Source: Bacilli bacterium (lineage in GTDB: Bacteria; Bacillota_I; Bacilli_A; RF39; UBA660). Taken from it: a DNA stretch of 45,881 bases. The notes under the pieces were generated by a model, which saw nothing but the letters and a program-made list of their open reading frames with translations, did no database searches and had not been told where the DNA came from. Made by a program: the position numbers and the translations under genes. The DNA lies in the NCBI GenBank assembly GCA_017405445.1, contig JAFRAK010000001.1, positions 1 to 45,881 of the forward strand, written 5' to 3'. Below are positions 1 through 45,881 of the stretch, in pieces; position 1 is the first letter of the stretch; each line of letters starts with the position of its first letter.

Positions 1-9
1 CACGTATAA

Positions 10-240
10 TGAACTTAGTAAATTGATGTGATTTAAATTTCAATTTACTATATAATATTTTTTACCTAGTTTTAGGTAAATTATTTTAAGAGTCAAGTCA
101 GATTATACCAAGGGTCTTTGAATCCATTTTTATGACAGACTATTCTCTTATTTTTTATTAATTTAGTTTTAGATTGTGAAGATAATAACTTATATGTGCG
201 TGATGAAATAATAGGAAATTAAAGAGAACTTAAAATTAGA
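10..240 (+). ncRNA. Candidate IS110 bridge RNA region
   Basis: Seen directly: a perfect 10-bp hairpin (16-25 with 41-50, 15-nt loop), a perfect 8-bp hairpin (61-68 with 73-80, loop GTTT), and a third element with stems TAAGAG 87-92/CTCTTA 145-150 and AGTC 96-99/GACT 138-141 enclosing a loop of about 38 nt. The rest up to the ribosome-binding site (about 240) is AT-rich. Known: IS110-group elements encode a bridge RNA in this position, with a 5' stem-loop followed by internal loops that pair with target and donor DNA. Inference: this region encodes it. The 61-80 hairpin with the T-rich stretch after it could instead be the terminator of a gene to the left. RNA ends are not determinable here. 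Confidence 0.45.
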
Positions 241-251
241 AAGGAGTAAAT

Positions 252-1463
252 ATGAGAAGTGTATTAAGTATTGATGTAGCTAATGGAAAAAGCGAAGTAT
301 TATTAATAACCGAATATGGTGAAGTTTTAATTGAGCCTTATGAAGTTAAACATTGTTTAAGTGAATTTAATTTGTTAAAAGAAAAAATTGATAATTTTAA
401 TCTAAATAATTTGACTATTTTTATGGAATCAACTTCTACCTATCACTTACCTATTCAAAGATTTTTTACTAAAAATAATTATAATGTTCAAGTAATAAAT
501 CCTATATTAGGTAAAAACAATACTAGAAATTTAAGAAAAACAAAAACTGATATTGAAGATTGTTATAATTTAGCTGATTTATTCTTTAAAAATACTGTTA
601 AAATTCATACTAAAACAATGAATGATATTTATTCAAGTATGATTGAATTATCTAGACAAGAAAAGCATTTGACTGAATCTCTTGTTAGATCTAAAAACAG
701 ATTTAAACAGATAATTGCTAATGCTTTCCCAGAATATCTTAAATGTTTTACAGCTAGTGATATTTATGGTGAAACATCACTTAATTTTATTAAAGAGTTT
801 CCACATGCCGATATTATTAAATCCAAAAGAATAGATGCTTTAGCTAATAATATTTATAAAAGTACCAAAAGATACTTGCCTTATTCAAGATGTTTAAATA
901 AAGCAAAAAAGATTAAGGAACTTGCTAATAATTCTTATCCAGGAATTGATGTAAACTCATGTGAAGTTAAAAATTTAATAAATATTATAGAAATTATTTC
1001 TTATAGTGATACTAAATTATCCGAAGTTAAACAAGACATAATTGAACTTGCCAAACAAACACCATATTTTAATATTATTAATTCTATTTATGGGGTTGGT
1101 GAAACTTCTACTGCTCAGATTATCGCTGAACTTGGAGATATTAATAGATTTGAAAACATTAAACAATTAAATGCTTTTTGTGGACTTGATCCAACTATAA
1201 TTCAATCAGGTAAATCTATTAATTATAATGGTCCAATATCAAAACGTGGCAATAGAAATGCTAGAAAAATATTATTTATTACTTGCTGTAGTATCATAAG
1301 ATCTTCTGTACTTCATAATGTAAATAATGATTTATTACTTTATTACAGAAAAAAACAAGCCGAGAATAAACATTTCAAAGAATGTATTATAGCTTGTTCT
1401 ACTAAATTACTAAGGACTATTTTCGCAATGTGTAAAAATAATTCCTTATACGCGCAAAAATAA
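252..1463 (+). CDS. IS110-family transposase (DEDD recombinase)
   Basis: The 403-residue protein has the two-domain IS110 layout. The N-terminal RuvC-like domain shows the acidic residues D8 (SIDVANGK), E59 (FMES), and D100 and D103 (KTKTDIEDC). The C-terminal Transposase_20 domain begins near residue 277 (SIYGVGETSTAQIIAELGD) and carries the GL-P...SGKS...GPISKRGNR segment (311-335) that holds the conserved serine region. Length is normal and no frameshift is seen. A GAAAGGAG ribosome-binding site sits 6 nt before the ATG. The enzyme should catalyse RNA-guided insertion and excision by a serine-linked strand exchange. It is the only plus-strand gene in the first 16 kb and reads against the adjacent operon, as expected for an insertion. 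Confidence 0.95.
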   Translation: MRSVLSIDVANGKSEVLLITEYGEVLIEPYEVKHCLSEFNLLKEKIDNFNLNNLTIFMESTSTYHLPIQRFFTKNNYNVQVINPILGKNNTRNLRKTKTDIEDCYNLADLFFKNTVKIHTKTMNDIYSSMIELSRQEKHLTESLVRSKNRFKQIIANAFPEYLKCFTASDIYGETSLNFIKEFPHADIIKSKRIDALANNIYKSTKRYLPYSRCLNKAKKIKELANNSYPGIDVNSCEVKNLINIIEIISYSDTKLSEVKQDIIELAKQTPYFNIINSIYGVGETSTAQIIAELGDINRFENIKQLNAFCGLDPTIIQSGKSINYNGPISKRGNRNARKILFITCCSIIRSSVLHNVNNDLLLYYRKKQAENKHFKECIIACSTKLLRTIFAMCKNNSLYAQK

Positions 1464-1569
1464 TATAACATAAAAATTTTAAAAAATCTACTATTGTAGG
1501 TGTTTTTGTTATGCAACCATTTCAAGAATAATTATTAAAAATAGTACTTGACTTTATTTAGATTGTCAT

Positions 1570-1632
1570 AGAAAAACAGGATTTTAGTCCTGTATATATA
1601 TCGCAAATTCTTAATCTTACGATTATTATATT
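1570..1632 (-). repeat. Diverged copy (C) of the GNAA-hairpin/terminator element
   Basis: Read on the minus strand it has TAATC-GTAA-GATTA (a stem capped by a GNRA tetraloop), then AAGA, a CGATA segment, then a perfect 6-bp hairpin (1576-1581 with 1588-1593) followed by TTTTT. The same order is found in the two near-identical copies at 4569-4645 and 14192-14267, with a different terminator stem here. It lies between the IS110 gene and the ATPase stump and should terminate transcription coming from the CDF operon. Confidence 0.5.
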
Positions 1633-1678
1633 ATAAATGTCATAATCCATGCTATTAGTAAACTATATAATGGATATG

Positions 1679-1753
1679 TCACACTTGTTCCAAACCATTT
1701 TTATTTAATTTTAATTTTTTATATACTTTTTCTATCTCTTCATTATAATACAT
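1679..1753 (-). pseudogene. N-terminal stump of a P-type cation ATPase
   Basis: A 24-codon frame starts at ATG 1753 with an excellent GGAGG site just upstream, 20 nt after the stop of the CDF gene. Its peptide begins MYYNEEIEKVYKKL and ends NKNGLEQV before TGA. This matches the start of the cation-transporter N-terminal domain of P-type calcium/cation ATPases, where a segment of the type '-E-V-x-x-x-L-x-x-x-x-x-G-L' leads into a conserved helix. All downstream coding sequence is gone and is replaced by IS110-side DNA. Inferred: the gene formed a metal-transport operon with the CDF gene and was cut by the insertion or an associated deletion. Confidence 0.6.
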
Positions 1754-1772
1754 ATTCCTCCATATAACCATT

Positions 1773-2621
1773 TTACATTGGTTCTACATCGATAAACTTG
1801 ATTGATTTATTCTTCTTTTTAATTTGTTGTTTTATTTTTTTCTCAATTTTAAGATAATCTTTAATTTTAATATTATTATTCACGTCAATTTTTAAAAAAA
1901 TACTATAATAATATGACATTCTAATTAATTTGATATCAGCAATTTTATATTGTTTTGATTGTTCAAGTTCTTTTTTTATAGTTTCCTTAATATCATCATT
2001 TTCTTCATCATTAATTAGAATTCCCCTTATATTAGATATAATCATTTTTATCGAAGTATAAAAAATGTATAATGCCATACATATACTTCCAATTTTATCA
2101 ACATTAACAAAAATTGGTATGTACTTTTCAAAAAAAGTTATAATTAATACTATTATTACGACACAGGTTGATATAAAATCTGCTTTTGATTCTTTATATG
2201 ATTCAATCAGCAATTCATTTTTTGTACTTTTTGCATATCGATTTAAAAACGAAAGCACAAATCCTTTTATAATCAAAACTAATAATAAAGCAATTAATAT
2301 GACTAGATTTGGTGTAAATTTATTCTTAAACGTGAATATTTGATAAACAATGAATAGTCCTATCAAAAATAGCAATATTCCTGTAAAAAGATTAGATAAA
2401 TAATATACTTGTCCATAACCAAATGGATATGTTTTATTCGCCCTTCTTTTTCCAATTTTATTCGCTACTAAACTTATAATATCCGTAAGAAAATCAATAA
2501 AAGATTGAATAGAATCTGCTATTAATGTTGAAAGCGAGAACAGTATACCTAAAGCAAGTTTTAAAGAAGCTGAAATAAAATTTAAAATTGCTGTTAATAT
2601 TATTATTTTCTTTTCTTTCAT
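1773..2621 (-). CDS. Cation diffusion facilitator (CDF) family transporter
   Basis: The 282-residue membrane protein has about six transmembrane segments and a short cytoplasmic C-terminal domain. The signature after TM2, ADSIQSFIDFLTD with KIGKRRANKTYPFGYGQ, is typical of CDF proteins, which export divalent metals (Zn, Mn, Fe, Co) in exchange for protons. The TM5 metal site usually reads HxxxD; here it reads ExxxD (ESYKESKAD, residues about 142-150), a possible change of metal preference. Start is ATG with AAAGG about 12 nt upstream. It is the first gene of an operon whose second gene, a P-type ATPase, is truncated. Confidence 0.88.
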   Translation of the reverse strand: MKEKKIIILTAILNFISASLKLALGILFSLSTLIADSIQSFIDFLTDIISLVANKIGKRRANKTYPFGYGQVYYLSNLFTGILLFLIGLFIVYQIFTFKNKFTPNLVILIALLLVLIIKGFVLSFLNRYAKSTKNELLIESYKESKADFISTCVVIIVLIITFFEKYIPIFVNVDKIGSICMALYIFYTSIKMIISNIRGILINDEENDDIKETIKKELEQSKQYKIADIKLIRMSYYYSIFLKIDVNNNIKIKDYLKIEKKIKQQIKKKNKSIKFIDVEPM

Positions 2622-2870
2622 AGATTATTGACCTTTCCATAAAAAATTATAACTACTCAATTTGGTTACAATTCTATATTTAATTATATCATGAACTTAT
2701 AATTATTTTAATTTATTTAATATTTATTTTGCTTTGTTTTTCTTAACTAATCTTAACTTTATTATGCAATAAATCTATATTTTTTAAATTCAGACAGATC
2801 GTAGTATTACTATATTCTGATTACTAATCATAATATTTATTACATAAAAAAAATATAAAATGTGCCTAAA

Positions 2871-2900
2871 AAAAGTGTCAGAGTGTTACAAGTCAGTACC
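2871..2900 (-). repeat. Short intergenic repeat, copy R1
   Basis: On the minus strand it reads about GTACTGACTTGTAACAC then TCTGACAC followed by TTTTTTT. It resembles R4 at 4461-4510 (GGTTGGCTTGTAATATGCC, GACACA, T-run) and more weakly R2 and R3. In R4 the order is hairpin then T-tract, so the family looks terminator-like. Confidence 0.4.
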
Positions 2901-3000
2901 CTAATTCCTCACAAAAATGAGTATATTTTAACCAATTTTTTTAATTATTTTTTCTTTTTTTATTAAAACTTGCAAGATCTCATTTGCTAAAAAGTCCCAT
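2893..3000 (-). pseudogene. Possible degraded small protein gene
   Basis: A minus-strand frame from ATG 3000 reads MGLFSK, stop, DLASFNKKRKNN, stop, KNWLKYTHFCEELGY, stop. The segments between the stops look protein-like (mixed charged and aromatic residues, no strong low complexity), which suggests a decayed small gene with two nonsense mutations. No ribosome-binding site is visible, and in DNA this AT-rich a chance frame is possible. No family recognised. Confidence 0.28.
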
Positions 3001-3030
3001 TTTATAAGGATTTAATTGATGTACAGTATA

Positions 3031-3071
3031 AATACAAGTCAGGCAGTTTATATTAGTTTTATTTTCATTAT
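3031..3071 (-). repeat. Short intergenic repeat, copy R2
   Basis: Shares a 26-nt block with R3 at one mismatch (3044-3069 versus 3834-3859, core CAGTTTATATTAGTTTTATT), and the preceding ACAAGTCAG with R1. It lies 15 nt downstream of the stop of the metallopeptidase gene, the same relative place that R3 holds behind the acetyltransferase gene. Confidence 0.55.
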
Positions 3072-3085
3072 TCATACTTTTTCAT

Positions 3086-3741
3086 CTACTTTTTTATATT
3101 TTTTTCTTCATTATATTTTGCATTATAATAATTAATTGACCTATTTAATAAATCTTTTTTTATAATATCAATTTGTTCTTTATCTCTTAGCAAATTAACA
3201 AAATTATCTTTTCCTAAAGTATCTATTAAATAACTAACCATCAAATATGCATAATTATAACTATCATATTCATGCATACCAAATTCATTTTCTATTTCTT
3301 CTTGATTTGGAACAGGATTATTGTTTATATAATTATCCAGTAGCCATTTAATATCTTTAGTATATGTCTCATCTAGATACTTTGCTATACCTTCATTTAA
3401 CCATTCTGGTGTTGAACCAAATAACGTAAATTGAATTCCATGTATTAATTCATGAATTATTACACTTTTATATTCTTCTTTAGACCAATCATTCTCACTA
3501 GGATTATCTTTTGGTTCAAAAAAGTTTAATGAATTGTCTTCATCTTTGTGACAAGCACACATATAATCCGGACCATTTTTAAATCCTCTTTTTCGCAAAC
3601 CAACAACTAATTCTTCAATACTATTATAAACATATATATCAAATGGTAATTCAACTTCTCTGCTGTTAAAGAAAGCAAATATTTCATTTTTTCTATTACT
3701 TGATTATAGTTTGATTTGCTGTCTTGCATTATATATTTCAT
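3086..3741 (-). pseudogene. Gluzincin-type zinc metallopeptidase, frameshifted
   Basis: The intact C-terminal frame (3086 to about 3703) holds the zinc motif HELIHGI followed 18 residues later by EWLNEGIAKYLD, the HExxH plus E-glycine pattern of gluzincin peptidases. An upstream frame begins at ATG 3741 behind GAGGTG and reads MKYIMQDSKSNYNQVIEK. It would join smoothly to NEIFAFFNSREVELPFD of the main frame if the run of six A (minus strand, plus positions 3687-3692) had one more A. The gene therefore looks like a roughly 218-codon peptidase with a one-base deletion in a homopolymer. An internal TTG at 3598 is an unlikely real start because the homologous-looking sequence extends upstream. 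A sequencing error, a true pseudogene or slippage-dependent expression cannot be told apart here. Confidence 0.75.
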
Positions 3742-3820
3742 ACATTCACCTCTATTATTTATTATTGGGTGGAGTAATCACCTTTTCTTATTTTACCTAG
3801 TTTACTTCTATTCTTGGATA

Positions 3821-3860
3821 AATCGTAATCAACCAGTTTATATTAGTTTTATTCTCATTC
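3821..3860 (-). repeat. Short intergenic repeat, copy R3
   Basis: Near-identical to R2 over 26 nt (3834-3859). It sits directly downstream of the GNAT acetyltransferase stop. On the minus strand it reads AATATAAACTGGTTGATTAC, matching the ACTGGTTGGCTTGTAAT of R4. Confidence 0.5.
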
Positions 3861-3867
3861 ATGAGTA

Positions 3868-4428
3868 TTACTTCCTTCTGATTTCATTTTTTTTATTTAA
3901 TGCTTCTTTTACATTTATCCAATATTTTTTAAAATTACAGTTTTCTTGTGAATCAAATATTACCTCTTTTAAAACACCACAATTATTCTCTATTGTTTTA
4001 GCAGAACCTATATTATCTTCTTTACAAGTAACTAATACATTTTCTAATCCTAATTCATCACACTTTTCAAGTGCTAAATTAAGCATTATTGTAGCATAAC
4101 CTTTTCTTCTTTCACTAGGCCTTACACTATATCCTATATGACCTCCAATATGTGAAAGAAATTCATTATCAATATTGTGTCTTATTGATAAATGTCCAAC
4201 AATTCTATCATCATTCATTAAGAAATAAACAGAAGAGGGTACTCTGCCTTCCTGTAAATCTATACCATTGTGTTCCTTTATTATTATTTTAAGCCATTCT
4301 TCATAGTTAATATTTTCAGTACAACTTAATGGTTTTGCTTTGGGATTATCTAAACGATATTCTTTTAAATATTCTATCCACTTTTCTTTATCTTCTATTG
4401 TCGGAAATTTCAAATAAATATTTGCCAT
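3868..4428 (-). CDS. GNAT-family N-acetyltransferase
   Basis: The 186-residue protein carries the GNAT acetyl-CoA-binding motif A: a beta-strand ending IGYSVRPSERRKGYATIML (residues about 98-116), where R-R-K-G-Y-A is the Q/RxxGxG/A pyrophosphate loop. The following strand VLVTCKEDN and helix GSAKTIENNCG form motif B. Length suits a single-domain GNAT. N-terminal residues (PTIEDKEKWIEYLKEYR) resemble the amino-acid-type subgroup often annotated as 'predicted acetyltransferase' in Bacillota. The substrate cannot be told. It stands alone between repeats R3 and R4; start ATG 4428 has GAGGCGAAGAAT upstream. Confidence 0.88.
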   Translation of the reverse strand: MANIYLKFPTIEDKEKWIEYLKEYRLDNPKAKPLSCTENINYEEWLKIIIKEHNGIDLQEGRVPSSVYFLMNDDRIVGHLSIRHNIDNEFLSHIGGHIGYSVRPSERRKGYATIMLNLALEKCDELGLENVLVTCKEDNIGSAKTIENNCGVLKEVIFDSQENCNFKKYWINVKEALNKKNEIRRK

Positions 4429-4460
4429 ATTCTTCGCCTCTTTTTATCAATATAAAAAAA

Positions 4461-4510
4461 TGTGTCGGCATATTACAAGCCAACCAGTTGATAGTCGTTT
4501 TTTCATTTCA
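4461..4510 (-). repeat. Short intergenic repeat, copy R4, with terminator-like hairpin
   Basis: On the minus strand a stem TTGGC/GCCGA (4479-4483 with 4465-4469, one G-T pair) is followed by CACA and a seven-T run (4454-4460), a weak intrinsic terminator. The sequence is shared in part with R1, R2 and R3, giving four related copies in 1.7 kb. Confidence 0.45.
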
Positions 4511-4568
4511 TCACATGCTTTCAAATAATATTATATCATAGTTTTTCTAAATTTAATTTCTTGGAGTA

Positions 4569-4645
4569 TTACTAAATTCAGAACAATCAAAAAAGACTAG
4601 AAATATCTTTCTAATCTCTATCGTAATATCTTAATCTTCCGATTA
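4569..4645 (-). repeat. Copy A of a 77-bp GNAA-hairpin/terminator repeat
   Basis: This is identical to copy B (14192-14267) apart from one substitution and one A. On the minus strand: stem TAATC-GGAA-GATTA (GNRA loop), spacer with CGATA, then a 9-bp hairpin GATTAGAAA-GATA-TTTCTAGTC (4616-4595) followed by TTTTTT. It forms the terminator of the envelope operon ending at 4678. Read in plus direction, the outer part (ATCTTA/TAAGAT flanking 4628-4654, then TTTCTTTTTT) is also terminator-like, so it may act both ways. Confidence 0.75.
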
Positions 4646-4677
4646 TTTAAGATTTCTTTTTTATTAATTTTTTTTAC

Positions 4678-5088
4678 TTAATTACTATTCTTGTTTTGAT
4701 TATCTGATTCTGACATATGATTTTGTTGATTATTGTTTTTGTCCTTTTTTCTTTGTTTATCATTTTGTTCTTGTCCATCTATTTCAGGTGGATTTTCACC
4801 TTGAGTTTCTTCATTCATGTTTGGATTATTTCTTATATTTCTGTGATCATTCATTCCAGGTGGTTGATTATTATTCCAATTATTTTGTATAGCAGTAGGT
4901 GTGTTGTTTTTTGCTGTTATTTTGTTATAAATTATACATCCACTTGTTGCAACAATTGCACCTATTAAAAATCCAATTATAAAAATGATAAATTTTTCTT
5001 TTATAAAGATAACCGTTTTTTCCTTCTCCATAGTATCTTCTTTAATTTCTTTTTTATTATGTTTTTTCTTCTTATCTTCTTCCACCAT
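4678..5088 (-). CDS. Small membrane-anchored protein with Asn/Gln-rich tail
   Basis: 136 residues. A Lys/Glu-rich cytoplasmic N-terminus (1-28) leads into one transmembrane helix (about 29-52, IIGFLIGAIVATSG) and then a polar extracellular tail rich in Asn, Pro, Gln and Asp (QPPGMNDHRN, NNNQQNH). No enzymatic motif. It overlaps the end of the upstream Cthe_2159-like gene by 17 bp, and its ribosome-binding site (GAGAGGAAATA) lies inside that gene. An internal ATG (residue 20) just before the helix is the alternative start. As the last gene of the envelope operon it probably acts at the cell surface. Function unknown. Confidence 0.75.
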   Translation of the reverse strand: MVEEDKKKKHNKKEIKEDTMEKEKTVIFIKEKFIIFIIGFLIGAIVATSGCIIYNKITAKNNTPTAIQNNWNNNQPPGMNDHRNIRNNPNMNEETQGENPPEIDGQEQNDKQRKKDKNNNQQNHMSESDNQNKNSN

Positions 5089-6271
5089 TATTTCCTCTCA
5101 TTCCTCCTCCCATCATTTGATTAGATAGAGTATCTGTTTCATTTCCATTTACAATAATTTTTCCTCCTGTTTTACTACCAGTTCCATCATAGTCAAATGG
5201 TGATTGTGCATTAATTGTTATTGTTCCTCCTGTAATTAATAAATCGCCATTTGAATCAATCGCATCGGTATCTCCTTGCCCCATATCAACAGTTATAGTT
5301 CCACCATTTATTTCAACTTTAATTGAATATTTTGAAGATTTATTGGCAGCATTAATTCCATCATCTGTTGCTTTAATATTAATTATTCCGTTGTTTATTA
5401 AAATATAAGTTCCTTCAATTCCTTCTCCTGCTGTAATATTAATTGTACCACCTTCAAATTGAGCTATAGTTGTAGCATGGATTCCGTCATCGCCTGCATT
5501 AATAGTAATATTTCCTCCTGATATATATACATAACCTACAGAATCATCTTCATCATATTCAGCGTGTAATCCATCTGTTCCAGCTTTTATTGCTAATGTT
5601 CCATCAGCAATACGAATAGAATCATTAGCTTGAAACCCTTTTGATGTTGCAGTTATATTATAGGTTCCTCCAGTTACTTTTAAATCATCTTTTGAAACAA
5701 CTCCATTATCAGTTGAATTAATTGTTAGAGTTGCAGTTCCATTTAAAGTTATATCTGATTTTGAGAATATAACTCCATCTGTGTTTGTATCTTTATCTGC
5801 CTTAAATGTTTCAGAGACAGTTAGTGAACTATCAGCTGATGTAGTTATAAATACTTTATCTCCTGATTTAACATATATACATGGAAAATTAGTATTTGTA
5901 ATATTTACACCATCCAACACTATCTGAATTTTAGCTTCATCATCTGCTTCTACATAAATTGTTGAATTAGTTGCTGTTCCACTTATTACATAAACTCCTT
6001 CTTTTGTAATATTTATATCTTTGCCACTTGTTACAGTATATTTTGTGGCATCAGTTGTATCTACTGTTTGTTCTAAATCTCTATCAGTAAACATTTCTGA
6101 TGTACTATAGGTATCATTTGTAACCGAAGTAGAGTTTGTTGAATTGTTTTTTTCACTATAAATTGCGTTGTTTGTATTATTAGAACTATTATCTTTTATG
6201 AAATATCCAATTAAACAAGCAAGAACAATCACTAAAACTACTACTAAAATCATATATCTCTTATTTTTCAT
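5072..6271 (-). CDS. Cthe_2159-like carbohydrate-binding beta-helix protein, membrane-anchored (copy 2)
   Basis: About 399 residues from ATG 6271, chosen because GAAAGG lies 9 nt upstream; the ATG at 6280 would abut the Shine-Dalgarno. An N-terminal anchor (ILVVVLVIVLACLIGYFI) is followed by a Thr/Ser/Asn-rich linker. The body from about residue 65 consists of repeated beta-strand turns (GVYVISGTATNSTIYV, KIQIVLDGVNITN, GDTDAIDSNGDLLITGG, DGINAANKSS) typical of Cthe_2159-type polysaccharide-binding right-handed beta-helices with Asp/Asn calcium sites. It ends in a Gly/Met/Asn-rich tail. It is a tandem paralogue of the next gene. Likely binds acidic polysaccharide at the surface. Confidence 0.85.
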   Translation of the reverse strand: MKNKRYMILVVVLVIVLACLIGYFIKDNSSNNTNNAIYSEKNNSTNSTSVTNDTYSTSEMFTDRDLEQTVDTTDATKYTVTSGKDINITKEGVYVISGTATNSTIYVEADDEAKIQIVLDGVNITNTNFPCIYVKSGDKVFITTSADSSLTVSETFKADKDTNTDGVIFSKSDITLNGTATLTINSTDNGVVSKDDLKVTGGTYNITATSKGFQANDSIRIADGTLAIKAGTDGLHAEYDEDDSVGYVYISGGNITINAGDDGIHATTIAQFEGGTINITAGEGIEGTYILINNGIINIKATDDGINAANKSSKYSIKVEINGGTITVDMGQGDTDAIDSNGDLLITGGTITINAQSPFDYDGTGSKTGGKIIVNGNETDTLSNQMMGGGMRGNNGGRR

Positions 6272-6285
6272 TACCATCATCCTTT

Positions 6286-7407
6286 CTATTTTGTTGAAGC
6301 AGGTATTTCACTTACTTCATTACCATTGATTATTATTTTTCCTCCATTTAATGTAGCTTCTCCTACATAATCAAATGGTAAACTAGCTGTTATATCAATT
6401 GTTCCTCCATTGATAGTTATATCGCCATTTGAATCAATCGCATCGGTATCTCCTTCATCAACTTTGATTGTGAGAGTTCCATTATTCATTTCAAATAAAG
6501 CGTTGTATGAATCACTTTTATTTGCCGCATTGATTCCATCATAAGTTGCATCTATATTAATGTTACCACCATTGATTTGAATGTAAGTTCCTTCAATTCC
6601 TTCTCCTGCTGTAATATTAATTTTTCCATCATCAACTTGAACAACTGATATAGCATGTATTCCATCATCAACTACATCAATGTTAATTATTCCACCACCA
6701 ATATAGACATATCCAAGTTTATCATCATCGCTATTTTCTGTATGTATTCCATCATCATCAGATTTGATGTTTACTTCTCCATCAGACATTGCAAATGAAT
6801 CATTAGCTTGAAGTCCTTTTGATGTTGCAGTTATATTATAAGTTCCTCCAGTTATTTTTAAATCATCTTTTGAAACAACTCCCTTATCAGTTGAATTAAT
6901 TGTTAGAGTTGCTGTTCCATTTAAAGTTATATCTGACCTAGAAAATATTACACCATCAGTTTTTGTACTACCATCCTTTATAAAGGTATCAATTACGGAA
7001 AGTGTACTATCATCAGATGTAGTTATAAATACTTTATCGCCTGATTTAACATATATACATGGGAAATTCGTGTTAGTAATACTTACACCATTTAAAACAA
7101 TTTGAACTTTATCGTCGCTTGCTGCTTCTACATAAATTGTTGAATTAGTTGCTGTTCCACTTATTACATAAACTCCTTCTGTAGTAATTGTAATATTCTC
7201 ATCTGATTTAACTGTATAACTAACTGCACTTGAAGTGTCAGCAGTTTGTTTTAAATCTCTTGATGAAAATAATTCTGATTCATTATATATTCCAGTTATT
7301 TTAGTATTTTCTTTTGCCATTTCTTCATTTTTGGTTAATAAGTAAACTCCTATACAAAGTATTAAACCTAAAACTACTGCAAATATTATTATTTCCTTAT
7401 TTTTTAT
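6286..7407 (-). CDS. Cthe_2159-like carbohydrate-binding beta-helix protein (copy 1); unusual start
   Basis: The first in-frame ATG (7320) gives 344 residues and no anchor, and it has no Shine-Dalgarno. The frame is open upstream for 29 more codons that encode a clear membrane anchor (IIIFAVVLGLILCIGVYLL). A strong GGAGG (7416-7420) lies 8 nt before an in-frame ATA at 7407 and 5 nt before an ATC at 7410. I therefore extend the gene to 7407, with a rare AUA/AUC start, or an ATG lost by point mutation. The rest is the same beta-helix as its neighbour, with shared DNA blocks of high identity. The polypeptide probably displays a polysaccharide-binding domain outside the cell, next to the CotH-like protein. 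Confidence 0.78.
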   Translation of the reverse strand: MKNKEIIIFAVVLGLILCIGVYLLTKNEEMAKENTKITGIYNESELFSSRDLKQTADTSSAVSYTVKSDENITITTEGVYVISGTATNSTIYVEAASDDKVQIVLNGVSITNTNFPCIYVKSGDKVFITTSDDSTLSVIDTFIKDGSTKTDGVIFSRSDITLNGTATLTINSTDKGVVSKDDLKITGGTYNITATSKGLQANDSFAMSDGEVNIKSDDDGIHTENSDDDKLGYVYIGGGIINIDVVDDGIHAISVVQVDDGKINITAGEGIEGTYIQINGGNINIDATYDGINAANKSDSYNALFEMNNGTLTIKVDEGDTDAIDSNGDITINGGTIDITASLPFDYVGEATLNGGKIIINGNEVSEIPASTK

Positions 7408-7424
7408 GATAATTACCTCCTTCT

Positions 7425-8195
7425 TTATTTTAAAACTTCAATTTTATATAATCCCATATATGTATTATCTATAAATAATTCTATTATATGATTATTTTCA
7501 TATCTTGTGTTATTGCTATCTTCTAATGCATTAATCTTAGTTAATAGGTATCTACTACTTGGTTCCATTCCCATAATTGATATAACATTATCTCTAACAT
7601 TTTTTCCTGGTGAAAGAAGTTCTAAATGTAACATATAATTATCATTTATTTCCACTTTCATTCTTCCATCTGATCTTGTAATTCTGTTATTAGAGTCTTT
7701 TAAATTATCAAATAAATATATGTTAATAGGAATATTATTTTTTCTATTTTCTTTATTCATCTTGTAATTGATTCTTAAGGTTGGAAACTTCGTACATATC
7801 AATGAATATATGTGATATGACTTATCATTATAAATCATTATTTTAAACTCATAATTTCCAATTTTTTCTTCACTTAATTCATCTTTTAAGATAGCTATTT
7901 TTGTATTATTATTTGACTTATATTTAACACTTGGATTATATGAATTATTACTATCACTTATAATTGAATAATATATTGTACTCTTACTTTCATCTATTAT
8001 TAATTCATATTCATTAAAATAAATATTATCTACTTTTAAATTTAAATCTTCACTTCGATTATTTACAATACTATCCCATTTATCTTTACTTATGCTAAGA
8101 CTATTATAATTTTCTGTCTTAAATATTATAAGCAAAGCTATTACTATTATTGAAGTAAAAGCACATATAATAATTAATATTTTATTCTTATTCAT
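7425..8195 (-). CDS. CotH-like protein, short form
   Basis: 256 residues with an N-terminal transmembrane anchor (ILIIICAFTSIIVIALLII). The segment FPTLRINYKMN...IPINIYLFD resembles the strand that opens CotH domains, and the C-terminal IELFIDNTYMGLYKIEVLK resembles the CotH motif 'v-l-fiNgeYwGlY-l-E'. A weak RMKVEI...LHLELLSP...RDNVI segment lies where CotH has R-N-S-W...LR. CotH proteins are atypical protein kinases, usually 350-600 residues. This one stops just after the GLY motif and lacks the C-terminal half, so it is a truncated or degenerate relative. The assignment rests mainly on context: VTC-domain, DUF4956 and CotH genes commonly cluster. It starts 1 nt after the DUF4956 stop. Confidence 0.5.
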   Translation of the reverse strand: MNKNKILIIICAFTSIIVIALLIIFKTENYNSLSISKDKWDSIVNNRSEDLNLKVDNIYFNEYELIIDESKSTIYYSIISDSNNSYNPSVKYKSNNNTKIAILKDELSEEKIGNYEFKIMIYNDKSYHIYSLICTKFPTLRINYKMNKENRKNNIPINIYLFDNLKDSNNRITRSDGRMKVEINDNYMLHLELLSPGKNVRDNVISIMGMEPSSRYLLTKINALEDSNNTRYENNHIIELFIDNTYMGLYKIEVLK

Positions 8196-8196
8196 C

Positions 8197-8859
8197 CTAT
8201 ACTATATCATCTGCATCGTATTCAATGATTGAATACTTGTCTATTGCTTTATTTTTGGATAGTATTTTATTTAATTCTTTAATATCTTTATATAAAAATT
8301 CAATTACATAATCATATCCCTTTGAAGTATAATTTCTAGATTTTATTTTATAATTTACCTTTTTCTCATCAAGTATTTTTTCTAATTCACTTTCAAAGTC
8401 TTCTCTAGAATGTAGTATTAATACATATGGCTTTCTTCCAAAATTAACATGATCAAGTATTATTAATAGTATTGTAACAAATACACTAGTTATTACTCCA
8501 ACAACATATAACTGACATCCACATACAATTCCAACAAATACACTCCATAAAAGATATACCATATCAACAGGATCTTTAACTGCTGTTCTAAATCTTATGA
8601 TGGCAAGAGCTCCAATCGTACCTAATGTTATAACTATGTTTGATTGTAAACATAATATTATCATTGAAATAAAGAATGGTAATACCGCTACTGAAATGTT
8701 AAAAGATTTATTATAAAAAGACCTATGTGATATAAATCTATATACTATAAACTCGTAAACTGATAATACTAATGTCATTATCAGTACTGCGACTATTACT
8801 GATGTTGTAATAGCATTACTTGAAAATGAATTTGTTATATTTTCTATTATATTTTGCAT
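8197..8859 (-). CDS. DUF4956-family membrane protein
   Basis: 220 residues with four hydrophobic segments in the first ~130 (TSVIVAVLIMTLVLSVYEFIV, ISVAVLPFFISMIILCL, IVITLGTIGALAIIRFRTAVKDP, LYVVGVITSVFVTILLIIL). A soluble C-terminal domain follows. The sequence GALAIIRFRTAVKDPVDMVYLLW is characteristic of DUF4956. The family regularly neighbours VTC-type polyphosphate polymerase domains and CotH genes, as here, and is presumed to work with them at the membrane; its biochemical role is unknown. The gene is 11 nt downstream of the VTC gene. Confidence 0.88.
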   Translation of the reverse strand: MQNIIENITNSFSSNAITTSVIVAVLIMTLVLSVYEFIVYRFISHRSFYNKSFNISVAVLPFFISMIILCLQSNIVITLGTIGALAIIRFRTAVKDPVDMVYLLWSVFVGIVCGCQLYVVGVITSVFVTILLIILDHVNFGRKPYVLILHSREDFESELEKILDEKKVNYKIKSRNYTSKGYDYVIEFLYKDIKELNKILSKNKAIDKYSIIEYDADDIV

Positions 8860-8870
8860 TTTTTATTCTC

Positions 8871-9599
8871 CTATCTCATATATGAATCAACTATTTTTCT
8901 TCCAAAATAATACTTTGAAAAAGATGTTTGATTCATACTATTCAATTCTAATATATTTTTTATGTATGATGGCAAGATATGATCAAATTTAACCTCTAAT
9001 AAATTCATATTGCTTGGCATTATATAGAATTTTCTATAATCATTATCCAAAAATTTATCTAATTCATATGATGCTGAAATTTTCATATCAAATGTAACTC
9101 TAACATTAGATATTTCTTCAACATAAGCAATTCTTTCATAATCAATGATTATCTCTGGATGATAACCATTTTTCATCATATCAACTGCTAACTCTTTTAT
9201 TAATTTTTTACTTGTCTCATAAACTAATTCTTCAATATTTCCAGATACAATCAGGTTATATTCTTCTACTGTTAGCTTACAAGTTTTTTTTCTACCACCT
9301 GTATCTAATTTTTCTTTCTTTTCTAATTTTATGTAGGTTAAATCATCTCCATAATATCTAATTCTCCATTTATATTTGATACCGAGTCCTGCTAGATTTC
9401 CATATAAACTATCATTTCTATAATTATCGAAATATAATGAATGAATTAAATATCTACCATATGATGGTGTATGTGGATCTAGTTCTAAAATCTTAGATAC
9501 TCTTTCTTTCATAGAACTAAGTTCTTGATTTCTTAACAAGTATTTCCACTCGCTACGATATTTACTTATTTTAATCACCAATCCTTTACTATTATTCAT
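8871..9599 (-). CDS. VTC-domain (polyphosphate polymerase-like) protein
   Basis: 242 residues with the VTC fold signatures. These are an early basic segment (SKYRSEWKYLL), SLYFDNYRNDSLY, the charged strand GIKYKWRIRYYG, KLEKKEKLDTGGRKKTCKLT, and a late EVKFDHILPSYI. In yeast Vtc4 these lysines and arginines line a tunnel that makes polyphosphate from ATP; in bacteria the substrate is unproven. The ATG at 9599 has no Shine-Dalgarno. A GTG at 9578 (residue 8, AAAGG 4 nt upstream) is the more likely start and matches the usual beginning of the domain. It is the first gene of a six-gene operon under a response-regulator box (9658-9674). Confidence 0.88.
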   Translation of the reverse strand: MNNSKGLVIKISKYRSEWKYLLRNQELSSMKERVSKILELDPHTPSYGRYLIHSLYFDNYRNDSLYGNLAGLGIKYKWRIRYYGDDLTYIKLEKKEKLDTGGRKKTCKLTVEEYNLIVSGNIEELVYETSKKLIKELAVDMMKNGYHPEIIIDYERIAYVEEISNVRVTFDMKISASYELDKFLDNDYRKFYIMPSNMNLLEVKFDHILPSYIKNILELNSMNQTSFSKYYFGRKIVDSYMR

Positions 9600-9641
9600 T
9601 ACAATATATTATTAAAATATTGTTTTTCCCCTTTCGCTATA

Positions 9642-9674
9642 ATCATATATGTTAAAACTTAAATGAAAATTAAA
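9642..9674 (-). promoter_or_regulatory. Response-regulator box promoter of the VTC operon
   Basis: On the minus strand: TTTAAT (9674-9669), 5 nt, TTTAAG (9663-9658), 10 nt, then -10 TATGAT (9647-9642). There is no -35 hexamer; the direct repeat with 11-bp period takes its place. The upstream half-site overlaps the stop codon of the preceding operon. Same geometry as at 11955-11987, 12133-12165 and 14094-14126. Confidence 0.75.
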
Positions 9675-10068
9675 TTATTTTAAAAATATAATTTTTTTTA
9701 ATATTTATTATGTAAAGAATAATACCTGCAATAATTAATACTACACCAGCATATAAATATATCTTTAAATACATATTAGTTGTTCCATATATATCTAAAA
9801 CCCCTTTTAGTATCGATCCTACTGTCAAAGTTATTATTCCATTATTATATAAACAACTACCCATTTTACTAGGAACAATCTTTGTAAAATATATAATTGT
9901 ATTAATTAATAATCCTAGTATTAAAGGTATTAAAAATGCATAAATCATATAATTTGAAATAACTCCAAAACTAAAATGTTCATATATTTGTCCAAATACT
10001 AAAATAAAAATTGTAAAAAATATATATTTGATTATAGTTCTTTTAATATCCAATATAGACAATATCAC
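9670..10068 (-). CDS. Small four-helix membrane protein
   Basis: 132 residues with about four transmembrane helices (IIKYIFFTIFILVFGQI, YMIYAFLIPLILGLLINTI, GIITLTVGSILKGVLDI, LYAGVVLIIAGIILYII) and a short basic tail. No family recognised. The start is GTG at 10068, with GGAG five nt upstream; the gene overlaps the NAGPA-domain gene by 26 bp, so it is translationally coupled to it. It is the last gene of the GtrA-type glycosyltransferase operon and probably serves the same envelope pathway. Confidence 0.72.
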   Translation of the reverse strand: MILSILDIKRTIIKYIFFTIFILVFGQIYEHFSFGVISNYMIYAFLIPLILGLLINTIIYFTKIVPSKMGSCLYNNGIITLTVGSILKGVLDIYGTTNMYLKIYLYAGVVLIIAGIILYIINIKKNYIFKII

Positions 10069-10924
10069 TCACACTCCTTTCAGAAGTTCCTCTACCACTA
10101 GTAGTAGGATTATTTATAACTTTTCCGTTAAAATACATTGTTGATGATCCTCCACCATCTAAATTATAAGCAGTTACACATCCAATATTTTTCATAAATT
10201 CTGCTAACTCTAGTAATGATAAACCTTCACTATCATTACTTCTTCCATCAGATACTACGAAAATAATAGTTCCATCTTTAAGAACTCCTATTGCAGTTCT
10301 TGGATTACTTGCCATAGCTTTTCCTACTTCATCATTTGCATCTACAGATATTTTTCCATTTATTATTAATCCTGGTCCGAATGATAAGATATTGTAAGCA
10401 CCTTTTTCTAATAAATTTTCTAAAGATATATCTGATTCATTTATTATTTCCATAGTTCCATCTTCATATATAACAAGATCTTCTTTACCACTTACTGCTA
10501 TGTTTCTATAAATAACTCCATTTTTTAAAACATATCCTTTTTCTTGTGCTCCATAATAATCTCCATTTATTGCAAGTATAGCATTATTATCTTCTGCTAT
10601 TGTACTTGTCTTTGCTGTAACGTTTTTACCATAACTATTATTAGCTAATGCTGTTTTTAATAATTCACTATCTCCCTTAATACTTGCTACGTATATCGTC
10701 GTATCTTTTTCTCTATATGTTTTAAGTTCTATATCTACATTTTCATCTTTATAAGTTGTTTCTGTTATAGTTTTTTCACTATCAGATGGTTCTATTAATG
10801 TTTTATTTTTAGAGCTATTATTTGCAACTTGATATACTTCACTCAAAACAAAAGTATTTAGTAAAACAAATATTGTAAATATAGACAAAATGGATAAATA
10901 ACATATATTAAATATTTTTTTCAT
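10043..10924 (-). CDS. NAGPA-domain phosphodiester glycosidase family protein
   Basis: 293 residues with an N-terminal signal or anchor (ICYLSILSIFTIFVLLNTFVLS). The domain from about residue 65 shows the family's marks: NGDYYG (about 118), KNGVIYRN, NPRTAIGVLKDGTIIFVVSDGR (about 207-228) and the highly conserved NLDGGGSSTMYFNG (about 254-267), ending ERSVSDIVYI. Relatives include the mammalian uncovering enzyme, which removes GlcNAc from phosphodiesters, and bacterial exopolysaccharide/teichoic-acid-associated proteins. It probably acts outside the membrane on a sugar-phosphate bond. The gene overlaps the glycosyltransferase gene by 17 bp, with GGAGG inside that gene. Confidence 0.92.
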   Translation of the reverse strand: MKKIFNICYLSILSIFTIFVLLNTFVLSEVYQVANNSSKNKTLIEPSDSEKTITETTYKDENVDIELKTYREKDTTIYVASIKGDSELLKTALANNSYGKNVTAKTSTIAEDNNAILAINGDYYGAQEKGYVLKNGVIYRNIAVSGKEDLVIYEDGTMEIINESDISLENLLEKGAYNILSFGPGLIINGKISVDANDEVGKAMASNPRTAIGVLKDGTIIFVVSDGRSNDSEGLSLLELAEFMKNIGCVTAYNLDGGGSSTMYFNGKVINNPTTSGRGTSERSVSDIVYIGY

Positions 10925-11933
10925 TTACTTGCTCACCTCCAATAAATATTATCTTCTTTTGAATTATATAACTAATGCTAAATAATAATATTTCTGTTAA
11001 TATTTTTGCAATTACTTTATTTAATCCTATATAAACTAATCCATTTAATATTAGTGTATTAAATACCAAGATAGTTATAGCAAGTAATATATATTTGATA
11101 GCAGATTTCTCACTATTCTTGCGAAATACAATTTTCTTGTTAAAGTTATAATTAAATGTTGCACTTATAATTCTAGCTAGTATATTTGATATAGTTAAAT
11201 TTATAAAAAGACTAAATATTATAAATAGAAAATAATCAATTAAGAAACTACATAACGATGATAATGAGAATTTAAATATTTCTTTATAAATTCTAAACGA
11301 ATCCTTAAATGCATTAAAATGACTGCCAGAATTATCATCAATATATATTGTTTCAATTTCTATTTCTTTAGCTTGTATATTATTTCTTTTTAGATTGAGT
11401 AACATATTCATTTCATATTCATATCTTTCGCCTTCAACTTCCAACATGTAATCTATTAAATTACTATGAAAACATCTAAGTCCTGTTTGAGTATCATATA
11501 TATCAGTACCACTTATTAGATTAAATATTTTTCTTGTTATAGCATTACCTAATTTACTTCTTAAAGGAGTTTTTTCATTTCTAATTCTTTTACCTAATGC
11601 TAAATTATTATTATTTTTAAAAATATAATCACATAGTTTTTTAGCATCTACCACTCTATGTTGTCCATCACTATCTACAGTTACAACTATACTTTCTTTG
11701 TAATTATCTTTTATATACTTAAGTCCTGTTTTTAAAGCATGTCCTTTACCTTGATTTTCATCGTAGTTTATAACTTTCGCATACTTCTTACATTCATCAA
11801 ATATATTGTTATATTTTTCACCGCTTCCATCATTTACTACAACGTTAATAAAATTATTATTATTTAGTTCTTTAACTAATTTAATTATTTTATCATCTGG
11901 TTCGAATGATGGAATTAATGCAATATAATTCAT
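10908..11933 (-). CDS. GT2 glycosyltransferase with GtrA-like membrane domain
   Basis: 341 residues. The N-terminal GT-A domain (1-210) starts YIALIPSFEPDDKI and has VVVNDGSG and the metal-binding TVDSDGQH (DxD equivalent, about 85-92), as in polyprenyl-phosphate glycosyltransferases. The C-terminal part (about 225-335) has four membrane helices with the GtrA pattern (FSLSSLCSFLIDYFLF, NYNFNKKIVFRK). Fusions of this kind make and flip polyprenyl-linked sugars used to decorate wall polymers. First gene of a three-gene operon, with GAAAGGAGG 6 nt upstream and a response-regulator box promoter at 11955-11987. Confidence 0.93.
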   Translation of the reverse strand: MNYIALIPSFEPDDKIIKLVKELNNNNFINVVVNDGSGEKYNNIFDECKKYAKVINYDENQGKGHALKTGLKYIKDNYKESIVVTVDSDGQHRVVDAKKLCDYIFKNNNNLALGKRIRNEKTPLRSKLGNAITRKIFNLISGTDIYDTQTGLRCFHSNLIDYMLEVEGERYEYEMNMLLNLKRNNIQAKEIEIETIYIDDNSGSHFNAFKDSFRIYKEIFKFSLSSLCSFLIDYFLFIIFSLFINLTISNILARIISATFNYNFNKKIVFRKNSEKSAIKYILLAITILVFNTLILNGLVYIGLNKVIAKILTEILLFSISYIIQKKIIFIGGEQVNEKNI

Positions 11934-11954
11934 CTAATTCCTCCTTTCGCTATA

Positions 11955-11987
11955 ATCATAACCGTTTAAACTTAAATAAAAATTAAA
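11955..11987 (-). promoter_or_regulatory. Response-regulator box promoter of the GtrA-type operon
   Basis: Minus strand: TTTAAT (11987-11982), 5 nt, TTTAAG (11976-11971), 10 nt, -10 TATGAT (11960-11955), followed by TATAGCG exactly as in the VTC operon promoter. The box overlaps the foot of the small-RNA terminator by a few bases. Confidence 0.75.
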
Positions 11988-12018
11988 AAATACAACTTGT
12001 TTGTAAGTTGTATTTTTT
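11985..12018. terminator. Strong bidirectional-type terminator of the small RNA
   Basis: A perfect 14-bp stem (AAAAAATACAACTT at 11985-11998 with its complement at 12005-12018) has a 6-nt loop and U-rich strands on both sides. In minus direction it ends the transcript from the 12133 promoter. Confidence 0.85.
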
Positions 12019-12126
12019 CTTAATTATTCTATATAATTCCTCCTTCACATTATTTGTTATCTATTAAAAAAATTGTTATATTCATTTCAATTTTTATACT
12101 TAATTAATCATCTATCACTTCCTTAC
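11985..12126 (-). ncRNA. Candidate small regulatory RNA, csRNA-like
   Basis: A complete transcription unit without a gene: a response-regulator box (12149-12165), 10-nt spacer, -10 TATTAT (12138-12133), then about 140 nt ending in the perfect terminator at 12018-11985. The transcript has two Shine-Dalgarno-like stretches, AAGGAAGUG near its 5' end and GAAGGAGG near 12045-12038. Only minute frames follow them (ATG-ATT-AAT-TAA; none after the second). Streptococcal CiaR controls small csRNAs from the same kind of box, and these carry such anti-ribosome-binding or mimic segments. The function here is inference; a decayed small gene is the alternative. Confidence 0.55.
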
Positions 12127-12132
12127 ATTTCC

Positions 12133-12165
12133 ATAATAGTACTCTTATATTAAATGAAAATTAAA
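12133..12165 (-). promoter_or_regulatory. Response-regulator box promoter of the small RNA
   Basis: Minus strand: TTTAAT (12165-12160), 5 nt (TTTCA), TTTAAT (12154-12149), 10 nt, -10 TATTAT (12138-12133). The second half-site is TTTAAT rather than TTTAAG; otherwise the geometry is identical to the three gene promoters. Confidence 0.7.
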
Positions 12166-12169
12166 TAAC

Positions 12170-12196
12170 AAAAAAAACAGAATTTTTTTATTCTGT
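12170..12196 (-). terminator. Terminator of the two-component operon
   Basis: The stem ACAGAAT/ATTCTGT (12177-12183 with 12190-12196) is followed in minus direction by eight T. It begins right after the kinase stop codon. Confidence 0.85.
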
Positions 12197-13396
12197 TTAT
12201 AGTTTGATTGTAAATGTTGTATATCCATTTTTGCAATTTACTGATATTTTTCCATTATAGTTTTCTATAATATTTTTAGCTATTGCAAGACCTAGACCAT
12301 ATCTATTTTCTTTTCTATTTCTAGATTTATCTCCTCTATAAAATCTATCGAATATTTTTTCTCTTTCACTTATTGGAATTTCTTCTCCTTTATTGATAAC
12401 ATCCAATATAATATTATTCTTTTCTTTATAGAGTTTTATTTTAATTGTACTTTTCTTTTCACTATGTTTAATAGCATTATCAACTAAAATATTTACAACC
12501 TCTTTTATTTGTTCTGGATCACATTTATACGAAATATCTTTTGTTATTTCTGATTCTATATTTATATCTTGTTCAAATGCTAAACTTTCAAATGTTAATG
12601 ACCTGTTTTCAACTATTTTTGATAAATTTTCAATTGATAAATCATTATTGTGTATTTTTTCAGTTCTTGATAGCTCTAATAATTTCTTAACTAAATTATC
12701 CATTCTTTCTGTTTCACTTTTAATATTATTCAGATACTTTTTTTCTTTTGGACTTTTTTCTAAGCTTTCAGCACTAGCAAGTATTACTGCAATAGGAGTT
12801 TTTAATTCATGTGATGCATCATAAATAAAATTCTTTTGCTTTTCGAATGATTCTTCCACTGGTTTTGCCAACCAATTTGTTAGTAACTTAGATATAATTA
12901 CAATGAAACATTCTAGTAGAAGTATTATTATTATTGAGGATATTAAAGCCATATTCAAAATATTTCGTGTAATATCATTTTTTACTATTAATAGGTTACC
13001 CTCTCTATTTGTTGAGAAAACATATTTATCAAAATATAAGTTTCCTGTAAATCCATCTTTTGTATCTTTTATTTTACTTATATTAAGATTTCTTATTATA
13101 CTACTTATCTCCTCCTTTGATATTTCATTATCTGTATAGTTTTCTATATTTTGAATATTACCATAACTATCAAATGATACCTTGTAAGCATCTAATCCAA
13201 CAAACATCGGTGCTTTATTGTCTTTAGGAAATTTATTATTCCTATTATCAACATTTTCCATTCTCATAATATTATCAACTAATCTAGATTCTTCACTATG
13301 ATATAGTGATACATTAAAAGCAATCATACCTACTAATAAAAAAACTGAAAATATAGATACTAGAAGTATGAATGTCTTACTCTTCAGATTCTTCAT
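12197..13396 (-). CDS. Sensor histidine kinase
   Basis: 399 residues. TM1 about 8-30, an extracytoplasmic sensor region of about 115 residues (31-145) and TM2 about 147-170. A HisKA domain follows with the phospho-acceptor H196 in FIYDASHELKTPIAV. Then comes an HATPase_c domain with N box DNAIKH, G1 box RFYRGDKSRN and G2 box YGLGLAIAKNII. It should autophosphorylate in response to an envelope signal and phosphorylate the regulator encoded just upstream, whose frame it overlaps by 20 bp. The small extracellular domain has no known fold I recognise. Overall layout resembles CiaH/PhoR-type kinases. Confidence 0.95.
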   Translation of the reverse strand: MKNLKSKTFILLVSIFSVFLLVGMIAFNVSLYHSEESRLVDNIMRMENVDNRNNKFPKDNKAPMFVGLDAYKVSFDSYGNIQNIENYTDNEISKEEISSIIRNLNISKIKDTKDGFTGNLYFDKYVFSTNREGNLLIVKNDITRNILNMALISSIIIILLLECFIVIISKLLTNWLAKPVEESFEKQKNFIYDASHELKTPIAVILASAESLEKSPKEKKYLNNIKSETERMDNLVKKLLELSRTEKIHNNDLSIENLSKIVENRSLTFESLAFEQDINIESEITKDISYKCDPEQIKEVVNILVDNAIKHSEKKSTIKIKLYKEKNNIILDVINKGEEIPISEREKIFDRFYRGDKSRNRKENRYGLGLAIAKNIIENYNGKISVNCKNGYTTFTIKL

Positions 13397-14075
13397 TTGT
13401 TACCTCCAATCTATATCCAACACCTCTTAATGCTTTGATATTAACTTTTGATCCAATTGATTTTAATTTTTTTCTAATAAACGAAATATATGCTTCCAAA
13501 TTGTTTGATATGCTATCATTATCTATACCCCAAATGTTTTCATATATTATTTCTTTAGGTACTATTTGATTTTTATTGTTTATAAGTAGTTCTAATATTT
13601 GAAATTCTTTATGAATAAGTTCTATTTGTTCTCCTGTTATATTTGAACTTACATATGAACTTTTAATATTTAATTTAATATCTCCAAATTCAATATAATC
13701 TTTATTTTTAACACTTGTATCTTTTCTGAGTTGAATATTTACTCTAGCAACTAATTCATCCATATGAAAAGGTTTAGTCAAATAATCATCGGCACCTCCA
13801 GTTAAGCCTGTTAATTTGTCATCTATTTCTCCTCTAGCAGTTAACATTAGTATTTTAGATTTAATATCATTTTCTTTTATTTCTTCTAATATTTGAAAAC
13901 CATCTTTATATGGTAGCATCACATCTAATATTATTAAATCATATATATTTGTTAAAGCATTATAAGAACCATCTTCTCCATCCAATGAAACATCTACATC
14001 ATATTTTTCCTTTTTTAATCTATCTTTAATAAGATCTGCTATTTTTTCTTCATCTTCTATAACTAAAACTCTCAT
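13377..14075 (-). CDS. OmpR/PhoB-family response regulator
   Basis: 232 residues. The receiver domain (1-120) has the acidic pocket E7-D8, phospho-acceptor D51 (LIILDVMLPYKDG), the T/S position LMLTA and K in YLTKPF. The winged-helix DNA-binding domain (about 135-226) has IELIHKEFQILELLINN, VPKEIIYENIWG, NNLEAYISFIRKKL and IKALRGVGYRL. Regulators of this family bind direct repeats on one face of DNA. Four promoters nearby, including its own (14094-14126), carry such repeats, so autoregulation is likely. The -10 is only ~18 bp before the ATG, so the leader is very short. It is co-transcribed with the kinase. Confidence 0.96.
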   Translation of the reverse strand: MRVLVIEDEEKIADLIKDRLKKEKYDVDVSLDGEDGSYNALTNIYDLIILDVMLPYKDGFQILEEIKENDIKSKILMLTARGEIDDKLTGLTGGADDYLTKPFHMDELVARVNIQLRKDTSVKNKDYIEFGDIKLNIKSSYVSSNITGEQIELIHKEFQILELLINNKNQIVPKEIIYENIWGIDNDSISNNLEAYISFIRKKLKSIGSKVNIKALRGVGYRLEVTNEESEE

Positions 14076-14093
14076 TTCATCACTTCCAAAACA

Positions 14094-14126
14094 AATATAA
14101 CTTTTAAAACTTAAATAAACATTAAA
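14094..14126 (-). promoter_or_regulatory. Response-regulator box promoter of the two-component operon (autoregulation)
   Basis: Minus strand: TTTAAT (14126-14121), 5 nt, TTTAAG (14115-14110), 10 nt, -10 TATATT (14099-14094). Transcription would start ~12 nt before the regulator's ATG. Confidence 0.72.
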
Positions 14127-14191
14127 TATTACTATAATAATTATACCATATAAAAAGCAAGATTTTTCTCTCGACTTACTTAATCATAATC

Positions 14192-14267
14192 TTACTAAAT
14201 TTAGAACAATCAAAAAGACTAGAAATATCTTTCTAATCTCTATCGTAATATCTTAATCTTCCGATTA
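14192..14267 (-). repeat. Copy B of the 77-bp GNAA-hairpin/terminator repeat
   Basis: It differs from copy A (4569-4645) by one C/T change and one A. The hairpin is at 14217-14238, followed in minus direction by five T. The stop codon (TAA, 14265-14267) of the upstream gene lies in the first bases of the repeat, so the element begins exactly at the gene's end. It terminates that gene just ahead of the two-component operon promoter. Confidence 0.78.
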
Positions 14268-14993
14268 GCTAATAAGTTCTACTTTAACTGCATCAATTTG
14301 TGGTGGTTTAGATGTTTCTACCATTCCACTAAAGGTTATTCTTACATTATTACCTTTAACATTGAAATCGTTTGTTCCATTTGTTGGTCTTGTTATTTTT
14401 ACAACAACTTTATCTTTTTCCTTAAATGATTGGCAATCTTTTAACACTTCAACTGTTATAGAGTTTTCTTTTGCTTCAATGATTGTTGCTTCAAAGACTT
14501 CTTTAGATTCTTTAAATTCAATCATATTATGTTCTTTAATATAATTTATATAATCTACACCACAACAATCTTTAAACACCTTATCAAAAAAGTTATTTTG
14601 ATTATTTTCATTATTATCAATTAATCCAATTATTACTTTTCTATTGTTATCATCGGTATAACTATATGCGTAATTTGATAAATTCACTGCATTCTTTGTT
14701 AAAAATTCATTTATTCTATTTTGAATATCTTTATATGTCGGTTCTATTTCCACATGAATATCTTTAGTGTGAGTATCAATCTTCCCACCTATTTTTATTC
14801 CTAAAATTTTAAGTTCCCATCCATCTTCGTATCCAGTAGAAGATTTTTCACTTAAGCGATGAATTTTTGTATATTGATATAACACTGCATTATATTCTAC
14901 TGAGCCACCATCTTTTATTCGATTGGGTATTGGTATTAACATTAAGATAAAAACTACAATTGCTACAATAATTATTATTTTTTTCTTTTTCAT
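14265..14993 (-). CDS. Membrane-anchored extracytoplasmic protein of unknown function
   Basis: 242 residues. One N-terminal helix (IIIIVAIVVFILMLIPIP) is followed by RIKDGGSVEYNAVLYQYTKIHRL, a segment widespread in Bacillota proteins of unknown function in which D-G-G-T/S-V-E-Y-x-A is conserved. The middle has ILGIKIGGKIDTH. The C-terminal 90 residues (EATIIEAKENSITVEVLK..., KDKVVVKI, VRITFSGMVETSKPPQIDAVKVELI) form an OB-like small beta-domain, as seen in DUF3221-type proteins. The product would face the outside. It is a single gene ending in repeat copy B; a TATAAT at 15013-15018 may be its -10. Confidence 0.75.
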   Translation of the reverse strand: MKKKKIIIIVAIVVFILMLIPIPNRIKDGGSVEYNAVLYQYTKIHRLSEKSSTGYEDGWELKILGIKIGGKIDTHTKDIHVEIEPTYKDIQNRINEFLTKNAVNLSNYAYSYTDDNNRKVIIGLIDNNENNQNNFFDKVFKDCCGVDYINYIKEHNMIEFKESKEVFEATIIEAKENSITVEVLKDCQSFKEKDKVVVKITRPTNGTNDFNVKGNNVRITFSGMVETSKPPQIDAVKVELIS

Positions 14994-15163
14994 AAGTTCT
15001 CCTACATCTTTATTATACTACATAATTATTAAGTATTATCATCAACTTAAATCATCGTAAGATTACTATTTTATGATTAAAAGTAAAGATGTTGCATAGG
15101 AATGTCAACCACTAAATGCTAAAGATATGATATCAATGACATTATCTATTATCTAATTTTTAA

Positions 15164-15189
15164 TAAAAAAAATACCTAATTTAGGTATT
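15164..15189 (-). terminator. Terminator of the ADP-ribosylglycohydrolase gene
   Basis: The stem AATACCT/AGGTATT (15171-15177 with 15183-15189) is followed in minus direction by a run of T (plus-strand A at 15164-15172). It overlaps the stop codon. Confidence 0.75.
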
Positions 15190-15960
15190 ACTAGCTATTC
15201 TTGATGATTTTTTTAGTATTTTAACAAATTCTTGAGGAATCTTTTCATTCACTTTTTCAATTAATTCATTATCAATTCCATATATTGATTCAGCCATACT
15301 TCCTACTATGGCACAATTTGTATCTGTATCTCCACCCATCAATAATGTCTTTCTAATAGCATCTTCAAAGCTATTAGAATTATATAATGCATATAGACAA
15401 TTTCCTATCGTTTCTTCACATGTTGTATTAAATTTAGTAAATGGAACATACTTAATATCAATATTCATCATTTGAAATATTTCATCTTTTGTATAACCCT
15501 TTCTAGAATAATATATGATTAATGCAACAATAGTAGCTGAGTCAATTGCTTCTTTTGAATTATGAGAAGGTATTGTCGCAAGTTTTGCATTTTCAATTAC
15601 TTCAGTTTCACTATCAAACATATATCCAACAGGAGATATTCTCATCATAGCACCATTACCATGACTTGTTCCTATCATATTTGAATTACTCCACTTAATT
15701 AAATTTGGTGAAAATGAAGTTTTAAAATAAGGATTAAAATCAGGTTTATACTCACTATATTCTTGTATATATTTTCGTAAATAATAATCATAATCTTTAT
15801 TATGAAGTATCGCTTCCAGTATAGCAATAGTTAAAATTGTATCATCACTATAAAAAGAATTATCTTCAATTAAATGATTCATTTGGATACTATGAATTTT
15901 TCTTAATTGATCAAATTCATATATACTTCCAGCTAAATCTCCAACTATAGCTCCAAACAT
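15181..15960 (-). CDS. ADP-ribosylglycohydrolase family protein
   Basis: 259 residues from ATG 15960, preferred because GAAGGTG lies 6 nt before it; an upstream TTG at 15990 would add a non-conserved decapeptide without a site. Family hallmarks are GAIVGDLAGSIYEF at the N-terminus, the magnesium motif YSDDTIL (about 46-52), HGNGAMMRISPVGY (about 120-133) with H and R typical of the family, and LLMGGDTDTNCAIVGS (about 218-233) with the second metal-binding aspartates. Such enzymes hydrolyse ADP-ribose from proteins or small molecules. The target here is unknown. Located alone, 14 nt after the stop of a fragmentary frame. Confidence 0.92.
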   Translation of the reverse strand: MFGAIVGDLAGSIYEFDQLRKIHSIQMNHLIEDNSFYSDDTILTIAILEAILHNKDYDYYLRKYIQEYSEYKPDFNPYFKTSFSPNLIKWSNSNMIGTSHGNGAMMRISPVGYMFDSETEVIENAKLATIPSHNSKEAIDSATIVALIIYYSRKGYTKDEIFQMMNIDIKYVPFTKFNTTCEETIGNCLYALYNSNSFEDAIRKTLLMGGDTDTNCAIVGSMAESIYGIDNELIEKVNEKIPQEFVKILKKSSRIASNT

Positions 15961-15973
15961 TACTATCACCTTC

Positions 15974-16090
15974 TTATTTTTTATTATCAAAAAATATTTT
16001 ATGTTTTGTTTTTTCCAAGTATTCTTTTCTTTTTTCCAGTTTATCAGGATGATGAGCTAAGGCATCACACCTATTCTTATTATTTATAAT
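15974..16090 (-). pseudogene. C-terminal coding fragment ahead of the ADP-ribosylglycohydrolase gene
   Basis: A minus-strand frame without any ATG/GTG/TTG start reads NNKNRCDALAHHPDKLEKRK then EYLEKTKHKIFFDNKK and stops at 15974, 13 nt before the next ATG. The amphipathic, charge-rich composition and operon-like spacing suggest the tail of a former upstream partner gene. A promoter (16094-16123) now sits where its body should be. No family recognised. It could also be a chance frame in leader RNA. Confidence 0.42.
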
Positions 16091-16093
16091 TAT

Positions 16094-16123
16094 ATTATAG
16101 AGTATGGTTGTATCAGATTACAA
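16094..16123 (-). promoter_or_regulatory. Likely promoter of the ADP-ribosylglycohydrolase gene
   Basis: Minus strand -35 TTGTAA (16123-16118), 18-bp spacer, -10 TATAAT (16099-16094). Gives a leader of about 125 nt. Confidence 0.55.
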
Positions 16124-16214
16124 ATATTTTTTATTTTTTGATTGTAAATAAAGCAAATATTATTTTAATAATTTTCATTATAAAAATAAGAAATAACTTA
16201 TAACTTTTAATTTG

Positions 16215-16243
16215 TTGATTAATGAAATCCTTTGTATTATAAT
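16215..16243 (+). promoter_or_regulatory. Promoter of the LysM protein gene
   Basis: -35 TTGATT (16215-16220), 17-bp spacer, -10 TATAAT (16238-16243). The start ATG at 16264 has AAGGAGATGAT before it, leaving a leader of about 14 nt. Confidence 0.78.
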
Positions 16244-16263
16244 GGTTTTAAGGAGATGATTTT

Positions 16264-16944
16264 ATGGAACAAAAAACTAGGCAGATTGCATCTTTAGCTT
16301 TAGCAGGAGCTATTATAGCTGGAGCTCATATTTCAAAAGCGTCTGCAGATACAGTTATTCCATCAACAACAGTAGAAGAAACGAATGAAGAAGAATTATC
16401 CTATACTGTTTGTGAAGGAGATACTTTAGGGGGAATTTCAGAAAAGTATTTTGGGACTCCTATTTATTATCAACAATTAGCAGATTATAATCATATTGTT
16501 GATGCTACTAAGATTTATGTGGGACAAGAGATTAGAATTCCTAATGATTTAACAGAGTATTTAATACCTTCTCATCCTAGAGAGTATTTACCAGATGATT
16601 TATATATTGTTCAAGAAGGAGATTATTTATTTGATATTGCTAAAAAATTATATGATTCTGAAAGTATTTTAACTGTTGATCGTTTAGCTACTTATAATAA
16701 TTTAATGGATCCTAATTTAATTCATGAAGGGGATGTTTTATATATACCTGAAAAAGATAAATTAGATACGATTGAACCAAGAGATTATACTCTACAATAT
16801 ATGTTATTAGAATGGAGAATTAATCATCCTGGAGAAAGATATCCAGATAGCTATATAGCAGCAATTAAAGAACAATTAGAAGAATTATGGGAGCAAGGAA
16901 TTACTCCTTGTTGTCCAAGACCTAAAGTGTATGTTATGAAGTAA
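16264..16944 (+). CDS. Secreted protein with two LysM domains
   Basis: 226 residues. An N-terminal Sec signal (about 1-28; ALAGAIIAGAHISKASA, cleavage after ASA) is followed by LysM 1 (about 46-92: YTVCEGDTLGGISEKYFG...VGQEIRIP) and LysM 2 (about 112-160: YIVQEGDYLFDIAKKLYD...EGDVLYIP). A C-terminal helical segment of 50 residues (LEWRINHPGERYPDSYIAAIKEQLEELW) ends in CCPRPKVYVMK. LysM domains bind the glycan of peptidoglycan. No hydrolase domain is present, so it may be a wall-bound scaffold or binding protein. It is one of very few plus-strand genes, with its own promoter and a hairpin terminator at 17003-17039. Confidence 0.92.
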   Translation: MEQKTRQIASLALAGAIIAGAHISKASADTVIPSTTVEETNEEELSYTVCEGDTLGGISEKYFGTPIYYQQLADYNHIVDATKIYVGQEIRIPNDLTEYLIPSHPREYLPDDLYIVQEGDYLFDIAKKLYDSESILTVDRLATYNNLMDPNLIHEGDVLYIPEKDKLDTIEPRDYTLQYMLLEWRINHPGERYPDSYIAAIKEQLEELWEQGITPCCPRPKVYVMK

Positions 16945-17002
16945 AGATTTTTAATCTTCCTTTCTTAAATATAGTCATACAATTGATACTTTAAGTTTAA
17001 AT

Positions 17003-17039
17003 AAAGAAAGTGATACTATTTAAAAGTATCACTTTCTTT
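17003..17039. terminator. Terminator between convergent genes
   Basis: A perfect 15-bp stem (17003-17017 with 17025-17039) has a 7-nt loop; T-rich sequence follows on the plus side and similarly on the minus side. It separates the LysM gene from the convergent WXG-like gene. Confidence 0.82.
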
Positions 17040-17073
17040 ATTTGATGTATTATTACAATAATTTTAAAGTTCT

Positions 17074-17104
17074 AAAAAAACAGCCAATGTGTAATTCATT
17101 GACT
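17074..17104 (-). terminator. Terminator of the WXG-like protein gene
   Basis: Minus strand stem AGTCAATG/CATTGGCT (17104-17097 with 17089-17082, one G-T pair), then GTTTTTTT. Confidence 0.75.
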
Positions 17105-17127
17105 ATTATTAAATTATTTTTTGACAT

Positions 17128-17799
17128 CTATTTTATTGGTACATTACTAAAAAAACTTTGCATTTCTTCAATTGATGTTTGAACACCAGTAATAATAGCT
17201 TCAGTTTCTGTTGCCATTTTTTCATTAATAGATGATAATACTTCACTAACAATTTCATTTACTGATGATTTTGCATTAGCTACTTTCTCATCAAAAGTTG
17301 CTGCCAATGCACCCTTTTCATCGTAAAGTGCAATTTCTCGAGGTAAATTATCCATTAATGCAAGTGCATCGTTAATATCAGCTGAAAACGTTGCTATAGC
17401 ATTTTTTACTTCAGCAGTATTCATTCCTACTGTTCCATTAGGAGCTTCTGGTTTAACACTAAACAAAACATTAGCACCAGACATTCTTCCAGTAGGCATA
17501 GCTGAATATCTTGAAGCATCAAAACTTACTCCATTACTTCTAGCCATTTCCATAACACCAAATGCTGCAGCCTCAAGAATTCCATCAAGTATTATCTGAG
17601 GTTTAAGAAATATATCTGTCATTTTATCTCCGTAACTACTAGCAAACTCTACTGCTTTTGGAGAACTCCAATTATGAACTATATCTGTACCAAATTTGTC
17701 TTGAGCATTTACCAATTTGTCAACTATTTGTTCTCTTGCTTCTCGAAAAGCATCCAAATTTCTGGTTGCTTCTTCTATATTTACACCTGTAAATCCCAT
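17128..17799 (-). CDS. WXG100-like helical protein, tandem form
   Basis: 223 residues, almost all helical and without signal peptide. The N-terminal unit (about 1-90) resembles a WXG100/ESAT-6-like hairpin: helix NIEEATRNLDAFREAREQIV, a turn with HNWSSPKAVEFAS (W44 in the W-S-x position) and a second helix. A linker (SAMPTGRMSGANVLFS) leads to a second amphipathic region (about 128-220). Proteins of this type are exported through, or bind partners of, type VII secretion systems. No secretion ATPase is in the window. GAAAGGAGG lies before the ATG. Assigned on shape and turn motif, not on a recognised family. Confidence 0.6.
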   Translation of the reverse strand: MGFTGVNIEEATRNLDAFREAREQIVDKLVNAQDKFGTDIVHNWSSPKAVEFASSYGDKMTDIFLKPQIILDGILEAAAFGVMEMARSNGVSFDASRYSAMPTGRMSGANVLFSVKPEAPNGTVGMNTAEVKNAIATFSADINDALALMDNLPREIALYDEKGALAATFDEKVANAKSSVNEIVSEVLSSINEKMATETEAIITGVQTSIEEMQSFFSNVPIK

Positions 17800-17821
17800 T
17801 TGATTTCCTCCTTTCTATTTT

Positions 17822-17850
17822 ATTATATTATGATACCATGAAAAAATCAA
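17822..17850 (-). promoter_or_regulatory. Promoter of the WXG-like protein gene
   Basis: Minus strand -35 TTGATT (17850-17845), 17-bp spacer, -10 TATAAT (17827-17822), then GAAAGGAGG before the ATG. The -35 begins at the base of the hairpin at 17850-17877. Confidence 0.78.
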
Positions 17851-17877
17851 TTGTAATGCTCCATTCAGCATTGCAAT
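17850..17877 (-). terminator. Terminator abutting the WXG-like gene promoter
   Basis: An 11-bp stem with one G-T pair (17850-17860 with 17867-17877, loop 6 nt), followed in minus direction by TGATTTTTT. The tail coincides with the -35 element of the next promoter, so the hairpin could insulate or modulate it. Confidence 0.6.
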
Positions 17878-18152
17878 CAAAACCTATTTTTTATTGCTAT
17901 TAGCTTTATCTTAATTTCTTAAATATAATTAGACTTACGCATTTCTACTACTTATTGATAATAGACTTAGTACTTAAATTTCAATTATATTATAAGTTTT
18001 TTCCTTAGTTTCAACGATTAATTTCTCATAACTTGATAGAAAACAATTCCATCATTCTATTATCCAAGGATCTTTCTCTGATCCAGATCCAGATATAATT
18101 TTATTTTTATTCTAATCTTCTTGTATAACTTACTAACTATAAATATATTGTT
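17878..18152. other. Intergenic with possible surface-protein remnant
   Basis: No intact gene. A minus-strand frame at 17974-18111 reads KIISGSGSEKDPWIIE, stop, WNCFLSSYEKLIVETKEK and ends TYNIIEI. The SGSGxxxDPWxI segment resembles a motif common in Bacillota surface proteins (SGSGTkeDPYvI), so this may be a decayed end of one. Evidence is thin. Confidence 0.35.
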
Positions 18153-19049
18153 TTATTCAATAGTAATTAATTCATATTCTGTGGTACCAAGTCCTAAAGA
18201 TTCTGCATATTTCGTAATATGTCTTCCACACCTTGTATCAATTCTTTCTTGAATATCTGGTGTTCCCTCTTCATGCGTTGCCCAAATAGCATCAATAAAA
18301 GCTTGATCGTTGGCTACTGGATCTAATGAACCAAAAATTCCAATATCCTCAATAACTGGATCTCCTTGATTCGCATCACAATCACAATCTACTGATATAG
18401 CGTTTGCTACTGTTATATAAACAATCGGTTTGTTATTTTCTTTTAGATAATCAGCTACAGCTGTTGCAGCTTCTGCCATAGATTCAATAAACTCTTCTTG
18501 TTCATATTTTTTTGACCAGCAGTCATCTGGATCCTCTGTCTGACCGCAACTATGAATATAAGCTTTTCCATTACGTGAAGCAATACCAATTGATTGATTC
18601 TTAAGATTAGCTCCAAAACCACCCATAGCGTGTCCTTTTCCATGAGCTAAATTTAAGATACTATCATATTTTTTAAATCCTTCTCCAATTAAATCATATT
18701 TTAAATGCTTTGAGTTTTTAGGTGTTGGTATTTTAAATTCACCATTGGCATCCATTATCTCAACACCTTTTCCCATTTTAGTGAAACCATGTTCTTCTGC
18801 AACTTTCATATGATCTTCTGCAGTATTTCTAGCCCCAGGATAAGCTGTATTACATTCAATGATAGTACCATTTAATTTATCAACTAAAGGTTTAATTAAA
18901 TCTGCTTTTAAGTATCCCTTTGCCCCTCTTTCACCAGTGGAAACTTTAATTCCTACATTTCCTTTTAATTCAACTCCTAATGAATTATAAATTTTTTCTA
19001 AACTTTCAGGTGTTATTTCTTTACAAAAATATACTTTTGCTTTTTCCAT
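18153..19049 (-). CDS. DUF362 domain-containing protein
   Basis: 298 residues. Features of DUF362 are VGIKVSTGERGAKGYLKADLIKPLVDKLNGTIIECNTAYPGARNT (shown here in shorter words: KVSTGERG at 36-43, IIECNTAY at 64-71), then NLAHGKGHAMGGFGANLKN (about 133-151), the CGQTEDPDDCW segment and a late VDCDCDAN and SLDPVANDQAFIDAI. Many members carry ferredoxin-type 4Fe-4S motifs; here only scattered cysteines are present and no CxxCxxCxxxC. Members are of unknown biochemical function. Single gene with AGGAGG before the ATG. Confidence 0.9.
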   Translation of the reverse strand: MEKAKVYFCKEITPESLEKIYNSLGVELKGNVGIKVSTGERGAKGYLKADLIKPLVDKLNGTIIECNTAYPGARNTAEDHMKVAEEHGFTKMGKGVEIMDANGEFKIPTPKNSKHLKYDLIGEGFKKYDSILNLAHGKGHAMGGFGANLKNQSIGIASRNGKAYIHSCGQTEDPDDCWSKKYEQEEFIESMAEAATAVADYLKENNKPIVYITVANAISVDCDCDANQGDPVIEDIGIFGSLDPVANDQAFIDAIWATHEEGTPDIQERIDTRCGRHITKYAESLGLGTTEYELITIE

Positions 19050-19117
19050 ATTGATTCCTCCTATAATTATTTTACCAAAATATGTATGTTTTTACCATCT
19101 TATTTTAATCAGATATA

Positions 19118-19297
19118 CTATGATGGTTGAAAATATACATGTATATCTTGATTTGACATGATAAATGACGATTGGCAATTTCCAAGTTCATTTCCATCAA
19201 CATCAGTATAATAACATTTTCTTAAATAAGCATAGTACCATTCAAATAGAGTACCAGCTTTAGCTTTTTCTGCTGCATGTGGTAAAGGATGTAAATC
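19118..19297 (-). pseudogene. Coding fragment in frame behind the stop of the 19298 gene
   Basis: Directly after the TAG of the next gene the same frame stays open for 59 codons: DLHPLPHAAEKAKAGTLFEW, then YYAYLRKCYYTDVDGNELGN, then CQSSFIMSNQDIHVYFQPS, then TAG at 19118. The composition is clearly protein-like, rich in aromatic residues. There is no start codon with a ribosome site near its beginning. It is either the last part of another gene fused by a deletion, or a C-terminal extension of the 19298 protein cut off by a nonsense mutation or reached by stop readthrough. No family recognised. Confidence 0.5.
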
Positions 19298-20266
19298 CTA
19301 TTTTCTTTGATTTAGTATTTCATTTAACATTTCATTTTTACTATTTAATTGATTGATTTTTATTCTCATAAAACTATCTACTTCGTTTGGATATGTTTGT
19401 ATCTCAAATCCATCTATTTGATTATCCATACGGCATAACAAATTCATATAATTATTTAGGATTCTTTCTAGAATTGCATCACTTCTTACAACTGTATTTG
19501 CTCCTAAATATTTTTTATATCTTCCAAACAAATAGTCAGGAATTATAATATTATTGATATCTTGCTTAGAAAGCATTTTTATAAATAATGCTAGTGATAA
19601 AACAAAATTAGGCGGAACATTTCGATATTCTTTTAATCCACTATTTAATTTATTGATTACTTCCTTATATTCTTTATCTTGATAATTATAATTTCTATCT
19701 CTACCCATTTGAACAGTATAAATTATACAGGTATCTTCTGATGGAATAGTATATCTTACTAATGGTAATTCATAAGTTTTTTCATTCTTTTCCATTTGAA
19801 ATAACATATAATAAGGAGTTTCTAATCCAGGACTTTCTAAAACTCTTTGTGCATAAAACTTACTATTCTCTATTTCTGCAACTAATGTTTTTTGATCATA
19901 AGAATCTAGTGGATCTTTTTGAAAAGTTAAACTACATCTATTAATATAACTTGCTAGATCAGATGCATCTTCATTCGTCATATTAAATAATAATTTATTA
20001 AAAAAATAAGTAAGATCATGATACTGTTCTATGTCATCTTCTTTATCGTGATAAAAATTATTTAATGTTTCCACATAGTGAATTAATGCATCATTTAATT
20101 CTTCCAAATCTTTTATAACAATTACTGGTTTATAATATTCTTGTTCTTCTCTTGGCTTTATCAATACTTTATCATCTAGTACTTCTACTTTATATTTTCC
20201 TTTTTCTATAATACTTTTAAAAAAATAAGATACTATGTTATTTGGAATTTGAAATATTTTTTTCAT
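19298..20266 (-). CDS. Hypothetical cytoplasmic protein
   Basis: About 322 residues from ATG 20266 (MKKIFQIPNN), with GGTGA 5 nt upstream; an ATG at 20278 would add four residues and has a poorer site. No signal peptide or transmembrane segment. Mixed alpha/beta with many acidic residues; visible segments include VLDDKVLIKPREEQEYYKP, LELNDALIHYVETLNNFYHDK and TPYYMLFQMEKNEKTYELPL. I recognise no family. The stop TAG is followed in frame by 59 open codons (separate entry), so the product may once have been longer. Confidence 0.7.
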   Translation of the reverse strand: MKKIFQIPNNIVSYFFKSIIEKGKYKVEVLDDKVLIKPREEQEYYKPVIVIKDLEELNDALIHYVETLNNFYHDKEDDIEQYHDLTYFFNKLLFNMTNEDASDLASYINRCSLTFQKDPLDSYDQKTLVAEIENSKFYAQRVLESPGLETPYYMLFQMEKNEKTYELPLVRYTIPSEDTCIIYTVQMGRDRNYNYQDKEYKEVINKLNSGLKEYRNVPPNFVLSLALFIKMLSKQDINNIIIPDYLFGRYKKYLGANTVVRSDAILERILNNYMNLLCRMDNQIDGFEIQTYPNEVDSFMRIKINQLNSKNEMLNEILNQRK

Positions 20267-20297
20267 TCTTATCACCATATCTATTATAACATATATA

Positions 20298-20843
20298 CTA
20301 ATTTAAGAGATGCTCTAGTAATATTTTTAAACCTATTAATATTAAAATGATTCCTCCTAGTTTTTTTGCTTTTTGTTGATACTTGTTTCCAAATTGATTT
20401 CCAAATATTACTCCTATAAAAGATAAGATAAAAGTGATTATTCCAATGGTTAGTAAAACAAAAGGTATATTTAATATAAAAAAAGAAAAAGTAATCCCTA
20501 CTGCAAAAGCGTCAATGCTTGTTGCGAGTGCAAGTATTATCATAATAGAAAATTTGATACTATCGTTTTGACTTTCATTTTCTTCTTTTAACATATTACT
20601 CCCAATAAACGTCAATAAAAAGAAAATAATCCAGTGATCAAATTCTTTGAAAAGATTGGAAATATTATTTCCAATTAAAAAACCAAATAATGGCATTATT
20701 ATTTGAAATATGGAAAAATATAATGATATTATTATTGCTTTTCTATAATCTAATCTATTCATTGATAATCCTTTACATATGGATACTGCAAATGCATCCA
20801 TCGCAAGGCCTATTCCAATAAAGATAATTTCAATTAGTTTCAT
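20298..20843 (-). CDS. mntP: Manganese efflux pump MntP
   Basis: 181 residues from ATG 20843. The open frame extends upstream to 20930 but that part overlaps the CDF gene and the hairpin at 20862-20885. Six transmembrane helices form two homologous halves, each with a membrane acidic motif: GIGLAMDAFAVSICKG (first half) and LALATSIDAFAVGITF (second half), the defining DAFAVS-type repeats of MntP. It exports Mn(II) and protects against manganese excess. Elsewhere mntP often carries a yybP-ykoY manganese riboswitch; none fits into the short space here, where only a terminator hairpin precedes the gene. The Shine-Dalgarno is weak. Confidence 0.92.
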   Translation of the reverse strand: MKLIEIIFIGIGLAMDAFAVSICKGLSMNRLDYRKAIIISLYFSIFQIIMPLFGFLIGNNISNLFKEFDHWIIFFLLTFIGSNMLKEENESQNDSIKFSIMIILALATSIDAFAVGITFSFFILNIPFVLLTIGIITFILSFIGVIFGNQFGNKYQQKAKKLGGIILILIGLKILLEHLLN

Positions 20844-20861
20844 TAATAATATGTATGAAAA

Positions 20862-20885
20862 AAAGAAAGATTTTATTCTTTCTTT
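20862..20885 (-). terminator. Hairpin between the CDF gene and mntP
   Basis: The stem AAAGAAAGA/TCTTTCTTT (20885-20877 with 20870-20862) has a 6-nt loop, followed in minus direction by further T. Starts at the CDF stop codon. It can terminate CDF transcription or attenuate entry into mntP. Confidence 0.7.
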
Positions 20886-21766
20886 TAATGATGATGGTGA
20901 TGTTCTAGAGAAGTTGTTTCCATATGGCATTCTTTATCATTACAGGTTTCTTCTTCTGTTTCTAAAATTGCATGACAGATATGATGTTCTGCAAGTTCTT
21001 CTCGTATTTCATTTTTTAGTTTTTTAATATCTTTTGCTTTGGTTACTATATGCATTGTTGCATTATTATTTACTCCATCCATACTCCATACATGAATATG
21101 ATGAATATCTTCTACTCCTTTTATTTTTAATAAGTGCTTTTTTATTTCTTCAATATCAATTTCTTTAGGAGTTTTTTCTAAGAAGATATCTAAAATTCTT
21201 TTTAAGTTTCCTATAGAATGATATAATATATATAAGGATACTGCAATACTCATAATTGGATCTATAATTTTTATATCTGTAAAGTTCATAATGATTGCGC
21301 CAATTAATACTACAATCCATCCTAATACATCTTCTAACATATGTAGATTAACAGATCTTTGATTTATAGAATCCCCTTCTCTTGTTACATAAGCTGCAAT
21401 ATAATTTAAAATGACTCCAATTACTGCGAAAAGAATCATTCCATGATAATTAATCTCTATTGGATTTATTATTCTTTTAATTGCTCCATATATTACTAAG
21501 ATAGAACCAACTAATAAAATTGTTGTGGTGATTACTCCTCCTAATACTGAATATCTAACATAACCATAGGTATATTGATTATCTGCTCTTTTTTTGCTTT
21601 TCTTTTCTAAAAAATAAGATAATCCAATACTGATGGCATCTCCAAAATCATGAACAGAATCTGATAGAATTGCAACAGAATTGGTAAAGAATCCTCCAAA
21701 AAATTCAAATATGGAAAAAAGAATATTTAATAAAAAAGCAACTAATATATTTTCTTCTGTATTCAT
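20885..21766 (-). CDS. CDF-family zinc/divalent metal exporter, ZitB/CzcD type
   Basis: 293 residues, six transmembrane helices. Membrane metal site: SDSVHDFGD (TM2, H and D positions) and HMLED (TM5, the HxxxD form), both canonical. After TM6 the cytoplasmic domain has EDIHHIHVWSMDG and ATMHIVT, the dimerisation/metal site of ZitB/CzcD-type proteins. The C-terminus is rich in Cys and His (EETCNDKECHMETTS, then five His), likely a metal-binding tail. It exports Zn(II), Cd(II) or Co(II) by proton antiport. It precedes mntP, giving a small metal-efflux locus. Confidence 0.93.
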   Translation of the reverse strand: MNTEENILVAFLLNILFSIFEFFGGFFTNSVAILSDSVHDFGDAISIGLSYFLEKKSKKRADNQYTYGYVRYSVLGGVITTTILLVGSILVIYGAIKRIINPIEINYHGMILFAVIGVILNYIAAYVTREGDSINQRSVNLHMLEDVLGWIVVLIGAIIMNFTDIKIIDPIMSIAVSLYILYHSIGNLKRILDIFLEKTPKEIDIEEIKKHLLKIKGVEDIHHIHVWSMDGVNNNATMHIVTKAKDIKKLKNEIREELAEHHICHAILETEEETCNDKECHMETTSLEHHHHH

Positions 21767-21801
21767 ATACTACCTCCACTATTATTATAGCATTATTGAA
21801 C

Positions 21802-21828
21802 AAAAAAGATAAGTTTTCTTATCTTTTT
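21802..21828 (-). terminator. Terminator of the 21827 gene
   Basis: The stem AAAAAGATAAG/CTTATCTTTTT (21803-21813 with 21818-21828) has a 4-nt loop; T-run in minus direction. Overlaps the stop codon. Confidence 0.8.
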
Positions 21829-22924
21829 AGTTCATAAAACAATAACCTTCGTGATTTGTATAACCTGGAGGACATTCTCCTGGACCTGGTATTGGATATT
21901 GTTCACTACAAGAATAATCTATTGTTCCACCATCTTGCATACAATTATGAGAATAACAAATGCCATTTTCTTCCCAGTCATATCCACATCCACCTGGTTT
22001 TACTAATTGGAATGTGTCGTAACAGCCATCCCAAATATATTCTTCATAATCATATTCACATTGTGGTTGTGGTGCAGGTTCTGGTTCAGGCTCTGGAACT
22101 GGTGCTGGCTCTGGACTAGGTTCTGGAGATGGTGTTGGTTCATTTTTCTGTTCTTCGAGAGTAACGACTATTTTCGTAATGTCTTCTATCTTTTTCTTTA
22201 ATCCATTTTCACTCGTTGTTGTTTGTTTTTCTTTTGTCTTTTCTACATCGGTAATGTAATAAGAAAGATTTTTTTCTAAGTCTTTTACTTCTTCTGGTTT
22301 ATATTCGAATACAATTTCAGGTACTTTTGGTTCTAGGAATAAAGTATCGACTTTTAATACTTCTTTTCCATCTACTGTAATCGTTTCTCCATTGGTTACC
22401 ACTGTTTCTGTATAAGGCTCTCCAGGATTTATTAATGAATGAATATAATCAGCTAGTTTAATAAAGTGAGTTTGTCCATTTTCTTGATACATAAAATAAT
22501 AATAGTATTCTTTTTCTGCTACATTATAAAGCATTTCTACTCTTGCATCTTCTTTATCAATGACAAATTCTCTTGGTTCTCCATTTACTAATAAGACTAG
22601 TAATAAGTATTTATTTTCTTCTATTACAGGGTCTAGACTTAGTACTGGTGGTACTTCAGGATCTTCTGAATAATCATAGATTACTGCAGAATAAGTATCT
22701 GCCATTTCAACATTATTTTCTGTTAAAGTTGTTTTCGCTGTTTGAGAAAAACTATTCAAATAGTGATAATATTTCTTTCCCCAATCAGGCATTGGTTTTG
22801 GTTTGTTAAGTCCTTTGAAGATAAAATATCCTCCAACTAATAAACATAATAATACTATTAATCCTATTAGAAGTGGGACAAGGTTATTCTTTTTCTTTTC
22901 TTCTTTCTTTTCTTCTTTTTCCAT
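21827..22924 (-). CDS. Membrane-anchored protein with Pro/Glu linker and Cys-rich tail
   Basis: 365 residues. A short Lys/Glu-rich N-terminus and one transmembrane helix (about 16-37, LIGLIVLLCLLVGGYFIF) precede an extracytoplasmic domain of about 200 residues (38-245). A Pro/Glu-rich spacer (about 262-288, repeats of PxPEPxPEP) leads to a C-terminal segment of ~75 residues with eight or nine cysteines and several Trp/Tyr, probably disulphide-bonded. This order suggests a domain held away from the membrane through the wall. No family recognised. Single gene behind the OatA-like gene. Confidence 0.75.
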   Translation of the reverse strand: MEKEEKKEEKKKNNLVPLLIGLIVLLCLLVGGYFIFKGLNKPKPMPDWGKKYYHYLNSFSQTAKTTLTENNVEMADTYSAVIYDYSEDPEVPPVLSLDPVIEENKYLLLVLLVNGEPREFVIDKEDARVEMLYNVAEKEYYYYFMYQENGQTHFIKLADYIHSLINPGEPYTETVVTNGETITVDGKEVLKVDTLFLEPKVPEIVFEYKPEEVKDLEKNLSYYITDVEKTKEKQTTTSENGLKKKIEDITKIVVTLEEQKNEPTPSPEPSPEPAPVPEPEPEPAPQPQCEYDYEEYIWDGCYDTFQLVKPGGCGYDWEENGICYSHNCMQDGGTIDYSCSEQYPIPGPGECPPGYTNHEGYCFMN

Positions 22925-22957
22925 ATAACTCTCCTATTCTAGTATCATTATAACATA

Positions 22958-25141
22958 CTAGGTATTCAAATATGAGTATATTTTGTTTGATAATTCTTGA
23001 TAGCCTTTCTCTGTTAGATGAATATTATCATAAGAAAGATAATCTTTATGTTTTTCTATTTCTTTATAAAATGGGATAATTCTTATGTTTTCCTCTTCTT
23101 TTATCGAATGATCTACATCTACTATTGTTAATTGATATTCTTTACATAGATTGACAATTTCTTCTAGCTCTTTTTTCTTTAAATTTGTTTTTTGATCAAG
23201 CATTATGACAATATTATTGGAGAATGTTTTGTCTTTTATATTTTTTTTGATGATTTCTAATAGTTTTTTATTGGTTAAATCTTCTTGTGTAATAAAATTC
23301 GAATCTGGGAAATAATCTTTCATATAAACATAAGAACCCAATAGTAAATCATTTCCAATAAAAGTAATTTTCTTTTTTAATTCTTCTTCATGTTGTTTTA
23401 CTTGTTCTTCCTTTTTGTTGTCTAAATCTTTTAGAAAATCTTCATATATTGCATTATAAATTGTTTCTGCATAAACTCTACAACCAGTAACTGTTGGATG
23501 AACTTTATCATAGATTAAATATTCTGGATGAGCACTGGCAACACTTACCCAATCAATTATGGTAATATTAGAGTGTTTTGATGCGATATCATCAAGAGAT
23601 GGATTAAAAGTATCATAATCAGCATTGGTTGCATTTAACCAATAGACTTTTCTCTCTCCAATGATATCCATTAATTCTTCTTTACATTCTCCTAAGCAAC
23701 TTCCATTGGTTCCAACATTCAAGAGTAAGATATCTCCCAGCATTCCTTTATTTTTTAAATCTTCAACTACTCCTTTTGTCTGTCTTTCTGTACGATTTTC
23801 TACTGCATCAAAATATCCATTTGGGAATACTTCATAAAGATCTTTAATAGCTAATTCCATAATAGAATCACCTATCCCAACAATCTTTAGATTCTTTACA
23901 ATTTCATTTAGATTTTCTTTATCACTATCTAATTGATTAATTAAAGTATTATAATCATCCTCTTCGGTTTTTAATTTTTCTTGATATTCTTTTTGTTTTT
24001 TTTCTATTAATTTTGAGTTTTCTAATAAATCTGCTTGTAGTTTTTTCATATCTTTTGTATTATCTTTCGTTATTATAAATTGATAAGTTCCTAGTATTGA
24101 TAACCCACCAAAAAGAAAACATAATACTATTCTTATGATTTTATTCTTTTTTTCATCCATTATTGTATGTAGTAAAACAGAAATAATGATAATCAAAAAT
24201 AAAATTATTACTAATCTATAGAAATGATTTATATCGATTGATTGAATAAAAAATATTATAGGATATTGAACTAAATAAATTTCGTAACTGATATTTGAAA
24301 GTGTTAATATTATATTTTTAAATATAAAACTATTGTCTTCAAATGCACTAAGATGAATCATTAACAAACTTATAATAGTTGTTCCTACCATAGATGGAAT
24401 CAATAAAGATGATTTAAAATCTATAAATATAAAAATTAAGATTAATAATAAAGATAGAATAGATAATATTATTAGATTAGATTTCTTATTTTGATGAACT
24501 GGTTTGTGATAAATATGGAAAAAACCTAATCCTAGTCCTAGTAATAAAGAGAAAGATCTTGAGAAGGTTCCATAATAGGCATTCATTAATTGGTGATTTA
24601 GTATTTTATATGAGAATAAAATGATACTTGATATGGCAAATAATAATAAAATACTATATAATACTTTTTCATTTGTTCTTTCTTTTATCTTTTTTAATCC
24701 TAGATAAAGAACAGGAACAACAAGTTCAAATTGTAAGATGATAGAAGTAAACCAAAGATGAATGAATGGAGATGAAATATGTCTTACAAAATAATCAAGT
24801 TCTGCATTTAATTGCCAATAGTTATTGTATCCTAGTAATACTGATTTTGTTTCTGCTTTTAAATTAATCCATTCTGTATTAAATAATAATACAATACCTA
24901 ATGTTGTCATTACAACAATTATTAAAGGAAGATATATTTTTTTTAATCTTTTCCAATAATAGTCTTTTAAAGAGAAGTTTTCTTTCTTAGATAATGATTG
25001 TATCGATAAATATCCAGTTAAGGAAAAAAATATGCATACTGCGATGAATCCACCTTTTAATAAATTTAAATGATATAGAAGGATTGCGATTAATGATAAG
25101 ACTCTAATACAGTCAATATAAATATAATGTTTTGTCTTCAT
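22958..25141 (-). CDS. OatA-like acyltransferase with active and degenerate SGNH domains
   Basis: 727 residues. Residues 1-330 are an Acyl_transf_3 membrane domain of about ten helices with H24 in LLYHLNLLKGGFIAVCIFF. After a coiled linker (365-415) an SGNH domain has GDS (424-426), the NVGTNG block (475-480) and DKVH (545-548), a complete Ser-Asp-His set. A second coiled linker (565-590) is followed by a second SGNH-shaped domain (591-727) that keeps DNIH (705-708) but has GND (596-598) in place of GDS, so it lacks the nucleophile. OatA proteins O-acetylate peptidoglycan muramic acid and confer lysozyme resistance. Usual length is about 600, so the extra domain is unusual. Confidence 0.93.
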   Translation of the reverse strand: MKTKHYIYIDCIRVLSLIAILLYHLNLLKGGFIAVCIFFSLTGYLSIQSLSKKENFSLKDYYWKRLKKIYLPLIIVVMTTLGIVLLFNTEWINLKAETKSVLLGYNNYWQLNAELDYFVRHISSPFIHLWFTSIILQFELVVPVLYLGLKKIKERTNEKVLYSILLLFAISSIILFSYKILNHQLMNAYYGTFSRSFSLLLGLGLGFFHIYHKPVHQNKKSNLIILSILSLLLILIFIFIDFKSSLLIPSMVGTTIISLLMIHLSAFEDNSFIFKNIILTLSNISYEIYLVQYPIIFFIQSIDINHFYRLVIILFLIIIISVLLHTIMDEKKNKIIRIVLCFLFGGLSILGTYQFIITKDNTKDMKKLQADLLENSKLIEKKQKEYQEKLKTEEDDYNTLINQLDSDKENLNEIVKNLKIVGIGDSIMELAIKDLYEVFPNGYFDAVENRTERQTKGVVEDLKNKGMLGDILLLNVGTNGSCLGECKEELMDIIGERKVYWLNATNADYDTFNPSLDDIASKHSNITIIDWVSVASAHPEYLIYDKVHPTVTGCRVYAETIYNAIYEDFLKDLDNKKEEQVKQHEEELKKKITFIGNDLLLGSYVYMKDYFPDSNFITQEDLTNKKLLEIIKKNIKDKTFSNNIVIMLDQKTNLKKKELEEIVNLCKEYQLTIVDVDHSIKEEENIRIIPFYKEIEKHKDYLSYDNIHLTEKGYQELSNKIYSYLNT

Positions 25142-25161
25142 ATAATCCCTCTTTTCATTTT

Positions 25162-25776
25162 TTATTTTAAGTCTTTATAGGTATAAATGATATTTGACTC
25201 TAATATATGATTCATATAAGCTTCATTATCACATGGATAATTTGGTCTTTCAAATTCTCTTATTTCTATATGATTTAGTTCTTCTTCTGTAATGGAATAT
25301 CCTAAATCTTTATGAAAACTAATATGTTTTTCCATTTGATACTTTATTGCATCTTTTAATGTATTAAAAGAATAAATTCCTTTGTTTTTTTCATCAGAAT
25401 GTTCAAAATAATAATATTTATTATGATCTTGATATACTAAATATGTATGTGTAATAAAAGAGTTATCTTCATTTGGATAATAAAACCATATAAAAAATGT
25501 TTTTGTCTTGTAGTGATTTTCTTCGAACCAAGTTCTTTCTAATTCAACTTGATCCCAACATATGCCAAGACCATGTTTTAGAATTCGATTTTTATCACAT
25601 AAAGTAAAGTATTTTCGACAAGCTTCTTGAAAAGAAGAATTAGAGTCTTCATTCCATTCTGTATATTCTTTATGGTCTGTTCCAAAAATGCCATAATGTA
25701 TATACTGATTCATAAATTCTAATAATTCTTCTGGAGTTTTAATACTATTATATTCTTCTTCAAGATTCATATTCAT
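25162..25776 (-). CDS. Transglutaminase/papain-like fold protein
   Basis: 204 residues, no signal or membrane segment. A possible catalytic set is C in GLGICWDQVELERTWFE (about residue 73), H in FITHTYLVYQ (about 109) and the acidic FEHSDE (about 123). The order Cys-His-Asp/Glu with strands between matches transglutaminase-like folds, as seen in many small Bacillota proteins. The substrate is unknown. It lies upstream of the OatA-like gene, 20 nt apart, so may be co-transcribed with it. Function not assigned beyond fold. Confidence 0.6.
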   Translation of the reverse strand: MNMNLEEEYNSIKTPEELLEFMNQYIHYGIFGTDHKEYTEWNEDSNSSFQEACRKYFTLCDKNRILKHGLGICWDQVELERTWFEENHYKTKTFFIWFYYPNEDNSFITHTYLVYQDHNKYYYFEHSDEKNKGIYSFNTLKDAIKYQMEKHISFHKDLGYSITEEELNHIEIREFERPNYPCDNEAYMNHILESNIIYTYKDLK

Positions 25777-25814
25777 TCCTCCATTTTTACTATTTTTATT
25801 ATATCATAATTCAA

Positions 25815-25847
25815 AAAAAGATAATTGATTAATCCAACTATCTTTTT
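25815..25847 (-). terminator. Terminator of the sigma-factor gene
   Basis: The stem AAAAAGATA/TATCTTTTT (25815-25823 with 25839-25847) has a 15-nt partly paired loop; T-rich in minus direction. Overlaps the stop codon. Confidence 0.65.
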
Positions 25848-27669
25848 ATTTTTTTAATACTTTTTCTAATCTTTTTTTCTCTTCTATCTTATAAGCAATA
25901 TGAGCAACTCTTTCGATATTTCTTACTTCGTCAATATCCATTTCTAAGTATTCTGCAATAGATTCTAAAGAATAACACTTTCCTTCTATTAATCCCATTT
26001 CAAAACCTAAAATGATTGTATCAATTAAACGTAGATTATTCATTTTATCTTTCCATTCTTTGGTATTTAATAGTTCTAATAATCTAGCATAAGTACGTAC
26101 ATCTATCTTTTCTGAAGTTACTTTCTTTTCACCATTATTTGATTTTAGTATTGGTCCTTTTTCTACAATCTTTCTATCTTGTTGATGTTCTTTTCCAATT
26201 AAAAATTGTTTTGTAGAACCAGCATTTTCATCATATTTTTTTTGGTATTCTATAATATTTTTTAATGATTTTCTTGGACTATTGGTATAATCAATAAAAT
26301 CTAGTATATTTTGTGATGTCCTTAATTTCATTAATGCTTTCATTTCAATTTGTCTTACTCTTTCTTTTGAAACACCAAATTCTTTTCCAATTGTTTCTAG
26401 ATGCATTTCTTCTCCATAAAAGCCATAACGACATTTAATTACTTCTTTTTCCCTTTCTGTTAATCCAGCATCATCTAATAATTTCATAATTAAATCATTT
26501 AAAGAATCTTTTATCATATCCTCTTCAATATTAATAGATTCATCTTTTATAGTATCCTCAATTTCAGTGTCATCCCCATTTTTTATTAATTCATTATAAC
26601 TAATTGTATCATCTTGAAGTATTTGAATTTTAACAATATCTTCTTCTGAAACATTCATTTCTTCTGATAATTCTGTTACTGTTGGAACTCTTCCTAATTC
26701 ATGTTGTAGTCTATCAACTGTTTCTCGATACTTCCCTATTTTTTCGTATGCTGAAGAAGTAAGTCTAATCATTCTTCCTTTACTTGCGATCATCCTTCCT
26801 ATATATAATCGAATCCAATCGGTTGCATAAGTAGAAAACTTATATCCCATACTTCCATCAAATTTTTCTACTGCACGAATTAATCCTAAGTTTCCTTCTT
26901 GAATTAAATCAAGTAATGGAAAACCTCTATTTAGAAAATGTTTTGCGATACTTACAACTAATTTTAAATTACATTCTATTAGTCTTTTTTTTGCTTCTAT
27001 ATCTCCATTTTTAATTCTTTCAGATAATAATGCTTCTTCTTCTCTAGATAATAGTGGATAATCTTTTATTTCATTCAAATAAGCATTTACACTACTTGTA
27101 GGAGTTAAATTCTCATATGATTCATTTTTGTTGTTAATTACTATATTGTTTAATCTACAGTATATTTCTATTAAAGACACTAGAGAATTATTTTCTTTTA
27201 ATACTTTTTCTAATTTATTCTGTTTTTTTAATCCTTCAACTATTCCTTTTAATAGTTTTTTTCCACTTTTATTTTCATTAATTAGATAAAAAATATTTTC
27301 TGGAGTCATTTCAATTTTTTTAATAGAAAGATATTCCTTTAGTATTTCATAGTAATCTAACAAATCTTCTAAATTATCTTTTTTTAATGGATAATCTTTA
27401 AAGAATTCATTTATTATTTCTTTTTCATTAAATGAATTTCTTCTTTCAGTCTTTATCTCTTTACTAATTTCTTGTCTTAGATAATCAATATATGGAATAT
27501 CATTTTTATATTCTCTTTTTGATTTTTCAATTATTCTTAATACTAATTCATAATAATCTTGTTCTTTTATTCTGTGTTTATAATATGTATAGTATAAATT
27601 TGTTAGATCTGAATACAATTGTCTTAATATTTCTGTTGAGTCTGCTTGTAGGATACGATTAAATTTCAT
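25846..27669 (-). CDS. Sigma-70 family factor with extra N-terminal domain and second region-4-like domain
   Basis: 607 residues. 1-190: an acidic/basic helical region without similarity to region 1.1. 192-223: region 1.2 ([20 protein letters not shown]). 224-304: region 2 ([50 protein letters not shown]). 305-395: region 3. 400-455: region 4 with [13 protein letters not shown]. 548-597: a second helix-turn-helix that aligns with region 4 ([20 protein letters not shown]). The usual WW pair of region 2.3 is DW, and the region 2.4 residues that read the -10 (Q and T in RQAITRAIA) are L and G. So it is probably an alternative sigma with its own promoter preference rather than the housekeeping RpoD. 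Confidence 0.88.
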
Positions 27670-27740
27670 AAAGCACTTCCTTTAAATTGGCTCCTATTAT
27701 ACCATGTTTGTTAGAAATAGTAAATATTTCCCTATTTTAA

Positions 27741-27770
27741 AAAAAATAGATAGGTAACTATCTATTTTTT
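27741..27770 (-). terminator. Terminator of the nrdD-nrdG operon
   Basis: A perfect 13-bp stem (27741-27753 with 27758-27770) has a 4-nt loop and T-tracts. Starts at the nrdG stop codon. Confidence 0.88.
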
Positions 27771-28338
27771 AAACAAACATTGGTTCTCTTTTGAATACTC
27801 TTTCTTCTTTGTACTCATATTCGTCTAGTAAAACAACTTCTCCTTTAGCAAGAGACTTTTTAACATCAATTAGTCTTTGATTACTAGAGCCTCTAAATAA
27901 TAGATTTAAATTTCTCTTTTTTAATATAAATCTTCCATCTACTAGAACATCTATTTTATTTAAGAACTCTTTATAAATAGGCTTTTTCTCTGCCATTTTT
28001 AAAATTTGTTCATAAGTAAAACCTGTATATACCCAAATGTTAAGTCCTTTTTTTATTGCATATTCTGCTATTTCGTTACATGCTTCTGGTTGATACATAG
28101 GATCTCCTCCACTGAAAGTTAATCCCGTTTGATATTCTAGTTCATCAATTGCTTCAAAAACAGCATCAATTGGTACTAAACCTCCTCCTTCGAAATCCCA
28201 TGTTTGTGGATTTTGACATCCTTCACAATGATGTCCGCATCCTTGTGTCCATAGTACTGCCCTTAAACCTGGTCCATCCACAATACTATCGGATTGAAGA
28301 TCTGCTGCTAATCTAATTACTCTATTATTTTGTTGCAT
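27769..28338 (-). CDS. nrdG: Anaerobic ribonucleotide reductase activase (radical SAM)
   Basis: 189 residues, typical NrdG length (150-240). The radical-SAM cluster motif is in TQGCGHHCEGCQNPQTW (C-x3-C-x2-C), followed by the SAM-binding TFSGGDPMYQPE (about 92-103, GGE-type motif). NrdG uses a 4Fe-4S cluster and S-adenosylmethionine to place the glycyl radical on NrdD. Here the target glycine would be on the separate 51-residue protein encoded immediately upstream, whose frame it overlaps by 14 bp. The start is ATG 28338. Confidence 0.95.
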   Translation of the reverse strand: MQQNNRVIRLAADLQSDSIVDGPGLRAVLWTQGCGHHCEGCQNPQTWDFEGGGLVPIDAVFEAIDELEYQTGLTFSGGDPMYQPEACNEIAEYAIKKGLNIWVYTGFTYEQILKMAEKKPIYKEFLNKIDVLVDGRFILKKRNLNLLFRGSSNQRLIDVKKSLAKGEVVLLDEYEYKEERVFKREPMFV

Positions 28339-28480
28339 GTGTTACTCTATCGCTAACTTCTGCTTTTTTAGCATTATTAAATCTATCAAGAGTACCAACT
28401 AAATATCCTGTAATTCTTCTGATACGATCAAATTTAACCCCTTCACCTACTGTTTTTACTTTTTTATTATCTTTATCCAT
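28325..28480 (-). CDS. Detached NrdD glycyl-radical domain (51 residues)
   Basis: 51 residues, MDKDNKKVKTVGEGVKFDRI then RRITGYLVGTLDRFNNAKKA then EVSDRVTHATK. RRITGYLVGT matches the glycyl-radical loop RVxGYL of class III reductases, with G25 the expected radical site, and FNNAKKAEVSDRVTH matches the usual last residues of NrdD. In known NrdD this stretch follows the four-cysteine zinc site in the same chain; here NrdD stops after its zinc cysteines. The ORF has its own AAAGAGGT site 7 nt before ATG 28480, 29 nt after the nrdD stop, and overlaps nrdG. There is no sign of a frameshift. It should dock on NrdD like a YfiD-type spare part. Confidence 0.88.
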   Translation of the reverse strand: MDKDNKKVKTVGEGVKFDRIRRITGYLVGTLDRFNNAKKAEVSDRVTHATK

Positions 28481-28509
28481 AATTATTACCTCTTTCTTAT
28501 TTTTTATTC

Positions 28510-30792
28510 TTATTTACTACAACACTCATAACAAGTGATTTTTTCCATTTCAACGCCCTCTCCTTCATGTCTTCCACATCTAGGGCAAACATCTTTGATG
28601 ACTCCGACATATCCACATACTGGATCTCTGTCTACTGGATGGTTAATTGCTCCATAACCAATATCATTATCATGCATGATTCTTACAACAGATTCAAATG
28701 CATCTACATTATTTACTGTGTCTCCATCTAATTCTACGTAAGAAATATGTCCTGCATTTGTAAATTTATGATATGGTCCTTCAATTTCCATTTTATGTTT
28801 TACGCTTGTCTTATAATATACTGGTACATGGAATGAATTAGTATAGTAATCTCTATCTGTTACTCCTTTAATTTTTCCATAAATAGAACGATCTATTGCG
28901 ACAAATCTACCACTTAATCCTTCTGCAGGAGTTGCAAGACAAGTAAAGTTTAAATTATATTCTTTTGTGAATTCATCACATTTTTCTCTCATATGTTTAA
29001 TGATTTCAAGTCCTAATTTTTGAGCTTTATCACTTTCTCCATGATGTTCTCCAATTAATGCTTTTAATGTTTCAGCTAAACCTATAAATCCAATGGATAA
29101 TGTTCCGTGTTTTAATACAGTTCTTAGTCTAGTAGTATTATCCATATTTTCACTATTTATCCAAACATGACTTCCAAGTAAGAATTTGAAGTTAGCTCTT
29201 GTTTTAGAACATTGACATTCAAATCTTTGAAGTAATTGATTCTTAACAAGATCCATTGTTTCATCTAGTTCTTGATAGAATGCTTTCATATCAGCTTTAT
29301 CTCTTTCTCCTAAAGCAATACCATGTTTAATAGCAATTCTTGGTAAATTTATAGATGTAAAACTTAAATTTCCTCTACCTGGAGTTACTGATGGCCCGCA
29401 TACGTTTGCAAGTACTCTAGTACGGCATCCCATATAACCAACTTCAGTTTGATAATCTCCTGGAACTAAAAATGGTTTATTAAAGCTTGAATCTAAGAAT
29501 GAGAAGTTAGGGAACAATCTTTTTGCAGAAACTTTACAAGCTAATCTAAATAAATCATAACTTGGATCTTCTTTATTATAGTTTACTCCTTCTTTTACTT
29601 TAAAGATTGAGATTGGGAAGATTGGTGTTTCTCCATGTCCTAAACCTTCATCCGTTGCAAGTAAGTAATTCTTGATAACCATTCTTCCTTCTGGGGAAGT
29701 ATCTGTACCAAAGTTAACAGATGAAAATGGTACTTGAGCTCCTGCTCTAGAATGCATTGTATTTAAATTATGAATAAATGCTTCCATTGCTTGATATGTT
29801 GCTCTATCTGTCTTCTTAATTGCAGTTTCATAAGCATTTTGGAATAAGTCTTGTAATCTTTTGCTTTTTTCAGTAATATCAGCAAAAACGTTTAAATCAA
29901 ATTCTATGCTTTCTAACCTATCAATTGTTTCTAAAACTTTATCAAATTTAACTAATTCTTTAAATCCTTCAAAGTCTAGTAAATCATTTAATTCTTGTTT
30001 AAATTCTTTTTTGAATGTTTTTAATACTCCTGGAGCCATGTAATAATCAAATGCTGGAATACTTTGTCCACCATGTTGTTCGTTTTGATTAGATTGAATT
30101 GCAATAGCAGCAAGTGCACTATATGATCCAATACTATTTGGTGTTCTTAAAAAACCATGTCCTGTTGAAAATCCATTTTTAAATAATTTGTTTAAATCGA
30201 TTTGTGTACAAGTTGTTGTTCCCATTGCCCAGAAATCTAAATCGTGGATATGAATATATCCTTCATCATGTGCTTTTGCAAATTTTGAATCCATTAAGTA
30301 AGCTTTTGCAAATTCACGAGAAACTGTTGAACCAAAATGTAACATTGTACCCATTGGTCCATCTCCATCTACATTTGCATTTTCTCTTTTAGAATTTTCT
30401 TCTAAGGCTGTTTTTAATCCTAATGCCTCAATAGATTTTACAAATTTATGTTGTTGTTTCACAACAAATGCATCACGTGATGCAGCTCTTCTTTCACGAT
30501 ATCCTTTGAATGATTCATAAACTTGATCATATTTCAATTTCTGTAAAACTGCCTCAATCGCATCACTTACGTCTTCTACTCCAATTGTTTTACGGTCTTT
30601 ATATTCTTTTTCGATATAATCTAAGACTTTTTCTTTTACTTTATTGACTTCTTTTTCATCATAGTCTTCAAATACGCTATCAAAACCCTTTTTTATTGCT
30701 ATTGCGACCTTTGTGTCATTGAAATTTACTCTTTGACCACTTCTTTTGACCACAGTAATTTCGTCAAAGAAATTCTTTTCTTCTTTTTCCAT
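28510..30792 (-). CDS. nrdD: Anaerobic ribonucleoside-triphosphate reductase, main chain lacking the glycyl-radical tail
   Basis: 760 residues. An N-terminal ATP-cone (about 10-100, VVKRSGQRVNFNDTKVAIAI) is the allosteric site. The class III catalytic barrel follows, with YIHIHDLDFW (about 175), HGGQSIPAFDYYMAPG (about 240), and GCRTRVLANVCGPSVTPGRGNLSFTSINLPR read here as VCGPS (Cys) and GNLSFTSINLPR. The C-terminal zinc site is CPRCG...CYECC, then SK and TAA. The canonical glycyl-radical RVxGYL motif is absent from this chain and is encoded by the next ORF. The enzyme makes deoxynucleotides without oxygen. Start ATG follows AAGGAG. A DnaA-type box and inverted repeats lie upstream. Confidence 0.95.
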   Translation of the reverse strand: MEKEEKNFFDEITVVKRSGQRVNFNDTKVAIAIKKGFDSVFEDYDEKEVNKVKEKVLDYIEKEYKDRKTIGVEDVSDAIEAVLQKLKYDQVYESFKGYRERRAASRDAFVVKQQHKFVKSIEALGLKTALEENSKRENANVDGDGPMGTMLHFGSTVSREFAKAYLMDSKFAKAHDEGYIHIHDLDFWAMGTTTCTQIDLNKLFKNGFSTGHGFLRTPNSIGSYSALAAIAIQSNQNEQHGGQSIPAFDYYMAPGVLKTFKKEFKQELNDLLDFEGFKELVKFDKVLETIDRLESIEFDLNVFADITEKSKRLQDLFQNAYETAIKKTDRATYQAMEAFIHNLNTMHSRAGAQVPFSSVNFGTDTSPEGRMVIKNYLLATDEGLGHGETPIFPISIFKVKEGVNYNKEDPSYDLFRLACKVSAKRLFPNFSFLDSSFNKPFLVPGDYQTEVGYMGCRTRVLANVCGPSVTPGRGNLSFTSINLPRIAIKHGIALGERDKADMKAFYQELDETMDLVKNQLLQRFECQCSKTRANFKFLLGSHVWINSENMDNTTRLRTVLKHGTLSIGFIGLAETLKALIGEHHGESDKAQKLGLEIIKHMREKCDEFTKEYNLNFTCLATPAEGLSGRFVAIDRSIYGKIKGVTDRDYYTNSFHVPVYYKTSVKHKMEIEGPYHKFTNAGHISYVELDGDTVNNVDAFESVVRIMHDNDIGYGAINHPVDRDPVCGYVGVIKDVCPRCGRHEGEGVEMEKITCYECCSK

Positions 30793-31156
30793 GTATTTAT
30801 TCTCCTTATCTTTTTTCTTCGGCTATAATAAGTGTATCACAATCTACTTTTTTGTAAATGTTTTTTTTAAATATTTTTTTAAAATTAACACATCTTTACA
30901 AAATGTTTTTTTGAAATTTTCTTCTCAAAAAACATTTACCTTTATTTATCAACATTTTTAGAAGATTAACCTTTTTTGTTCGATTTACAACTATATTATG
31001 TCAATTATAATTTCCCTTTATATATCAACAGTTTTGTTATAAATACCAATTAAAAAAGCGACTATATCTCGCTTTCTATATATATTATACTGTGGATAAT
31101 TTATTATTTACGAATATTTATACAACTTTTTTATTTTTCAATAAATAAAAAAAGTG
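30793..31156. promoter_or_regulatory. nrdD upstream region with repeats and DnaA-type box
   Basis: 364 bp without a gene. Seen: AAATGTTTTTTT in direct repeat at about 30857 and 30901, with an inverted copy TCAAAAAACATTT at 30925-30937 (13-bp hairpin with 30901-30914, one bulge). A perfect DnaA-box consensus TTATCCACA lies on the minus strand (31091-31099), with a one-mismatch box TTATCAACA at 30946-30954. A hairpin AAAGCGA/TCGCTTT at 31055-31075 is followed in minus direction by T-rich DNA. No NrdR box consensus was found by eye. The region probably controls nrdD. Confidence 0.5.
31055..31075 (-). terminator. Secondary terminator-like hairpin
   Basis: The stem AAAGCGA/TCGCTTT (31055-31061 with 31069-31075) has a 7-nt loop, followed in minus direction by TTTAATTGG. 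A second stop signal behind the BspA-like gene, or part of the nrdD leader. Confidence 0.5.
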
Positions 31157-31181
31157 CTATTTTTTTATTAGCACTTTTTTT
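31147..31181 (-). terminator. Terminator of the BspA-like gene
   Basis: A 13-bp stem (31147-31159 with 31169-31181) has an A/T-tract on both flanks. The gene's TAG stop (31157-31159) is inside the stem. Confidence 0.85.
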
Positions 31182-34100
31182 AGTTTGTTATTTTTATGAG
31201 TAGCATAAGTAATTCCAAGTATTGATAAAATGAATAAGATAAATAATATTTTTGCATTTACTGTTTGAGGGTTAGTCATTTCATATGGATTTTCTGGATC
31301 TACTCCTGGATCTGGATAAACGATTTCATATTTTTCCCATGTTGCGGTATAAATAACATCTTTTGTTGCTTTTGGAGCAATTTCTTTATCCCATCCCATA
31401 AAGACATATCCTTCTCTTGTTGGAGTTCCATTAAATTGTGGAGTATCAGAATTGATTGGTAAATCAAAGTATACTACATTCGCAAATGATTCTCCTCCAC
31501 AGCCATCTGCATAAACAATATTTACTGTGTCAGCATCAGCATTTAAATTTGTTTCTGTTTGATTATCAGTAATTATGTTTTGATATTGGAAACTAATTTT
31601 TAATTTCGTTGGGTCTTCTTCATCAGGTTCTACTGCACAGTCTAAGTTCTCAAAGTTATTATTTGTTTCAACATCGATATCTTCTATATTCCTTGTTGTT
31701 TTAAATACTTTTTTACTAGGATCAGTTGTATTAGCATCGTAATCAACAATTGTAATTCCACTATCTACATATTTAACTGCATCTGTTAATTTTTGCCATT
31801 CTTCAGATACTAAGACAATTCCATCTCTTCTTAATGCATAAACTATTAAGTCATCTGTTAATAATCCAGATTTATCTTCTGAGAATTCAATTTGATTCTT
31901 ATTTGAATCTAAGTAAATTACTTCATCTAAGAAATATAAATTAGATTCAGCTTCATCTCTATATTTTTGATATGTTTCATGATAAGTAATACATTCTTCA
32001 TTATCTGAATAACAATATAGATTAGCAGTTGATGGTATTGTCATGGTATCATCACTTTTATCTCTTACTACTATTTTACCATCATATGGTTTATCTATAT
32101 ATATATCATTTGAAGTTGTTAAAGTAATTGATGTTATCGTGTTAACTGGACTATAACTATATCTATTATTTGTAAAGTCTGCTGCCGTTATGGTTGTTTC
32201 TCCATTTGCTGCATCATTTAATAATATTTCGAAATCCGTTTTCTCCGTTTCCAATGCGAATTCAATTGAATTAATGTTTTCTGATGTTACAGTTTGTGTT
32301 GGAGTAGAATTTGCAATAGTAGGACTACCATATATAACAAAAGTATCTAATGCTGTATCAGATGCAAATGCTTGTACTCCAATATTTGTAATCGTATGAT
32401 CTAATGTTACGCTCTCTAATGATACATCATTATAGAATGTTCCTTTTGGAATATTTCCATCTGCTGTTTTAAAGTTTTCTACTTTCACTAGATTTGGCAT
32501 GAATGAGAAGATAAAATTATCTGTTAAAGTAATATTATTGTTAACAATATCCATACCAGAATACTCATTACCTAATGTTTCTAAGCCAGATCTTAGAAAA
32601 GCAAATTTACCAATATTAATATCTAATCCTTGTCTTAATTTAACATTTAATAATGCTGGTGTATCCATAAATGCATACATACCGATATCTGTTAAATTTT
32701 CGTCTGCAGATAAATCTACTTCTACTAGATTATCACATTCTATGAAAGCATACGGAGTAATAGCATGAAGATTTTTGAAAACTATTTTGGTAACATCCAT
32801 ATCACAAAACTCTGGTAAATAACCATAGTTTGGTGAAGCTTGATAAAGTCCTTCACTTGGTAATTCTGTAACATTATCCTCAAAATTCAATATACTGACA
32901 GATGTACCGTGTAATAAATCTAATACTCTATCACCATTTGTTACGGTACTCGTCAATGCACATTTGAAAGTTACTGAATTTCTTGCAAGATTCGCATAGG
33001 TTTTCGTATGGTCTTGGATGTCTCCTGAAAATGCAGCATGACCAATTGATGTTACTGTAGCCGGTACAACAATATTATCATTAAATTTACAATCAGAAAA
33101 AGCATTGGCTCCTATTGTTTTTAAAGAGGTTGGTAAATTGTTTGGCACATTAACATTAGCACTCATAAAAGCACGTTCACCAATCGTTTGTAGTCCGCTT
33201 GGAAGAGTCAAATCATTTGTCACTTTTGTTTTAAAGAATGCATTATATCCAATTGTTGTTAAAGTAGAAGGTAATTTTAATGTTTCAACTTGTGCTTCTT
33301 GTAAGAAATTATTCGGCATAGAAGTTATGGATAGTCCTTCTAGGTCAATTACTTTTGCTTTTACACCAAAGAACATTCCATGATTTCGTGTTGTTGATGG
33401 TATTGTGACTCTAGAAGTAAATTTTATTAAATCATATTCGTTTGAAAAATTACTGGATGTCATGTAATTATAACCAGAATTTGCTGTTGGGAAATAACTT
33501 AGAATTTCTTTTCTATCCTCAGATGCTGAAGCAAAATTGAAAAAATTACAATCTATAATTATTTTTTTCAAATATGGAGTATGATGAAAGGCATTGTTTC
33601 CTGAACTTGTTAGTGTACTCGGCAATGTAACTCCAGTAATATTAGAATACTCGAATGCATAAGCTCCAACGGTTTTTAGATTTGGAAGATCTAAATCAAT
33701 ATTTAATCCTGTACATCCTCTAAATGCACAGTCCCCAATATATGTTATTCCTGTAGATAATGTTATACTAGTTCCACTATTACGCAAAGCATATTCAAAT
33801 GCACATTCCCCTATTCCTAATACAGAATTTGGCATTGTAATATTTACTAAGCTTTTAGTTGTGGTTGGAGGATAATTTCCATATGATGGTTGGTTCCAAA
33901 GGTTAAAGTTCCTTCCCCCAATGAAATGATAGCCATCTCCTATTGTTAATTTTTGAAGGGAATTTAAGTTGTTCAAAAAGCTAGCCTGTAATACATTTTT
34001 ATATGTACTACTATTATTGTTAATCATATTATATTCTGTTGAAGATCCTCCATAAGATCTGGAAGCTCCATAATTAGAAATAATACGGGCAGTATCACCA

Positions 34101-35407
34101 GATGAATATGGAGCAACTAATACTACTTCCTGAATAGTATTTGCTGCTGATTTAGATGAGTCAGTAAAAAGATTAGATGTACCACAAAGAACCCATAGTG
34201 CATTTATTTTATTTGATAATGTATCAAACGCTATAGTTACTCTTGTTATTGGATTGTTATACCAAATAGAAGCTGTATCCATATAGGAAAGACTTTTCGG
34301 TAAATATAAATTTGATATTAGATTATTGGCAAAAGCACCATGTTCAATTTTTTGAACACTTCTCAAATCTAATGATGATATTTTAGAATTATTAAATGCT
34401 TGCGGTCCAATTTCAATTACATTATTTAAATATGGACTACTAATAAATGTGTTTGCAAAAGCTTTATAAGGAATTACTGTAACGGAATTTGGTACATATA
34501 AAGTATTTAATTTCGAATTATTAAATGCTTCATCTCCTATTACTGAAATGCTTGTGGAACTAAAATCACCATTCGTCATATAGGTGTTTTTAAATGCTTC
34601 TGATCCAATGGATGTAATATGATTCCAAGTAATGTTTGCACTTGGTGTATTCATAAATGCACCTGCTTGTATTTCATAAGCATTATTTAAAAAACTAATT
34701 GTTGATAAATTCGAACATCCTTTAAATGCTGAAACTCCAACAGTTCCATTTATACTTAAACTTGAAGTGTTTGAGTTTTCAAATGAACCAGCTAACACAG
34801 CTGTAGTGTTTGGTAAACTGATTACTGGATTTTGAAATGTTACTCCATAGAATGCTCCAGGTCCTACTAGGGTTACTTTATCTAAATTAACCATATTTAA
34901 TTTTAAACTTCTAAATACATCCTTTCCTACTTCGGAAGCGGTTGAATTTAATGTAATTGTTACATAATTTGAAGTACTCATATTATTTCTAAAAGGAGTT
35001 ACTCCATCAACTTTATTTGCATTAGATAAATCAAGAGAAGTCACAACGTTTGAAAATGTTGATGGGGTTCCTAAATTGTGATCTGCAAAATTCTCAAATA
35101 CATATGTTGCATTACTAGAAATAGATGCATCTTCTGCTTGAAAGAAAGATAATGTAGGTATCGTATATGAATTAGATGATGATGTCGTATCAAAAAAGGA
35201 TACATGTAAGGTTGTAGTAGTAGAATCATATCCATATTGCCATCTATTACCATTACTATCTGTTACTAAATGATATACTACTTCCGCATTTACTGGAACA
35301 TAGTAAAAGAATGCCATAACTGTTGCAATTACCATTAGTATTGGTGTAAATAGCATTAAATATTTTTTCCTTCTTAGAAATTTTTTCATTTTTTTCATAT
35401 AAATCAC
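31157..35407 (-). CDS. BspA-like leucine-rich-repeat surface protein with NPQT-type anchor
   Basis: 1416 residues. The signal segment is at about 15-40 (LMLFTPILMVIATVMAFFYY, then VPVNAEV). A long LRR_5/BspA-type array from about residue 150 to 1010 repeats units such as I-G-x-x-A-F-x-x-x (IGSEAFKNTYM, IGDEAFNNSKL, IGPQAFNNSKI, IGYNAFFKTKV). A less regular region of about 200 residues follows. Near 1315-1370 lies a Listeria/Bacteroides-type repeat (REGYVFMGWDKE...YTATWEK). The end is NPYEMTNPQTV, a hydrophobic helix and the basic tail KNNKLKKVLIKK, an anchor of sortase type with NPQT instead of LPXTG. It is probably displayed on the wall for adhesion. Confidence 0.9.
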   Translation of the reverse strand: MIYMKKMKKFLRRKKYLMLFTPILMVIATVMAFFYYVPVNAEVVYHLVTDSNGNRWQYGYDSTTTTLHVSFFDTTSSSNSYTIPTLSFFQAEDASISSNATYVFENFADHNLGTPSTFSNVVTSLDLSNANKVDGVTPFRNNMSTSNYVTITLNSTASEVGKDVFRSLKLNMVNLDKVTLVGPGAFYGVTFQNPVISLPNTTAVLAGSFENSNTSSLSINGTVGVSAFKGCSNLSTISFLNNAYEIQAGAFMNTPSANITWNHITSIGSEAFKNTYMTNGDFSSTSISVIGDEAFNNSKLNTLYVPNSVTVIPYKAFANTFISSPYLNNVIEIGPQAFNNSKISSLDLRSVQKIEHGAFANNLISNLYLPKSLSYMDTASIWYNNPITRVTIAFDTLSNKINALWVLCGTSNLFTDSSKSAANTIQEVVLVAPYSSGDTARIISNYGASRSYGGSSTEYNMINNNSSTYKNVLQASFLNNLNSLQKLTIGDGYHFIGGRNFNLWNQPSYGNYPPTTTKSLVNITMPNSVLGIGECAFEYALRNSGTSITLSTGITYIGDCAFRGCTGLNIDLDLPNLKTVGAYAFEYSNITGVTLPSTLTSSGNNAFHHTPYLKKIIIDCNFFNFASASEDRKEILSYFPTANSGYNYMTSSNFSNEYDLIKFTSRVTIPSTTRNHGMFFGVKAKVIDLEGLSITSMPNNFLQEAQVETLKLPSTLTTIGYNAFFKTKVTNDLTLPSGLQTIGERAFMSANVNVPNNLPTSLKTIGANAFSDCKFNDNIVVPATVTSIGHAAFSGDIQDHTKTYANLARNSVTFKCALTSTVTNGDRVLDLLHGTSVSILNFEDNVTELPSEGLYQASPNYGYLPEFCDMDVTKIVFKNLHAITPYAFIECDNLVEVDLSADENLTDIGMYAFMDTPALLNVKLRQGLDINIGKFAFLRSGLETLGNEYSGMDIVNNNITLTDNFIFSFMPNLVKVENFKTADGNIPKGTFYNDVSLESVTLDHTITNIGVQAFASDTALDTFVIYGSPTIANSTPTQTVTSENINSIEFALETEKTDFEILLNDAANGETTITAADFTNNRYSYSPVNTITSITLTTSNDIYIDKPYDGKIVVRDKSDDTMTIPSTANLYCYSDNEECITYHETYQKYRDEAESNLYFLDEVIYLDSNKNQIEFSEDKSGLLTDDLIVYALRRDGIVLVSEEWQKLTDAVKYVDSGITIVDYDANTTDPSKKVFKTTRNIEDIDVETNNNFENLDCAVEPDEEDPTKLKISFQYQNIITDNQTETNLNADADTVNIVYADGCGGESFANVVYFDLPINSDTPQFNGTPTREGYVFMGWDKEIAPKATKDVIYTATWEKYEIVYPDPGVDPENPYEMTNPQTVNAKILFILFILSILGITYATHKNNKLKKVLIKK

Positions 35408-35431
35408 TACTCCTATTATTTAATTATATTA

Positions 35432-35461
35432 TATCCTACAATACTATTATTTTGTAGGATA
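35432..35461 (-). promoter_or_regulatory. Inverted repeat at the BspA-like gene promoter
   Basis: A perfect 10-bp inverted repeat (TATCCTACAA 35432-35441 with TTGTAGGATA 35452-35461, 10-nt gap). It overlaps TATAAT sequences (35423-35433) about 20-30 nt before the gene, so it may be an operator. It could also be the terminator of the 35499 gene, although no T-run follows. Confidence 0.45.
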
Positions 35462-35498
35462 AATTTTGTTGTTTACTATAAATTGACAAAAAAACAAG

Positions 35499-35981
35499 TT
35501 ATTTCATTTGTTCTTTTAATATTCTTTCTAATTCTTTTGTTACAATTCCATAGTTTTTTGGATAGCTCATATAACCTGATGCAGATATTGATTTTCCATC
35601 TTCATATGTAACATAAAAATGGAAAGAATTGCCGTCTAATACTCTTGAATCCGTTTTGTTAAAGCCATCCCATTCTGATACTTGATATTTATTTAAAAGA
35701 TCTTCTATCTGTTTTAAAGTTTCTTCTGATAATTCATATTCTTCTTGTTCTTCATTACTTTTTCCTTGTGGTTTAATTTTTAAGATACAAGATTTTTCAC
35801 ATTCTATATTATATCTGACATCTGCATTTATATAGTATCCTGTTGTATAAAAGTATTCTAGACTTTTTATATTTTCTATTTTCATCTTTATTCCTTTTTC
35901 TAACCTATTATATATCAATAATACTGAAAGAATGATTCCTAATAATATAAATACTATAATAATACTATTCTGTTTCTTCAT
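35499..35981 (-). CDS. Membrane-anchored hypothetical protein
   Basis: 160 residues. An N-terminal helix (IIIVFILLGIILSVLLIY) anchors an extracytoplasmic domain with mixed beta content (YYINADVRYNIECEKSCILKI, DGNSFHFYVTYEDGKSISASG). Two cysteines (ECEKSC) may form a disulphide. No family recognised. It overlaps the zinc-ribbon gene upstream by 17 bp and is the second gene of a two-gene unit. Confidence 0.7.
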   Translation of the reverse strand: MKKQNSIIIVFILLGIILSVLLIYNRLEKGIKMKIENIKSLEYFYTTGYYINADVRYNIECEKSCILKIKPQGKSNEEQEEYELSEETLKQIEDLLNKYQVSEWDGFNKTDSRVLDGNSFHFYVTYEDGKSISASGYMSYPKNYGIVTKELERILKEQMK

Positions 35982-36726
35982 AAACTGGATTTGTCATTTC
36001 TATTACAACACTATTATCAATTACAAATTTTAATTTTTCTTTATTCTTTGGTATTTGATATCCTAAATAACCTGACACTTTATCTCCTGCAAGTAAATTG
36101 GTACTTGGTAATTTGTTGTAATCTTTCTTTCCTTGGATTACGTTACAGAAATTTTCATCTGCTTTTAATCCAGAGGAGTATACTACTTCATCTTCTGCTT
36201 TTACATCTACATTATAAACAATACTACTAGTTGAAATAGATTCTTCTGATGTGTTTTCAATTAGAAAATGAAATGCTACTTTTTGATATCCTTCTTTTGT
36301 ATTACAGTTTTTAAAGAAATCATCATAATATTCATATGTTTCATAACTATCTAGTGTAATTGCATATTTTTCTGTATTTACTTTTTCATTTAATGCTCCT
36401 TCTACTGCCTTTTTAGTACGTGGTTTTTTTACTTGTGAAAAGGCCATTATACCAAATCCTACAAATACCGCAATAATGATAATTGTTGCAATTACAAAGT
36501 GAATTCCAAATCCTGTTGCAGCTACTTTCATTGCTTTTTTTGTTTTATCTGATAATTCTTTTTGTTTTGCTTCTAATTCTTCTTGTTTTTTCTTCTCTTC
36601 TAGTTCTAGTTCTTTATGATATTTTTTAATAACATTACTACAATTAGCTCCACATTTTGGACAAGTAGTATCATTCTCCGTAATAATTGTTTTACAATAC
36701 TCACATTCTAATATTTTCTTACTCAT
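35965..36726 (-). CDS. Zinc-ribbon membrane protein with extracellular Ig-like (DUF5067-type) domain
   Basis: 253 residues. An N-terminal zinc ribbon (CEYCKTIITENDTTCPKCG, C-x2-C...C-x2-C) precedes a cytoplasmic coiled coil (about 30-65) and one transmembrane helix (about 72-95, GIHFVIATIIIIAVFVGFGI). The external domain (about 115-250) has YEYYDDFF, VAFHFLIENTSEESI and AGDKVSGYLGYQIPKN, typical of DUF5067/DUF4352 immunoglobulin-like lipoproteins that respond to or bind the envelope. Role unknown. First gene of the unit with 35499. Confidence 0.8.
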   Translation of the reverse strand: MSKKILECEYCKTIITENDTTCPKCGANCSNVIKKYHKELELEEKKKQEELEAKQKELSDKTKKAMKVAATGFGIHFVIATIIIIAVFVGFGIMAFSQVKKPRTKKAVEGALNEKVNTEKYAITLDSYETYEYYDDFFKNCNTKEGYQKVAFHFLIENTSEESISTSSIVYNVDVKAEDEVVYSSGLKADENFCNVIQGKKDYNKLPSTNLLAGDKVSGYLGYQIPKNKEKLKFVIDNSVVIEMTNPVYEETE

Positions 36727-36767
36727 TTATTTCACCTCTACACTATATTTATTATATCATTTTTTTC

Positions 36768-38708
36768 TTATTCTGAAAATAAGAATCTATAAAAGTCTTT
36801 TTCTATAATTAATCTCGCAATATTTAATCTAGTATTCACATATTGATTTACAGTACTTACATAATCTTCATCTGTCTCTTTTGTTGGCACAAAGGTTGAA
36901 GTCCCTGCATAATATTTACCATAATCTGTAACCCAACTATAGTCTGACATAATCGCTATACCAGATGAATCAGATAAAATGTCTTTTCCAGTAAATAATC
37001 TTGAATCATATTTTATTCCAAATAAATTATATAATGTTGGGACAACATCTGTAGACATACAAGTTTTATTAATTTCTTTATTATCTGATTTAGGATTCCA
37101 CATGATTAAAGCATTATGATTTACTCCAATTTCATCTCTATAAAAGGAAGAAAGACTATTTATAGAATCAATATCTAATTCATAAGGGTAATGATCTGCC
37201 ATTAATACAATTACTGTATTATCTAATTTGTTTCTGTTTTTTAATTCGGTTATTAATTTTTCTAATGCTCGATCTAATTCTATTTGAGTTGCGACATAAG
37301 CTTTTGCACTTTCTGGTAAATCTAGATTTTCAACATAATCCATATTTTTATATGCTATATAATTATTATCAAAGTCATATGCAAAATGTCCAGATACAGT
37401 CATATAGTATGCAAAGAAAGGATTATCATTGTCTATATAATCACCTAATGTTTCGCTTATCATTTCTTCATCTGATTCAGGCCATATATCACAATTAATT
37501 CTATTTTCTAATCCATTAAAACAACCTAAATAATTATGGAATCCTTGACTAGTTAGATAAACATCTCTATCTTGAAATTCAAACCAATTATTATGATATG
37601 CATAAGTACTATATCCTAATTTTTCATATGTTGTTGCTAAGGCAAAGGGATAATAGTTATTTCCTTCTCTCCATTTTGTTAGATTTGAATAATCTGGATA
37701 TAGTCCTGTTAATGACTGAAATTCTCCTCCAATTGTTGATAAAATATTGGGAGTATAAAAGTTTTTAAATTGAAATCCTGAATGGGTTAATTGATAAAGA
37801 GTCGGCGTTAATTCTTCTGAAATACCAATCTCACTAAAACTTTCTGCAGTAATATAAATCACATTATATCCTTGCCATATCCCAGTATATTCATTTTGAG
37901 AAGTTGGATTATCATTTAATATATAATCATTTATCATACTAATTTCAGAATCTCCAATATCTCTAATATTTAAATCTAAAATGTTCTTTTCATATATTTT
38001 TTCTTTTTGTGTATCTAAATCTAATGATACACTTTTTAATACTTTTGGATGAAATCCAAAGATACATCTTTTAATATCTAGATAATAAGAATTTAAAACT
38101 CCTATTTTATGTATGTTTAAGGATATATTATTAATATTGTAGTATAAATCATATAAACCATGAGATTCTTTTTTCGTATTGTTTATTTGAAAAAGCATTA
38201 TTGGAACACAGATACTTATCAATCCCAAATAAATAATATTATATTTCCAATTATTCTTTTTTATTATTCTGTTTCTATGAAGAATACAATATAGAATTAA
38301 AGGTATAAAAAATAGAAAGATAATACTTATATTATTCATTATTAGTATTATAGTATCTTTTTTAAATGAATTTAATTGATCACTTAATCCTAAATTATGA
38401 AAGGTAAAAAACACTTTAAATATTTTATAAAACACAAATTGTGTTGAAAATAAAATGGCAAGAATAATAAATACTAAAATAGTGGTAACAAAACTTGTCT
38501 TTTTCCCAATCGTGTTAGTCATTAAACATAAGATGGAAGATAATATGGTATCTGATAAAATGACTTGAATTATCATATTAATAGATATTGATTGTTGAAG
38601 TAACAATTGAAAACTGATTTCTAAACTTAATATTACAAAAAAGAATATTATAAATTGTGCATAACTTGGCCATTCTTTTTTTACTTGTTCTTTCTTTTCT
38701 TTTTCCAT
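36768..38708 (-). CDS. LTA-synthase-like sulfatase-family protein
   Basis: 646 residues. Five transmembrane helices in the first ~180 residues are followed by an extracellular sulfatase/alkaline-phosphatase-type domain. The active site is readable: E289 in ITAESFSE (metal ligand), T325 in ILSTIGGEFQSL (nucleophile threonine, as in LtaS), then VIVLMADHYPYEL (D-H metal pair, about residue 505) and FFAYYMTVSGHFAY (H). It should transfer glycerol-phosphate from phosphatidylglycerol to build teichoic acid or a related glycerophosphate modification. It is a single gene and its start ATG is followed by a Lys/Glu-rich cytoplasmic end. Confidence 0.92.
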   Translation of the reverse strand: MEKEKKEQVKKEWPSYAQFIIFFFVILSLEISFQLLLQQSISINMIIQVILSDTILSSILCLMTNTIGKKTSFVTTILVFIILAILFSTQFVFYKIFKVFFTFHNLGLSDQLNSFKKDTIILIMNNISIIFLFFIPLILYCILHRNRIIKKNNWKYNIIYLGLISICVPIMLFQINNTKKESHGLYDLYYNINNISLNIHKIGVLNSYYLDIKRCIFGFHPKVLKSVSLDLDTQKEKIYEKNILDLNIRDIGDSEISMINDYILNDNPTSQNEYTGIWQGYNVIYITAESFSEIGISEELTPTLYQLTHSGFQFKNFYTPNILSTIGGEFQSLTGLYPDYSNLTKWREGNNYYPFALATTYEKLGYSTYAYHNNWFEFQDRDVYLTSQGFHNYLGCFNGLENRINCDIWPESDEEMISETLGDYIDNDNPFFAYYMTVSGHFAYDFDNNYIAYKNMDYVENLDLPESAKAYVATQIELDRALEKLITELKNRNKLDNTVIVLMADHYPYELDIDSINSLSSFYRDEIGVNHNALIMWNPKSDNKEINKTCMSTDVVPTLYNLFGIKYDSRLFTGKDILSDSSGIAIMSDYSWVTDYGKYYAGTSTFVPTKETDEDYVSTVNQYVNTRLNIARLIIEKDFYRFLFSE

Positions 38709-38764
38709 AATGGTACCTTCTTACTACATATTATTCTAATTAGATTATATCCTAAAAAAAGAAA

Positions 38765-38790
38765 AAAAAGAATAATTTCTTATTCTTTTT
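38765..38790 (-). terminator. Terminator of the TPM-domain operon
   Basis: The stem AAAAAGAATAA/TTATTCTTTTT (38765-38775 with 38780-38790) has a 4-nt loop, and T-rich sequence follows in minus direction. Overlaps the stop codon. Confidence 0.8.
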
Positions 38791-39640
38791 AAAATCCATG
38801 GCCACCGCCACCACCGGAAGAGCCGCCGCCTCCGCCGCCTCCTCCGCCTCCGCCAGAGGAACCGCCAGAAAATCCGGATCCTGAGTCAGATGGTGGAGAA
38901 TATACTTTGTGGGTTCCTACTTTAACCACTTGAATATCTCCTGTTGAAAATTCTATATTACTATTTTTTAATAATGTATAATTTGATGCAGGCGCAATTT
39001 TTGTCTTAGACATTATAATAATAAAACCAACAAAGAATGATACGATAAGCGCAATAATATAATTACTAATATGTCTCATTGGTTCTACAATTTTACCACC
39101 AGATAAAATTGTATTTATTTGCTTAAAGGTATTTGATGCGCATCCATAATAATCTGCCCTCTTTGCATCTCGATATACATTATCTGTAATAATATTGGCT
39201 TTTGATTTTGTTATATATCTATAGTTTTGTCCATCAGAGAATAGATAGATTTGACGATTACTCATATCAATTACAAAAATTGTTCCACTACTGGTTCCAA
39301 ATAAATTATGATATCTTTGTTCAGAGTAATAAGATGTGGAAGAATAATTATCAATTACTGTTTGAAATGCAATATGGCCATATTCTGTTAATGGAATCAT
39401 TTCTTCTAATAATTGTTGTTCTTGTTCTGCAGTAAGTAAATCTGCTTCATCGAAAATTCGAGCAGTATAACCTGTCTCTTCATTTTGATAAGTTTTTTCC
39501 TCATATGATTTTTCTTCTTCGATTTGAACATATTCATCTGGTATTTCTTCATAGTAAACATCTTCTTCTGCATAAACTGGTTGAATGATTGTAAAGAAAG
39601 CAATGAAAATGATCAATAATCTTTTACAATATTTTATCAT
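38789..39640 (-). CDS. TPM-domain protein with Gly-rich tail
   Basis: 283 residues. A Sec signal (about 1-25, cleavage after VYA) is followed by an acidic linker and a TPM domain (about 58-160). The domain reads YTARIFDEADLLTAEQEQQLLEEM, GTIFVIDMSNRQIYLFSDGQNYRYITKSKA, a fold found in YgcG and photosystem-repair proteins with weak phosphatase activity. A transmembrane helix (about 192-212) and a tail ending in about 25 glycines and serines follow. The DNA of that tail is a GC-rich island in this AT-rich region. Last gene of a four-gene operon with 4-nt overlaps. Confidence 0.87.
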   Translation of the reverse strand: MIKYCKRLLIIFIAFFTIIQPVYAEEDVYYEEIPDEYVQIEEEKSYEEKTYQNEETGYTARIFDEADLLTAEQEQQLLEEMIPLTEYGHIAFQTVIDNYSSTSYYSEQRYHNLFGTSSGTIFVIDMSNRQIYLFSDGQNYRYITKSKANIITDNVYRDAKRADYYGCASNTFKQINTILSGGKIVEPMRHISNYIIALIVSFFVGFIIIMSKTKIAPASNYTLLKNSNIEFSTGDIQVVKVGTHKVYSPPSDSGSGFSGGSSGGGGGGGGGGGSSGGGGGHGF

Positions 39641-41028
39641 TTTTCATCACCTCCTCTTTTTTCTAATTGAGGTAATTTATTAGATACTAAAATGTTATGT
39701 TCTTTTACAAGATCTTTAAAGGATAATACAACAAAAGCTAAACCAATTAAAGCAGCCCCATATAGAATCTCATCATCGATAATTCCTGCAAATAACACAA
39801 ATAATGGTATTATCATGGATATAATTGGTTTCCAAATATAAGGACCTGAATTTATCTTTTCTTTTTTTCTTTTATTAATCTTATTGGCAACAGTATATCC
39901 AATATCACTGGCATGAGTTGCTCTATCACTAATTTTATTTATTTGAATTATATTAAAAATTAAACTGATAATTGCAAAAAGAATAGTTAGTATACATACT
40001 CCATTTGGAGTTAATACAAACATATAATCAATTCCTAAGAATACTGCAATGGATAGAATTAGAGAAAAAATAATATACTTTTTAAAATCAATTGGTATAT
40101 CTGCAGCCACTTCTCCTGTTTGTCCATTAACTACAGCATAGCTAACATTTTTATTTGCTTTATCTCTGATTGCTAAAAAGTAAACTGGAAACATTCCTAT
40201 TTTTCTTTCTGTTACATCTAATCCTACTACAGGACTATGGCATCCATATTTGGAATACTCTCTTACTTTTCTTAATTTTTTATTAGCATCTCCTCTTGAA
40301 ACTTCTCTTGCCTCAGAATCATATGCAGCTTCAGGAACATCTCTTGTATCTGCATAAAAACCTACTAAATAGTTCGGATTAAAATCTAATTTTTCTTTTG
40401 TATTGTATGGGATAGCATAACTAAACTTATCATAGTATTTTGATATTAAATCATAAGATACTCCTTCGTATTTTGCATCCACATACACTTTAATTGCATA
40501 GTCATCATAATAATCATAGTTTCCAGAAGAATGAGTAAATTTACTTCCATTATTACTTGTATTACCATGATATTCTAATGTATAAATACAATATGGAATA
40601 AATATTCCTCTGAATTTTTCTACTACAGTATCTTTTTTCATATAGGCTGGTACAAATAAAGAACGAGATATTTTTTTCTTGTAGTTTTCAATACACTTTT
40701 CTTTGTCAACTTGAAAAGGAATGATAAAATCAGGGTTGTTTTGTTTCATCATTTTAGACTCTATCATAGCTTGAGATCCACAGTAGCTGCAGAAAGTAAT
40801 TGCTGTTTCATCAAATGTCATTAATACTGCTCCACATTGGGAACATGTATAACTCTTTCCTTCAAAAAATTGTCCATTTTTTTCTTCTACTGTTTTCTTC
40901 TCTCCAGACATTTTTACTTTTGCTTTTAATTCACTAGGCTTAAATGTAGAACCACAATAACTACATTTAATTTCTTTGTCTTTAACATTAAAATCTAATT
41001 CTCCAGTACAATTAGGACATTTAATCAT
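39637..41028 (-). CDS. Double zinc-ribbon membrane protein
   Basis: 463 residues. Two zinc ribbons lie at the N-terminus: CPNCTG...CSYCGS (about 4-27) and CSQCGA...CSYCGS (about 57-83). A long domain (about 90-310) shares IIPFQVDKEKC, FRGIFIPYCIYTLEYHG and PVVGLDVTERKIGMFPVYFLAIRDK. Four transmembrane segments follow (about 318-375 and 405-450). Proteins of this layout occur across Bacillota, often beside TPM-domain genes, with unknown role. ATGA overlaps join it to both neighbours. Confidence 0.85.
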   Translation of the reverse strand: MIKCPNCTGELDFNVKDKEIKCSYCGSTFKPSELKAKVKMSGEKKTVEEKNGQFFEGKSYTCSQCGAVLMTFDETAITFCSYCGSQAMIESKMMKQNNPDFIIPFQVDKEKCIENYKKKISRSLFVPAYMKKDTVVEKFRGIFIPYCIYTLEYHGNTSNNGSKFTHSSGNYDYYDDYAIKVYVDAKYEGVSYDLISKYYDKFSYAIPYNTKEKLDFNPNYLVGFYADTRDVPEAAYDSEAREVSRGDANKKLRKVREYSKYGCHSPVVGLDVTERKIGMFPVYFLAIRDKANKNVSYAVVNGQTGEVAADIPIDFKKYIIFSLILSIAVFLGIDYMFVLTPNGVCILTILFAIISLIFNIIQINKISDRATHASDIGYTVANKINKRKKEKINSGPYIWKPIISMIIPLFVLFAGIIDDEILYGAALIGLAFVVLSFKDLVKEHNILVSNKLPQLEKRGGDEK

Positions 41029-41297
41029 CTAACCACATCACTTTCTTGATCAATTATTTCTTTCATCGCAATTGTATATTGCATTATAAACGGAATGGTT
41101 GTATTTTCTAACTTTGAGATATTTTCTAATAATTGGTTTTTAATATCTTCATTCAGATTATCTTTCCATAGTAATTCTAAGCTTTTGGTTGTGTTTTTTA
41201 AATTTTCTAATTCTCCTGTTAGTTCATTTATTTTATTACTTATAAGTTCTAAGCTTTCTGCTATTGGTTGTTCATTTATTTGGAATTGATGATTCAT
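41025..41297 (-). CDS. Small helical-hairpin protein (WXG-like), member 1
   Basis: 90 residues, wholly helical by composition: helix IAESLELISNKINELTGEL, turn near residue 50 with the single Trp (ELLWKDNLNEDIKNQLL), and a second helix to the end. Length, a central Trp and lack of a signal fit the WXG100 shape, though the W-x-G itself is not present. ATGA overlaps join it to both neighbours, so expression is coupled to the double zinc-ribbon protein. Confidence 0.65.
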   Translation of the reverse strand: MNHQFQINEQPIAESLELISNKINELTGELENLKNTTKSLELLWKDNLNEDIKNQLLENISKLENTTIPFIMQYTIAMKEIIDQESDVVR

Positions 41298-41569
41298 TCT
41301 TTCATCTCCTCCTCATCTGTTTGATTACTATCTATTTTTATTTGTTTTTCTAGAGAAAAAGAAATGAATTCTAATGATTTAGTTATATCGTGTGATGTTT
41401 TTTCTAATTGATTTTTACAATCTGTTAAAGGAGATGACAAGATTGTACTTGAAATAGAATTATTAATTTGAGTAAGACATTCTTGTAGTTCTTTCATTGT
41501 TTTTTTTATTGAATTCTTACTTTCATTAATTGAAAATTGTATTTTTTTTAATTCTTCTTTTTCTTCCAT
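41294..41569 (-). CDS. Small helical-hairpin protein, member 2
   Basis: 91 residues, amphipathic helices at about 4-45 and 52-82 separated by a Ser/Pro turn (SSTILSSPLTDC), and an acidic tail. No Trp. Together with the next gene it makes a pair of similar size in adjacent, overlapping frames, an arrangement typical of ESAT-6/CFP-10-type heterodimers; otherwise no family recognised. First gene of the operon; AAAAGGAAGAAG precedes the ATG. Confidence 0.65.
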   Translation of the reverse strand: MEEKEELKKIQFSINESKNSIKKTMKELQECLTQINNSISSTILSSPLTDCKNQLEKTSHDITKSLEFISFSLEKQIKIDSNQTDEEEMKE

Positions 41570-41592
41570 GTTTTCTTCTTCCTTTTTAACTT

Positions 41593-41615
41593 AAAAAAAA
41601 GAGTTTTAGCTCTTT
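41593..41615 (-). terminator. Terminator of the lipoprotein gene
   Basis: The stem AAAGAG/CTCTTT (41598-41603 with 41610-41615) has a 6-nt loop, then T-run in minus direction. Confidence 0.65.
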
Positions 41616-42153
41616 ATTCTGGCTTTTTATAAGTCATCGTATTTAATACATTTTGAAGATCTTCTTCATTAAATACTTTCATTATTTCTTCATGAGGATT
41701 ATTACTATTTCCTTCTCCTACTAATAATGTGAAATAATCCTTATCGTCTTGAACTAACGCTACATAAAAGAATACACTTTGTGAATCAGTATATGCAAAG
41801 CCCTCGTAACCGTTCCATTTATACTCTTTAAAACCTTGTGCTGTGCTACTTGATCTTTTTGTTAAGTCATAATAGGTTCTTCCAGATTTTTGTAATGATA
41901 ATTTCATTGAAAAATAATAATCTGGATTATATACTTCATAATAATGGTATACGTAATCAGAGTTTTCAAATTGATGTTCTTGCGCTTTTATTTGAAAGGA
42001 CATTCTTTTTGGATAAGTAAATAATAGCTCTTCTTGAGATTCACTCTTAATTGTAAAAGAATCAGTTTCTTCTACATTTTTTTCCTTTCCACAACCCGTT
42101 ATTAATATCAAACTGATTGATAACAATACTACTAGTAATACTCTTTTTTTCAT
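41614..42153 (-). CDS. Lipoprotein of unknown function
   Basis: 179 residues. A signal sequence with lipobox LILITGC (cysteine at about residue 21) makes it a membrane lipoprotein. The mature part has FTYPKRMSFQIKAQEH, YYEVYNPDYYFSMKLSL and YFTLLVGEGNSNNPHEEIMKVFNEEDL, a small beta-rich domain like the PsbP/DUF-type lipoproteins of Bacillota. No ligand is evident. Single gene with its own terminator. Confidence 0.8.
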   Translation of the reverse strand: MKKRVLLVVLLSISLILITGCGKEKNVEETDSFTIKSESQEELLFTYPKRMSFQIKAQEHQFENSDYVYHYYEVYNPDYYFSMKLSLQKSGRTYYDLTKRSSSTAQGFKEYKWNGYEGFAYTDSQSVFFYVALVQDDKDYFTLLVGEGNSNNPHEEIMKVFNEEDLQNVLNTMTYKKPE

Positions 42154-42224
42154 AACTACACTCCCGTTATTCTTTTATCATAAACTACATTTATTATACT
42201 ATTTTTTTATAAAACAAACAAGAT

Positions 42225-42731
42225 TTATTGATAAATAATCATATCTTCTAATGACTTTCTTATATGATGATTTGGATTTTCAGGGCAATCACTTGTACGA
42301 TAACCTAAAGGCATTAAACAAATTGGTTCTAATTTTTCTGGTATATTAAAATTCTTTCTTACAATATCTTTATCAAACCTCTTTATCCAAACATTATCAA
42401 CTCCTAGATTTGTTGCGGCTAACATCATATGAGTTGCGACAATGCAAGCATCCATCTCGTAGGTAGAATCTTCTTCTGTATGATAAGCAATTTCTTTATT
42501 ACTACATATTAACAAAACTGTTTTTGATTGATAAATACAAGGAGATGCTTCTTCTATTTTTTCTATTGCTTCTTTACTTTGTAATACATAGATTACTTGT
42601 GGTTGAATATTCTTAGCAGTAGGAGCTATTCTTCCTGCTTCTAATATTTTTTCTAGTTTTTCTTTTTCTACAATCTTATTTTGAAATTTTCTAGTAGCAG
42701 TTCTTTCTCTTATTACTTTATCAAATTCCAT
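42225..42731 (-). CDS. Nitroreductase family protein
   Basis: 168 residues, at the short end of the family. FMN-binding marks: RERTATRKFQNK (about 8-19, the R-x-R/S-R...Y/F segment), APTAKNIQPQVIYVL (about 36-50) and DACIVATHMMLAATNLGVDNVWI (about 92-114), ending GYRTSDCPENPNHH. These proteins reduce small nitro or quinone compounds with NAD(P)H as homodimers. The natural substrate is unknown. It lies 5 nt downstream of the next gene and may be co-transcribed. Confidence 0.93.
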   Translation of the reverse strand: MEFDKVIRERTATRKFQNKIVEKEKLEKILEAGRIAPTAKNIQPQVIYVLQSKEAIEKIEEASPCIYQSKTVLLICSNKEIAYHTEEDSTYEMDACIVATHMMLAATNLGVDNVWIKRFDKDIVRKNFNIPEKLEPICLMPLGYRTSDCPENPNHHIRKSLEDMIIYQ

Positions 42732-42735
42732 TTTT

Positions 42736-43647
42736 TTACCCCTTTATTGATACTAATTTATTATTTTTAAAAGTATATTTCATAGTATTTAATTGTTCTT
42801 GATAATTTAGAATACTATCTCCATAGTACTCAATTTCTTCTTTTGTTTTTGCGTTGTATAAATGATCGTCTTCTAAATATCCTTCTACTGTTGTGATAAC
42901 AACATTATCATCTATTTCTTTAATATCTATAATTTCTCTAGTGATATCTAGAGGTTCTTTTATTAAAATAGAATTGGTCATATATGTTTTTAATTTATTT
43001 ATATATCGTACTTTATTTCCATTATAATCAAAAGTATTTGTTTCAAAAGAATCATTAAATAATTTTTGGTATGATTTTTTTAATTCTTCTTCTGATATAA
43101 CATTATAATCATCTTCTACTTCTAGTTTATCAAAATCCATTTGATTTAAGGCTAGATATGATTTTAATTCGCTTGTTAAATCTCCATTATAGTATTCTTC
43201 TAAATATTTACTATTTGTAGATATAATAATCGGATCTAATAGTTTTTCATATTTTTCCTTTAATTCTTCTAATGTAGGTTCTTTCCTCTCTTCTTTTGCT
43301 TCTATTTCTTCTTTGGTGTTCTCTTTTTTCTTTTCTTCTGTTTTAGGATTGTAGTCTTTCACAAAAAATCTGGCAAAAAAATCTAATTCATATAACTGAT
43401 ATCCTGCCAAAGCAATTACACCAAGTAATAAAACAATAATAATGTTTTTTTGAAGAATCTTTTTATTTTTTTCTTTAATTATTTTTTTATTTGCTTTTTC
43501 TACTTCTTGAATCAAATCTTTTTTTAGTTGTGTATCAATAAATTCTTTTAATTCTTTTTTTAAGTTTAAATCTATATATTCTCTTAGTTCTTCTTTTAAA
43601 TTAGGAATATCCTTTTCCACTTCTTTTTTTGTTTTTGTGTTACTCAT
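42736..43647 (-). CDS. Membrane-anchored protein with coiled-coil N-terminus
   Basis: 303 residues. A highly charged coiled coil in the cytoplasm (about 8-65) precedes one transmembrane helix (about 68-90, IIIVLLLGVIALAGYQLY) and an acidic, Lys/Glu-rich linker. An extracytoplasmic domain (about 120-303) has KLLDPIIISTNSKYLEEYYNGDLTSELKSY and ITTVEGYLEDDHLYNAKT. Layout resembles envelope proteins of the TcaA/YvbJ kind, but no specific family is recognised. It is co-oriented with the nitroreductase gene (5-nt spacing). Confidence 0.72.
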   Translation of the reverse strand: MSNTKTKKEVEKDIPNLKEELREYIDLNLKKELKEFIDTQLKKDLIQEVEKANKKIIKEKNKKILQKNIIIVLLLGVIALAGYQLYELDFFARFFVKDYNPKTEEKKKENTKEEIEAKEERKEPTLEELKEKYEKLLDPIIISTNSKYLEEYYNGDLTSELKSYLALNQMDFDKLEVEDDYNVISEEELKKSYQKLFNDSFETNTFDYNGNKVRYINKLKTYMTNSILIKEPLDITREIIDIKEIDDNVVITTVEGYLEDDHLYNAKTKEEIEYYGDSILNYQEQLNTMKYTFKNNKLVSIKG

Positions 43648-43682
43648 AACCTATCCCTCCATATTTAGTATAATATTTCATC

Positions 43683-43713
43683 AAAAAAATAACAAGAGGT
43701 TCATCTTGTTATT
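43683..43713 (-). terminator. Terminator of the thioredoxin-like gene
   Basis: The stem AATAACAAGA/TCTTGTTATT (43688-43697 with 43704-43713) has a 6-nt loop, then seven T in minus direction. Confidence 0.8.
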
Positions 43714-44374
43714 TTCTTTTCTTATTATCTAAATCATTCTCTAACATTTTTTTCAAAGAATTCGTTTTATAGTTAACATAGAATATTACAAATACTATTG
43801 AAATCACAAAAAATAATAAATCCCATAATAACATTTTTTCATCATCTGATATTTTTTTATTTAGTGATTCATCTTCATTCATCGATTTAAAGATATCTGT
43901 TCTTTCATTTACACTAGTCTCATAAGTTTTTGTTAAAACATTTATGATATCTTCATTATAAGTATCTTCATAACCTTTAAAATATTCATTTCCAATTATG
44001 ACAAAAGGAATTCCATCAGCTTTAATATTCATAAATTCGGCAGCTTTTTCCATTAGTTTTATATTTTTATTATCTGAATATATCTCAAAAGATACCAATT
44101 TAAAGTACTTTCCATATTCTTCTGCATTATCATTTAAAAAATATAGAAATTCCTTACAATACTCACAATTATCTCCTCGAAATAAATAAATTGGTACTTG
44201 ATTATCTGTTTCTTCATAACTTGTAAATTTTTCTTCTATTCCTGCTTCTTTTAATGTCTCTTTAAAATTAGAATACTGATATTTTTTCCCATTTACTTCT
44301 ATTTCTTTTGCATATGCATTAAATGGTAACAATAACATTGTCATTATTATTATCATTCTTAATAATCTTTTCAT
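43709..44374 (-). CDS. Exported thioredoxin-like protein with C-terminal membrane anchor
   Basis: 221 residues. Sec signal 1-22 (MIIIMTMLLLPFNAYA). The thioredoxin fold (about 48-150) shows the active site CEYC in FRGDNCEYCKEFLYFL and the cis-proline GIPFVIIG (about 127-134). One transmembrane helix (about 187-205, LLWDLLFFVISIVFVIFYV) near the C-terminus keeps it at the outer face of the membrane. It should act as a thiol-disulphide exchange protein in the envelope. Promoter at 44398-44426. Confidence 0.87.
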   Translation of the reverse strand: MKRLLRMIIIMTMLLLPFNAYAKEIEVNGKKYQYSNFKETLKEAGIEEKFTSYEETDNQVPIYLFRGDNCEYCKEFLYFLNDNAEEYGKYFKLVSFEIYSDNKNIKLMEKAAEFMNIKADGIPFVIIGNEYFKGYEDTYNEDIINVLTKTYETSVNERTDIFKSMNEDESLNKKISDDEKMLLWDLLFFVISIVFVIFYVNYKTNSLKKMLENDLDNKKRK

Positions 44375-44397
44375 TTATTTCATCTCCCACTATGATT

Positions 44398-44426
44398 ATT
44401 ATATTATAGTTTTTTTTTAAAGACAA
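44398..44426 (-). promoter_or_regulatory. Promoter of the thioredoxin-like gene
   Basis: Minus strand -35 TTGTCT (44426-44421), 17-bp spacer, -10 TATAAT (44403-44398). Back to back with the plus-strand promoter, their -35 elements 9 bp apart. Confidence 0.7.
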
Positions 44427-44435
44427 TCCTTTTAT

Positions 44436-44464
44436 TTGACACTATTTCAATCTTTTTGTATCAT
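44436..44464 (+). promoter_or_regulatory. Promoter of the Asn-rich membrane protein gene
   Basis: -35 TTGACA (44436-44441), 17-bp spacer, -10 TATCAT (44459-44464). Leader to the ATG at 44524 is about 53 nt. Confidence 0.7.
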
Positions 44465-44523
44465 TATTCTCCTTTTTGTGGTATCCTTTTAATAGAAGGA
44501 TATTTGAGAAGGAGTGTATTATT

Positions 44524-45699
44524 ATGAATAATAATGGGGATTTAGAAGAATTTACTACATCTACTTCTGATAATAGTTCTAAGGAAAAAACTGTTCAATC
44601 TACTTCTGGAATAAGGCCAATTTCAAATGCGAGAGAGGGCTTTAATGAATCTCCTAAAGAATCTATTGTTTTAGAAGGTGGAGAACCTCCTGTAGAACCA
44701 TTGGAACTTTCTAATAGAGATATTGTTGACCCTGGAGTGGTAAAAACAAATAAAAAAGCAAAACCAGTTGAGAGGCAGATAACAGATGTTGATGAAGATG
44801 GTGTTGATGATGTACAAGAATTGATGGATAAAATGAAATTATTCTCTTCAGAGGATTATGATAGTAGTCAAAATGTTGATGTTTCAAATATTAAAAAAAG
44901 AGTAAGAAGAAGAGAAAAGAAAAAAATTCTTGAGTTTCGTTTATTTAATCGTTTTGCGATTGCTTTAATTGTTTTTGGTACAATTGTATTAATATTAACA
45001 ATTATTTATATAATTTATATTAATTTGCCTACTAAAAATGGAAGTACATTGCCTATGGGTAAAATAATTCAAGTTAAAAACTCTGTTAATCACTATTCTT
45101 TAGTTGTAACAGAAGCAGAAACAAATGTAAATGTTTCAAGAATTGGAATAAGAAACAACTATAACAATAATTTAAGCAATAATATTAATACTAATGATAA
45201 TTATAATAATACTACTAATGACAATAACAATTACAATAGTAATACTAACGATAATTATAATAATACTACTAATAATAATAACAGTAATTATAATAACAGT
45301 AATTATAATAACAATAATAATTATAATACTTATGTTTCTTCTTCAGAACAATTTACAAGAGTAAAAATACAAATCAAGAATAATAAAGGTAGTCCTTCTC
45401 CAATTAGAGGTGTTAATGATTTTTACTTAGTAGATAGTTCTCATAAAGTACTTGCGACTTGCTACACAGAAGATGATTTAAGAGATTATAATATCAATGA
45501 TGCATTACCTAGTTCACTACCTCAGGTAGGAATTGTTGAAGGATACGTCTATTGTAAAACAAGTATGAATTCCTTACCTTATTTAGAGATTATTTCTGCT
45601 TCAGGTATTACGGAAAGTACTTCTCCTACTGAAAATACTAAAAGAAGTGGAGAATCATACTATTATGTTAATTTAGGAACAAATCGAAGAACAAAATAA
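44524..45699 (+). CDS. Single-pass membrane protein with Asn-rich repeat region
   Basis: About 391 residues from ATG 44524, where GAGAAGGAG lies 9 nt upstream; the longer frame from 44476 has no site and covers the leader. An N-terminal cytoplasmic acidic region (about 1-135) is followed by one transmembrane helix (about 150-178). A low-complexity stretch of some 50-55 Asn/Tyr/Thr/Asp residues (about 218-272) precedes a C-terminal external beta domain (VSSSEQFTRVKIQIKNNKG, DFYLVDSSHKVLATC). That domain resembles DUF4352-type Ig-like domains with a Cys pair. The repeat is built from near-identical AATAATTATAAT-type units. Confidence 0.78.
   Translation: MNNNGDLEEFTTSTSDNSSKEKTVQSTSGIRPISNAREGFNESPKESIVLEGGEPPVEPLELSNRDIVDPGVVKTNKKAKPVERQITDVDEDGVDDVQELMDKMKLFSSEDYDSSQNVDVSNIKKRVRRREKKKILEFRLFNRFAIALIVFGTIVLILTIIYIIYINLPTKNGSTLPMGKIIQVKNSVNHYSLVVTEAETNVNVSRIGIRNNYNNNLSNNINTNDNYNNTTNDNNNYNSNTNDNYNNTTNNNNSNYNNSNYNNNNNYNTYVSSSEQFTRVKIQIKNNKGSPSPIRGVNDFYLVDSSHKVLATCYTEDDLRDYNINDALPSSLPQVGIVEGYVYCKTSMNSLPYLEIISASGITESTSPTENTKRSGESYYYVNLGTNRRTK
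45160..45335 (+). repeat. Asn-codon microsatellite-like tract
   Basis: Imperfect tandem units of 6-18 nt (AATAAT, TATAATAAT, AATGATAATTATAAT) encode the Asn/Tyr-rich spacer of the membrane protein. Two longer repeats, ACTAATGATAATTATAATAA (45190-) and the near copy at about 45243, show duplication. In frame, so length changes in units of three would keep the protein open. Confidence 0.7.
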
Positions 45700-45728
45700 A
45701 AGAGATTAATTAATTGAAGTTGTAAGAT

Positions 45729-45766
45729 AAAAGTAGACACAAAAAAACGTGTTTACTTTTTCTTTT
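45729..45766 (+). terminator. Terminator of the Asn-rich membrane protein gene
   Basis: A 12-bp stem with one G-T pair (45729-45740 with 45749-45760, 8-nt loop), then TCTTTTG. Confidence 0.78.
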
Positions 45767-45794
45767 GATAAAATAGTTATAGGGAGATGATTTA

Positions 45795-45881
45795 ATGGCG
45801 ACTAAAGGTCAAAAATTTAAAGAAAGAACTGCAAAAGAAAAATATACAATAATAGAACCATTACTAAATGATGAAGCAACA
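45795..45881 (+). CDS. Partial ORF, start of a small basic N-terminus (truncated by window end)
   Basis: 29 codons from ATG 45795 with AGGGAGATGATTTA upstream, open to the window edge. The peptide begins MATKGQKFKERTAKEKYTII and goes on EPLLNDEAT. The K-G-Q-K-F start and a following helical segment resemble IS3-type OrfA or other helix-turn-helix proteins, but the evidence is too short for a call. Confidence 0.45.
   Translation, partial: MATKGQKFKERTAKEKYTIIEPLLNDEAT

What the first reader, a model, noticed from the sequence alone, without database searches (positions are those of the whole stretch)
10..240. Structured leader of the IS110 element is a candidate bridge RNA
Upstream of an intact IS110 transposase lie two perfect hairpins (16-50 and 61-80) and a larger stem with a ~38-nt internal loop (87-150). 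This order (5' stem-loop followed by an open loop on a stem) is what bridge RNAs of IS110-group elements show. The target-binding sequence could be read from the loop once the insertion boundaries are known.
Basis: partly seen in the sequence, partly recalled or inferred. Interest (0 to 1): 0.58.

Follow-up and report, generated by a model that had tools for sequence, protein, structure and literature searches.

The report
Promoter-homing bridge RNA transposon
The folded leader of this jumping gene is almost certainly a guide ("bridge") RNA, and its target guide spells out a core promoter sequence, so the element and its relatives appear to steer themselves into the promoters of host genes.

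Summary
In detail: hairpins at 16-50 and 61-80 and the stem 87-150 are present. The bridge-RNA reading is strongly supported. Comparison with relatives and uninterrupted sites sets the element at window 3-1566, flanked by CA cores (1-2, 1567-1568), so every stem lies inside it. The leader carries all IS621-type parts: target loop (guides 102-110 and 127-134), donor loop (guides 168-177 and 194-202), stems with compensatory changes, and a promoter rebuilt across the circle junction (TTGACT-17-TATAAT). Guides match their own flanks far better than other elements' flanks. Uninterrupted sites in three related genomes fit both target guides exactly.

In 19 of 23 distinct sites the element sits just upstream of a gene start reading away from it (random positions 787 of 10,000). 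Twelve later sites gave 6 of 12. The left end also carries an outward -35-like hexamer 17-18 bp from that -10, so insertion could rebuild the host promoter. A sister lineage keeps this hexamer without targeting a -10, so this last step is tentative. No RNA or activity data exist.

The parts
1..2 (+). left core dinucleotide CA (target/element boundary; left flank comes from contig C5)
   Evidence: alignment of window, C5, L008, L031; uninterrupted sites read ...TTATAC|CA|TAAAAA
5..10 (+). -10 hexamer TATAAT of the circle-junction promoter (its -35 is at 1548-1553 in the right end)
   Evidence: joined RE-CA-LE gives TTGACT-17-TATAAT
17..22 (-). outward-facing -35-like hexamer TTTACT, 17 bp from the -10 of the host promoter at the insertion site
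   Evidence: 39 of 40 distinct site/left-end combinations have >=4 of 6 TTGACA matches at 16-18 bp; function inferred
16..50 (+). hairpin 1 (arms 16-26/40-50), predicted 5' stem-loop of the RNA made from the junction promoter
   Evidence: hairpin also present in relatives
61..80 (+). hairpin 2 (arms 61-68/73-80)
   Evidence: hairpin with changed arms in relatives
83..90 (+). 5' arm of long-range helix closing the two loops (pairs with 229-236)
   Evidence: subfamilies keep self-complementary but different arms
90..147 (+). target-binding loop: stem 90-92/145-147 and 96-99/138-141, guides, inner hairpin 111-125
   Evidence: 146 of 148 cells paired over 37 leaders for 96-99/138-141
102..110 (+). 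left target guide plus core ATTATACCA (reverse complement TGGTATAAT)
   Evidence: equals C5 left flank + core; 7 of 7 non-core bases
127..134 (+). right target guide plus core, UUUUUAUG (complement of CATAAAAA)
   Evidence: 6 of 6 non-core bases in uninterrupted C5 sites; 5 of 6 in the window's own right flank, 6 of 6 in C31
135..136 (+). predicted handshake guide AC (would pair with donor GT next to the core)
   Evidence: same place as IS621 handshake bases; inferred
161..209 (+). donor-binding loop (stem 161-164/206-209)
   Evidence: 152 of 152 cells paired over 38 leaders
168..177 (+). left donor guide TTTAGATTGT, identical to the right-end terminus 1557-1566
194..202 (+). right donor guide AU-GU-G-CGUG, split pairing to CACGTAT (window 1-7)
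   Evidence: free base complementary in 22 of 22 distinct pairs, four Watson-Crick types; IS621 spacing
203..204 (+). predicted handshake guide AU (would pair with target AT next to the core)
   Evidence: inferred
229..236 (+). 3' arm of long-range helix
252..1463 (+). IS110-family RNA-guided transposase/recombinase, 403 aa; D8, E59, D100, D103 and S319 correspond to IS621 catalytic residues
1464..1566 (+). right non-coding end with junction -35 TTGACT (1548-1553) and left donor sequence (1557-1566)
1567..1568 (+). right core dinucleotide CA
1569..1577 (+). right target half TAGAAAAAC
   Evidence: uninterrupted site L095 reads TATTATAA|CA|TAGAAAAAC

Best explanation
Window 1-1568 is an IS110-group element whose left end encodes a bridge RNA of the IS621 type. 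After excision the joined ends (RE-CA-LE) form a sigma-70-like promoter that transcribes the left end. The recombinase binds the RNA. The target loop (102-110 and 127-134) pairs with both strands of ATTATAC-CA-TAAAAA; the donor loop (168-177 and 194-202) pairs with the element's own joined ends; strands are exchanged at the CA core. The target guide is written against the extended -10 promoter motif on the opposite strand (TGnTATAAT), so the element inserts between the upstream spacer and the -10 of host promoters, facing away from the promoter's gene. Shown here: boundaries, conserved structure, guide/target and guide/donor correspondence, uninterrupted sites, enrichment at gene starts. Inferred: RNA expression, binding, catalysis, and that the outward TTTACT in the left end rebuilds the host promoter.
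For: Boundaries. Left target guide vs own flank: 249 of 273 bases (39 distinct pairs; shuffled mean 0.597; 0 of 20,000 shuffles as good); right target guide 5 nt: 138 of 180 (36 pairs; shuffled 0.399; 0 of 20,000); left donor guide 216 of 224 (28 pairs); right donor guide free base complementary in 22 of 22 pairs with four pair types. Uninterrupted sites in three same-genus genomes fit window guides 7 of 7 and 6 of 6. Stems: 146 of 148 and 152 of 152 cells, both-sided changes. Junction promoter. Promoter targeting: 19 of 23 sites upstream of an outward-reading gene start vs 787 of 10,000 random and 1 of 25 on the other flank; 22 of 23 have >=5 of 6 TATAAT vs 233 of 8,640 TG positions. Later loci: left guide 78 of 84 bases, >=5 of 6 TATAAT in 11 of 12, gene start in 6 of 12. 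Protein: NCBIfam 'IS110 family RNA-guided transposase', E 1.6e-55.
Against: No RNA or activity data. Window left and right flanks lie on different contigs, so C5's flank is not proven to belong to this copy. The two nearest relatives fit poorly: L008 left guide 4 of 7, and L031 has lost the normal left boundary. Right guide fit is loose in the window's group (79 of 110 at 5 nt; window 5 of 6). The left donor guide does not pair with the core's C. Single-sequence fold z is only -1.67 over the full leader. Shuffles ignore relatedness. Other TGNTATAAT sites in the same DNA also precede genes in 12 of 21 cases. The C lineage keeps TTTACA although its target has no -10.
Confidence: 0.92

Rival explanations
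1. The leader is only a 5' untranslated region whose hairpins regulate transposase expression (attenuation, shielding from read-through); the loop sequences have no guiding role.
For: It lies directly upstream of the start codon with a good ribosome site, and single-sequence folding is not extreme. Small RNAs of another IS110 member were once thought to tune recombinase expression (ISPpu9, mentioned in PMC11208160 section 5).
Against: Does not predict that loop bases follow the flanking target and the element ends, nor the fit to uninterrupted sites.
Confidence: 0.04
2. The conserved hairpins act as DNA: protein-binding sites at the element end recognised directly by the transposase, with target choice made by protein.
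For: The hairpin-1 inverted repeat is close to the left terminus.
Against: Compensatory changes keep pairing while sequence changes; the arms lie up to about 140 nt apart (83-90/229-236) and guides covary with targets.
Confidence: 0.02
3. It is a bridge RNA, but the promoter link is indirect: surviving insertions sit in AT-rich intergenic DNA, where TGnTATAAT-like sequence and gene starts are common anyway.
For: 12 of 21 other TGNTATAAT sites in the same flanks also precede gene starts, so any guide matching that motif would land there. Out-of-sample gene-start rate was 6 of 12.
Against: The guide itself keeps the motif (11 of the 13 distinct guides listed have TG and at least 4 of 6 TATAAT), the core falls exactly on TG, and orientation is one-sided (19 of 23 vs 1 of 25).
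Confidence: 0.3
4. The outward TTTACT/TTTACA is kept only because it is the 5' arm of RNA hairpin 1, not as a -35.
For: The C lineage keeps TTTACA although its target lacks a -10.
Against: The partner arm varies (C or T opposite the invariant G) while the hexamer stays, and spacing to the target -10 is 17-18 bp in 39 of 40 combinations.
Confidence: 0.5

Closest known systems
IS621 bridge RNA and recombinase (IS110 group; PMC11208160, PMC11208158)
   Same: Bridge RNA in the left end; target loop then donor loop; guides for both strands; split right donor guide with two skipped bases and a G opposite T (window AU-GU-G-CGUG); handshake positions; junction sigma-70 promoter; DEDD plus serine residues.
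   Different: Core CA instead of CT; target is an extended -10 promoter rather than REP; two hairpins precede the target loop; left donor guide does not pair with the core C; longer right target guide.
ISEc21 seekRNA (IS110 type; PMC11187229)
   Same: Upstream non-coding region, junction promoter, top-strand match 3' of the bottom-strand match.
   Different: ISEc21 targets an IS3 transposase gene; a short 74-nt form was found there, unknown here.
ISCro4 (PDB 9t56), nearest solved chain by sequence
   Same: IS110-family catalytic domains align (E 3.3e-13).
   Different: Only short stretches align; its target was not looked up here.
IS elements with outward -35 boxes (general; mentioned in PMC9208149, passages)
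   Same: Insertion next to a -10 could create a hybrid promoter.
   Different: In those elements nothing seen here places the end by a guide; here an RNA guide would place the end in register every time (inference).

Membership tests
[quoted passage not shown]
   PF01548 E 2.9e-21, PF02371 E 2.6e-20; E59, D100, D103, S319 align to IS621 E60, D102, D105, S241 (the chain is numbered two higher); D8 by position
IS110 family, IS110 group | Bridge RNA in a left end longer than the right end | tested here: met
   left end 3-251 (249 nt) vs right end 1464-1566 (103 nt)
IS110 family, IS110 group | Insertion between two copies of a short core, no longer duplication | tested here: met
   CA on both sides; uninterrupted sites have one CA
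Bridge RNA (IS621 type) | Two internal loops on conserved stems, target loop first | tested here: met
Bridge RNA (IS621 type) | Target guides complementary to bottom strand (left) and top strand (right) of the target | tested here: met
   right guide looser, 5 of 6 in the window's own flank
Bridge RNA (IS621 type) | Donor guides complementary to the joined element ends | tested here: met
   part of the left donor guide pattern was fixed by the search pattern
Bridge RNA (IS621 type) | Promoter reconstituted across the circle junction | tested here: met
   TTGACT-17-TATAAT; sequence only
Bridge RNA (IS621 type) | CT core (IS621 and close orthologues) | tested here: not met
   core is CA in this clade; a variant, so no claim to be an IS621 orthologue
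Bridge RNA (IS621 type) | RNA is expressed, bound by the recombinase and needed for recombination | not testable with these tools
   needs experiment
IS1111 group | Bridge RNA in the right end | tested here: not met
   the guides and stems lie in the left end
IS1111 group | Subterminal inverted repeats of 7-17 bp | not tested
   no call compared the two ends for this
Known Rfam RNA family | Match to a curated covariance model | tested here: not met
   no match at E <= 1 in window 1-3000 or at gathering score in L001, L008, L010, L012, L061

The most novel reading that the evidence does not exclude
A clade of IS110 elements has programmed its bridge RNA against a sequence that every bacterium must keep, the extended -10 promoter, and carries an outward -35 at the end that lands 17-18 bp from it. 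Insertion would thus swap the upstream half of a host promoter for the element's own, leaving the gene expressed: RNA-guided promoter homing with built-in promoter repair, giving a near-universal and low-cost supply of target sites.
Probability: 0.4. Interest if true: 0.78.

Novelty: new variant of a known kind. Interest (0 to 1): 0.6.

Why it matters
Bridge RNAs are known, so the RNA alone is one more member. What is new, as far as the papers seen here go, is the target programme: a guide written against a universal promoter motif, with the element end placed in promoter register. This would explain how such an element finds safe sites in any host, predicts its effect on neighbouring genes, and provides natural guide/target pairs with a CA core that could widen the sequence range of bridge recombinases. 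It is directly testable with reporter fusions and in vitro recombination.

Tried and rejected
Rfam scans gave nothing. The viral collection held no relative. Folding of the single sequence was not decisive and was replaced by counts over relatives. A first gene-start test with a strict Shine-Dalgarno list gave 10 of 23 left flanks (random 276 of 4,000; right flanks 2 of 20); I broadened the list and shortened the distance after seeing sites such as AGGTGATTAAATG, which gave 19 of 23. The later set used the broadened rule unchanged. A regular expression for the junction promoter took 19 as spacer for most relatives because it matched greedily; the 17-bp count rests on the window, L008 and reading of the printed junctions. 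The native -35 was checked: in 2 of 19 distinct uninterrupted-site reconstructions the native hexamer matched TTGACA in 4 or more of 6 positions (24 rows printed, five of them repeats of the same site; for the window the two flanks are from different contigs).

Rows dropped: of 68 loci catalogued, 66 entered the guide table; rows without a readable guide or flank and duplicate guide/flank pairs were left out, giving 39, 36, 28 and 22 pairs. L070 was left out of the target-stem count. Of 26 distinct left flanks, three shorter than 150 nt were left out of the 23. Of 13 new loci, L138 had no recognisable left end.

Literature on promoter targeting by IS110 elements: searches listed no paper that says this in its title or abstract start; PMC11208160 and PMC11187229 were read in named sections only, PMC11208158 in sections 7, 8, 11 and passages, PMC9208149 in passages, PMC1525189 only as a listing. 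Supplements were not read, and the target lists of PMC11208160 (Extended Data Fig. 5, Supplementary Data 2) could contain such motifs. A recalled precedent, IS900 targeting translation starts, was not found by search and is memory only.

Full report
What was checked. Folding alone makes 57-165 somewhat more stable than shuffles (z -2.50) and the full leader less clearly so (z -1.67), so the case had to be made by comparison.

Element and boundaries. The window begins at a contig edge. Contig C5 of the same genome ends with window 1-132 at 100% behind its own left flank, and contig C31 starts with window 1436-1574 (99%) followed by another right flank, so the genome holds at least two copies. 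A relative, L008, matches 1-1583 at 88%. Aligned ends place core CA at 1-2 and 1567-1568. Searching the flanks in 39 genomes of the genus, own included, gave uninterrupted sites: in L098, L099 and L100 the C5 flank runs AATTATAC-CA-TAAAAAAGAC, and in L095 the window's right flank runs TATTATAA-CA-TAGAAAAAC. One CA is present in each, so insertion is flanked by the core without longer duplication. All reported hairpins are inside the element.

Protein. 252-1463 encodes 403 aa with both IS110 Pfam domains and passes the NCBIfam model for IS110 RNA-guided transposases. The nearest solved chains are ISCro4 and IS621; E59, D100, D103 and S319 align with the IS621 catalytic residues.

RNA architecture. 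Thirty-eight leaders were laid out by their guides. The target-loop stem 96-99/138-141 pairs in 146 of 148 cells in 37 leaders (pair types GC, AT and TA at one position); sliding by one base gives 60 and 74. The donor-loop stem 161-164/206-209 pairs in 152 of 152 cells in 38 leaders; slid, 81 and 104. On distinct arm sets only, 1 of 20,000 and 156 of 20,000 column shuffles were as good. A long-range helix (window 83-90/229-236) has different but self-complementary arms in the subfamilies. These counts treat related sequences as separate, so they show several independent changes rather than 38.

Guides. Left target guide against own left flank: 249 of 273 bases over 39 distinct pairs (shuffled 0.597). 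In the window's own group the figures are 158 of 175 (shuffled 0.785). Right target guide at 5 nt: 138 of 180 over 36 (shuffled 0.399); window group 79 of 110 (shuffled 0.499). In these four tests no shuffle of 20,000 did as well. Left donor guide: 216 of 224 over 28 pairs, though the search pattern fixed part of it. Right donor guide: the one free base is complementary in 22 of 22, with four Watson-Crick types. The window's right donor guide AU-GU-G-CGUG repeats the IS621 pattern of two paired bases, two flipped bases, a G opposite T and four paired bases (described in PMC11208158 section 8). Poor cases: L008 (4 of 7 left, 2 of 6 right), L070 (right 2 of 6), L017, L047, L063 (left 5 of 7), and L031, whose left boundary is disturbed. 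The uninterrupted C5 site in three genomes fits the window guides 7 of 7 and 6 of 6.

Expression. The joined ends give TTGACT-17-TATAAT for the window and L008, as reported in kind for IS621 (PMC11208160 section 5) and ISEc21 (PMC11187229 section 12). Transcription start and RNA ends are inferred.

Where it goes. The left guide ATTATACCA is the reverse complement of TGGTATAAT. Across the window's group the target reads TGnTATAAT on the strand opposite to the element, with the core on TG: 22 of 23 distinct sites have at least 5 of 6 TATAAT matches, against 233 of 8,640 TG positions in the same DNA. In 19 of 23 a gene start with a ribosome site lies within 100 nt, reading away from the element; 787 of 10,000 random positions and 1 of 25 right flanks do so. 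The C5 site is one of the four misses: it has TATAAT, AGGAGG and ATG in order, but only a short ORF. Other TGNTATAAT sites in this DNA precede genes in 12 of 21 cases, so the guide motif explains most of the enrichment. Loci fetched afterwards were scored by the same rule: left guide 78 of 84 bases, at least 5 of 6 TATAAT in 11 of 12, gene start in 6 of 12 (two of the misses have 97 and 139 nt of flank), outward -35 in 9 of 12; the failures for the -35 are L111-L113, the most distant ones.

Promoter repair idea. The left end reads outward TTTACT or TTTACA (or a close variant) 17 or 18 bp from the target -10 in 39 of 40 site/left-end combinations, while the native hexamer is poor in 17 of 19 distinct reconstructions. 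Against: these left ends are homologous, and the sister (C) lineage, which targets CAAATTACA upstream of start codons, keeps TTTACA without a -10. I therefore hold promoter targeting as likely and promoter repair as possible.

Comparison with the known. By the features tested this is an IS110-group element with an IS621-type bridge RNA; the CA core and the promoter target set it apart. The RNA is a new member of a known kind; the target programme makes it a variant worth reporting.

Noticed in passing
window 2867-3069, 3830-3877, 4437-4482; L096, L097, L101, L102: A repeat of about 240 nt shared with the C5 flank separates short same-strand genes (acetyltransferase-like, RhuM-like, kinase-like ORFs by eye) in several same-genus genomes; the layout recalls an integron-like cassette array.
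   Followed up: partly
L027 and L041 leaders: A deletion between the look-alike hairpins of the target and donor loops leaves the left target guide joined to the right donor guide; L041 sits at the same site as L056, where the RNA is intact.
   Followed up: no
L010, L013, L016, L021, L028, L053-L056 and others: A sister lineage carries left guide CAAATTACA and inserts just upstream of gene starts on its own strand: 10 of 19 right flanks, 0 of 14 left flanks read outward.
   Followed up: partly
L127 right flank: An element of another subfamily has right flank TAAAAAAGACGAAATTTAG, the same kind of cassette-repeat site as the uninterrupted C5 site: two lineages share a target.
   Followed up: no
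window 252-1463: The C-terminal part also matches the NCBIfam TIGR-Tas endonuclease model at E 1.7e-10, below its cut-off, in keeping with a link between the two RNA-guided families.
   Followed up: no
window 5072-6280 and 6286-7320 (-): Two adjacent ORFs look like close paralogues with repeated segments in common (by eye).
   Followed up: no

Follow-up and report, generated by a model that had tools for sequence, protein, structure and literature searches.

A probable leader-type transcription unit with a candidate 5'-terminal ribosome-docking module behind a histidine kinase gene in uncultured Bacilli

Does the stretch between the sensor histidine kinase and glycosyltransferase genes of a two-component system cluster in Bacilli give rise to a csRNA-like small RNA, or is another kind of element served by its promoter? 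The former was suggested in an earlier note on the 45,881-nt stretch of DNA analysed here (contig JAFRAK010000001.1, hereafter the window), which claimed a CiaR-type box promoter tied to the two-component system, a non-coding body with two ribosome-binding-site-like stretches and a perfect 14-bp terminator.

Layout of the candidate unit

The non-coding body, the two stretches and the terminator are all present in the sequence between the two genes, as is the box promoter (12165-12133), for which the strand had been left unstated and which lies on the minus strand. Read on that strand, the kinase gene's own terminator is followed by the box, 10 bases, TATTAT and a predicted start at about 12126, and the predicted start is followed by AAGGAAGTGAT (SD1), ATG ATT AAT TAA, an A/T-rich stretch, GAAGGAGG (SD2) and a hairpin (Table 1).

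Table 1 Coordinates of the candidate unit, its parts and the neighbouring genes and promoters in the window
Feature	Position	Strand	Remarks
OmpR-family response regulator gene	13377..14075	minus	Pfam Response_reg and Trans_reg_C
Box and -10 upstream of the response regulator gene	14094..14126	minus	putative autoregulation; conserved in relatives
Sensor histidine kinase gene	12197..13396	minus	Pfam HisKA and HATPase_c; own terminator at about 12172-12202
Candidate RNA unit	11985-12165	minus	between the sensor histidine kinase and glycosyltransferase genes
Direct-repeat box TTTAAT-TTTCA-TTTAAT	12149..12165	minus	from sequence; putative binding site for the neighbouring response regulator
-10 element TATTAT	12133..12138	minus	from sequence; spaced exactly 10 nt from the box
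Predicted RNA, about 142-147 nt	11985..12126	minus	start deduced from the -10 element, end from the terminator
SD1 AAGGAAGTGAT	12114..12124	minus	about 2-3 nt past the predicted start; complementary to the 16S 3' tail over an extended length
Micro-ORF ATG ATT AAT TAA (MIN*)	12100..12111	minus	from sequence; identical in G011
SD2 GAAGGAGG	12039..12046	minus	ATATAG next; no ATG/GTG/TTG at start-codon spacing
Intrinsic terminator hairpin	11985..12018	minus	T-run overlaps the next box
Glycosyltransferase box and -10	11955..11987	minus	own SD GAAAGGAGG, ATG at 11933
GT2/GtrA-type glycosyltransferase gene	10908..11933	minus	Pfam
VTC-domain gene box and -10	9642..9674	minus	5' part is a near-copy of the glycosyltransferase promoter

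Paired with the 16S tail GGATCACCTCCTTTCT, which is that of class relatives and not the host's own, SD1 at its predicted 5' end gives -11.8 kcal/mol and SD2 -12.4 kcal/mol, a level met by about 0.24% of the 14-mers sampled in the window; the 16S tail was not found in the host genome assembly. With regard to protein translation, SD1 precedes MIN* only and SD2 has no start codon at the usual spacing, and no ORF remnant was found in the reading frames of the candidate stretch. The terminator, AAAAAATACAACTT-ACAAAC-AAGTTGTATTTTTT, proved to have the 14 perfect pairs claimed plus one more (15 bp), is AU-rich with a loop of 4-6 nt and a U-run, has a folding energy of about -12.8 kcal/mol, and was given by none of 30 shuffles. 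A generic scanner requiring at least three G-C pairs misses it because such pairs are few.

The candidate does not match any Rfam family at the gathering score. An RNA from the plus strand was considered as well and rejected: there are anti-SD-like letters on that strand but no box, and promoter matches occur at chance level only.

The box promoter and its putative regulator

In the 1.74-Mb genome the strict form of the pattern, TTTAAK-N5-TTTAAK-N10-TAWNAT, is matched exactly at three sites. All are inside the two-component system cluster, namely in the promoter of the candidate and in those of the glycosyltransferase and VTC-domain genes. The promoter of the response regulator gene contains the pattern with one mismatch. 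None of 100 shuffles of the window reached the four matches of the near-identical box pattern found in it. The bare box TTTAATNTTNATTTAA is found five times exactly in the genome, four of them inside the 4.5 kb that make up this cluster, compared with zero for the control. A wider regulon was rejected, the boxes outside the cluster being about as frequent as those of a reversed-pattern control.

As the exact matches of the strict pattern are confined to the cluster, the regulon is local as far as can be read from the genome sequence, and the adjacent regulator is the natural candidate to bind them, in agreement with the tie to the two-component system claimed before. Most of 82 relatives have the same box upstream of their response regulator gene, which makes binding by this regulator more plausible, and the candidate RNA is probably switched on by the neighbouring response regulator. 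No NCBIfam equivalog over the cut-off was present among the matches listed for the regulator. Its recognition-helix stretch, NLEAYISFIRKKL, and that of CiaR, VVEVYVSKVRKKL, are of the related OmpR type and not identical.

Comparison with a near twin

The closest comparison is with G011, which shares a 96% identical kinase and an about 95% identical intergenic stretch with the host genome (G000), the intergenic divergence being close to that of the genes on either side, which differ at 11 of 180 fourfold sites. There are zero substitutions in the kinase terminator, the box, the -10 element, the SD1 core, SD2 and the terminator stem, and likewise zero from SD2 through to the terminator, with the changes concentrated in the spacers, in a roughly 11-base linker and in the promoter that follows. 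Being a single comparison in which the boundaries were set afterwards, this is only suggestive of conservation of the elements.

The module in related loci

Relatives were found by a kinase-protein search of whole genomes, after which the stretches downstream of the kinase were extracted, resulting in 85 distinct kinase loci from about 80 relatives, which were sorted by automatic rules. An exact box is located at most 90 bases after the kinase in 58 of the 85 loci. These 58 include 25 in which the SD serves a real gene directly behind it, 30 with an orphan 5' SD preceding either no ORF or an ORF of 1-16 codons, and three with a weak SD only. A terminator ahead of the next gene was found in eight of the 30 orphan loci, the window and its near twin among them, compared with 0.03 expected from shuffling; across species the stems of these terminators are kept and their sequences are wholly different. 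In the other 22 orphan loci the module continues as a leader into the next gene and has no terminator.

The orphan SDs have a median pairing with the 16S tail of -13.05 kcal/mol versus -10.7 kcal/mol for 261 gene SDs of the same loci (p=8e-8, a value that overstates independence because the loci are related), and the motif AAG(G)TGAT is found in 16 of the 30 orphans versus 12 of 329 gene upstream stretches. The kinase tree requires at least eight switches from orphan to gene or the reverse, with orphans on several deep branches. Orthologous leaders, of which two sets were compared, retain the SD and the ATG and differ in the codons that follow. The comparison of sequences yields the anatomy of the unit, its recurrence and the enrichment of its motif, and reveals neither anti-SD segments nor conservation of a peptide. 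As judged from these loci, the box and the 5'-terminal SD module are conserved, and so is the terminator in some of the lineages, but the body and the micro-peptide are not.

The strongest rival to the reading preferred below, though in our opinion an unlikely one, is that the box, promoter, SD and ATG are the remnant 5' end of a gene which was once situated directly behind the kinase and has been lost or replaced, so that its former ribosome-binding site survives on a promoter retained for the operon that follows. An orphan SD could be such a leftover because the SD of genes directly behind the box is equally far from it, as seen in the 25 loci with a real gene mentioned above and, read by eye, in Lachnospiraceae L144, where AGAAAGGAAGTGAT-ATG opens an apparent VTC-type gene at the equivalent position. 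Promoter modules also duplicate within the cluster, as there is a 50-nt repeat at 9625 and 11938 with 86% identity. Against this, the orphan SD is still present on those deep branches where the non-coding sequence around it is unalignable, and it is of greater strength than the SDs of genes. In shallow groups the ribosome-binding site of the gene in sister species, AAAGGAGGAATATTATG, is not the same as the orphan motif, AAGGAAGGTGATATATG, and the reading frames of the candidate stretch are free of ORF remnants. The decay of a protein gene's 5' end, named in the earlier note as a possible refutation, does not suffice as the sole explanation, since deeply diverged relatives have the 5' SD at the equivalent position.

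The frequent start codons raise the question of whether the micro-ORF itself is the functional part, its repeated translation leading to peptidyl-tRNA drop-off or to ribosome occupancy, like that of lambda bar. An ATG at TGATNNATG is present in 13 of the 25 orphans having TGAT, and the ORFs are of 2-11 codons, e.g. MIN*, MK* and MLK*, which resembles the strong SD and very short ORF of lambda bar-type minigenes and leader peptides. In contrast to those minigenes, the peptide is not conserved and several members, as well as SD2, have no start codon; nor are the ORFs significantly short, with a mean of 5.2 codons versus 7.2 at random (p=0.10). A minigene RNA is therefore considered improbable, and a conserved peptide was rejected for the same variation of the micro-ORFs among relatives and their lack of significant shortness.

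The order of a 5' micro-ORF, a terminator and a same-strand operon is also that of an attenuator, in which the terminator would be a switch regulating the glycosyltransferase operon, with its read-through set by translation of the micro-ORF. This is very improbable, as the next gene has a complete box promoter directly behind the terminator, the minimum-energy folds do not contain any alternative anti-terminator pairing, and the module has no terminator in 22 relatives.

Several loci deserve separate mention. Outside the Bacilli family, L144 (kinase stop at 2423) has the same arrangement of box and ribosome-binding site directly after its kinase, with a TTTAAT-N5-TTTAAG box followed by AGAAAGGAAGTGATGATC-ATG of the apparent VTC-type gene. 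Loci L004, L005, L008 and L125 carry, in the leader of a small membrane-protein gene, two successive modules consisting of box, SD and micro-ORF, of which the second, TATATAGAAAAGGAGATGATATATGAA, is almost unchanged despite differences in its micro-peptide. The shortest unit, in L120 (0-130 nt past the kinase stop), has a box and an SD and reaches its terminator about 50 nt after the predicted start; a second box and another orphan SD then precede an ABC permease-like gene. At a single locus, L129, the putative free RNA contains CTGCTCCTTTC, a potential pairing partner for the 5' SD of that RNA, about 190-200 nt past the kinase stop.

Comparison with csRNAs

The CiaR box is a direct repeat, NTTAAG-N5-TTTAAG, in which the final G of both halves is invariable, with the -10 element ten bases further on, and the csRNAs expressed from such promoters carry anti-SD and anti-AUG segments (PMC3091779). 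The candidate resembles the csRNAs in having its -10 element ten bases after the repeat, a terminator within 250 nt, an intergenic site and a similar size, about 145 nt being within the csRNA range of 50-200 nt. The claim of a CiaR-type box thus holds for the direct repeat, the N5 and the -10 spacing but not for the half-site, which ends in T instead of the essential G: the candidate box is TTTAAT-N5-TTTAAT as opposed to the CiaR half-site TTTAAG, and the neighbouring boxes have TTTAAG in the second half only.

The claimed pairing segments did not hold up. Both stretches are SD sequences themselves and so cannot pair with other SDs, unlike the anti-SD and anti-AUG segments of csRNAs, and the 107-nt body contains only two C's, with no CAU and no CCU or UCC. 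Duplexes with the 33 start regions in the window were no better than those of shuffles (mean z +0.5, best -1.1). Moreover, the body is not conserved between species, and the candidate is fixed behind the kinase in contrast to the variable positions of csRNAs. Read in this way, the sequence supports the part of the proposal that the unit has a promoter of a similar kind, whereas the name csRNA does not apply to it, and a trans-acting RNA repressing mRNAs through pairing with their start regions has a low probability. It should be cautioned that units with a box promoter and a terminator are not all csRNAs.

A sponge for CsrA of the CsrB type was also rejected, as no CsrA was found over the cut-off in 98 genomes of the family with positive controls (the host genome being 71.6% complete).

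A candidate 5' ribosome-docking module

A strong 5' SD is known to stabilise RNA in Bacilli whether or not a start codon follows (PMC3997798), and the STAB-SD of cry3A, to which the 30S subunit binds, arrests RNase J1 (PMC4113751). The host genome encodes two RNase J homologues over the cut-off, and each of the 39 genomes of the genus encodes at least one. Because of this stabilisation in Bacilli and the RNase J in the genus, the module is taken to be a ribosome-docking 5' element, and the reading we prefer, giving it even chances, is a response-regulator-driven, leader-type short transcription unit with a 5'-terminal, STAB-SD-like ribosome-docking module, freed by a terminator.

According to this reading, RNA polymerase would start at about 12126, so that the RNA would open almost directly with a strong SD and a three-codon micro-ORF, and the transcript would end about 145 nt further on at the intrinsic terminator. 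A 30S subunit or an initiating ribosome may dock at the 5' end and would shield the RNA against 5'-to-3' decay by RNase J, by analogy with the STAB-SD of the cry3A mRNA. In many relatives the docking module would form part of the 5' leader that belongs to the following gene; in the window, where the leader is cut by the terminator and the next gene has a box promoter of its own, the product would be a free, ribosome-capped short RNA. Transcription, binding by the response regulator, docking of the ribosome, protection and a downstream role of the free RNA are what we infer here.

The likeness to the STAB-SD of Bacillus thuringiensis cry3A lies in the presence of RNase J in the host and in SD1 not directing the translation of a protein. 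It differs in that the module stands under a two-component box and often has a micro-ORF start codon, and in that the unit in the window, known from its sequence, ends in a terminator with nothing downstream to stabilise. The ATG at good spacing in 13 of the 25 TGAT orphans speaks against the docking reading, as a pure STAB-SD would not require it.

The element is real and recurrent but probably modest, and is most likely a 5' SD stabiliser or leader module that is not categorically new. A broader proposal, in which widespread non-coding RNAs controlled by two-component systems in uncultured Bacilli would act in trans, their 5' SD and micro-ORF occupying 30S subunits or initiating ribosomes, has a slim chance of being correct. 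If the docking reading is true, 5' SD stabilisers would no longer be limited to a few Bacillus leaders but would include an element that is regulated and recurs. The locus would be a concrete case, from a large group of uncultured gut-type Bacilli, of a two-component regulator with transcripts predicted to open with a conserved docking module and to have no gene behind it.

Neighbouring genes and duplicated promoters

The promoter and 5' end of the VTC-domain gene and those of the glycosyltransferase gene are near-copies (9625-9674 versus 11938-11987, minus strand, 50 nt, 86%), so modules consisting of a box promoter and an SD have been duplicated within the cluster. The leader of the VTC-domain gene (9642-9597, minus strand) contains the palindrome CAATATTTTAATAATATATTG between the SD-like GAAAGGGG and the putative start, ATG 9599, as if a hairpin bridged the SD and the start codon.

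Elsewhere in the window, two adjoining genes at 5072-7320 (minus strand), coding for proteins with Cthe_2159 carbohydrate-binding domains, lie at the end of the VTC/DUF4956 cluster. A terminator-like 22-nt inverted repeat with 1-nt spacing and 95% complementarity is located behind a LysM gene at 16999-17043. The region 31157-35407 (minus strand) codes for a protein of 1416 aa with six BspA-type leucine-rich repeat stretches.
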